NCBI GenBank assembly: GCA_002688355.1
Contig: NZCT01000032.1
Location: 1 to 33,189, forward strand
DNA length: 33,189 bases
Direction: 5' to 3'
From: an archaeon
GTDB taxonomy: Archaea > Nanobdellota > Nanobdellia > SCGC-AAA011-G17 > GW2011-AR20
Positions within the stretch are counted from its first letter, which is position 1, and each line of letters opens with the position of its first letter. Below are positions 1-33,189 of the stretch, in pieces. Made by a program: the position numbers and the translations under genes. Under the pieces are notes generated by a model. It was not told the DNA's origin and searched no databases. It saw only the letters and a list, made by a program, of their open reading frames with translations.

Positions 1-230
1 CCTTTCTTAATCAATTCATTAATCCTTTTTCTAAATTCTTCAGAATCTTTGTAATACTCCATCTTATAGCTAATTAAGCTATCTTTACCATCTAAATCAG
101 AAAACTCTTCTCTTATAGGTCTTTTTAACCTAATTAAAGTATTACTTCTATCAGATACACAATAATATAATCTTCCCTTTACTTTTATAGGTTCTTCCCT
201 TAGTTTTGGTTTTAAACTTTCAAATACCAT
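1..230 (-). CDS. Partial second copy of the 90-aa unknown protein, cut by window edge
   Basis: This minus-strand frame starts at an ATG at 230 and runs off the left edge of the window. Its first ~76 codons stay open and match the 90-aa protein encoded at 3302-3574, with a few substitutions (for example EEP instead of PDA near residue 12). An AGGAG Shine-Dalgarno-like sequence lies about 5 nt before the ATG, as in the other copy. The preserved frame suggests that the copy was still under selection or was duplicated recently. No domain is recognised. Whether a radical SAM gene also follows it beyond the edge cannot be seen here. Confidence 0.6.
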   Translation of the reverse strand, partial: MVFESLKPKLREEPIKVKGRLYYCVSDRSNTLIRLKRPIREEFSDLDGKDSLISYKMEYYKDSEEFRKRINELIKK

Positions 231-332
231 TTTTCTCCTATGAATATCGAATCTACAAGAATTCCTCTCTTTATTACTAAGAGCTACTTTAACAATAGAA
301 TTAATCCTTATAAGCTTATGTCTTATAGTACC

Positions 333-377
333 TTAAGCAACCTTAAGACATCTTAAGATATATTAAGAAACATTAAG
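333..377. promoter_or_regulatory. Five TTAAG boxes at exact 10-bp spacing, copy 1
   Basis: TTAAG occurs at 333, 343, 353, 363 and 373, one per helical turn, so all boxes face the same side of the DNA. A degenerate sixth unit may lie at 321-330. The array ends about 13 bp before the TATA-like box of the plus-strand gene. On the minus strand it lies beyond a TATA-like element near 306-315. All five cores are unchanged in copy 2, although spacer bases differ. This fits a multi-site operator for a cooperatively binding regulator; the regulator is not identified. Confidence 0.7.
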
Positions 378-427
378 TTTTTAGATAGATTTAAAAATGC
401 TTATTTCTTATTAATATACAGTAAAAA

Positions 428-445
428 AGAGGTATAAAAGCCTCT
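428..445 (+). promoter_or_regulatory. Leader hairpin AGAGG-N8-CCTCT, copy 1
   Basis: AGAGG (428-432) and CCTCT (441-445) can pair around an 8-nt loop. The TATA-like box at 390-399 predicts transcription start near 418-421, so the hairpin would form in the 5' leader, followed by GGAG at 460-463. It is conserved exactly in copy 2. It could act in RNA or be a DNA operator just downstream of the start site. Confidence 0.4.
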
Positions 446-474
446 AAAGTTAATTCTTTGGAGTATTATGAAAA

Positions 475-714
475 ATGGTTAATTTAACACTAATAAGACA
501 CGCAGAATCTTTAGCTAATGCAAAAAGAATAACAAAAGAACATAAGACAGATGAACCTTTTAGAGGCCCTAACAATTTTAAAGAAGATAATTTCGAATAT
601 AAAGATGAAAACAAAGGTTCTATAGAGAATTTTAAAGGGGTAGAGAGAATTTTTTATAAAGGAAAAGAAGTTTATAGATTATATTATCATGGTGGTGTTA
701 TCAAGAATAAATAA
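475..714 (+). pseudogene. Histidine phosphatase (phosphoglycerate-mutase-like) remnant
   Basis: The 79-residue frame begins with LTLIRHAESLANA, the RHG/RHxES phosphohistidine motif of the histidine phosphatase superfamily (R8, H9). It ends with YHGGVIKNK, which resembles the second catalytic motif SHGGVI. Family members are usually 180-220 residues, so about 100 residues between the motifs and the C-terminal part appear to be missing. The gene sits directly behind the duplicated promoter cassette. The GGAG at 460-463 is best placed for an ATG at 468, which opens a 4-codon frame ending at 482; the phosphatase ATG at 475 overlaps it in another frame. The protein is probably inactive. The coding potential could be a decayed remnant or a repurposed short peptide. 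Confidence 0.6.
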
Positions 715-758
715 AAAATAACCAATAAAATTATAAAGTCCATGATAATTTTTTATAT

Positions 759-1181
759 ATGCTCCGTCTAAATGCAAATGCAATCATAGAAAATGAGGAA
801 AAGAAAATTCTTTTTATTAAACTTAAAAAAGGGCCTTACATAAACAGGCTTTCTATCCCTGGGGGTGGTCTTGAATTTGGAGAATGGTCTAATCAAGCAG
901 CTGCAAGAGAAGTTTATGAGGAAACAGGAATCAAAATTGATGTTGAATCATTACATCCCATTGGTTTTTGTGAATTAAGGAAAGTAAGTACCCAAGATCA
1001 TAGAGTGGTACTATTGTTACATGGAAAAGCTACAGGTGAACCAGTTGATTCTGAAGAGGCAACAGCATTTTGGTTAGATCCAATGGAAATAGAAAATAAG
1101 TTAATTCCATTCGCTAAAGAAGCTCTTAAAATATACAAAAATAAAGGATTACATTTCAAAATAGATCAAGATGACAATTAA
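759..1181 (+). CDS. NUDIX hydrolase
   Basis: The 140-aa protein carries a full NUDIX box, G-x5-E-x7-REVYEETGI, at about residues 36-58 (G36, E42, R50-E51, E54-E55, G57). NUDIX enzymes hydrolyse nucleoside diphosphates linked to another group; the E-E pair binds the metal. The length is typical of single-domain MutT-like members. The substrate cannot be read from the sequence. The start ATG at 759 has a weak TATATA stretch just before it. The stop overlaps by 4 bp, tail to tail, with the convergent NTPase gene. A nearby histidine phosphatase remnant and kinase-like genes suggest a small-molecule phosphate or nucleotide context, which is an inference. Confidence 0.9.
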   Translation: MLRLNANAIIENEEKKILFIKLKKGPYINRLSIPGGGLEFGEWSNQAAAREVYEETGIKIDVESLHPIGFCELRKVSTQDHRVVLLLHGKATGEPVDSEEATAFWLDPMEIENKLIPFAKEALKIYKNKGLHFKIDQDDN

Positions 1182-1840
1182 ATTGGATTAAAAACAACTT
1201 TTTTCATTACTTCAAGAATACCTTCTAAAGTAAGATAGGAAGCAATATCAAGTTTCCCGCCACATATCTCATGAACTTTAGGGAATCTTATTTTTAAAGA
1301 TGCTTTTGGCGTATATCTTTCAATTTCATCTACAACAGTTTCAATACATTCATTATTAAATGGATCAATTTCTTCAATATTATAATATAATTTGCCAAGA
1401 TCTCTATGAATTTTTCTTATAGTTCCATCAATTTTTTTTTGGTAATCAATATCAGTTGGTCGTAAACCATCAGCAACAAGAAAATCTTCATTTGCAGGAA
1501 GCATAAATACTTTTTCATAATTCTTTAGATTAGATTCTAGATTAATTTTTGGTCCAGAATTCCAATGTAGATAATATGCATAATGGTCTACAACACATCT
1601 ATCTAGAATCACAGGCAAACTAAACTGACTAGAAAAGACTTCAGCAAAAGCTTGATGATATAATATCCATTGTTGTGCAATTGGAGTAGATTTTGAACCA
1701 ACAGGATGGGGACAAAATCGGGCAGTTTCTGAAATTGCGGCAAAAAGAATATTTCTTAAGCCTAATTCTTCTTTAACTTTTTTAATAAAAGTGGTTTTCC
1801 CAGAACCATGTGATCCTGTAATGACATATAAATTAGGCAT
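1178..1840 (-). CDS. P-loop NTPase, NadR/AAA_28-like kinase
   Basis: The 220-aa protein opens with a Walker A motif GSHGSGKTT (G9, G14, K15, T16). It then shows DRCVVDHYAYYLHW (about residues 80-93) and DGLRPTDIDYQ (about 125-135), a pattern seen in AAA_28 P-loop proteins such as the nicotinamide-riboside-kinase part of NadR. This suggests a small-molecule kinase or ATP-dependent sensor, but the substrate is not evident. It is the last gene of a minus-strand operon: its start (1840) overlaps the 3' end of the radical SAM gene by 8 bp, which implies translational coupling. Alternative: a generic AAA ATPase of unknown role. Confidence 0.75.
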   Translation of the reverse strand: MPNLYVITGSHGSGKTTFIKKVKEELGLRNILFAAISETARFCPHPVGSKSTPIAQQWILYHQAFAEVFSSQFSLPVILDRCVVDHYAYYLHWNSGPKINLESNLKNYEKVFMLPANEDFLVADGLRPTDIDYQKKIDGTIRKIHRDLGKLYYNIEEIDPFNNECIETVVDEIERYTPKASLKIRFPKVHEICGGKLDIASYLTLEGILEVMKKVVFNPI

Positions 1841-3305
1841 TTAATAATACCTCTTCAACACTTTCAAATCTATCTTCCATCATCTCAAACATAATATCTT
1901 GGTTGGCAGAATTAATACTATTAGAAGGTAATTCCATAAACCACTCAATTAATACATCAGCCACATGATTATTAAGTAAATCCAATGCACTATAAACAGT
2001 ATCTCTTTTTTTAGGTGAACTTTTATCATGTACTTTATGTAAAGCTTCTGTTCTTGCAGTGAAAAATTCTCCTCTTCTTTCAAGAAAATCAGGCATCTTT
2101 TCTTCAAAAAGCTCAACTACATCCTCTATTCTACTTTCTAAGAATTTATACTTTCTATCAAAATATCTTGGTTTATTTTCTAATCTTCCTTCACTAAGTA
2201 ATTTTCTTTCAAGTTCTGTTCCGGGAAACACATGAGCTCGAAATTTTACCCTTCTAAAAAATAAATAAGCTAATCCAAATTCTCTAAATCCTTCTATTGA
2301 ATCGCAAATATCTTCAATTGAGCTATCTGGAGAAGCTAATATATTCCCTGCATTAACTACTATCCCTATATCATCAAACATTTTTAATCTTCTAAGAATT
2401 TGTTCTTTTTTCAAGCCCTTATTATATTCTGCAAGGATAACATCGCTACCACTCTCTATACCTAAAAACACCTCAGTAAGTCCTGATTCCCTTAAATATT
2501 TTAATTCATCAGCTTGATCAATATCAAAAGCATCAACTCTAAACTCTGCTTTGTATTCTATTTTTACTCTTTTTTCCAACAATCTCCTTGAAATATCCAA
2601 AGATCTTTTATGAGTTTTTTTACTTTTTTGAATGTATATATCATCATTTATTCTAATTTGTCTTGCTCCTTGAATAGCATACTTTTCCATTTCTTCAAAA
2701 ACACTTTCAGGACTTCTAAAACGAAATAATGGTTCATTTCCAAGTTTTCTTATTGCAGGTGTTGTGCAAAAATGACAATTATAAGGACAGCCTCTTGAAG
2801 TATTTATTCTTCCTATTAACGAATTTTCAGGCATTTCGGGAAATGGTATTTCCTCAAGGTTCCAATATTTTTTTGGGAATAAAACCCCTTTATATTCTGA
2901 AAGATCTCCACTAGAAACAATTTTTTTTGATATATCATTTATTACATCTTCACCCTCTCCAACACATACAGAGTCTATAGTAAAAGGATAATCTTCTATT
3001 AATTCATTAGCAGTAGCTGAAGCATGATGACCTCCAAATATAATAAATGGTGATCTTAACTCCTTTTTAAGATCATCTGCCTTTTTCAAACTTTCAGAAA
3101 TATTTAAGTGATGAATATAAAATCCAATCATAGAATAATCATCAACATTAATTTCTTGTTCTGGTCTAAGCGGATCATATATATCTACATCTATACCATG
3201 TTTTTCAGAAACACTAGCCAAATATCTTAAGCCTACATTATAGTCTCCCATATTCAAATCAGAACTATCTTTTCCTAACATCCTAATAAATGCAATTTTT
3301 TTCAT
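1833..3305 (-). CDS. B12-binding-type radical SAM protein
   Basis: The 490-aa protein has the layout of cobalamin-dependent radical SAM enzymes. An N-terminal Rossmann-like B12-binding-type region (about residues 1-135, with FIIFGGHHASA and CVGEGED) precedes a radical SAM core with the cluster motif RGCPYNCHFC (C173, C177, C180), which binds the [4Fe-4S] cluster that cleaves S-adenosylmethionine. A clear DxHxxG cobalamin-ligand motif is not visible, as in several families of this class. The C-terminal ~130 residues are helical and unassigned. The start overlaps the stop of the 90-aa gene by 4 bp (ATGA). The substrate is unknown; methyltransfer or ring chemistry would be typical of the class. 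Its NTPase partner is co-transcribed. Confidence 0.88.
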   Translation of the reverse strand: MKKIAFIRMLGKDSSDLNMGDYNVGLRYLASVSEKHGIDVDIYDPLRPEQEINVDDYSMIGFYIHHLNISESLKKADDLKKELRSPFIIFGGHHASATANELIEDYPFTIDSVCVGEGEDVINDISKKIVSSGDLSEYKGVLFPKKYWNLEEIPFPEMPENSLIGRINTSRGCPYNCHFCTTPAIRKLGNEPLFRFRSPESVFEEMEKYAIQGARQIRINDDIYIQKSKKTHKRSLDISRRLLEKRVKIEYKAEFRVDAFDIDQADELKYLRESGLTEVFLGIESGSDVILAEYNKGLKKEQILRRLKMFDDIGIVVNAGNILASPDSSIEDICDSIEGFREFGLAYLFFRRVKFRAHVFPGTELERKLLSEGRLENKPRYFDRKYKFLESRIEDVVELFEEKMPDFLERRGEFFTARTEALHKVHDKSSPKKRDTVYSALDLLNNHVADVLIEWFMELPSNSINSANQDIMFEMMEDRFESVEEVLLNA

Positions 3306-3574
3306 TTCCCATCCTTATACAAATTCAATAAAAAAGGAATTTCTCCTTTCTTAATCAATTCATTAATCCTTTTTCTAAATTCTTCAGAATCTTTGTAATA
3401 CTCCATCTTATAGCTAATTAAGCTATCTTTACCATTTAAATCAGAAAACTCTTCTCTAATAGGTCTCTTTAATCTAATTAAAGTATTACTTCTATCAGAT
3501 ACACAGTAATACAATCTTCCCTTTACTTTTATAGCATCCGGTCTTAGTTTTGGTTTTAAACTTTCAAATACCAT
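3302..3574 (-). CDS. Unknown 90-aa protein, first gene of radical SAM operon
   Basis: This short soluble protein is rich in Lys, Arg and Glu and has no recognised domain. A segment such as GRLYYCVSDRSNTLIRLKR could form a small beta fold, and a helical tail follows. AGGAG lies about 5 nt before the ATG, after a leader of about 55 nt if the TATA-like TTATAAG near 3650-3657 is used. The stop overlaps the radical SAM start by ATGA, so the two are probably translated together. The small size and coupling would fit a radical SAM accessory or substrate-presenting protein, or a precursor peptide, but nothing in the sequence proves this. A close paralogue lies at 1-230. Confidence 0.7.
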   Translation of the reverse strand: MVFESLKPKLRPDAIKVKGRLYYCVSDRSNTLIRLKRPIREEFSDLNGKDSLISYKMEYYKDSEEFRKRINELIKKGEIPFLLNLYKDGK

Positions 3575-3676
3575 TTTTCTCCTATGAATATCGAATCTAC
3601 AAGAATTCCTCTTTTTATTACTAAGAGCTACTTTAATATTAGAATTAATCCTTATAAGCTTATGTCTTATAGTATC

Positions 3677-3721
3677 TTAAGCAACCTTAAGCTATCTTAA
3701 GATATATTAAGAAACATTAAG
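3677..3721. promoter_or_regulatory. Five TTAAG boxes at exact 10-bp spacing, copy 2
   Basis: TTAAG occurs at 3677, 3687, 3697, 3707 and 3717. The array sits between two divergent TATA-like elements: TTATAAG near 3650-3657 for the minus-strand operon and TTTAAAAATG near 3734-3743 for the AbrB-PhoU gene. It could therefore control both directions. The adjacent gene starts with an AbrB-type DNA-binding domain, making autoregulation a reasonable but untested idea. Confidence 0.7.
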
Positions 3722-3771
3722 ATTTTAGATAGATTTAAAAATGCTTATTTCTTATTAATATACAGTAAAAA

Positions 3772-3789
3772 AGAGGTATAAAAGCCTCT
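3772..3789 (+). promoter_or_regulatory. Leader hairpin AGAGG-N8-CCTCT, copy 2
   Basis: Identical to 428-445. It lies in the predicted leader of the AbrB-PhoU mRNA, followed by GGAG at 3804-3807. Confidence 0.4.
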
Positions 3790-3817
3790 AAAGTTAATTC
3801 TTTGGAGTTTATTGAAA

Positions 3818-4720
3818 ATGAAACGTAAAATAATACAATTAGCACCAAAAACAAAAGTAATCACAATACCTAATGAATTTACAATAAATAATAAACTAAA
3901 CAAAGGAGATTTCCTAGACGTAGAAATAGTAAATAATTCTTTAATTATAACTAACACAAATAATAACAAATCAGAAATATTACTAGACTTAACTAGTTTA
4001 TCTGAAGACCTAATCTGGAGGCATTTAATAACTTCATATAGAAAAGGAACTGATATTATTAAAATTAAACACAATAATAAAGATTTAAAAATTATTCAAA
4101 ATTTAATAAAAGATCTAATGGGGATGGCTATAGTAAAACAAAATAAAGAATTAATAATAGTAAAAGACTTATTCAATAAACATGATATTAACATAAAAGA
4201 TACTATAGATAGAGTTTTTAAATTATTAATAGAAGAATCAGAAGAAACTTTACAAGCTTTAAAAGATAATGATAAAACTTCTCTAAAAAACATAGATTTA
4301 CTAGATTTTAATATTAATAGGTTTACTAATTTATATTTAAGAGTTTTAAATAAATATTCTTTTCAAGAAGAGAAAATGTTATCTCTATATAAGATAATAT
4401 CTACTTTAGAAGAAATAGGAGATGAATATAGAAGAATAGCTAATGTAAATCTAAGATTAAAAGATATTAAAATTAATAAAAATATTTTAAATTATTTTTC
4501 TGAAGTTAATTTATTATTAAAAGAATTTTATTCTTTGTTTAATAAATATGATAAAGAAAAGATTATTACTTTTTATGAAAAAGAAGATTTACTTTTAGAA
4601 AATTTGAAAAAGAATTATAATAAAAGAAGTAGTAATGAAATTCAAATTTTATCTGGTTTAGATACTATTTTACATTTAATTAAATCTTTAATAGAGGAGA
4701 ACTTTGTTTTGAGTTTGTGA
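3818..4720 (+). CDS. AbrB/SpoVT DNA-binding domain fused to PhoU-like domain
   Basis: Residues 1-46 (from MKRKIIQLAPKTKVITIP) form a swapped-hairpin AbrB/SpoVT-type DNA-binding domain. The rest is an almost all-helical PhoU-like domain of about 200 residues, rich in Lys, Glu, Asn and Ile. Archaeal proteins of this architecture are annotated as phosphate uptake regulators, although no phosphate transporter genes are nearby. The ATG at 3818 lies 10 nt after GGAG; an in-frame TTG at 3812 lies only 4 nt after it and would add two residues. The promoter region carries the phased TTAAG array. The protein may bind the array and control both this gene and the divergent radical SAM operon (inference). 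Confidence 0.82.
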   Translation: MKRKIIQLAPKTKVITIPNEFTINNKLNKGDFLDVEIVNNSLIITNTNNNKSEILLDLTSLSEDLIWRHLITSYRKGTDIIKIKHNNKDLKIIQNLIKDLMGMAIVKQNKELIIVKDLFNKHDINIKDTIDRVFKLLIEESEETLQALKDNDKTSLKNIDLLDFNINRFTNLYLRVLNKYSFQEEKMLSLYKIISTLEEIGDEYRRIANVNLRLKDIKINKNILNYFSEVNLLLKEFYSLFNKYDKEKIITFYEKEDLLLENLKKNYNKRSSNEIQILSGLDTILHLIKSLIEENFVLSL

Positions 4721-4781
4721 GAATGATTAATAGAAAACAATTAAAACATTTAAAACACATATAAACAAGATAAAACCTTAT

Positions 4782-5096
4782 ATGATATTTGTGGGAAATG
4801 GCAAAGATACAAACCAAGATCATAGATATGGATTTAACGCTACAATTGCTGCAGCTAGAAATATAGGCAATATTCTAGTTTATGAATCTGGTAGTAGAAT
4901 ATCATTTCAGCCTACATTATTCTCAGATGTAACTGATTTTATAGATACCAAAATTAAGGCAATAATTCAACACAAAAGTCAATTTAGTAGTGATATAGAA
5001 GAGCCAATAAAAGGTCAAGCTAAGGCTTATGCATTTATTTTAAAAAGATCAAAGAAATATTTTGAGGGTTTTGAAATATTTAGAATTATTAATTAA
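4782..5096 (+). pseudogene. PIG-L/LmbE deacetylase, C-terminal fragment
   Basis: The 104-aa frame contains DTNQDHR (about residues 9-15) and a following segment with FQPTLFSDVTDFIDTKIKA and HKSQF. These match the C-terminal half of PIG-L family zinc deacetylases, which act on N-acetylglucosaminyl groups or similar N-acetyl sugars. The N-terminal half with the zinc motif HPDD is missing. The reading frame stays open upstream to a stop at 4731-4733 and reads NKIKPY just before the ATG, which looks like family sequence, so the gene was truncated near 4740-4765. Without the metal site it should not be catalytic. It ends tail to tail, overlapping the APH remnant by 8 bp. Confidence 0.65.
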
Positions 5097-5466
5097 TTTT
5101 CATTAGGCTTTCCTGAATTTTAGATTCAAATGCATTTAATCTTTTTATATCATCAGGGAAAAAATACAGAAGTTCTATTGCTGTTATAATTGTATAAAGA
5201 TCAACAAGGTTTTCTTGTAAATTTGATATAGAAGAATAGCCTCTTTTAAATTCCTTTAATGCAGATTCATCTGTATTATATAAATTGAATCTTCCAAGAT
5301 CGTACATGGGATGTCCTACACATGCTAGTTCACCATCTATTAACCCTTCAAGTTCTAATGTTTTCTCATCTTGTCCTCCATCTTGGTTTTCACCTTGATC
5401 TTTTTTTAACATTTCTTCTAACATTCTAATCCATTTTGGAACTGTTTCAAATTCTTGTTTTTCCAT
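5089..5466 (-). pseudogene. APH-like kinase C-terminal part lacking catalytic loop
   Basis: The 125-aa frame contains LIDGELACVGHPMYDLGRF (about residues 42-60), matching the DFG-like segment (IDxExAxxGxPxYDL) of aminoglycoside-phosphotransferase/choline-kinase type enzymes. The preceding segment VPKWIRMLEEML fits the helix before the catalytic loop. The loop itself (HGDxxxxN) is absent, and a short Gln/Gly/Asp-rich stretch (about residues 22-35) stands in its place. The ATP-binding lobe is absent too. GAGG lies about 5 nt before the ATG and a TATA-like TTTATAAATA is at about 5518-5527 on this strand, so it may still be expressed. Most likely a decayed kinase. Confidence 0.55.
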
Positions 5467-5586
5467 TTTATCCTCGATAAATTACATTCTCTAACATAAC
5501 TTTTCAAAACAAGAAGTATTTATAAACTTCAACGATATAGAAGGTATAAGCGCATTCTAAATATAACAAGTCGCATGTTTCCCGCA

Positions 5587-5859
5587 TTATAAATTTTCTT
5601 CTCTTAATTTATCTTTACAAGTTTCACAATAGTTTCTTTCACCTATTGTGTTTAAGTGTTCTGAACATAAGATTTTACTACAAGAAGAGCAGAAATTTCT
5701 ACATTTTTCACATAATAGTGTAGGTCTATAAACTGGCTCATTATCTTCTAATTCATATCTTCCGCAAGGAGAATGTTGACATTCCTCTAACGTCATAGTT
5801 CCAGTATTACAAATTTTACAACTTTTAAGGTTTTTTGGTTTATTTTCTTGTAAATCCAT
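5587..5859 (-). CDS. Small Cys-rich zinc-binding protein
   Basis: The 90-aa protein carries CKIC (residues 14-17), then CEKC, CSSC and CSEH around residues 50-69, and CETC near the end. That is enough ligands for two or three zinc sites, in a RING/LIM/B-box-like arrangement. No enzyme motif is visible, so a structural or nucleic-acid/protein-binding role is likely. A TATA-like TTTATAAAA about 20 bp before the ATG implies a leaderless mRNA. The promoter region is shared with the divergent trmI, with only 49 bp between the two ATGs. Confidence 0.65.
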   Translation of the reverse strand: MDLQENKPKNLKSCKICNTGTMTLEECQHSPCGRYELEDNEPVYRPTLLCEKCRNFCSSCSKILCSEHLNTIGERNYCETCKDKLREENL

Positions 5860-5908
5860 AATAAGCCAATGTTTATAAAATATTTAAATTTTGTTATGAT
5901 TGATTAAA

Positions 5909-6616
5909 ATGAAGAAAATTATTGTAAATGATAAAGAGAAATTTTATTGGAGTAAAGGAGATTTACATACTAAGTATGGTGTCTTTAAGGAAAATGATAT
6001 TAAGAGAAATAAAATCTTAAAAAATAAGAAAGGTGAGAAGTTTTTTGTTGTAGATTCTGTATTTCAAGATCAAGTAGATAAGATTTCTAGAGGCCCTGCT
6101 GTTATGGTTAAGAAAGATATTGGAGCTATATTAAGTAATGTTGATATTGATAAGAATTCTATTACTGTGGATGCTGGTCTTGGTTGTGGTGTTTTAAGTT
6201 CTTTTTTGTCTAAATTTGTAAAAAAAGTTATTTCATATGAAATTAATGAAGATTTTTTAAAAATTGCTGAAAAGAATATTAAAGAATTTAATATTAAAAA
6301 TATACAGATAAAGAATAATGATATATACAAAGGAATTAGTGAAAAAAATTTAGATTTAATTACTTTAGATTTAAAGGAACCTTGGAATGTTTTGAAACAT
6401 GCTTGTAAAAGTTTGAAAAATGGAAAATATTTAGTTGTTTATTCTCCTAATATAACACAAGTTATTAAATTAGTTAAAGAAGCTAAAGATTTATTTTATG
6501 TTGAGAAAGTTTTAGAGAATATTGAGAGAGAATGGATAATTGATGATTTAAGAGCTAGACCAAAAAATATGATTTTGGGACATACTGGGTTTTTAGTTTT
6601 CTTGAGGAAGATATAA
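5909..6616 (+). CDS. trmI: tRNA (adenine-N1)-methyltransferase TrmI, archaeal type
   Basis: The ~235-aa protein has an N-terminal beta domain, a class I SAM-binding fold (VDAGLGCGVLSSFL, about residues 90-103) and an acidic strand end (SYEIN). The C-terminal signature RPKNMILGHTGFLVF is typical of archaeal TrmI/GCD14 enzymes, which methylate N1 of A57/A58 in the T loop of tRNA. A TTG at 5900 is in frame, but the ATG at 5909 is preferred because TATTTAAATT lies at 5881-5890, about 25 bp upstream, as for other leaderless genes here. The gene ends 2 bp from the convergent methyltransferase. Confidence 0.88.
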   Translation: MKKIIVNDKEKFYWSKGDLHTKYGVFKENDIKRNKILKNKKGEKFFVVDSVFQDQVDKISRGPAVMVKKDIGAILSNVDIDKNSITVDAGLGCGVLSSFLSKFVKKVISYEINEDFLKIAEKNIKEFNIKNIQIKNNDIYKGISEKNLDLITLDLKEPWNVLKHACKSLKNGKYLVVYSPNITQVIKLVKEAKDLFYVEKVLENIEREWIIDDLRARPKNMILGHTGFLVFLRKI

Positions 6617-6618
6617 TT

Positions 6619-7362
6619 TCAAGATTTTTTGCAAATATAAAACCTTCTTCTTGACCTGTTTTTATTAAAATTTTCTCCTGACCTTCCACCATACATTACT
6701 TCAATATTAAAACCAATTTTCTTTAATTCTTTTTCTAACTTATTTGGATTAAAGATTAATTCGGCAAATTTTTCTTCAAATTCAAAATATTTTCCATTTT
6801 CATTTACAAAACATTTTTCTTCTGCAATCCATTTATTTTCTTTTTTATAATCCCTATAAACTACATGCATAACCCCATTTTTTAATTTAAATTTTTCAGA
6901 ATCTTGTGTATTATTACTCTCTTTTATTTCTACTTCATGATTTGGAACATCAAGCATAAATAAACCACTATCATTTAAATGTTCATGCACCTTTTTCAAT
7001 GTTTTTTTCATTAAAGTAAAATCTGGTAATAAAACTAAAGATGAATTTAAACAAATAATTGAATCAAACTTTTTATCAATCTTAAATTTAGACATATCTT
7101 CTAAATATAATTTTACAACCTTATCTTTCTTTTTAACTTCATTCAAAATATTTTTCCCAATGTCTAAACCTTCAATGTTATATCCTGCGTTTTTTATTGG
7201 GAATAAATAATACCCACTACCACAACCTAATTCTAATACGGATGTGATTTTTTTCTCTTTTAAAGTTTTAATTACAAATTTAACACTTTTTCTAAATCTG
7301 GAATTATCTTGCATAATATCATAATATTTAGCTGAACTTGAAAAATCATTATTTATGTTCAT
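6619..7362 (-). CDS. Class I SAM-dependent methyltransferase
   Basis: The 247-aa protein has VLELGCGSGYYLFPIKNAG at about residues 41-59 (motif I, SAM binding), GLDIG after it, and FDSIICLNSSL around residue 105 (motif IV region). The fold matches small-molecule or protein methyltransferases of the Methyltransf_11/25 type. The C-terminal part carries beta segments (EEKFAELIFNP) often seen in ubiquinone/glycine-methyltransferase-like members. The substrate cannot be determined. The gene is convergent with trmI and monocistronic, and no strong Shine-Dalgarno sequence is seen before the ATG at 7362. Confidence 0.8.
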   Translation of the reverse strand: MNINNDFSSSAKYYDIMQDNSRFRKSVKFVIKTLKEKKITSVLELGCGSGYYLFPIKNAGYNIEGLDIGKNILNEVKKKDKVVKLYLEDMSKFKIDKKFDSIICLNSSLVLLPDFTLMKKTLKKVHEHLNDSGLFMLDVPNHEVEIKESNNTQDSEKFKLKNGVMHVVYRDYKKENKWIAEEKCFVNENGKYFEFEEKFAELIFNPNKLEKELKKIGFNIEVMYGGRSGENFNKNRSRRRFYICKKS

Positions 7363-7482
7363 ATTATACTATTTCAGATCTTTTTATTTAATAAGTTTTT
7401 TGTTTGAGTCATACACCTAAAGAAACTGAATTTATGTTATCCATCAATATCTTTAAATATTTTTTTGATATTCTAGTATAAA

Positions 7483-7923
7483 ATGGATATAATAATTAGA
7501 AAAGATGATGATAAAAGAGATGAAACTCCTAAGAAAGGTAGAGGTTCTGTTATTGATATTTTAAGGAAAATGAAAGGAGAAGAATCTAGAAAAGCTGTTA
7601 AATTAGAATCTTTTGGAGATATGGAAGATTTTGATAGGAAGAAAGAATTGTATAAAGATATTCCTGTTAAAGAGAAAAGCTTTCAGAAAGATCCTTTAGA
7701 AATTGAAATTTTAGATATTATGAATGAATTAGATAAATTAAGTGGAAGAATGAAAAGAGGAGAAGATTATTTGAATTTATATTTTGATTTAAAGAGAATG
7801 GAAGATAAATTCTTAGAAACTGCAGTGGAATTAGAAAAAGGTGATACTGAAATAAGTGAAGCTGTTTTGAAGAGAATAAACACTAAGAAGAAAATAATTG
7901 AAAATAAGAAGTTTAAGATTTAA
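7483..7923 (+). CDS. Hypothetical charged coiled-coil protein
   Basis: The 146-aa protein is highly charged, with Lys/Arg and Glu/Asp alternating. No cysteine-rich site or membrane segment is present. Residues 70-140 are predicted helical with heptad-like leucine spacing (EILDIMNELDKL, LYFDLKRMEDKFL), so a coiled coil is likely. The N-terminal 30 residues look disordered (KDDDKRDETPKKGRG). A TTTAAATA box about 30 bp upstream of the ATG is a plausible promoter. It precedes the PINA-type gene on the same strand by 80 bp, but that gene has its own TATA-like box. No family recognised. Confidence 0.7.
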   Translation: MDIIIRKDDDKRDETPKKGRGSVIDILRKMKGEESRKAVKLESFGDMEDFDRKKELYKDIPVKEKSFQKDPLEIEILDIMNELDKLSGRMKRGEDYLNLYFDLKRMEDKFLETAVELEKGDTEISEAVLKRINTKKKIIENKKFKI

Positions 7924-8003
7924 TTATTCCAAAGTAGTAATATTTATAAAGGGTTAAATCTTATAAACTATATTCTAATATTTATAATATTAAGAAAATT
8001 AAA

Positions 8004-9827
8004 ATGGAAAAAATAAAAGTAAAAAAGATAGTACCTGATACTAGTATTATTATAGAAAATTTAGTATCAAAAAAAATAGAGGAAAAAGAGATAGAAGTAG
8101 AGGAAATTATTATACATGAAGCTGTTCTTGGAGAATTGGAACATCAAGCTAATGTTGGTAAAGAGATAGGAATTTTAGGATTAGATGAATTAAAGAAACT
8201 ACAAGAATTAAATGAAAATAAAAAGATAATTTTAACATTTAAAGGTAAAAGACCAAGTGCTGAAGAAATAAAAAGAGCTTCTTTAGGAGAAATTGACGCT
8301 TTAATTAGAGGCTTAGCTGTTGAAGAGAACGCTACATTAATTACAGGAGATAAAGTTCAATCAGAAGTTGGAAAAGCTAAGGGTATGGATGTTGTTTATA
8401 TTGAACCTTTATTTGAGTCTAAACCGTTAAGTATAGATAAGTATTTTGATAAAGAAACTATGAGTGTTCATTTAAGAGAAAATGACAAACCTTATGCAAA
8501 ACGCGGAAGTCCAGGAAAATGGGAATCTGTTATTTTAGATGATAAAAATTTAGAGAAAGAAGAAGTAATTAAAATAAGTAAAGAAATAATTGAAGAAGCT
8601 AAGATAAGAGAAGATGGTTTTTTAGAAATTGAGAGAAGAGGATCTTCTATTGTTCAACTGGGAAATAATAGAATTGTTATTACTAGACCACCATTTTCAG
8701 ATGGATGGGAGATAACTATTGTTAGACCTATTAAGAAACAAAATCTAAAAGATTACAAATTAAGCGATAAATTGTTTAAGAGAATTACAGAAGAGTCTGA
8801 AGGTGTTTTAATTGCAGGAAGTCCTGGAAATGGAAAAAGTACTTTTGCAAGTGCTGTAGCAGAATATTTTGCTTCTAAAAATAAAACAGTTAAGACAATG
8901 GAAGCTCCTAGAGATTTACAATTAAATGAAAGAATTACACAATATTCTGTATCTCATGGAAATCAACAAGAAATTCATGATGTTTTATTATTATCAAGAC
9001 CTGATTATACTTTTTTTGATGAGATGAGAAATTATGAAGATTTTAAGTTGTTTTCAGATTTACGTTTATCGGGAATCGGATTATTTTCTGTTACTCATGC
9101 TACAAAACCAGTAGATGCAATACAAAGATTTATTGGAAAGACAGAATTAGGAATTATACCACAAATCGTTGATACTGTTGTATTTATTGCTAATGGTTTA
9201 GTTGATAAAGTTTTGACTTTGAAGATGATGGTGAAAGTTCCTAGTGGAATGACAGAACAAGATTTAGCTAGACCTGTTATAGAAATTAGAGATTTTGAAT
9301 CTAATAATTTAGAGTATGAAATGTATTCGTATGGAGAGGAAACTGTTGTAATTCCTGTTTCAGAGAGTAATAAAGGAAGTAACCCTGCACAAGAGTTAGC
9401 GGCTAAACAAATTGAAGATGAATTTTATGATATGATTAATACTGAGGTTAAAGCTGAAGTTGTGAATGATGGAAAAGTTAGAGTTTATGTTCCTGAACAA
9501 TATATTCCAAGAATTATAGGAAAAGAAGGTAAGAATATTGATGCTATTGAAAAGAGATTAGGTATGTCTATTGATGTTCAAGAATTAGATGAAAGTGAAG
9601 AGAAAGAAGTAATTCAATTTGAAGTTAGTGAAGATAAGAGAAATATTGTATTTACAGTTGATAATGAGTATTCTGGATTGGAAATTGAAATTTCAATTGA
9701 TGAAGGATATTTATGTAATTTAATTGTTGGTACTAATGGAAATGTAAAAGTTAGCAAGAAAGGTGATATTGGTAGAAATTTAGTAAAAGCTTTGGATAAA
9801 AATAAAGAAATTAGAGTTAGTGTTTAA
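8004..9827 (+). CDS. PIN domain-ATPase-KH protein (PINA type)
   Basis: The 607-aa protein has three parts. Residues 1-135 form a PIN nuclease-like domain (D12, E near 48, GEIDAL, TGDKVQ). Residues 240-430 form a VirB11/PilT-type ATPase with Walker A GSPGNGKST (about 270-278) and Walker B YTFFDEMRN (about 334-342). Residues 485-530 form a KH domain (YIPRIIGKEGKNIDAIEKRLG split around the GxxG loop GKEG). This architecture matches archaeal PINA, a hexameric ATPase that moves Holliday junctions together with Hjc and Hjm. ATTTATAAT about 20 bp upstream of the ATG implies a leaderless mRNA. The stop overlaps the convergent vapC stop by 4 bp. Confidence 0.88.
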   Translation: MEKIKVKKIVPDTSIIIENLVSKKIEEKEIEVEEIIIHEAVLGELEHQANVGKEIGILGLDELKKLQELNENKKIILTFKGKRPSAEEIKRASLGEIDALIRGLAVEENATLITGDKVQSEVGKAKGMDVVYIEPLFESKPLSIDKYFDKETMSVHLRENDKPYAKRGSPGKWESVILDDKNLEKEEVIKISKEIIEEAKIREDGFLEIERRGSSIVQLGNNRIVITRPPFSDGWEITIVRPIKKQNLKDYKLSDKLFKRITEESEGVLIAGSPGNGKSTFASAVAEYFASKNKTVKTMEAPRDLQLNERITQYSVSHGNQQEIHDVLLLSRPDYTFFDEMRNYEDFKLFSDLRLSGIGLFSVTHATKPVDAIQRFIGKTELGIIPQIVDTVVFIANGLVDKVLTLKMMVKVPSGMTEQDLARPVIEIRDFESNNLEYEMYSYGEETVVIPVSESNKGSNPAQELAAKQIEDEFYDMINTEVKAEVVNDGKVRVYVPEQYIPRIIGKEGKNIDAIEKRLGMSIDVQELDESEEKEVIQFEVSEDKRNIVFTVDNEYSGLEIEISIDEGYLCNLIVGTNGNVKVSKKGDIGRNLVKALDKNKEIRVSV

Positions 9828-10201
9828 GGCTCAATTCTTTTTATTTCTAAGTTATCGAAATCATGATTATAAGTTACGATTTCAGAACAATTATTTAATA
9901 AAGCTGTAGTGTAATGTATTAGATCAAAGATATTAAGATTGTATTTTTCTACTCTTTTTAACGATTCAAAAAGCAGATTGCTGTCTAGTTCTATTATTTT
10001 ACAATCAGATTTATATAAAGATTTGATATAATTAGTTGCACGGTTTTTGTCATTTATAATTGTACATATGCTGTCATATGCTTCTACAAGACATAATGAA
10101 TTTGTGATGAACTGTTTTCTTAAAATATCCTTGCAATCTTCTTTATCTTTGTTTGTTGTAAACGCCTTGATAATTATATTTGCATCTACAAAATAAGTCA
10201 T
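9824..10201 (-). CDS. vapC: VapC-type PIN-domain toxin RNase
   Basis: The 125-aa protein is a single PIN domain with the acidic site D6, E40, D93 and the C-terminal NHDFD segment (112-116). The length is normal for VapC toxins, Mg-dependent RNases that cleave tRNA, rRNA or mRNA. Its ATG overlaps the stop of the upstream 81-aa antitoxin gene (ATGA), the usual antitoxin-toxin coupling. All catalytic acids are present, so it should be active. The target cannot be predicted. Confidence 0.87.
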   Translation of the reverse strand: MTYFVDANIIIKAFTTNKDKEDCKDILRKQFITNSLCLVEAYDSICTIINDKNRATNYIKSLYKSDCKIIELDSNLLFESLKRVEKYNLNIFDLIHYTTALLNNCSEIVTYNHDFDNLEIKRIEP

Positions 10202-10443
10202 CTCTTTCCTCTTAACCTGTGGCTGAGCTCAATTACTTCCTTAGTTGTATATATTTTTTCTTGTTTTATTTTATCTGATTCTTTAAACATTTCTTCCATA
10301 GATGGGAAATCTTCCATGTTTAATAATTTTTTAACAACAGAATCATAACTTTCTTCTTTGTATTCTTTTTTATTCTTTAATCTGTCTTTTGTATTTTCAT
10401 GTAATTGTATACTTGTTATTTTATCTTTGGTTTTAAATTTCAT
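10198..10443 (-). CDS. vapB: VapB-like antitoxin
   Basis: The 81-aa protein begins with a beta strand and helices (TSIQLHENTKDRLKN, then YDSVVKKLL) as in ribbon-helix-helix-type antitoxins paired with archaeal VapC. The C-terminal part (MEEMFKESDKIKQ and ELSHRLRGK) would wrap the toxin. It is translationally coupled to vapC. A TATA-like CTTATATAC on this strand (10464-10472) and a perfect palindrome between it and the ATG indicate autorepression by the VapBC complex, as is known for the family. Confidence 0.83.
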   Translation of the reverse strand: MKFKTKDKITSIQLHENTKDRLKNKKEYKEESYDSVVKKLLNMEDFPSMEEMFKESDKIKQEKIYTTKEVIELSHRLRGKR

Positions 10444-10447
10444 AATT

Positions 10448-10463
10448 CTATAGACGTCTATAG
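10448..10463. promoter_or_regulatory. Perfect 16-bp palindrome, probable VapBC operator
   Basis: CTATAGACGTCTATAG is its own reverse complement. It lies 4 bp before the vapB ATG and directly downstream of the TATA-like box, covering the expected transcription start. Bound repressor would block polymerase. Confidence 0.65.
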
Positions 10464-10531
10464 GTATATAAGTCTTTCGAAATAAAAAAAATAAAAAAAA
10501 TAATTTTAGAAATTAGTTAACATAAATTTAG

Positions 10532-10669
10532 TTAAAACTTCTTATGCTTTTGGTAACAATCTCTGCAGTAAACTGGTTTGTCTTTGTTTGGTTTAAAAGG
10601 AACTTCGCATTCCTGATTACAATCAGAACAAACTGCTTTGTGCATTTCTCTTTGTCCGAAATCTGCCAT
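10532..10669 (-). CDS. 45-aa zinc ribbon, CxxC-x17-CxxC type
   Basis: The protein is MADFGQREMHKAVCSDC followed by an EVPFKP segment and a closing VYCRDCYQKH. The two CxxC pairs, spaced about 17 residues apart with a conserved PFKP and YCRDC, match the small CxxC-x17-CxxC zinc-binding family found in archaea and Patescibacteria. An open frame extends upstream to 10741 but reads like untranslated AT-rich sequence. The ATG at 10669 matches the usual family N-terminus and has GGAG 11 nt upstream. The role is unknown; RNA or protein binding is plausible. Confidence 0.75.
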   Translation of the reverse strand: MADFGQREMHKAVCSDCNQECEVPFKPNKDKPVYCRDCYQKHKKF

Positions 10670-10754
10670 TCTATTATTCAACTCCTTGGTTTTTATATTA
10701 AGATAAATAAAACATCTTAATATACTTAATCTTAATAACATAGAGTATTTAGTG

Positions 10755-10763
10755 TTTATAAAG
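10755..10763 (+). promoter_or_regulatory. TATA-like box of tRNA-Arg
   Basis: TTTATAAAG lies about 27 bp upstream of the tRNA 5' end, the normal distance for archaeal TBP/TFB promoters. Confidence 0.6.
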
Positions 10764-10785
10764 GAAGTGGTTTTGGGTATATTAG

Positions 10786-10859
10786 GTCCTCGTGGCGTAA
10801 CCTGGATAGCGTAGAGGCTTCCTAAGCCTTTGGTATGGGTTCAAATCCCATCGAGGACG
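10786..10859 (+). tRNA. tRNA-Arg (anticodon CCT)
   Basis: A full cloverleaf can be drawn. The acceptor GTCCTCG pairs with CGAGGAC. The D stem GCGT/GCGT has two G-U pairs, with loop AACCTGGATA. The anticodon stem GAGGC/GCCTT encloses loop TTCCTAA (anticodon CCT). A 4-nt variable loop follows, then the T arm ATGGG-TTCAAAT-CCCAT. The discriminator is G and CCA is not encoded. No intron is seen. Confidence 0.95.
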
Positions 10860-10899
10860 TTTAAAAACCTTTATAAATACATTTCATTACAAATAAAAT

Positions 10900-11286
10900 A
10901 TGGAAACTAAAACACTAAATCAAGAAGTTGAATTTAAAGTAAAACCACATGAAGTATATGAAGCTTTTATGGATGAAAAGAAACATGCTGAATTTACAGG
11001 ATCTGAAGCAACAGTAAGTAGAGAAGTAGGTGGAAAATTTAACATATATGGATCTATTACTGGAGAGAATTTAGAGTTAGAACAAGATAAGAAAATTGTT
11101 CAAACTTGGAGATATGAAGATTGGCCAGAAGGACATTATTCTAAGATTACTTTAGTTTTAGAAGAAACTGATAATGGAACAAAAGTAACATTTACTCATG
11201 AAGACATTCCAGAAGATAAGTATGAAGATATTAAAAAAGGTTGGAATGATTATTATTGGAACCCTATGAAAGAGATGTTTGAATAG
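10900..11286 (+). CDS. AHSA1/SRPBCC-domain protein
   Basis: The 128-aa protein has the START/SRPBCC fold pattern of the AHSA1 (activator of Hsp90 ATPase homologue 1-like) family: an N-terminal strand and VYEAFMDEKKHAEFTG, then GGKFNIYGSITGEN, the hallmark IVQTWRYEDWPEGHYSKI, and a C-terminal GWNDYYWNPMKEMF helix. Such proteins bind hydrophobic ligands or assist chaperones, and the specific role here is unknown. CTTTATAAATAC about 25 bp before the ATG suggests a leaderless mRNA. The 3' end overlaps the convergent membrane-protein gene by 23 bp. Confidence 0.88.
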   Translation: METKTLNQEVEFKVKPHEVYEAFMDEKKHAEFTGSEATVSREVGGKFNIYGSITGENLELEQDKKIVQTWRYEDWPEGHYSKITLVLEETDNGTKVTFTHEDIPEDKYEDIKKGWNDYYWNPMKEMFE

Positions 11287-11686
11287 TTCTTTGTAAAACT
11301 TTAGGTTCTTCTGTTCCTATTCTATATTTTTTTCCATTTTTCATCAGTATTTCTACAGCATCTAGACCTGAAACATTAAATAACCACCCTCCTGGAAATA
11401 ATCTAATTCCAAAACCATACCACCATTTGTTTCTAACAACTTGACAAGAATTAATATCTTTTAAAGAGAATTTTTTTCTAATTAAGCCTATGCCGAATAT
11501 TAGTTTTATATGTTCATTGTTTACTATTACAGTTAATTTGTAAAACAAGAGTAAAACTAGTAAAAATATTGCAAGAACAAGAATAGTTATTGAATTATAT
11601 TGAAAAGTTTCTAAAAAAATTGCTATTATTAATGCTGCTGCAAGTGGTATTACTATGACTTTGCCGAATTGAGATTTTTGATACAT
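11264..11686 (-). CDS. Small membrane protein with PH-like domain
   Basis: The 140-aa protein has two hydrophobic segments (about residues 9-27 and 32-52), then a soluble beta-rich part. The latter contains LKDINSCQVVRN, WWYGFGIRLFPGGWLFNVSG and DAVEILMKNGKKYRIGTEEP, the pattern of bacterial/archaeal PH-like (DUF) membrane proteins in which a strand ends with a G-T-[ED]-x-P turn. The function is unknown. It is divergent from the 114-aa membrane gene, with 73 bp of AT-rich promoter DNA between them. Confidence 0.65.
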   Translation of the reverse strand: MYQKSQFGKVIVIPLAAALIIAIFLETFQYNSITILVLAIFLLVLLLFYKLTVIVNNEHIKLIFGIGLIRKKFSLKDINSCQVVRNKWWYGFGIRLFPGGWLFNVSGLDAVEILMKNGKKYRIGTEEPKVLQRTIQTSLS

Positions 11687-11759
11687 AATTTATTAGATGT
11701 TTTTTGAATTTATTAAACTTTTGAGTTAACTATATAAATTATTTATTCTTTTTATTATA

Positions 11760-12104
11760 ATGAATTTACAGAAATTATATACTAGATTTATTGGTGTAGT
11801 TTTTGTACTTGTTTTTATTTCTTTAATTTTAGATTTTAGTGAATTTGGTTTTAGAGAAGAAACTTGGCATAAGATTTTTCATGTTTTATTAGGTTTTATA
11901 GTAATCTATTATGGATGGAATAATGAAAGATTCTGGAAACCTTTTTGCATATCTAATGGATTGTTTTTTACATTTGTAGCATTATTTGGTTGGATGTATA
12001 TGGATTTTGGTGGATTAGATGCATTTAATTTTGTTGATACTGTGTTACATAGTGCTGTTGGTTTATCTGGGTTGTTAATTGGATTTTTTTATAAGAAGAA
12101 TTAA
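11760..12104 (+). CDS. Small four-helix membrane protein
   Basis: The 114-aa protein has about four hydrophobic segments (residues 9-27, 37-52, 63-82, 90-110). The pattern resembles DUF4383-like or other small integral membrane proteins. Conserved-looking polar positions include HKIFHVLLG and DTVLHSAVG, two His-containing helices. TATATAAATT about 30 bp upstream of the ATG is a likely promoter. No function assigned. Confidence 0.6.
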   Translation: MNLQKLYTRFIGVVFVLVFISLILDFSEFGFREETWHKIFHVLLGFIVIYYGWNNERFWKPFCISNGLFFTFVALFGWMYMDFGGLDAFNFVDTVLHSAVGLSGLLIGFFYKKN

Positions 12105-12130
12105 TATATTCTATAAAATATATATTTCTT

Positions 12131-12172
12131 ACAAATGTTGCATGTGCAAGACGCCCCCGTGAGGTTTATAAA
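12131..12172. other. GC-rich intergenic patch with TTGCA-N2-TGCAA
   Basis: In otherwise AT-rich DNA this stretch has an inverted repeat (TTGCATGTGCAA, 12138-12149) followed by ACGCCCCCGTGAGG (12151-12164) and a TATA-like TTTATAAAG (12164-12172). The TATA box probably serves lhr. The GC-rich part has no coding frame and could be an operator. Confidence 0.3.
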
Positions 12173-12222
12173 GCTTGTTTTTCTCTTTCTAATTGTATTT
12201 CAAATTTTAAGATTATTATAAA

Positions 12223-14814
12223 ATGATATCAGAAATAAAAAAACCCCATAAGAAAGAAGATTTATTAAAAATTTTACATCCTTTTGTTAAAGAGTGGTTT
12301 TTCTCTAATTTTAAAGATTTTTCTTTACCACAATTATATGCTGTTAATGAAATTCATAAGGGAAATAATATATTGGTAACAGCACCTACCGGAGGTACAA
12401 AAACTTTAACTTCTACATTATCAATTATTAATGAGTTAGTGAATCTGGCAGATCAAGGCAGATTAGAAAATAGAACCTATTGTTTGTATGTAAATCCTTT
12501 GAAATCATTATCTTATGATCTTGAAGTAAATTTAAAAAAACCTTTAGAAGGGATTAAAGAAATAGCAAAGAAGAAAGGTAAAAAGATAGATATTAGGATT
12601 GGTGTAAGAACAGGAGATACAACTGTGGCTGAAAGAAGCAAAATGTTAAGAAAACCTTGTCATATATTGATTTTAACACCTGAAACATTATCTATTGTTT
12701 TAACTACAACGAAGTTTAGAGAACATTTAAAGAAAGTTGGTGTTGTTATTTTAGATGAGATTCATAGTTTAGCTGAAAGTAAAAGAGGTGTTCATTTATC
12801 TCTAAGTTTAGAAAGATTAAGACATTTAACTAATGAAGATTTTTTAAGGATTGGATTAAGCGCAACAATAGCTCCAATTAATGATATGGCAAGATTTCTA
12901 GTTGGGAATAATAGAAAATGTAAAATAGCTGATGTGAGATTTGATAAGAAAATGGATATGAAAGTTTTAAGTCCTGTTAAAGATATGATTAATACAACGT
13001 ATGTTGAACAGAATAATTCTATGTATAATCTTATGGATAATTTAATACAAGAACATAGAACTACTTTAATATTTACAAATACAAGAGCTGCCACTGAAAG
13101 AGTTGTTCATCATTTAAAAGAAAAATTTCCTCGAAAATATACAGAAAATATTGGAGCACATCATGGAAGTTTAAGTAAGGAATTAAGAAGAAATATTGAG
13201 AATAGAATGAGGAAAGGTGAGTTAAAGGTGATTGTTTCTAGTACAAGCCTTGAACTCGGGATTGATATTGGTTATATTGATTTGGTTATCTTACTTGGAA
13301 GTCCCAAATCTATTTCAAGATGTTTACAAAGAATAGGAAGAAGCCATCATCAATTACATGGAAGTCCTAAAGGTAAAATTATTGTTTTAGATAGAGATGA
13401 TTTAATTGAATGTTCTGTAATGGTAAAAAATGCTCTAGATAGAAAAATAGATAGAATTCATATTCCTAGAAATTGTTTAGATGTTTTAGCGCAACAAATT
13501 TATGGTATTGCTATAAGTGATATCTTACATGTTAAAGATTTATATAAATTAATTAAAAAATCTTATTGTTATAAAGATCTTAAGGATAGAGATTTCTTTG
13601 AGGTTTTAGATTATTTAAGTGGCGAGTATACTAAATTAGAAGATAGATATATTTATGCAAAGATTTGGTATGATAAGGAAACTGGAATGATTGGTAAAAA
13701 GGGAAAGATGGCTAGAGTTATGTATATGACTAATTCTGGAACAATTCCTGATGAAAGTTTTGTTATTGTTAAAGTTGGTCAAGAAGTTATAGGACATATA
13801 GATGAAGGATTTTTAGAACGATTGAAAAGAGGAGATGTTTTTGTTTTAGGTGGCACAAGATATGAATTTTTGTATAGTAAAGGTATGGTTGCCTTTGTTA
13901 ATGCATCTGTTTATAGACCCCCAACAATACCTGCTTGGTTTTCTGAGATGTTACCATTAAATTTTGATTTAGCTAGTTCGATAAATTTATTTAGAGAAAA
14001 CATGGAAGTTTTATTTAAGAAGAAAAGTTCTAAGAAGAAAATATTAGAATATATTAATTCCTATTTATATGTTGATAAGAATGCTATTGAAGCTATTTAT
14101 AATTATTTTAAGGAACAATTTTTTTATATTGGAGAGGTACCTAATGCTAGGAAATTATTAATTGAGCATTATAAAGAAGAGAATAAGAATTTTATTGTAT
14201 TTCATTCTTTATATGGAAGAAGAGTTAATGATGTTTTATCAAGAGCTGTTGCTTATTCTATTGGAAGATTACAACATAAAGATGTTGAGATTGGAATAAG
14301 TGATAATGGTTTTTATTTAGCTTCTGAAAGTATTTTGAATGGAAGTAAAGCATTTTCTTTAATTAAATCTGATGAATTAAATGATGTTATGAAATTAGCT
14401 ATTGATAGAACTGAAGTTTTGAAAAGAAGATTTAGACATTGTGCTATGAGAGCTTTGATGATTTTAAGAAATTATAAAGGAAGAACTAAAAGAGTTGGGA
14501 GACAACAAGTTAGTTCAATGATTTTATTAAATGCTGTTAGACAATTATCTGAGAATTTTTCTATTTTGAAAGAAGCTAGACGTGAGGTTTTAGAAGATCT
14601 TATGGATATTGAGAATGCTAAGTTAGTTTTACAAGATATTGAATCTGGAAAAATAAAAATTAGAGAAGTTACAACAAATATTCCAAGTCCTTTTGCTTTT
14701 AATTTAGTTTTACAAGGTTATGTTGACGTTCTTAAAGTTGAAGATAAAGTAGAGTTCTTGAGAAGAATGCATCAAATGGTGCTAGCTAAGATTGGGAAGA
14801 AGAAGAGGATTTAG
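12223..14814 (+). CDS. lhr: Lhr-type superfamily 2 helicase
   Basis: The 863-aa protein is the length of an Lhr core. It has Q-motif-like FSLPQLYAVNEI, motif II LDEIHSL (about 177-183), motif III GLSATIAP, motif IV LIFTNTRAATE, motif V STSLELGIDIG and motif VI QRIGRSHH, followed by the long Lhr C-terminal region with a winged-helix and a beta-barrel part. Lhr proteins are 3'-5' ATP-dependent DNA/RNA helicases linked to repair. Motif I reads APTGGTKT (54-61), where the family has APTGSGKT, so the glycine before the catalytic Lys is Thr59. All other motifs are intact. A TATA-like box at 12164-12172 implies a leader of about 25 nt. The stop overlaps the convergent unknown gene by 4 bp. Confidence 0.88.
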   Translation: MISEIKKPHKKEDLLKILHPFVKEWFFSNFKDFSLPQLYAVNEIHKGNNILVTAPTGGTKTLTSTLSIINELVNLADQGRLENRTYCLYVNPLKSLSYDLEVNLKKPLEGIKEIAKKKGKKIDIRIGVRTGDTTVAERSKMLRKPCHILILTPETLSIVLTTTKFREHLKKVGVVILDEIHSLAESKRGVHLSLSLERLRHLTNEDFLRIGLSATIAPINDMARFLVGNNRKCKIADVRFDKKMDMKVLSPVKDMINTTYVEQNNSMYNLMDNLIQEHRTTLIFTNTRAATERVVHHLKEKFPRKYTENIGAHHGSLSKELRRNIENRMRKGELKVIVSSTSLELGIDIGYIDLVILLGSPKSISRCLQRIGRSHHQLHGSPKGKIIVLDRDDLIECSVMVKNALDRKIDRIHIPRNCLDVLAQQIYGIAISDILHVKDLYKLIKKSYCYKDLKDRDFFEVLDYLSGEYTKLEDRYIYAKIWYDKETGMIGKKGKMARVMYMTNSGTIPDESFVIVKVGQEVIGHIDEGFLERLKRGDVFVLGGTRYEFLYSKGMVAFVNASVYRPPTIPAWFSEMLPLNFDLASSINLFRENMEVLFKKKSSKKKILEYINSYLYVDKNAIEAIYNYFKEQFFYIGEVPNARKLLIEHYKEENKNFIVFHSLYGRRVNDVLSRAVAYSIGRLQHKDVEIGISDNGFYLASESILNGSKAFSLIKSDELNDVMKLAIDRTEVLKRRFRHCAMRALMILRNYKGRTKRVGRQQVSSMILLNAVRQLSENFSILKEARREVLEDLMDIENAKLVLQDIESGKIKIREVTTNIPSPFAFNLVLQGYVDVLKVEDKVEFLRRMHQMVLAKIGKKKRI

Positions 14815-15332
14815 TTTTCTATAAGAGATTCTAGTGATTGAAAAATATCTATGATTTGAATTTGAATATTTTCTTCTTTTATATTATGTAGGAATTCGAG
14901 ATAACCATTAGATTTCTCATCTAACTCATTTGTTTCTGTGTATAAATTTAAAATTTTTTGAATTAAATTAATATCATCAAGTAATCTATTTTTTATTATT
15001 CTTCCTTCAGTTATTGTATATGTAGCTTTTCGTTTGGAATAAACACCACCCCCAATTTCAGGATATTCACTTCTTGTACTTGTTTCAATTTCTCTTGATC
15101 CATTTTTTATAGTTTCATCATGATTAAATAACGAAGCATAATATTGAGGTATGTTAATTGAAAATTCTTCGGTAGTGAAACTCCTATGAATATCAAATTT
15201 TTTGGGAGGAAAGTAAAAATATTTTGTTGAAAAGTCTCTAAACCCATGGCATTGACAACTCTGTTTTGAAATATTATCAATTAAATATACTTCTGAATTT
15301 CCTTTCTTTGATTGGGTGTTTTTTTGTTTCAT
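14811..15332 (-). CDS. Unknown 173-aa protein, third gene of receiver operon
   Basis: No family recognised. The protein is soluble with no membrane segment. The N-terminal half has aromatic-rich stretches (FSTKYFYFPPKKF) and a CQCHG pair, the middle has IGGGVYSKRKATYTI, and the C-terminal ~60 residues are helical with a coiled-coil-like pattern. The ATG overlaps the stop of the 263-aa gene (ATGA), so the two are coupled and probably act together. Its 3' end overlaps lhr by 4 bp, tail to tail. Confidence 0.6.
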   Translation of the reverse strand: MKQKNTQSKKGNSEVYLIDNISKQSCQCHGFRDFSTKYFYFPPKKFDIHRSFTTEEFSINIPQYYASLFNHDETIKNGSREIETSTRSEYPEIGGGVYSKRKATYTITEGRIIKNRLLDDINLIQKILNLYTETNELDEKSNGYLEFLHNIKEENIQIQIIDIFQSLESLIEN

Positions 15333-16120
15333 TTTTTTATTGTGAATTCTCTTGCTACAAAATCTTCGATTGGAGTTGTGTCAAATATATCTATTAAATA
15401 CCCCTTACCATTGTCTTCATAATTAGGAAGTGCAACAACCAAAGGATCAACATATTTATTGGGCTGGTTCCAACGATTTACCTCTGAGATAATATAAATA
15501 TGATCAGAATTAGTACGATCAAAAACATAATTTGATAAATGAATTTTTTTTCTAGTTGATTGAGGTATAATTGATTTAAAATCTGTTACGATTCCAGGTC
15601 TATAATGTCCATTATCTGTGTATAAATCTATTTCGAGATAATCAACGTCCTTCTGAATCATTTTGTCATCCATAGGAATAATACTTTTAGTTATTGAAGA
15701 TGTAATAAAATTAGCAGTTAATTCTTTATTCCTGGTAAGATCATACGGATCTTGAATATAAACATGGATTTCATCACGCTTGTAAAAATCATAATGTATT
15801 CCAATGTTACATTTTGAACTTGATAATGAATAGATTGCAAATTGAGGTATTTCTATTATCATAGGATTTTCCCCATGTTTTGTTCCAATAATTTTTTGCG
15901 AAGGATGTCTCATTTCTAAAAACGATAGATCTATCATTGGAAAAAATTTATCAATTTGATTACGTATTTCATTACATAAATCATCATAAGTAGATTTTTC
16001 TATTCCAAATTCTTTTGTAGGGACCTCTTTAAAAACTGTAGTGATATCATGCACTGGTTCACCGACATAACTTTCTAAGTTATATTTCTCTATTAAATTT
16101 TCTTTAGTTTCATTTGTCAT
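15329..16120 (-). CDS. Unknown 263-aa protein, second gene of receiver operon
   Basis: No family recognised. The protein is soluble, mixed alpha/beta and rich in acidic and aromatic residues. Features include an N-terminal helix, IIGTKHGENPMIIEIP, CNIGIHYDFYKRDEIHVYI and VDYLEIDLYTDNGHYRPG, with several His and Asp residues that could be a metal or nucleotide site, but no known motif. The SD-like AAGGAT lies a few nt before the ATG at 16120. It follows the receiver gene by 25 bp and is coupled to the 173-aa gene by a 4-bp overlap, so the three form an operon. Confidence 0.6.
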   Translation of the reverse strand: MTNETKENLIEKYNLESYVGEPVHDITTVFKEVPTKEFGIEKSTYDDLCNEIRNQIDKFFPMIDLSFLEMRHPSQKIIGTKHGENPMIIEIPQFAIYSLSSSKCNIGIHYDFYKRDEIHVYIQDPYDLTRNKELTANFITSSITKSIIPMDDKMIQKDVDYLEIDLYTDNGHYRPGIVTDFKSIIPQSTRKKIHLSNYVFDRTNSDHIYIISEVNRWNQPNKYVDPLVVALPNYEDNGKGYLIDIFDTTPIEDFVAREFTIKK

Positions 16121-16145
16121 TTTATCCTTATATTTTTTAAAACAC

Positions 16146-16832
16146 TTATTCTGCTACAGGCTGTCTAACATGTTTTAGGTTTGAATCATCAAGCAGTATC
16201 TCTAAAACACTTACCCAATTTTTAGCATGTACTGGATTTCTATAGGATCCATAATTTCCTCTCTCAATTTCTGTTACATACTTATTATCTCTTTTCTCTT
16301 CAGAAAGATCATAATAATCAGATCCAAAACTTCCATCCTTACGAAGACATAAACTTTTTATGTCGTCATCATCAAACATCATAAACCTAGATCCATTTAG
16401 ATTGAATAAAGGTCTTGATCTTCTAGTATATCCTTCTTCATCTTTTGCTTCCGAATAAGAATGAAACATATCAAATACAGCAGCATCTGGACTATCATGA
16501 TGATTCATACTAGTAAGAATTGCAATATTTGGAACTTCTATTCTTGATGCGAATAATGCTAATGGATACCCTGCAGTAGTTATATTATCTAATCCACTAT
16601 TACAAGGAGATCTTTTTCCATGTCCACCGATAGGCATCATTAAATCTGTTAGAACAGCAAAATAATCGCTTTTAAACCCTTCTTCAGGACTTGTAAAAGG
16701 ATTTACACCAAGAATTTCTACACCTTCAGAAAAATCACTTGCAGTGTTTACTTGATATCCTTTATCTGATAATAAAGATGCAGATTGTCTATTTATTTCC
16801 ATATCATCAACAACTAATATTTTTTTATTCAT
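16146..16832 (-). CDS. Response-regulator receiver-like protein
   Basis: The ~228-aa protein begins MNKKILVVDDMEINRQSA, the receiver (REC) start with acidic pair D9-D10. The expected phospho-acceptor Asp follows at LTDLMMP (D63), and AILTSMNHHD (about 104-113) provides the switch Ser/Thr. A long insert sits between strands 2 and 3 (about 43-55). After the acceptor Asp comes a Gly/His/Pro-rich segment (PIGGHGKRSP), and the C-terminal ~100 residues match no output domain. The conserved Lys is not obvious. No histidine kinase is in the window. GGAGG lies 8 nt before the ATG at 16832, favouring it over the in-frame TTG at 16847. First gene of a three-gene operon. Confidence 0.7.
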   Translation of the reverse strand: MNKKILVVDDMEINRQSASLLSDKGYQVNTASDFSEGVEILGVNPFTSPEEGFKSDYFAVLTDLMMPIGGHGKRSPCNSGLDNITTAGYPLALFASRIEVPNIAILTSMNHHDSPDAAVFDMFHSYSEAKDEEGYTRRSRPLFNLNGSRFMMFDDDDIKSLCLRKDGSFGSDYYDLSEEKRDNKYVTEIERGNYGSYRNPVHAKNWVSVLEILLDDSNLKHVRQPVAE

Positions 16833-16902
16833 TTTTGTTTCCTCCAAAGTTTAATTATAATCTAATAGAAACACGGTCTTTAAAATAAATTTCTGATAAA
16901 AT

Positions 16903-16918
16903 TATTCCTATAGGAATA
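16903..16918. promoter_or_regulatory. Perfect 16-bp palindrome over HTH-CBS promoter
   Basis: TATTCCTATAGGAATA is its own reverse complement and runs directly into the TATA-like ATTTATAT (16917-16924). It covers the BRE position of the HTH-CBS promoter, a good place for a repressor. The gene's own XRE-type HTH is the obvious candidate. Confidence 0.6.
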
Positions 16919-16947
16919 TTTATATAGTGGAAAATTTAAAGAAAAAT

Positions 16948-17490
16948 ATGGTATTTGACATAACACAATTAAAAAAAATAAGAAAACAATTAGAATTAAC
17001 GCAACATCAATTTGCTAGTAAAGCTCAAATAAGTCAAAGTATGATAGCTAAGATAGAATCTAATAGACTAGATCCTACGTATTCTAAAGTTAAGAAAATA
17101 GAAGAAGCTTTAGATTTACTAACAAAAGAGCAAGAAAAAGAAGCCAAAGATATTATGAATAAAAGTATTATTTCTATAAGTCAAGATGAAAAAATATCTA
17201 ATATAATCAAGATTATGAATAAAAATGATATATCACAAGTACCTGTAATAAATAAAGATAAGATAATTGGATTAATTTCAGAAAGTTCTATATTAAATAA
17301 AGATTTAGATGAAGTAAAGAATTTAATTGCTAAAGATGTTATGGATAATTCTCCACCTATTATAGATAAAAATAGTAAAGTAGAAACTGTTAAACAATTA
17401 TTACAATATTATCCTTTAGTTTTAATTGAAGATAAAGGAAATTTAAAGGGTTTAATAACAAAAGCTGATTTGATTAAGAGTTTAGTTTAG
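16948..17490 (+). CDS. XRE-type HTH with CBS-domain pair
   Basis: The 180-aa protein starts MVFDITQLKKIRKQLELTQ and contains an XRE HTH (about residues 6-58, LTQHQFASKAQISQSMIAKIE). Two CBS repeats follow (about 70-120 and 125-180, VPVINKDKIIGLISE and KGLITKADLIK). Archaeal HTH-CBS proteins are regulators thought to sense adenine nucleotides through the CBS pair. A GTG at 16927 is in frame, but it would lie only about 3 bp past the TATA-like box (16917-16924), so the ATG at 16948, about 25 bp downstream, is preferred. Its last 39 nt are duplicated at 21075-21113. Confidence 0.88.
   Translation: MVFDITQLKKIRKQLELTQHQFASKAQISQSMIAKIESNRLDPTYSKVKKIEEALDLLTKEQEKEAKDIMNKSIISISQDEKISNIIKIMNKNDISQVPVINKDKIIGLISESSILNKDLDEVKNLIAKDVMDNSPPIIDKNSKVETVKQLLQYYPLVLIEDKGNLKGLITKADLIKSLV
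17452..17490 (+). repeat. Repeat A: 3' end of HTH-CBS gene (39 bp)
   Basis: Identical to 21075-21113, in the same orientation. It encodes the last 12 residues (LITKADLIKSLV) and the TAG stop. Confidence 0.95.
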
Positions 17491-17549
17491 TATTCTATAG
17501 TGGTAAAAATAGATAAATTTATAAACATGAAATTTTTTATATTCTTAAA

Positions 17550-18239
17550 ATGGATAGTAGAGAATTAGTAACTAATGGAAGAGAATTTTACGATAAAGGA
17601 ATGTCCAAAGCATTAGCATATTTGCAAAGTGAAGGTTATACAGCTTTATTTATTCCTCAATTAGCAGACATAAGAATTGAATCTAATATTGATTCAAAGA
17701 TTTGGCAAAATGAATATGCTAGCACAAGTCTAGTAGTTACAGGAAGATATAAGGATGATGGAAAAGCGACTTCACCAGTTGAAACTCTTTTTGTTCATGT
17801 TCCACATTTTCTTTCTAATTCAAAGAATTTAATAAGAGCAATTAGAGATAGAAAAGCAAGAACAGAAGACATGTGGCCTAAACATAGGGGAGCAGTAAAA
17901 GTACCTCAAGAAGAATATGATAGATTAAGAGGTATGGTAAATGATGAAAATATCTTTGTTGTTAATCATAGAACCTTAGTGGAAAATAACTATGATTCTC
18001 TTCATATAGATGATGCTTTAGAACATCCTCAAACAATACCTTTCTTAGGTGGAGAAGAAAGAGCAATAAAATATCTTAAGAAATATTCAAATCTTTCAGA
18101 TAGGATAACTATTATGTATGGTGAAGATTTACCAGAAGAACCAATGGGACGTTTTTTATTTCTCGGGTCAAATAATAAAGTTGCATCTCTTAGTGCTATT
18201 AATTGCTTTTATAATCCTGGAAGATTTATTGGTGTATAG
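17550..18239 (+). CDS. Unknown 229-aa protein
   Basis: No family recognised. The protein is soluble, with an N-terminal helical part (NGREFYDKGMSKALAYLQSEGY) followed by beta-rich segments (ALFIPQLADIRIE, STSLVVTGRY, VETLFVHVPHFL). A middle section has MWPKHRGAVKVP, and the end reads MGRFLFLGSNNKVASLSAI. Trp, His and Pro content is higher than in neighbouring Lys/Ile-rich proteins, which fits an acquired gene. ATTTATAAAC about 28 bp before the ATG indicates a leaderless mRNA. It is the first gene of cassette 1 between repeats A and B and ends 33 bp from the convergent trmB-type gene. Confidence 0.65.
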   Translation: MDSRELVTNGREFYDKGMSKALAYLQSEGYTALFIPQLADIRIESNIDSKIWQNEYASTSLVVTGRYKDDGKATSPVETLFVHVPHFLSNSKNLIRAIRDRKARTEDMWPKHRGAVKVPQEEYDRLRGMVNDENIFVVNHRTLVENNYDSLHIDDALEHPQTIPFLGGEERAIKYLKKYSNLSDRITIMYGEDLPEEPMGRFLFLGSNNKVASLSAINCFYNPGRFIGV

Positions 18240-18272
18240 TTATAAAAATTCTCCAGATGATCTTATAGAAGA

Positions 18273-19013
18273 TTAACCAGATATTTTCCATAATTCATTA
18301 AAAAATTGATTGTATCTTAATGCAATATCTTGGCTTTCAATTGTAAAAGATAAAATTTTACTAGAAAAATATATTGTTGAGACTGAATCTTTTGTTATTA
18401 CTAAATATGCAGGAGAAACTGAATTTGATCTCTTTGTAAAAGTTATTTTTTTCTTTTTGCTTTCACTCCACCATTTATCATCCCAAGAAACAGCATCTTT
18501 GTTTGTTATTATTTTACAAATAGAATTTTTTTTAACTCTTCTTTTTTGCCAATCTTTTAAATAACCTCCTGCTTCTTCTCCTATTTTCTTTGGTGAGCCA
18601 AGAATTAAAACATTATCATTTTTGTTTAATTTAGAAAGTATTTTTTCTAGAATTGTTTTCATTCCTTTTATACCTTCAAAAGAATTTAACATATTAGTAG
18701 GTGTGGAAATATTTTTTCTAGATTTTAAAATCTTAATAACAACACCCATATCTTTTTCTATATTATTTAATTTATTTTTTTCATCATCTATTATTGCTGA
18801 TAAAGTAGAAGGTTCTGAAGGTGAAAAATACTGTTTCCCATTTTTATTTATTGAACTAACCAAACCTTTCTCAGATAACCTTTTCAGAATATCATATATT
18901 TTAGAATGAGAAACTCCGGAAATTTTTAAAATATTTCCTACAGAACTTTCTCCTATCTCTATTAATGCTTGATATACTTTTGATTCTCCTTCTGTTAATA
19001 ATGGTATTTTCAT
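18273..19013 (-). CDS. TrmB-family transcriptional regulator
   Basis: The 246-aa protein has a TrmB-type winged HTH (residues 5-65; LTEGESKVYQALIEIGESS, then HSKIYDILKRLSEKGLV). A coiled coil (75-100) and a C-terminal phospholipase-D-like ligand domain follow (VLILGSPKKIGEE, with WDDKWWSESKKK further on). Related archaeal regulators respond to sugars, but the full sugar-binding TrmB domain is not obvious here. A TATA-like TTTTAAAAATAA precedes the ATG by about 20 bp on this strand. The region shared with the divergent 125-residue-frame gene contains an inverted repeat, a likely operator. Confidence 0.82.
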   Translation of the reverse strand: MKIPLLTEGESKVYQALIEIGESSVGNILKISGVSHSKIYDILKRLSEKGLVSSINKNGKQYFSPSEPSTLSAIIDDEKNKLNNIEKDMGVVIKILKSRKNISTPTNMLNSFEGIKGMKTILEKILSKLNKNDNVLILGSPKKIGEEAGGYLKDWQKRRVKKNSICKIITNKDAVSWDDKWWSESKKKKITFTKRSNSVSPAYLVITKDSVSTIYFSSKILSFTIESQDIALRYNQFFNELWKISG

Positions 19014-19047
19014 ATAATAACAAGAATTTTTTTATTTTTAAAACTTT

Positions 19048-19063
19048 CCCTTATTAGTGAGGG
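19048..19063. promoter_or_regulatory. Inverted repeat between divergent trmB-type and unknown genes
   Basis: CCCTTA (19048-19053) and TGAGGG (19058-19063) form a 6-bp inverted repeat with one G-T pair around TTAG. It lies between the TATA-like box of the regulator (about 19033-19044, minus) and that of the rightward gene (about 19066-19077). GC-rich arms stand out in this AT-rich region. It is a likely operator of the TrmB-family protein. Confidence 0.5.
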
Positions 19064-19108
19064 GGTAATATTAATATAGAAACTAATTGTTTGAATAGTT
19101 ATAATAAA

Positions 19109-19468
19109 ATGAAATTAAGTCAACCTAAAAAAATTGGAAATATTTACAACATACATGAAGGATATAGTGGATTTCCTTCTGAGTACTCTAGTGAGCTAAA
19201 AAAACTCTATTTTGAGAAAGATATAAAATTAATAGATTTTAGAGATTATTTTATTTATTATTTATGGGGAAATGATTTTCATACACATGGAGAGAGTGAT
19301 ACTAAACTGGATATCACAACAGGGCAATATGAAATATATGAATTATTTGGAATAATAGATGAAAACCATGTATATTCCATGAGCGACAGGTTAGATAAAT
19401 GTGTAGAAGGGTACAACCCTTATGAGCATGTGCCAAAAGAAATATTAGATATTATAACAGAGAGTTGA
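19109..19468 (+). CDS. Unknown 119-aa protein
   Basis: No family recognised. Starting at ATG 19109 the protein begins MKLSQPKKIGNIYNIHEGYSG; an in-frame TTG at 19091 would add six residues but fits the TATA-like box at 19066-19077 less well. The sequence is rich in Tyr, His and Asp (for example YYLWGNDFHTHGESD) and has no membrane segment. The cluster of His and Asp could bind metal, but no known motif matches. It is divergent from the trmB-type regulator and therefore a plausible target of it. Confidence 0.6.
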   Translation: MKLSQPKKIGNIYNIHEGYSGFPSEYSSELKKLYFEKDIKLIDFRDYFIYYLWGNDFHTHGESDTKLDITTGQYEIYELFGIIDENHVYSMSDRLDKCVEGYNPYEHVPKEILDIITES

Positions 19469-19539
19469 ATAGATTTGTAACTATTTTTAAATGGTAACCT
19501 TTAAATAGCGTATGAGGACCATAATTATATAAATGAAAA

Positions 19540-20484
19540 ATGGTAAAAAAAAATAATCTGCCTATGCTTCGTCTTACTAGAGATGTTCCAATAGAAGGAC
19601 ACCATAGCTATATTAGAGAAAAATGTGAAAAAGAAGCTAAAAAATACCCTAGACGTAAACTTAACCAACAGAGATATCTAATTAAAAGTAATTGTAATGA
19701 AAGATTAGAGGATAATGATTTAGAAGAATTAGTAAACTTTTCTGTAATCTATGGAAGTTACAAACTTGGAATAAATAAAATCGGCCACATGGTCGACATT
19801 GGGTTAAGTCCAGATGAAATTATTAACATTTATATGACAAGATTTAATGAAAGAGTAGAAATAGCAAAAATATTCGGTCAAGATTATATAAAAGATTATA
19901 TAAAAATTTTTGATGAAAGGCAAAAAATGCCTGATTTATTTAGAATCATTGATATCCATTTCAAACCTTATTTTGGAAACTCTGGTTTATTACATATGCC
20001 TTTGCCAAATTATGATGCAATTTCTCAAAAGGAAATTGAATTGATAGAAGAAAATTTTTTAAGATTGATAGAATATGGATATGTTTCTCAAGATTATCTG
20101 CTAAATAAAAATTCATTAAATCGTTATGTAAAGGATTATTGTCTGTCATTGATAGATCAGAAAAAAATACCCGGATTAATTGAAATTTTAAGTAAAAAAA
20201 AGTTCATTCAAGAAAATAGCGATTATTATGAAATAACTAATGAAGGAATTCTTTTTTACGAAGAACAAAGAGAATTGAATCACAAATTAAACTATAAGAT
20301 ATTAGCAAATGAATTTGAAGCTCAGTTTAATGATCACTATAGCAATGAATTTGAAGTTCCTTTTAATGATTATTACTTTCGAGAGTTTGAATATGAAATT
20401 TTTTTTGAACAGGAATTTCTCCATCCAGCTTTGAATCTTATGATGTTTGAAATTGATGAAAGACAATTTTGTTTTGTTCAATAA
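19540..20484 (+). CDS. Unknown 314-aa protein with C-terminal acidic repeats
   Basis: No family recognised. The body (residues 1-240) is helical and charged. A short segment near 200-245 (IPGLIEILSKKKFIQENSDYYEITNEG) resembles a winged-helix wing, so a DNA-binding role is possible. Residues 257-292 contain tandem 12-residue repeats of the form NEFExxFNDxYx, two clear and a third degenerate, strongly acidic and aromatic. The tail is hydrophobic-acidic. The ATG at 19540 overlaps an out-of-frame ATG at 19533 that opens a 7-codon frame. Upstream, two TATA-like elements lie in an imperfect inverted repeat (19481-19508). Last gene of cassette 1; repeat B begins 4 nt after its stop. Confidence 0.65.
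   Translation: MVKKNNLPMLRLTRDVPIEGHHSYIREKCEKEAKKYPRRKLNQQRYLIKSNCNERLEDNDLEELVNFSVIYGSYKLGINKIGHMVDIGLSPDEIINIYMTRFNERVEIAKIFGQDYIKDYIKIFDERQKMPDLFRIIDIHFKPYFGNSGLLHMPLPNYDAISQKEIELIEENFLRLIEYGYVSQDYLLNKNSLNRYVKDYCLSLIDQKKIPGLIEILSKKKFIQENSDYYEITNEGILFYEEQRELNHKLNYKILANEFEAQFNDHYSNEFEVPFNDYYFREFEYEIFFEQEFLHPALNLMMFEIDERQFCFVQ
20308..20379 (+). repeat. Two tandem 36-bp coding repeats (12 aa each)
   Basis: Units 20308-20343 and 20344-20379 both read NEFExxFNDxYx. A third, degenerate unit (REFEYEIFFE) follows. They expand an acidic-aromatic segment near the C-terminus of the 314-aa protein. Confidence 0.8.
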
Positions 20485-20488
20485 GAAT

Positions 20489-20526
20489 TTAGAACAGTAA
20501 AAACATATATTTTTAAATAGATTAAA
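20489..20526 (+). repeat. Repeat B, first copy (38 bp)
   Basis: Identical to 22002-22039. Weaker similarity continues about 13 bp further (to about 20539), which in the second copy reaches the mscS ATG. Here no mscS sequence follows. Confidence 0.93.
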
Positions 20527-20595
20527 GTTCTAATAGTAATAATTAATTCTTAACTATTTAAATTTAAATAATCCTTGTATTTTGTTTCAAACGGA

Positions 20596-21000
20596 TTAAG
20601 AAGAATATTTACTACTTTCTTTTCCTAAAATCTCTACAATTCCTGAAATAATATTCCATGCTTTCTCATACTTAAAGTTTATATTCGGGTCTGGATTAGA
20701 AACATCTGCCAGAAATCTGTCCAAAACATCTTGTTTTTCATAATATTTGGCAGATGATAATGCTGGATTTTGATAATGTCTAATTTTAACTGATTCTCTG
20801 TTTATTACATCTACTTTTGCCCAATCAAAATCTTCTAATATTCTTCTAACAATACTAAACTCATTTTTCTTTAAATATTTTTTTTGCACATCTTCAGAAT
20901 AAACAACAGGCCCAGCTCCATAACTATCTAAAGTTTCTACCTTCTGTGAATATAGAACATACCTGGATTCTTCATCTAACCTTAGTGCACTAATTGCCAT
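20596..21000 (-). CDS. Unknown 134-aa protein
   Basis: No family recognised. A soluble alpha/beta protein starting MAISALRLDEESRYVLYSQ, with VRRILEDFDWAKVDVINRESVKIRHYQ in the middle and an amphipathic C-terminal helix (AWNIISGIVEILGKESS). GTTTATAAATA on this strand lies roughly 30 bp before the ATG. It sits alone between the first repeat B and the second repeat A, that is, between the two cassettes. Confidence 0.6.
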   Translation of the reverse strand: MAISALRLDEESRYVLYSQKVETLDSYGAGPVVYSEDVQKKYLKKNEFSIVRRILEDFDWAKVDVINRESVKIRHYQNPALSSAKYYEKQDVLDRFLADVSNPDPNINFKYEKAWNIISGIVEILGKESSKYSS

Positions 21001-21074
21001 TTTATAAAATATAAATTGAATCTTTATTTATAAACTTTTCTATTTTAACCACTTTTGAATAATAATTAATTGGA

Positions 21075-21113
21075 TTAATAACAAAAGCTGATTTGATTAA
21101 GAGTTTAGTTTAG
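21075..21113 (+). repeat. Repeat A', second copy (39 bp)
   Basis: Identical to the last 39 nt of the HTH-CBS gene (17452-17490), including its TAG stop at 21111-21113. Just upstream the frame still reads LIG before LITKADL, as a CBS domain would, and then meets a stop at 21063-21065. It appears to be the end of a second HTH-CBS allele. The stop overlaps that of the convergent kinase gene. Confidence 0.93.
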
Positions 21114-21646
21114 CCCAATAAAGAATTAACAATATTGTCTATTTGTTTTATAACATTTTTATCTGTATTTATAGTATAATCAATTTTTTTTATTGGTTTC
21201 CAATTTGATTTCATATTTTTATAAACTTTATATCTTGATTTTTGATCACCAACCATGCGATGAGATTCATGAGGGTTATTAAAAATTCTACCTTTTACTG
21301 CTTTTTCTGAGCATTTTAGTTCTATTATTATTAATTTAGTGTTTTTTAAAGAATAAAATAATTTTCTAGTTTCGACAATATCAAAACATGTATCTAAAAT
21401 AATATAATCATATTTTTTAAGTTCTTTTTTTATTGCATTAACTTTAGCTTTATGAAATATAATTCTCTTTTTCTTTTGTTCTTTTAAAGATAGGTTAGGA
21501 AAATCAAATTTATTTTTTTCAGAATATTTCTTTGCAAACAAATCAGAATCAAAGTATAATGAATTTTTTAGCTTATTCTTTAATAATCTGGCTGTGTAAC
21601 TTTTTCCAACTGCTGGTAAGCCTGCTAGAATAATTAAACTATTCAT
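21110..21646 (-). CDS. P-loop kinase (AAA_33/zeta-toxin-like)
   Basis: The 178-aa protein has Walker A GLPAVGKSYTA (G9, G14, K15, S16), an acidic loop YFDSDLFAKKY, YDYIILDTCFD (Walker B-like, about residues 79-89) and a lid-like RIFNNPHESHR (about 120-130). This is the AAA_33 small P-loop kinase pattern shared with gluconate kinases, polynucleotide kinases and zeta toxins. The substrate is unknown, and no antitoxin-like partner overlaps it. Its stop overlaps the TAG of repeat A', so the gene was apparently arranged tail to tail with an HTH-CBS gene. First gene of cassette 2. Confidence 0.75.
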   Translation of the reverse strand: MNSLIILAGLPAVGKSYTARLLKNKLKNSLYFDSDLFAKKYSEKNKFDFPNLSLKEQKKKRIIFHKAKVNAIKKELKKYDYIILDTCFDIVETRKLFYSLKNTKLIIIELKCSEKAVKGRIFNNPHESHRMVGDQKSRYKVYKNMKSNWKPIKKIDYTINTDKNVIKQIDNIVNSLLG

Positions 21647-21751
21647 GGAAGTAAAATAATTAATATATTGATAAAACTATCTAATTATTTTAAAGAGCAA
21701 AAACATTATAAGTTTATATATTCCATAACAAATCATCTAAGGAAAATATAA

Positions 21752-22033
21752 ATGTCAATAACTTATAATGATTGGAAAGAAGAAGAAAGAATTAGACTCG
21801 AAGAAATAGTTGAAAATTCTGAAAATCATTCTAGATATTTTCATACTTTACTTGGTGATGAACCTTGGAAAGTAAAAGAACATATGCAATCTCGTAATTA
21901 TTTTAGAATGCTTGCTTCTAGTACAAGAAGAGATCTTAAAAAACTGGATGCTGATAAAAAATATCTTTCTTATTTATTTTTCGGAAAATTATTTGATTAT
22001 ATTAGAACAGTAAAAACATATATTTTTAAATAG
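21752..22033 (+). CDS. Unknown 93-aa helical protein
   Basis: No family recognised. The sequence is soluble and mostly helical, starting MSITYNDWKEEERIRLEEIV, with RRDLKKLDADKKYLSYLFFGKLFDY near the end split by short turns. Its last 10 codons (RTVKTYIFK and the stop) lie in repeat B and recur at 20489. AAGGAAA precedes the ATG by about 8 nt, and a TATA-like TTTATATT lies about 35 bp upstream. The mscS gene starts 20 bp after the stop. Confidence 0.55.
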   Translation: MSITYNDWKEEERIRLEEIVENSENHSRYFHTLLGDEPWKVKEHMQSRNYFRMLASSTRRDLKKLDADKKYLSYLFFGKLFDYIRTVKTYIFK

Positions 22034-22039
22034 ATTAAA
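22002..22039 (+). repeat. Repeat B', second copy (38 bp)
   Basis: Contains the last 32 nt of the 93-aa gene plus 6 nt and a TATA-like TTTTTAAATAG that may also serve mscS. Identical to 20489-20526. Confidence 0.95.
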
Positions 22040-22053
22040 TTCTTAGTGGTAAC

Positions 22054-22905
22054 ATGGTAAATGTATTAGATTATTTTGATTTTTTAGGTAATGTAGTCCC
22101 TGCGTTAAGGACAATTATAGTTGCAGTACTAGTTTTTGTAATATTTAATTTTATATTTAACAGAGTTAAGAATAGTTTATTAAAAATAGCTAAGACTAAA
22201 AAACAAATATCTAATGTTGAAATATTTTCAAGATTGTTAAAGTATGTTTTAATTTTGATTGTTGTTATATTTGCAATATTTTCATATTCTGGTTCTTTAA
22301 CTGGATTGGGAATTGGTATTGGTTTGTTTTCTGCTGCTTTAGGATGGGCTTTACAGAAACCAATAACTGGGATAGCTGGATGGATAATGGTTGTAACTAA
22401 AAGACCTTTTGAGATTGGAGATAGGATTATTATTGGTGATGTTAGAGGTGATGTTAAAGACATTAGTTTAACTCATATTTATTTAAGAGAAATTGGAGGT
22501 ATAGTTCAAGGTGAAGAAAACTCTGGAAGAATAATAATGGTGCCAAATTCTAAATTATTTGAGCAAGATATTACAAATTATACTTTACAAGATGAATATG
22601 TTTTAGATCAAGTTTCTGTTACTATAACATATGAGAGTAATTTAGATAATGCAATGAAAGTTATTTTACAAGCTACTAAGAGAGTTTTAGATAAATATGT
22701 TCAAGGATCTAAGAAAGAGCCTTATATTAGAACATTTTTTAGAGCAGATGGTGTTGATGTTAGAGTTAGATATTTTACACCTGCACATAATTTACAAGAG
22801 ATTAATAGTTATATAACTCAAGAAATTTTAAAAATAATACATAAGAATAAAGATGTTGAGATTGCATATCCACATACTGAAGTTATTTATAGAGAGAAAG
22901 ATTAA
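22054..22905 (+). CDS. mscS: MscS-family mechanosensitive channel
   Basis: The 283-aa protein has three membrane segments (about residues 16-36, 58-82, 84-112). The third is Gly/Ala-rich (LGIGIGLFSAALGWALQKP), the pore helix pattern of MscS. A cytoplasmic beta domain follows (RPFEIGDRIIIGDVRGDVKDISL) with the conserved PNSKLF motif, then the C-terminal alpha/beta domain. MscS channels open on membrane tension and release solutes during hypo-osmotic shock. The length is normal for the family. The stop overlaps the convergent protease gene by 4 bp. Confidence 0.93.
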   Translation: MVNVLDYFDFLGNVVPALRTIIVAVLVFVIFNFIFNRVKNSLLKIAKTKKQISNVEIFSRLLKYVLILIVVIFAIFSYSGSLTGLGIGIGLFSAALGWALQKPITGIAGWIMVVTKRPFEIGDRIIIGDVRGDVKDISLTHIYLREIGGIVQGEENSGRIIMVPNSKLFEQDITNYTLQDEYVLDQVSVTITYESNLDNAMKVILQATKRVLDKYVQGSKKEPYIRTFFRADGVDVRVRYFTPAHNLQEINSYITQEILKIIHKNKDVEIAYPHTEVIYREKD

Positions 22906-25900
22906 TTCTTTTTCTTTTTAATAAAAATATAAGCTAAAATAATTAAAATTATAATTCCAATAATAATATATGCTGTGTAATCAGTTTTCCCTGGAGTTTC
23001 TTTTGAAGTTTTTGTTGTCTTTTCTTCAAATTCTATTTTCTTTAATGTTATTGGTTCTGTAAATTCATCTAATACTTCTAAACTAACTTTTTCTTTTACA
23101 GTGTAAAAAATCTTGAATTCTTCTTCTGGTTTTACATCTTCGTAAGTAAATAAAACAATTGGATCTGCTTTTACTATTGTTATATTTTTGCTTGTTAATG
23201 CGTTAACAGAAATATCTGAAATATCTTGAGCAAAAGTTTTTGGGATTTCATCATATAATAAGAAATTTTTAACTGTGGTTTTTCCAGAGTATTTTACATT
23301 TATAGTTACGATAGATTCATCTTTAGAACTTTTTAATTTTCTATTTATATTTGTATTCGGAATTGTATTAAATTGATTTTTTTTGTTTTCATCATAACCA
23401 AATGTTTTTTCTAAACCATCTTTTAAATCTGAGTTAGATTCTATTAAGTTTTTAGCGCTACCAGAACCAGAAGAGTCACTAGTTGTTTCTGAATCATAGG
23501 TTACTTCATTTTCTTCTACTGCTTTTGTTGTTATAGTATTACTATCACTAGAACCTGAAGAGCCTCCTCCACCTCCTGAAGAGCCTCCGCCTCCTCCACC
23601 TCCGCCTCCACCATCAGCAGCAGATGTTGCAAAATTACTTTGAGATGAATTAGCACAGTTATTACTTACATCACAAGAAGAGACATTATAGTAATATGTT
23701 GTTGAACTAGATAATGAACTTAAAGAAACTGAATGTGATTTGGTTAATGTTGAAGAAGTTGCTACTGAACTCAAAGTACTTGAATTTGTTCCATAATTTA
23801 CAGTTGAATTTGTATTTTCATCTGTTGTCCATGTTATTGTAGAACCAGTTGATGTTATAGAAGATGAAGTTACTGAGGTTATATTAGGATTTGTAATATC
23901 TCCTAAAGAACTAAAGTTTCTAGTTTCAGAAGTTCCTATATTATTAAAACTGTCTGTACAAGATATACTGTAATTGTAAGTAGCTGCTTGTAAGTTTGTT
24001 GTTATGTTTATATTGATATTTCTTGATATTGTAGAATTAAAAGTTTTATTAGTTACATCATTAATTGTTAATGTACAATTATTTAGAGAATGTATATCTG
24101 TTACATTAAATAAGAAGTCTATGTCAAATGCTGTTTGATTTATTGAATTGTTTGTTGGTTGAGATAAATTTATTACTGGTTGTGTTGAATCTACTGTAAT
24201 AGTGTAATTATCATGGAACTGAGCTAAATTTGAATTATTATCAGAAATTTGTATGTTCCATAGGTAAACTCCATCTGGAATATTTGTTAATGTTATATTT
24301 GTTTTATTTGAAGATCCTGTTACATTTAATGTTTTATTTGAGGTAAATGTTCCTGAGGTGTTTGTGTATAAAGTAAGGTTAGATATATTTTGATTATCTG
24401 TTCCAGTGAAGTTAAATATTATTAAACCATTGGAAGAATTGAGAAAGTTATTTGAATTTAATGTTACGTAAGGTGTTACTTCAAAAGATTGTGTAGTTGT
24501 GTTTATGTTATTGTTAGTATCGTTAACAGTTAAGGTTAAATTATATTTTCCATTTAATGTGTAGTTTGAAGAACTTAAAGTTAAATTTATTCCTGATAAA
24601 GATTCAAGTAATAAGGAACCATTTGGGTAAGATATATTTATTCTAAAAGTTTGTGTGTTTGTGTCTATTGCTGAGAAGTTTACTGTTATAGAATCTGTTT
24701 CATCGAATATTGAACGACTTATTGATAAGTTTACTTGAGGATTTTTATTATCTAAATGAGATAAAGCTTTTATTATATTAATTCTTGTGAAGTTTAACCC
24801 TGTGGAATCTGTAATGTTTTTTCCATTTTTTAATGCATTTTCATATTGTGTTTTGTTTAATGTTTCTGAGGATTCTCTATCTTTGTATTCTAATAATAAA
24901 GCTATTGCTCCTGATATAGTTGGTGTTGCAAATGAAGTCCCTGTTACTGAGGAAAAACCACCAAGATAATCTGTAGTGTTAATTGAAACTCCTGGAGCTA
25001 CAAAGTCTAGTAAATCAGATCTACTATGTGTAAGTACATCTGTTTTATCGACGCTGCCTGCGGCTGTTACATTTGCATTACAAGCTGGATGTGCTATTCC
25101 ATCTGTTTTAACTGTATTTCCTGCAGCAGCTATTAAGGCAATTCCATTACTAGTTGCATTTGCTAAATCCACATCAAAAACAGAAGAAACACATGGATTA
25201 CTTGTACTATATGAAGAAGCAGAACCAAAACTCATAGAGATTACACTTATATTGTAATCATCTTTATATTGAATACACCATTCTATTCCTGATGCTATGT
25301 CTGCATTTGTACATGTTGAAGGATTATCATCATTACAAACTTTTACAGCCAGGATTGTTGCATTCGGTGCTATTCCAATGATATTTCCTGCAGCTACTCC
25401 GGCTACATTAGTACCGTGGCCTGTGTTATCATAAGGATTATTATCATTATTAACAATATCTGTACCATTTAGAACTTTTTTACATGAACCATCGAAGAAA
25501 CTAGAATTTGAACAACCACCGAAGTAAGAATGAGTGTAATTTACACCTGAATCTAGGACACATATACCAATATCTTTTCCTGTTATATTAAAGTTATTTA
25601 TTATTTTTGAATGTGCTAATGTTGCATTTACTAATTCTGAAGAATCCTCTAGTTGGGTGTAATATTTTGTGTTGTAATATATTTTTTCTATTTCGTTATT
25701 TGTTATTAATTTTTCTAGACCACTTTTTGTTAGGTTCCCATAAACTCCATTAATAATCTTAAATTCTCTTTCTAATTTAAAATCTATATCTTCTGACGAA
25801 AGAGGTCTTAAAGTTTTTTTATTTAAGTCTAGAGTTTGTATTTCGTTTATCTCAGTTTTTTTATCTACATTTTCTTTGTAAACAATAATTACTTCTGATT

Positions 25901-26027
25901 CTCCATTTTGTTCAATATCATCTAGAACTTGATTTTCTATTTCTACTATTGAATCTTCAGAATTTGAAATTGAGATGCTTAATAATAGTATGAATAGTAG
26001 AATATATATTTGTTTTTTGTACCTCAT
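22902..26027 (-). CDS. Secreted, membrane-anchored S8 subtilisin-like protease
   Basis: The 1041-aa protein has a signal peptide (residues 1-23, IYILLFILLLSISIS). Residues about 40-125 resemble an inhibitor-I9 propeptide. The S8 catalytic domain has D159 (VLDSG), H204 (GHGT), oxyanion N304 (AAGN) and S365 (GTSFATP). Several Ig/FN3-like beta domains follow (about 430-800), rich in Asn, Ser and Thr with very many NxS/T sequons, including a classical FN3 stretch (ITWTTDENTNSTVNYG). Next come a poly-Gly/Ser hinge (about 805-835), a further domain, and a C-terminal membrane helix with a KKKK tail. It is therefore anchored with the protease outside. Typical targets are surface proteins or external peptides. 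The TATA-like box lies in the 3' end of the upstream small ORF. Confidence 0.93.
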   Translation of the reverse strand: MRYKKQIYILLFILLLSISISNSEDSIVEIENQVLDDIEQNGESEVIIVYKENVDKKTEINEIQTLDLNKKTLRPLSSEDIDFKLEREFKIINGVYGNLTKSGLEKLITNNEIEKIYYNTKYYTQLEDSSELVNATLAHSKIINNFNITGKDIGICVLDSGVNYTHSYFGGCSNSSFFDGSCKKVLNGTDIVNNDNNPYDNTGHGTNVAGVAAGNIIGIAPNATILAVKVCNDDNPSTCTNADIASGIEWCIQYKDDYNISVISMSFGSASSYSTSNPCVSSVFDVDLANATSNGIALIAAAGNTVKTDGIAHPACNANVTAAGSVDKTDVLTHSRSDLLDFVAPGVSINTTDYLGGFSSVTGTSFATPTISGAIALLLEYKDRESSETLNKTQYENALKNGKNITDSTGLNFTRINIIKALSHLDNKNPQVNLSISRSIFDETDSITVNFSAIDTNTQTFRINISYPNGSLLLESLSGINLTLSSSNYTLNGKYNLTLTVNDTNNNINTTTQSFEVTPYVTLNSNNFLNSSNGLIIFNFTGTDNQNISNLTLYTNTSGTFTSNKTLNVTGSSNKTNITLTNIPDGVYLWNIQISDNNSNLAQFHDNYTITVDSTQPVINLSQPTNNSINQTAFDIDFLFNVTDIHSLNNCTLTINDVTNKTFNSTISRNININITTNLQAATYNYSISCTDSFNNIGTSETRNFSSLGDITNPNITSVTSSSITSTGSTITWTTDENTNSTVNYGTNSSTLSSVATSSTLTKSHSVSLSSLSSSTTYYYNVSSCDVSNNCANSSQSNFATSAADGGGGGGGGGGSSGGGGGSSGSSDSNTITTKAVEENEVTYDSETTSDSSGSGSAKNLIESNSDLKDGLEKTFGYDENKKNQFNTIPNTNINRKLKSSKDESIVTINVKYSGKTTVKNFLLYDEIPKTFAQDISDISVNALTSKNITIVKADPIVLFTYEDVKPEEEFKIFYTVKEKVSLEVLDEFTEPITLKKIEFEEKTTKTSKETPGKTDYTAYIIIGIIILIILAYIFIKKKKN

Positions 26028-26050
26028 TTTTTTAAAACTTAAGAGTAAGA

Positions 26051-26218
26051 CTAACTAGCCATATATAATTTCTTTGTTTTAATTTTGTTTTTGCCTTTTT
26101 TTAGTTTTTGAAGGATGAATTGATCGTTTGGTTCTTCTAAATCTTGCTGAGATTCAAGATTCTCTTCATCTAATGGTTCTTCAAAAAATTCGCTGTCAAA
26201 ATAGTTATTTTCTATCAT
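26051..26218 (-). CDS. 55-aa ORF coupled to Rpp30 gene
   Basis: The frame reads MIENNYFDSEFFEEPLDEEN at the N-terminus, strongly acidic, and switches to a basic end (LKKGKNKIKTKKLYMAS). Its ATG overlaps the stop of the Rpp30 gene (ATGA), the coupling used by real gene pairs in this window. No family is recognised. An acidic-basic layout could bind protein and RNA. The promoter of the downstream protease lies within its last codons. Confidence 0.55.
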   Translation of the reverse strand: MIENNYFDSEFFEEPLDEENLESQQDLEEPNDQFILQKLKKGKNKIKTKKLYMAS

Positions 26219-26688
26219 GTTTTTACTTTGATTATTGATGATTCTTTTATATTTAAACCTAGTATTGTAGCGAGACTTTTTAAATCTTTTGTAGATCTTT
26301 CATCTTTCCATGTTTTAATTGTGTTTACTATTTTCACATTTACTTTATATTTGTTGCATAATCTTATGTTTTGTTCTATTCTTCCTAAAGTTTTAATTCT
26401 TTCTTCTTGAGACATATCTAGCAAAGAATTAAAGTCTATTCCAATAGATTTATTACTTTTCTTAGCTAATTTGCATAGAACTTGGTTTAAACCAGAATTT
26501 CTATAATGAGTATGGTCTTTTCTATAATTCTTCTCTGGACTTAGTAAGATTGAAATCTTATTGTTTTCTAGGGAAAATCTGTTTATATCTTCAGAACCAC
26601 CTTGAACTATTATTTTATCTTTAGTGTTTATTTTTGATAAACTAGATTTTAGTTCTTTTAGTGATTTTGGTTTAATTATTGTGTACAT
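26215..26688 (-). CDS. rnp3: RNase P protein component 3 (Rpp30)
   Basis: The 157-aa protein shows the archaeal Rpp30 pattern: an N-terminal strand-helix, IIVQGGSEDINR, ILLSPEKNYRKDHTHYRNSG (about 47-66), the signature NQVLCKLAKK and GIDFNSLL. It is shorter than many archaeal Rpp30 proteins (about 200 aa), as is common in reduced archaea. Rpp30 folds as a TIM-like barrel and, with Pop5, activates the catalytic domain of RNase P RNA in 5' tRNA processing. TATAAATTATAC just upstream of the ATG is a likely promoter. Its stop overlaps the 55-aa ORF. Confidence 0.85.
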   Translation of the reverse strand: MYTIIKPKSLKELKSSLSKINTKDKIIVQGGSEDINRFSLENNKISILLSPEKNYRKDHTHYRNSGLNQVLCKLAKKSNKSIGIDFNSLLDMSQEERIKTLGRIEQNIRLCNKYKVNVKIVNTIKTWKDERSTKDLKSLATILGLNIKESSIIKVKT

Positions 26689-26740
26689 TTTTGTATAATT
26701 TATAGAAAAGTTTAGATTTAAAGGTTATGATTTTATTAAA

Positions 26741-27046
26741 TTAATTTTTAAGCCTTGGATTTTCAGATTTAACAGATATTTCTAATAAAGATAAAAATGT
26801 TTCAAATCTCTGAGCCACATCTGATGTTTCATTGTTATTCTCTAAATTTTGTTCTAAACATAATGAAGAGACTATAAAAGCCACACCAGAAGAGTATCTG
26901 GAATATTGATCTAATTTTGATTTTAATAAATAATTTAAGTTATGGATTTCTATTAAAGCTTCAGAATCTTTTTTTGATTCTATATAAGGCTTGATTGAAT
27001 TATTCCAACTTTTCTTTATTCCTTCTAATTCGTGCTCTATTTCCAT
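26741..27046 (-). CDS. Unknown 101-aa helical protein
   Basis: No family recognised. The protein is all-helical and soluble: MEIEHELEGIKKSWNNSIKP, NYLLKSKLDQYSRYSSGVAFIVSSLCLEQNL split by a turn, and a C-terminal helix. The architecture resembles a small four-helix bundle. A perfect 16-bp palindrome overlaps its start codon (27045-27060). The TATA-like element at about 27072-27082 lies about 30 bp upstream and is shared with the divergent uppS. Confidence 0.6.
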   Translation of the reverse strand: MEIEHELEGIKKSWNNSIKPYIESKKDSEALIEIHNLNYLLKSKLDQYSRYSSGVAFIVSSLCLEQNLENNNETSDVAQRFETFLSLLEISVKSENPRLKN

Positions 27047-27060
27047 TTTCTATAGAAAAT
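27045..27060. promoter_or_regulatory. Perfect 16-bp palindrome over a start codon
   Basis: ATTTTCTATAGAAAAT is its own reverse complement. It includes the first two bases of the ATG of the 101-aa gene and lies between that ATG and the shared TATA-like box, the same placement as the vapB palindrome. The CTATAG core is shared with the palindromes at 10448 and 16903. Confidence 0.45.
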
Positions 27061-27110
27061 TACGAAAGAAAGTTATATAAATTGTTTTCTTTTTTGATAA
27101 CTAGGTTAAA

Positions 27111-27821
27111 ATGACTAACTCTGGTAGTATCCCAAATCATATATCGATTCAGTTAGATGGAAATCGTAGATGGGGTAAAAAACATAGAGGTAATTCTTCA
27201 TTAGGTCATGTTGAAGGTGGAAAAACTTTAAAGAGGATTTTAGAACATTGTATGGATATTGGAGTTAAAGTATTAACTGTGTATGCTTTATCTATGGAAA
27301 ATTTGAAAAGAAGTGAAGAAGAGTTAAAATGTCATTTTGATTTACATAAAAAATATATAAAAAAATGGGTTTTGAATTCTGATAAATTTGAAAAAAATGA
27401 AATAAGATTTAGAGTTATAGGGAGAAAGGAATTACTTCCAAAAGACGAGCAAGAATTGATAAAAGAGGCTGAAGAAAAGACTAAAAATTTTAATAAATTA
27501 TTTTTTAATGTTTGTATTTGTTATAATGGTCATGATGAACTTGTAGATGCTTTTAAGAATATGGTTAAAGATAATGTTAATGAAGAAGAGATAACAAGAG
27601 AGAAAATAAAAGAGTATTTGTATACAAAGGAAATTCCTGCACCAGATATGATGATAAAAACAGGTATGAATCCTGAGAAAAGATTATCTGGGTTTTTGTT
27701 GTGGGATGTTGCTTATACTGAATTATTTTTTTCATCTACCTTATGGCCGGATTTTTCTACAGAAGAATTAGATAAATTAATTGAAGAATATTCTCAAAGA
27801 GAAAGAAGATTTGGTAAATAA
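27111..27821 (+). CDS. uppS: Cis-prenyltransferase (undecaprenyl diphosphate synthase type)
   Basis: The 236-aa protein has the N-terminal motif HISIQLDGNRRWGKK (catalytic D16), the conserved YALSMENLKR region and the C-terminal GFLLWDVAYTELFF plus LWPDF signature. These define Z-prenyltransferases, which add isopentenyl units in cis to make long-chain polyprenyl diphosphates. In archaea the product becomes the dolichol-type lipid carrier for N-glycosylation, consistent with the many sequons in the protease encoded nearby. Compared with bacterial enzymes, the MDGNGRW motif reads LDGNRRW and RTGGE reads KTGMN, as expected for archaeal members. A TATA-like box at 27072-27082 gives a leader of only about 8 nt. 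Confidence 0.93.
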   Translation: MTNSGSIPNHISIQLDGNRRWGKKHRGNSSLGHVEGGKTLKRILEHCMDIGVKVLTVYALSMENLKRSEEELKCHFDLHKKYIKKWVLNSDKFEKNEIRFRVIGRKELLPKDEQELIKEAEEKTKNFNKLFFNVCICYNGHDELVDAFKNMVKDNVNEEEITREKIKEYLYTKEIPAPDMMIKTGMNPEKRLSGFLLWDVAYTELFFSSTLWPDFSTEELDKLIEEYSQRERRFGK

Positions 27822-27856
27822 CTTTAAAAAGTGGTCTTCTATATTAATTATTGTGT

Positions 27857-27934
27857 GCAGGTAGGTTCGATGAAGATAATTTCAGGGAGAAGAGGTTTTT
27901 CCAATGATTTTCTTGGATGCTGAGAGCCTATCGC
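27857..27934 (+). ncRNA. Candidate structured small RNA
   Basis: An intergenic stretch less AT-rich than its flanks folds into one long hairpin. A terminal stem GGTAGGTTC (27860-27868) pairs with GAGCCTATC (27924-27932), 9 bp including two G-U pairs, with two more pairs outside. An inner stem is GAAGAT (27872-27877) with ATTTTC (27907-27912). An apical stem GGGAGAA (27885-27891) pairs with TTTTTCC (27896-27902) around GAGG. A C-box-like GATGA (27869) and a perfect D-box CTGA (27920) sit next to the terminal stem, as in a C/D-type kink-turn, although the bulge and internal C'/D' boxes are weak. A TATA-like CTTTAAAAAG (27822-27831) lies about 25 bp before the predicted 5' end. An H/ACA-like or novel RNA is also possible. 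Confidence 0.5.
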
Positions 27935-27938
27935 TTTC

Positions 27939-28523
27939 TTATAAATCACTTATTAAAAATCCTGCTGGTGAAGCTAACACGAAAGCAAAGGCAAAGAATA
28001 GAACTACTAAGAGTAATAAAAACAATATTGCTAAAGGGATTAAAATAATTATTGTAGACTTTGCCATACTTATTTTTGCATATTTACTTAAACCAATTAT
28101 TTCTATTACTGTTCCCCAAACTAATGCTAAAGGTAATCCTAATAGAGGAATCCATGCAAATACTAAAGGTGAAGATGTATAAGCTCTTAATCTTAATACA
28201 TCATTAAAGTTTAATTTAACTTTGAAGATCAAAATAAGAATCCAAAGGATAAACGTTTTTACGTATAAAATAATTATCCCAAATAATATTATAAGTATTA
28301 AGACTATGAAAAAAATTGGTATTGATAGTGCAAATCCTATTTGTTCTAAACCAATTAGTTGTTTGCTATTGTAATCTAGAATAAAACCTATAATTGAGTA
28401 AAGTAATAACACAGTTGAAAAGAATAATATTGGTAATTTAATACCTTTTTCTTTTAAATTTGAGAAAAATTCTCTTGGATAGAATAAAGTTCCTTGTAAG
28501 ATTCTTAAAAATGTTTTTACCAT
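27939..28523 (-). CDS. Yip1-family membrane protein
   Basis: The 194-aa protein has five hydrophobic segments and the Yip1 layout: a short N-terminal GTLFYPREFFSNLKEKG helix, a first membrane segment, then the polar link LNFNDVLRLRAYTSSPLV that is characteristic of the Yip1 domain, followed by further helices. In eukaryotes Yip1 proteins act in vesicle traffic; archaeal and bacterial members have no established role. The start ATG at 28523 is preceded by TTTTAAGAATATT about 10-25 bp upstream. Its stop lies just past the candidate RNA, whose 3' end would be antisense to this transcript's tail. Confidence 0.78.
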   Translation of the reverse strand: MVKTFLRILQGTLFYPREFFSNLKEKGIKLPILFFSTVLLLYSIIGFILDYNSKQLIGLEQIGFALSIPIFFIVLILIILFGIIILYVKTFILWILILIFKVKLNFNDVLRLRAYTSSPLVFAWIPLLGLPLALVWGTVIEIIGLSKYAKISMAKSTIIILIPLAILFLLLLVVLFFAFAFVLASPAGFLISDL

Positions 28524-28601
28524 TAATCCTTTTAAGAATATTTTATATTTAAATGTATCTAATTAAAAAGAGTTAAAAATGTTGTTTTTTCTAATAAAAC
28601 T

Positions 28602-29024
28602 ATGAAAATAGACTATAATGTAACAAAGAGATTTATTTTAGGAGCGCTTCTATTTTTAGCACCTACTCTTGGTTTTACTCAAGAAAATAGCAATGGAAAA
28701 GTTACAATGCACATTCATAGAAAAGAAGGTATAGAAAGATTTATGGTAAGTAATAATACTGAGTTTGTTGATAGCTTGACCTATATAGATCCTAGATACG
28801 TGGAGATAGATAAGAATAATAAAGATATTATAGTTACGTTAAATCATTTAAAATCTGGACACTATGTTTTTAAATTTGAAATTACAGATAAAGATGACTA
28901 TCATGTTGCTACAAAAAGATTTGATAGGAAAGTTGTTAATAATGGAATGTCTTTAGAAAACTATATTAATTTTGGATTGGTCTTAACTGATACTGAAGGT
29001 GATACATTAAGTGGAAAATGGTAA
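28602..29024 (+). CDS. Secreted protein of unknown function
   Basis: The 140-aa protein has an N-terminal signal peptide (ITKR-like basic start, then RFILGALLFLAPTLGF; cleavage likely near residue 26). A mature domain of about 114 residues follows, beta-rich and charged (VTMHIHRKEGIERFMVS, VEIDKNNKDIIVTLNHL, YVFKFEITDKDDYH), probably an Ig-like or lipocalin-like fold. It has no cysteines or transmembrane anchor, so it may be released. No family recognised. AGTTAAAAATG about 28 bp before the ATG is a likely TATA element. It abuts the convergent reductase gene with no gap. Confidence 0.65.
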   Translation: MKIDYNVTKRFILGALLFLAPTLGFTQENSNGKVTMHIHRKEGIERFMVSNNTEFVDSLTYIDPRYVEIDKNNKDIIVTLNHLKSGHYVFKFEITDKDDYHVATKRFDRKVVNNGMSLENYINFGLVLTDTEGDTLSGKW

Positions 29025-29756
29025 TTACCACTTCTCAACTTTTATTTGTTCATTTGTTGCGTTCAATTCTTTTAAGAAAGTTACTGTAGATTCTACCATT
29101 TCTGGTGGGCCACAAATAAAGAAGACTGTTTTTTCTAAATTGTTTAGATTTTCATTTATTAAATCTTTTGAGATTCTTCCTTTTTTCTTATCCCAAGGTT
29201 CTTTTGATTCTTCTGGTTTAGTTATTGTTACTGTTGGTTTAAAATTTTCATGAGCTTCTTTTAGAGTTTCTAATTCTTTTCGATAAATAATTTGCTCCGG
29301 AGTTTTAGTTGAATATAGTAAAGATATGTTTAATTTAATTTTATTAGTTAGAATATGATTATACATACTTCTTAATGGAGCTATGCCTGTTCCTCCTGCA
29401 ATTAGAAATATATTTTCATAATCATTTAGTAAATTGTCTTTGTAAATAAATTGACCAAATGGTCCTGAAACCTCTAGAGAATCATTTTCTTTTTGTTCAA
29501 AAATTACTGGAGTGAATAATCCTTTATCTTCTTTCTTAACTGTAATTTCTACATAATCTTTATCTGAAGGTTGAGATGAGATTGAGAAAGCTCTTTTTAT
29601 TTTTTTAGTTTCACCTTTTATATTTAAATCTTTACCGATCATGATAAATTGACCTGGTTTAAACTCTAATGGTTCATTTAATTTAAATTGTAAAGTTCTT
29701 ACATTAGATGTTTCTTGGATTATCTTAATTACTGTGAATGGTTTGTTCATTAACAT
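29025..29756 (-). CDS. Ferredoxin-NADP+ reductase-like flavoprotein
   Basis: The 243-aa protein has an FAD-binding barrel (about 1-100) with RAFSISSQP (FAD motif RxYSxxS) and GPFGQF. An NAD(P)-binding domain follows, with GGTGIAPLRSM (about 118-128), LLYSTKTPEQIIY and the C-terminal CGPPEMVES. It transfers electrons between NAD(P)H and a protein or small acceptor through FAD. No [2Fe-2S] ferredoxin domain is fused, unlike phenol hydroxylase-type reductases. It lies 26 bp after the ThiF-type gene on the same strand and may be co-transcribed with it. Confidence 0.88.
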   Translation of the reverse strand: MLMNKPFTVIKIIQETSNVRTLQFKLNEPLEFKPGQFIMIGKDLNIKGETKKIKRAFSISSQPSDKDYVEITVKKEDKGLFTPVIFEQKENDSLEVSGPFGQFIYKDNLLNDYENIFLIAGGTGIAPLRSMYNHILTNKIKLNISLLYSTKTPEQIIYRKELETLKEAHENFKPTVTITKPEESKEPWDKKKGRISKDLINENLNNLEKTVFFICGPPEMVESTVTFLKELNATNEQIKVEKW

Positions 29757-29782
29757 TTTAGAATTAAAGAAAAGAACTATTT

Positions 29783-30805
29783 TTAATGTTTTTGTTTAAT
29801 CTTTTGTTTTAATTTTGAAGAATCGGCTAATGTGTAAATGTCTTTTGCTATTTTTTTAATCATAGCTTCGTTTTTTAAGTCTTTAAAGATTAATTCTCCG
29901 TAATTGTGAACAATAACTTCGTATTTCTTTATTTTAACTATTAATAGTAAAGGTGTTTCTATGATTGGTTCATACATATCTTTAATTTCATTTAGATTTA
30001 GTCTAACGTTTCTAAAAGGTTTAACAGAGTACGCTGACTTAGTTTTACATAACTTAAGAGTAAATTTACCTACTTCTATTTTTTTTGTTTTTACATCCAT
30101 TGTACAAGTTTTACAATTTTTATCTTTTTTTACTGTTAACTTTTCTATTGAGTTATCCCAAATGTTAATTCGTAATAACTTATCTTCATATTTGTAGTTC
30201 AGTAAAGCTTTTAATGCTTGCGTTGCCTGGAGAGTGGCAATAAGTGTTGTCACTGTGTTTAAGATACCAGAGTCTTCACAAGTTTCAAATTCAGAATTCT
30301 TTTTATAGAGGCAGTTAAAGCAAGGTCTTGTGTTGTTTTTATTTTGGATGAAATTATAGAGGACTGTGCGAGTTTTTAGAGCAGCAGTATGTATCCATGG
30401 AATTTTAGTTTTTAGAGAATATTTATTGATTAAAAATCTAGTTTCTAAGTTATCAGAACAATCTAAGATTAAATCGGAGTTTAATATTTTTAGATTTTTA
30501 TTAGTTAAACATTTTTTATGTGTTTTTATTTTAATTGTAGAGTTAATTTCCTTTAATTTTTTAGAAGCTATGTTTACTTTATACTGGTTAATGTCTTTTT
30601 CTGTATAAAGTAATTGTCTTTGTAAGTTTGTTATATCTATTTTATCATGATCTATTAAGATTAAGTTTATTCCTGAACGTGCAAGTAATTCTGCTGTTAC
30701 TGAACCTATAGCACCTAAACCGAGAATGGTAATTGTTTTTTTACTTAGTTTTTCTTGATTTTTCTTTCCTATTTTGTCTAAAGCTATTTGTCTAGAGTAT
30801 CTCAT
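29783..30805 (-). CDS. ThiF/MoeB/HesA-type E1-like enzyme
   Basis: The 340-aa protein starts MRYSRQIALDKIGKKNQEKL, the classical E1 N-terminus, and has the nucleotide-binding GLGAIG loop (29-34), the acidic strand end IDHDKID and the NLQRQ motif (60-64). The zinc-binding pairs are CFNC and CKTC. These enzymes adenylate the C-terminal glycine of ubiquitin-like or sulfur-carrier proteins (ThiS, MoaD, SAMP). CEDSGILN (about 192-199) marks the region of the adenylation active site. The C-terminal ~100 residues (from about 240) form an extra domain of unknown role rather than a rhodanese. No ubiquitin-like partner gene is in the window. Confidence 0.88.
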   Translation of the reverse strand: MRYSRQIALDKIGKKNQEKLSKKTITILGLGAIGSVTAELLARSGINLILIDHDKIDITNLQRQLLYTEKDINQYKVNIASKKLKEINSTIKIKTHKKCLTNKNLKILNSDLILDCSDNLETRFLINKYSLKTKIPWIHTAALKTRTVLYNFIQNKNNTRPCFNCLYKKNSEFETCEDSGILNTVTTLIATLQATQALKALLNYKYEDKLLRINIWDNSIEKLTVKKDKNCKTCTMDVKTKKIEVGKFTLKLCKTKSAYSVKPFRNVRLNLNEIKDMYEPIIETPLLLIVKIKKYEVIVHNYGELIFKDLKNEAMIKKIAKDIYTLADSSKLKQKIKQKH

Positions 30806-30893
30806 ATAATTAAGAAATAAATAATGTTTTTAAGGTTTTTTAATTTAAATTAAATAGCAATGTTTAAATAATTAATTTTGTTTAAGGATTATA

Positions 30894-31988
30894 ATGAATT
30901 TAATGAACAGAAGGAGATTTCTTGTATCAAGTTTAGGTTTAAGTTTAGGTGCACTTTATGCTTTAAAAAAATCTTTGAATTTTCAGTTCTCTGTTTCTGA
31001 TGATAAATTAATCTTAGAATGGAAAGTAAAAAGAAATGATAATTTGATTTTAATTTCTAGATATTTTACAGGAAGAGATGGAAATTATAAAGCTATACAA
31101 ACTCATAATGAAAAGAGAAATTCTAAGATTAGAATTGGAGAAATAATTAAGATATCTGAAGAACTTGTTTCTCCTGGATTGAGTTATTGTTTAGGTTTAA
31201 AGCCTGCTGATTTTGAAGTATGGACAATTGATTCTGAATCAGGAATTGATTCTGTTGCTAAGCTCATGGAGAATTATATAGATTATGAAAAAATAGGAAA
31301 TTATAATGAAACATTAGGTAGTTTATTGTTTATTAATAATATTGGTTTGCAAGGTATTGTAAAAGATTTTCAAAATTTGAAAATACCTACACCTTTAATT
31401 AGAGAAGACATATTAAGAGATAGGCCAGAAAAAATAGGTTTTCTAGATAGCTTAATTTTAAAGTTTAATCAATATAAACCAGATTACAAAAAAGTTAATA
31501 TTGATTTAAAATATCAAAATCCTTTAAAAGAAGATCCAAACAAATTACTTACTGGACTTTTTGATAAGGATCTTTTTCAAGCAAGAAGAATTAGAACTAT
31601 AAATGATGTTAACTATGTTAAAGTTCAAGGTCATGAAGGACTTGATTTAGATTGTGAGGTTGGAACTGAATTATATCCTATTGATGAAGGTATTATTACT
31701 GAAGTGGGAAACTATAGAAAACCAGATCCAAAATGGCGTTACGGAAATGTTGTAAGATTTACGACTTCTGAAGGTTATAGTGTAAAGTACTGCCATTTAT
31801 CTAGAATTAATGTTAGACTTGGACAAAGAGTAACTAAAGAAACTACATTAGGTTTAAGTGGTATTAGTGGTAATGTATCAGAAGATGATCCTCACTTACA
31901 TCTAGAATTTAAAGATGAAAATGATAAATTTATAGATCCTGCAAAATTAATATTTGGTCAAACCATTATACCAAAAAGACAATCTTAA
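30894..31988 (+). CDS. LysM-M23 peptidase with Tat-like leader
   Basis: The 364-aa protein starts MNLMNRRRFLVSSLGLSLGA, a twin-arginine type leader followed by a hydrophobic stretch. A LysM-like domain follows (about 40-90; VKRNDNLILISRYFTG, then RIGEIIKIS). The C-terminal M23/LytM-type metallopeptidase domain (about 230-350) has the zinc ligands GHEGLD (H and D) and HLHLEF (H-x-H). M23 enzymes cut peptide cross-links of bacterial cell walls, and LysM binds such glycans. Archaea have no murein, so the target would be outside, or the family has another role here. AAGGA lies about 5 nt before the first ATG. An in-frame ATG at 30903 would give MNRRRF. Confidence 0.85.
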   Translation: MNLMNRRRFLVSSLGLSLGALYALKKSLNFQFSVSDDKLILEWKVKRNDNLILISRYFTGRDGNYKAIQTHNEKRNSKIRIGEIIKISEELVSPGLSYCLGLKPADFEVWTIDSESGIDSVAKLMENYIDYEKIGNYNETLGSLLFINNIGLQGIVKDFQNLKIPTPLIREDILRDRPEKIGFLDSLILKFNQYKPDYKKVNIDLKYQNPLKEDPNKLLTGLFDKDLFQARRIRTINDVNYVKVQGHEGLDLDCEVGTELYPIDEGIITEVGNYRKPDPKWRYGNVVRFTTSEGYSVKYCHLSRINVRLGQRVTKETTLGLSGISGNVSEDDPHLHLEFKDENDKFIDPAKLIFGQTIIPKRQS

Positions 31989-32032
31989 TTCTAATTGTAA
32001 ATGTATATAAATGTTAGTGAATAGATGTAAGT

Positions 32033-33189
32033 ATGAATTTTAATGAATTAACTGAAAATATTAAGAAGTACAAAAGTAATGGAAACATTAAGCTAATTGA
32101 GAAAGCATATCTGTTTTCTAAGAAAGCTCATGAAGGTCAAAAAAGAAAATCTCATGATGATTATATTATGCATCCTTTGAATGTTGCTTTTATTTTGTCG
32201 GAATTAAAACTAGATGAGACTATTATTGCTAGTGCTTTGTTACATGATGTCTTAGAAGATACTAAAATTACTTTTAATGATTTAAAAAAAGAATTTGGAG
32301 AAGATATAGCTAATGTTGTTGAAGGCGAGACTAAAATTAGTAAATTGAAGTATGGTGATAGAGAGAATTATCAATCTGAGAGTATTCGTAAAATGTTGAT
32401 TGCTACTACTAAAGATATTCGAGTTATTATTGTTAAATTAGCTGATAGATTAGATAACATGAGATCTTTGAAACATTTAGATAAAGAAAGACAGAAAAGA
32501 ATTTCTAAGGAAACTTTGGAAGTATATGCTCCTCTTGCTTACAGATTAGGAATATGGAAAATTAAATGGGAATTAGAAGATTTATCTTTTAAATTTTTAG
32601 AACCTAAAATATATTTAGAAATAAAGAATAGCATTTCTAAGAAGAGAGATGAAAGAGAAAGAGATGTTTTTAGAATTGTTAAATTAATTAAAAAAGAATT
32701 GCATAGAAATAAAGTTGATTCTAATGTTTTTGGAAGACCTAAGAATTTCTATGGTATTTATAATAAAATGAAGAGGAAGAATATTCCTTTTGAAGAAATA
32801 TATGATTTACAAGGTATAAGAGTGATAACCAAGGACGTTAAGGAATGTTATGAAGTTTTGGGAATATTACACAATAAATGGAAACCTATTCCAAATGAAT
32901 TTGATGATTATATTGCTAACCCTAAACCTAATTTATATCAAAGTATTCATACTGTTGTTTTAATTGATAAAGCTAAAGTTGAGTTTCAGATTAGAACTGA
33001 AAAAATGGATAGTGTTGCAGAGGAAGGAATTGCTGCACATTGGTCTTATAAGAATATTAAGTCAAATACTAAGTTTGAAAAAAGTCTTGGTTGGTTAAAG
33101 CAGATTTTACATCTTAAGGATAGGAAAGGAGAAGATTTCTTAGAAAGTTTAAAAGTAGATTTATTTGGAGATAATATTTTTGTGTTTAC
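32033..33189 (+). CDS. RelA/SpoT homologue, C-terminus cut by window end
   Basis: The first ~385 codons are present. An HD hydrolase domain (R38, H47, H71-D72, E75-D76, D138, N142 in ADRLDNM) is followed by a synthetase domain (GRPKNFYGIYNKM 234-246, YDLQGIRV, PKPNLYQSIH, EFQIRT with E317) and the start of a TGS domain (DLFGDNIFVF). This is the layout of long bifunctional Rel/SpoT enzymes, which make and break (p)ppGpp. Deviations include G241 where the RPKxxxS motif normally has Ser, and D141 where HNM is usual. Both sites otherwise keep their catalytic residues. TATATAAAT (32004-32012) lies about 24 bp before the ATG, implying a leaderless mRNA. Confidence 0.9.
   Translation, partial: MNFNELTENIKKYKSNGNIKLIEKAYLFSKKAHEGQKRKSHDDYIMHPLNVAFILSELKLDETIIASALLHDVLEDTKITFNDLKKEFGEDIANVVEGETKISKLKYGDRENYQSESIRKMLIATTKDIRVIIVKLADRLDNMRSLKHLDKERQKRISKETLEVYAPLAYRLGIWKIKWELEDLSFKFLEPKIYLEIKNSISKKRDERERDVFRIVKLIKKELHRNKVDSNVFGRPKNFYGIYNKMKRKNIPFEEIYDLQGIRVITKDVKECYEVLGILHNKWKPIPNEFDDYIANPKPNLYQSIHTVVLIDKAKVEFQIRTEKMDSVAEEGIAAHWSYKNIKSNTKFEKSLGWLKQILHLKDRKGEDFLESLKVDLFGDNIFVF

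Follow-up and report, generated by a model that had tools for sequence, protein, structure and literature searches.

The window, a stretch of 33,189 nt, comes from a Woesearchaeota-like MAG with a genome of 962 kb. Its central locus extends from an HTH-CBS gene to a gene for a mechanosensitive channel and comprises the following features (window coordinates, strand).

16927..17490, +: HTH-CBS gene, 187 aa, the host gene that ends in repeat A (Pfam CBS 6.9e-21, HTH_3 5.3e-13; orthologues of 68-70% in AR20 and G006)
17452..17490, +: repeat A, the last 13 HTH-CBS codons with stop; 39/39 identity with 21075-21113
17491..17560, +: left inverted end, promoter/leader of the 229-aa gene; inverted match to the 134-aa gene leader (local score 36 against a null 95% value of 20)
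17550..18239, +: cassette 1, 229-aa protein of no known family (no Pfam, PADLOC or NCBIfam match)
18273..19013, -: cassette 1, TrmB-type transcription regulator (Pfam TrmB 3.5e-14)
19109..19468, +: cassette 1, 119-aa ORF (125 aa from an in-frame TTG at 19091); no Pfam, PADLOC or NCBIfam function
19540..20484, +: cassette 1, 314-aa ORF with a weak winged-helix match near the C-terminus (HTH_45 E=0.003, below cut-off)
20489..20526, +: repeat B, the copy detached from the 93-aa gene; 38/38 identity with 22002-22039
20596..21000, -: 134-aa gene (filler y) between B and A'; matches in 3/103 genomes including its own, with a 49% relative in G010
20989..21061, -: right inverted end, promoter/leader of the 134-aa gene; inverted match to the 229-aa gene leader
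21075..21113, +: repeat A', displaced HTH-CBS 3' end (likeness from 21066); reads LIGLITKADLIKSLV and stop
21110..21646, -: cassette 2, P-loop kinase-like protein, 178 aa (AAA_18 1.6e-7, KTI12 8.2e-7)
21752..22033, +: cassette 2, 93-aa ORF, its last 32 nt within B'; no Pfam match
22002..22039, +: repeat B', 93-aa ORF 3' end, directly upstream of mscS; two copies in the genome
22054..22905, +: mscS-type mechanosensitive channel gene, the right neighbour (NCBIfam MscS 2.8e-16, below the curated cut-off)

Two interleaved repeats

The order along the DNA is A, cassette 1, B, the 134-aa gene, A', the kinase and 93-aa genes, B' and mscS, an interleaved arrangement that the original prediction had described. 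As it also claimed, repeat A is the 3' end of the HTH-CBS gene, and the two copies are identical over all 39 bp. The likeness extends upstream at 6/9 positions, which gives 48 bp in total, and the reading frame is kept across it: A reads LKGLITKADLIKSLV and stop, A' reads LIGLITKADLIKSLV and stop. Here, A' has LIG, as in the AR20 HTH-CBS orthologue, where A has LKG. The 93-aa ORF ends within B', to which it contributes the first 32 nt; A and B' are both gene 3' ends. The copy of B at 20489 stands without a 93-aa gene and starts 4 bp past the stop of the 314-aa gene. B had been said to end right before the mscS ATG; it does adjoin mscS, but exact identity stops 14 bp short of the ATG at 22054.

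Both repeats are confirmed as real and far above chance expectation: when the window was shuffled 100 times (order 1), exact direct repeats spaced by 250 bp or more reached no more than 23 bp. A longer B, reaching into mscS, or a longer A', reaching further into HTH-CBS, was no better than shuffles. The reading of A and B as borders rather than dispersed repeats was upheld by a dispersal check, which gave exactly two copies of each in the 962-kb genome. The two repeats are unrelated to one another, and elsewhere in the genome only short chance matches to either were found. Beyond A and B, no cassette sequence is common to both intervals. The contig carries another direct repeat, 96-97% identical, so that local duplication does occur on it.

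PADLOC and NCBIfam assigned the cassette genes no function beyond TrmB, kinase and MscS, and no toxin-antitoxin pair was recognised at the locus with Pfam, PADLOC or NCBIfam. The 119-aa gene of the original prediction is present as an ORF, but its length does not hold if the in-frame TTG start is used. That no integrase is visible agrees with the lack of any Pfam integrase or transposase match from A to mscS; the four tyrosine recombinase matches (PF00589) in the genome all lie off the window contig. The core motif of the inverted ends occurs at only two sites in 0.73 Mb, the leaders of the 229-aa and 134-aa genes, which rules out a generic promoter as its source and points to a locus-specific duplicated promoter. 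Terminal inverted repeats were also considered for cassette A, the DNA between A and A'; they are strong, but coincide with these promoters/leaders.

Among 103 genomes of the order, relatives of the 229-aa protein occur in 18, frequently in several copies, and the 93-aa gene has no match. A viral origin was rejected: the viral contigs gave no exact A or B, and nothing related to the 229-aa or 134-aa protein. The two close HTH-CBS orthologues (~70% identity; AR20 and G006) have flanking genes unrelated to this locus, and for mscS the family offers no close orthologue; the best in the order (52%) comes from another family. The original prediction held that different strains carry different cassettes between the same neighbours and that recombination in a flank added the second one, leaving copies of both flanks between the cassettes. 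Such an event fits the interleaved order. Neither a strain with just one of the two cassettes nor an empty or circular form was found. Overall, that interpretation is partly supported.

Gene-tail copies at other loci

The scan for gene-end repeats covered 0.73 of 0.96 Mb in the host and, in its relative AR20, 0.68 of 0.83 Mb; 200 kb of E. coli K-12 served as a bacterial control. Roughly a dozen further loci in the host and related genomes (G000, G002, G006 and G013) share the border type of the window locus, a gene 3' end: the terminal 12-127 bp of a gene that is itself intact are found again downstream, beyond a cassette of 0.4-3.6 kb. The pattern is a genome-wide 3'-end phenomenon that goes beyond the window locus. 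Duplicated 3' ends were found at 13 loci, versus one locus with a duplicated 5' end. The host genes are those for VIT1, NUDIX, FeS assembly, eS6 (S6e), a beta-lactamase-fold tRNase Z-like protein, VanZ, Dph2 (diphthamide synthesis), a methyltransferase and AspRS; like HTH-CBS, they are not polymorphic-toxin genes with an exchangeable C-terminal domain of the Rhs/CDI/T6SS kind. In the E. coli control, gene-tail displacement occurred at low frequency (one case, kdpE). No account of the pattern in Woesearchaeota or DPANN was found in the literature searched.

Cassettes at the sister loci often contain RelE/ParE, HepT/MNT, HEPN or Fic genes, and toxin-antitoxin cargo is recognisable at many of them. 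In the AR20 sequence scanned, 5/12 Fic and MNT-type genes lie in repeat-bounded cassettes, which make up 1.0% of that sequence (P=7e-8).

At three loci the identical stretch runs up to the stop codon and no further (A, 39 bp; NUDIX, 51 bp; tRNase Z-like, 56 bp), as is expected when orthologous genes with different downstream DNA recombine. For AspRS (G006) and for the methyltransferase of AR20, the C-terminal codons that follow the shared stretch differ between the intact copy and the displaced one. The AR20 VanZ locus is clear in this respect: displaced copies 2 and 3 differ from one another at 1/95 sites, versus 7-8/95 between the gene copy and either of them, and the coding changes are synonymous or mostly conservative. 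Judged from these differences, the VanZ gene end was replaced by that of a diverged orthologue. Loci other than VanZ and A have too few differences between gene copy and displaced copy. Of the changes between copies, 12/23 are synonymous (p=0.005 versus 25%); this excess could alternatively reflect the gene copy evolving alone after insertion. The tandem arrays at VanZ and at a 242-aa gene show successive additions.

The same data bear on the capture of foreign DNA at staggered double-strand breaks or by a transposase, in which fill-in would create target duplications of 25-130 bp and the survivors would be insertions that spare both neighbours. This would account for arbitrary target sequences and repeat lengths, for the repeats that take in the likely promoter of the next gene (eS6, VIT1) and for the ~70-bp inverted ends of cassette A. 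However, VanZ copies 2 and 3 agree with each other and not with the gene copy, the bias of 3' over 5' ends is strong, and a single duplication alone cannot yield A-B-A'-B'. The inverted ends of cassette A coincide with homologous promoters, and among 20 cassettes only one other, at AR20 Dph2/Fic (L142), has a significant inverted end, which is shorter (p=0.003). Capture of this kind is rather improbable. A weak inverted end also lies in the vicinity of the Fic gene at L143 (p=0.033), and a noncoding-RNA border at the AR20 Fic locus was rejected as it had no Rfam match.

Origin of the window locus

The reading favoured here, with a probability of about 0.6, is that the window locus is the scar of an additive, Campbell-like integration by a single crossover. 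The donor would have been a related strain's alternative cassette for this position, ordered A, cassette 1, B, 134-aa gene. This molecule may have formed a circle, or homology may have joined it to the chromosome on a single side. If the resident order was HTH-CBS(A), kinase gene, 93-aa(B') and mscS, a crossover at A would leave HTH-CBS whole and insert cassette 1, B and the 134-aa gene after it, while the original tail, A', would be displaced and left before the kinase gene. One crossover with such a circle yields the order A-B-A'-B', and this one-event history appears to be the best fit. A mirror event, with crossover at B in a resident carrying cassette 1, would give the same product. Other genes of this archaeal family would have undergone the process repeatedly at their 3' ends. 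Weighing against a single crossover, 39 bp is a short homology for recombination, the copy of B after cassette 1 is detached from its gene, which makes the donor order A-cassette 1-B an inferred one, and the 134-aa filler has no place of origin in the model.

Single crossovers of circular molecules were held responsible for 56/60 recombinants in E. coli, and duplications of 109-950 bp were confirmed in 14 sequenced clones (PMC3240628). For rhs, a model with a circular intermediate has been put forward (PMC2935791), and for T6SS arrays the suggested mechanism is homology-facilitated illegitimate recombination (PMC5361080). Additive integration via an orthologous gene end is a process already known from Rhs/T6SS C-terminal displacement. 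Also counting against the favoured reading, a ComEC-type uptake gene (PF03772) was found in 0/13 family genomes, though it was likewise absent from four archaeal controls.

Interleaved flanks would also result from two independent events, or if the HTH-CBS-mscS interval was first duplicated in tandem and the two copies then lost complementary parts, and the 96-97% direct repeat elsewhere on the contig indicates that local duplication happens. Several exact deletions would be required, and the two intervals share A and B and no other cassette sequence, making such histories very unlikely.

Site-specific integration would explain the 3'-end position, the gene end restored at one side and the tandem arrays. 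Here, the cassettes would be small non-autonomous elements that a tyrosine recombinase encoded elsewhere inserts into gene 3' ends in trans, with A/A' and B/B' as attachment sites; such recombinases are present in 13/13 family genomes. Against this, the examined cassettes contain none, repeat length varies from 24 to 127 bp, and the borders (A, B, VIT1, NUDIX and others) differ completely between loci, so that no single enzyme could recognise them by sequence. Site-specific integration is unlikely. Quite doubtful, too, is a dedicated machinery in the family that would use the 3' ends of ordinary genes as insertion sites for small accessory or toxin-antitoxin cassettes and regenerate the gene end each time, its target set by the tail copy on the cassette.

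Relation to known systems and meaning

The closest likeness to additive single-crossover integration is Rhs C-terminal displacement (Jackson et al. 2009, PMC2935791), where new DNA follows an intact gene and pieces of that gene's 3' end lie displaced beyond it; tandem arrays occur there too, and the model is a crossover with a circular intermediate. There, however, the displaced end is the variable toxin tip of the rhs gene, whereas the archaeal host genes are ordinary (tRNase Z-like, eS6, AspRS, Dph2, HTH-CBS), their C-termini stay essentially the same and the cargo forms a cassette of its own. In Vibrio cholerae, T6SS immunity-gene arrays likewise grow by successive one-sided additions with older 3' parts downstream, but are confined to effector-immunity modules (PMC5361080). 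Around speF-potE in E. coli K-12 (kdpE/ybfI), 145 bp from the kdpE 3' end recur at 90% identity beyond an insert; this case is bacterial and the insert is larger (~4 kb).

Small variable segments in bacterial genomes (PMC2884548) are also accessory segments between conserved genes, and direct repeats flank 10-18% of them; most repeats are <30 bp, and the portion of that source considered here describes no gene-3'-end rule or toxin-antitoxin cargo. Integron gene cassettes, including those of archaeal integrons (PMC9668308), form accessory-gene arrays with recurrent borders; unlike them, the present interval has no integrase and no common cassette-end site (attC), and its borders are copies of local genes. 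As in integrase-borne genomic islands, the direct repeats contain the 3' end of the target gene, but the element lacks an integrase gene. Unlike in DNA transposons, duplication length is not fixed (24-127 bp), and long inverted ends occur in 1/20 cassettes (A), with shorter ones in L142.

A gene tail duplicated beyond new DNA is a readable scar, which finds recent gains in a single genome without close relatives. The DPANN archaea have tiny genomes, and the scar bears on how they acquire accessory genes. The data suggest that gene 3' ends are general entry points for accessory DNA. The cargo bias further suggests that repeat-flanked inserts are unstable and that addiction modules persist there, their loss being costly.

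Two interleaved repeats in the window

The source genome is a 32-contig MAG (97% complete, 3% contaminated), and the window is the start of its contig C32. The interleaved order A-B-A'-B' of the original prediction is borne out by two exact direct repeats:

Repeat A: 17452-17490 and 21075-21113; 39/39 identical; final 13 codons of HTH-CBS
Repeat B: 20489-20526 and 22002-22039; 38/38 identical; in B', the 3' end of the 93-aa ORF supplies the first 32 nt and 6 nt follow, stopping 14 bp upstream of the mscS ATG

When the full 33-kb window was shuffled 100 times (order 1), exact direct repeats with copies at least 250 bp apart reached at most 23 bp. Both A and B occur exactly twice in the 962-kb genome, and are not dispersed repeats. 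The earlier interpretation of the locus, in which strains carry different cassettes between the same neighbours and a second cassette was gained by recombination in a flank, is partly supported. The relatives of this genome are archaeon GW2011_AR20 (AR20, a complete genome) and Woesearchaeota bins. HTH-CBS orthologues are found in AR20 (70%) and in the archaeal genome G006 (68%), where the flanks are unrelated to those of the window and no mscS adjoins. The best mscS relative (52%) is from another family. A search of 103 genomes of the order gave no match for the 93-aa gene, matches in 2 other genomes for the 134-aa gene, and matches in 17 others for the 229-aa gene, often in multiple copies.

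The 229-aa and 134-aa genes share approximately 70 bp of promoter and leader in inverted orientation (17491-17560 and 20989-21061), with a core motif, AGTGGT(T)AAAATAG, that has no further site in 0.73 Mb. This is a possible common operator, perhaps one for the TrmB regulator of the cassette. A second, larger direct repeat lies at the contig start (1-540 and 3345-3877), with ~91% identity overall and 96-97% within its two main blocks. It covers the 5' portion of a 90-aa gene together with the divergent promoter next to it, and encloses NUDIX, P-loop kinase and radical-SAM-like genes.

Displaced gene ends at other loci

Direct repeats were scanned in 0.73 Mb of the same genome and 0.68 Mb of AR20, excluding paralogous coding regions. 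Repeat pairs are scarce in both. Once repeat-protein fragments and paralogous gene starts are set aside, most belong to a single type, the tail of an intact gene repeated beyond a cassette. Duplicated gene ends are 3' at 13 loci and 5' at one (window 199-474 versus 3543-3818).

Loci with displaced gene ends (families from Pfam matches; L-numbers are the stretches examined, with positions inside them)
Own genome; HTH-CBS gene; window locus
Own genome; VIT1 gene, ParE-type toxin pair; L090:10996-11540
Own genome; NUDIX gene; L126:1081-1695; repeat stops at stop codon
Own genome; FeS-assembly gene; L122
Own genome; ribosomal protein eS6, aldo/keto reductase; L131
Own genome; ATPase-like gene; L089
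Own genome; 242-aa gene, then three small cassettes; L078:9165-12243 (contig C24, about 29.2-32.2 kb)
AR20; tRNase Z-like gene, MNT-type pair; L143; 56-bp repeat stops at stop codon
AR20; VanZ, HEPN/MNT cassette and second cassette; L151
AR20; Dph2, Fic; L142
AR20; methyltransferase, MNT/HEPN; L216
G006; AspRS, HepT/MNT; L041
G006; array with PIN and PemK toxins; L189
G013; Fic cassette; L169

In the L078 array, each of the three cassettes is followed by a copy of the 242-aa gene's tail region; a YoeB/ParE-like toxin is matched in one cassette and DUF2283 in another. A few kb upstream on C24 are a tyrosine-recombinase match (23515-23901, in a 333-aa open frame, E 1.2e-9) and a Polbeta-type gene (24837-25082), possibly a genomic island. 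Sampling of 200 kb from each of three genomes in other families of the order gave one weak case in G018, one in G013 (L169) and no displaced gene end in G016. Separately, a 23-30 bp sequence containing AACTTCTCTAAATTGCATAAGTT has four copies in 2.5 kb near short genes of G006 (C16; L188:327-2769), and may be a dispersed small element or operator.

Origin of the displaced ends

The most likely mechanism, with a probability of roughly 0.6, is additive single-crossover integration. Here, a circle of A, cassette 1, B and the 134-aa gene would recombine with a chromosome carrying HTH-CBS, kinase, 93-aa gene and mscS, and one crossover would yield the observed A-B-A'-B'. A crossover with a circular intermediate has been proposed for rhs displacement (PMC2935791), and a related one-sided process for T6SS arrays (PMC5361080). 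In E. coli conjugation experiments, single crossover of circular molecules was given as the origin of 56 of 60 recombinants, and sequencing of 14 clones confirmed duplications of 109-950 bp (PMC3240628). As for how DNA might enter the cell, none of the 13 family genomes has PF03772 (ComEC), nor do the four archaeal controls.

Identity ends exactly at the stop codon in three loci. At VanZ, 1/95 sites separates copies 2 and 3 of the array, and the gene copy differs from these at 7 and 8, by synonymous or mostly conservative changes, a pattern that decay after target duplication would not produce. Intact and displaced copies enter different C-terminal codons in AspRS of G006 (GRK versus ADKSR) and in the AR20 methyltransferase (IFR versus AYK). 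Together, the stop-codon limits, the VanZ pattern and these differing codons make recombination between the ends of orthologous genes the favoured reading. At the window locus, A' reads LIGLITKADLIKSLV, as does the AR20 orthologue; the intact HTH-CBS copy in the window has LKG at this place. With all loci pooled, synonymous changes number 12/23 (p=0.005 versus 25%), a share that is no more than suggestive. Target duplication by a transposase is further weakened by the variable repeat length and by long inverted ends in cassette A only, with a shorter one in L142. Insertion at gene ends by an integrase is unlikely: integrases are present in the family, but none lies inside any examined cassette and no sequence is common to the borders of different loci. 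Misassembly of the MAG is possible at one locus, but the complete AR20 genome shows the same architecture.

Cargo and a bacterial control

Cassettes were picked by their repeats, independent of cargo. The AR20 stretches examined contain 12 Fic and MNT-type genes, 5 of them inside repeat-bounded cassettes that amount to 1.0% of the sequence (P=7e-8); one of the five (Fic, L143) has borders that are 86% identical and not a gene end. None of the eight MNT-type matches in the window's own genome is inside a repeat-bounded cassette; cargo there comprises ParE/YoeB-like toxins and unnamed genes. In the window cassettes, Pfam, PADLOC and NCBIfam recognise no toxin.

In a control of 200 kb of E. coli K-12, the kdpE 3' end is displaced beyond speF-potE (716720-716864 and 721055-721199, L230), the 145-bp, 90% copy being the ybfI pseudogene region; a rhsC/ybfO fragment was also present. 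Displacement is therefore not confined to archaea. Bacterial genomes are known to carry small variable segments with flanking direct repeats (PMC2884548). What appears to be new is that displacement recurs at ordinary genes in an archaeal family, together with toxin-antitoxin-type cargo.
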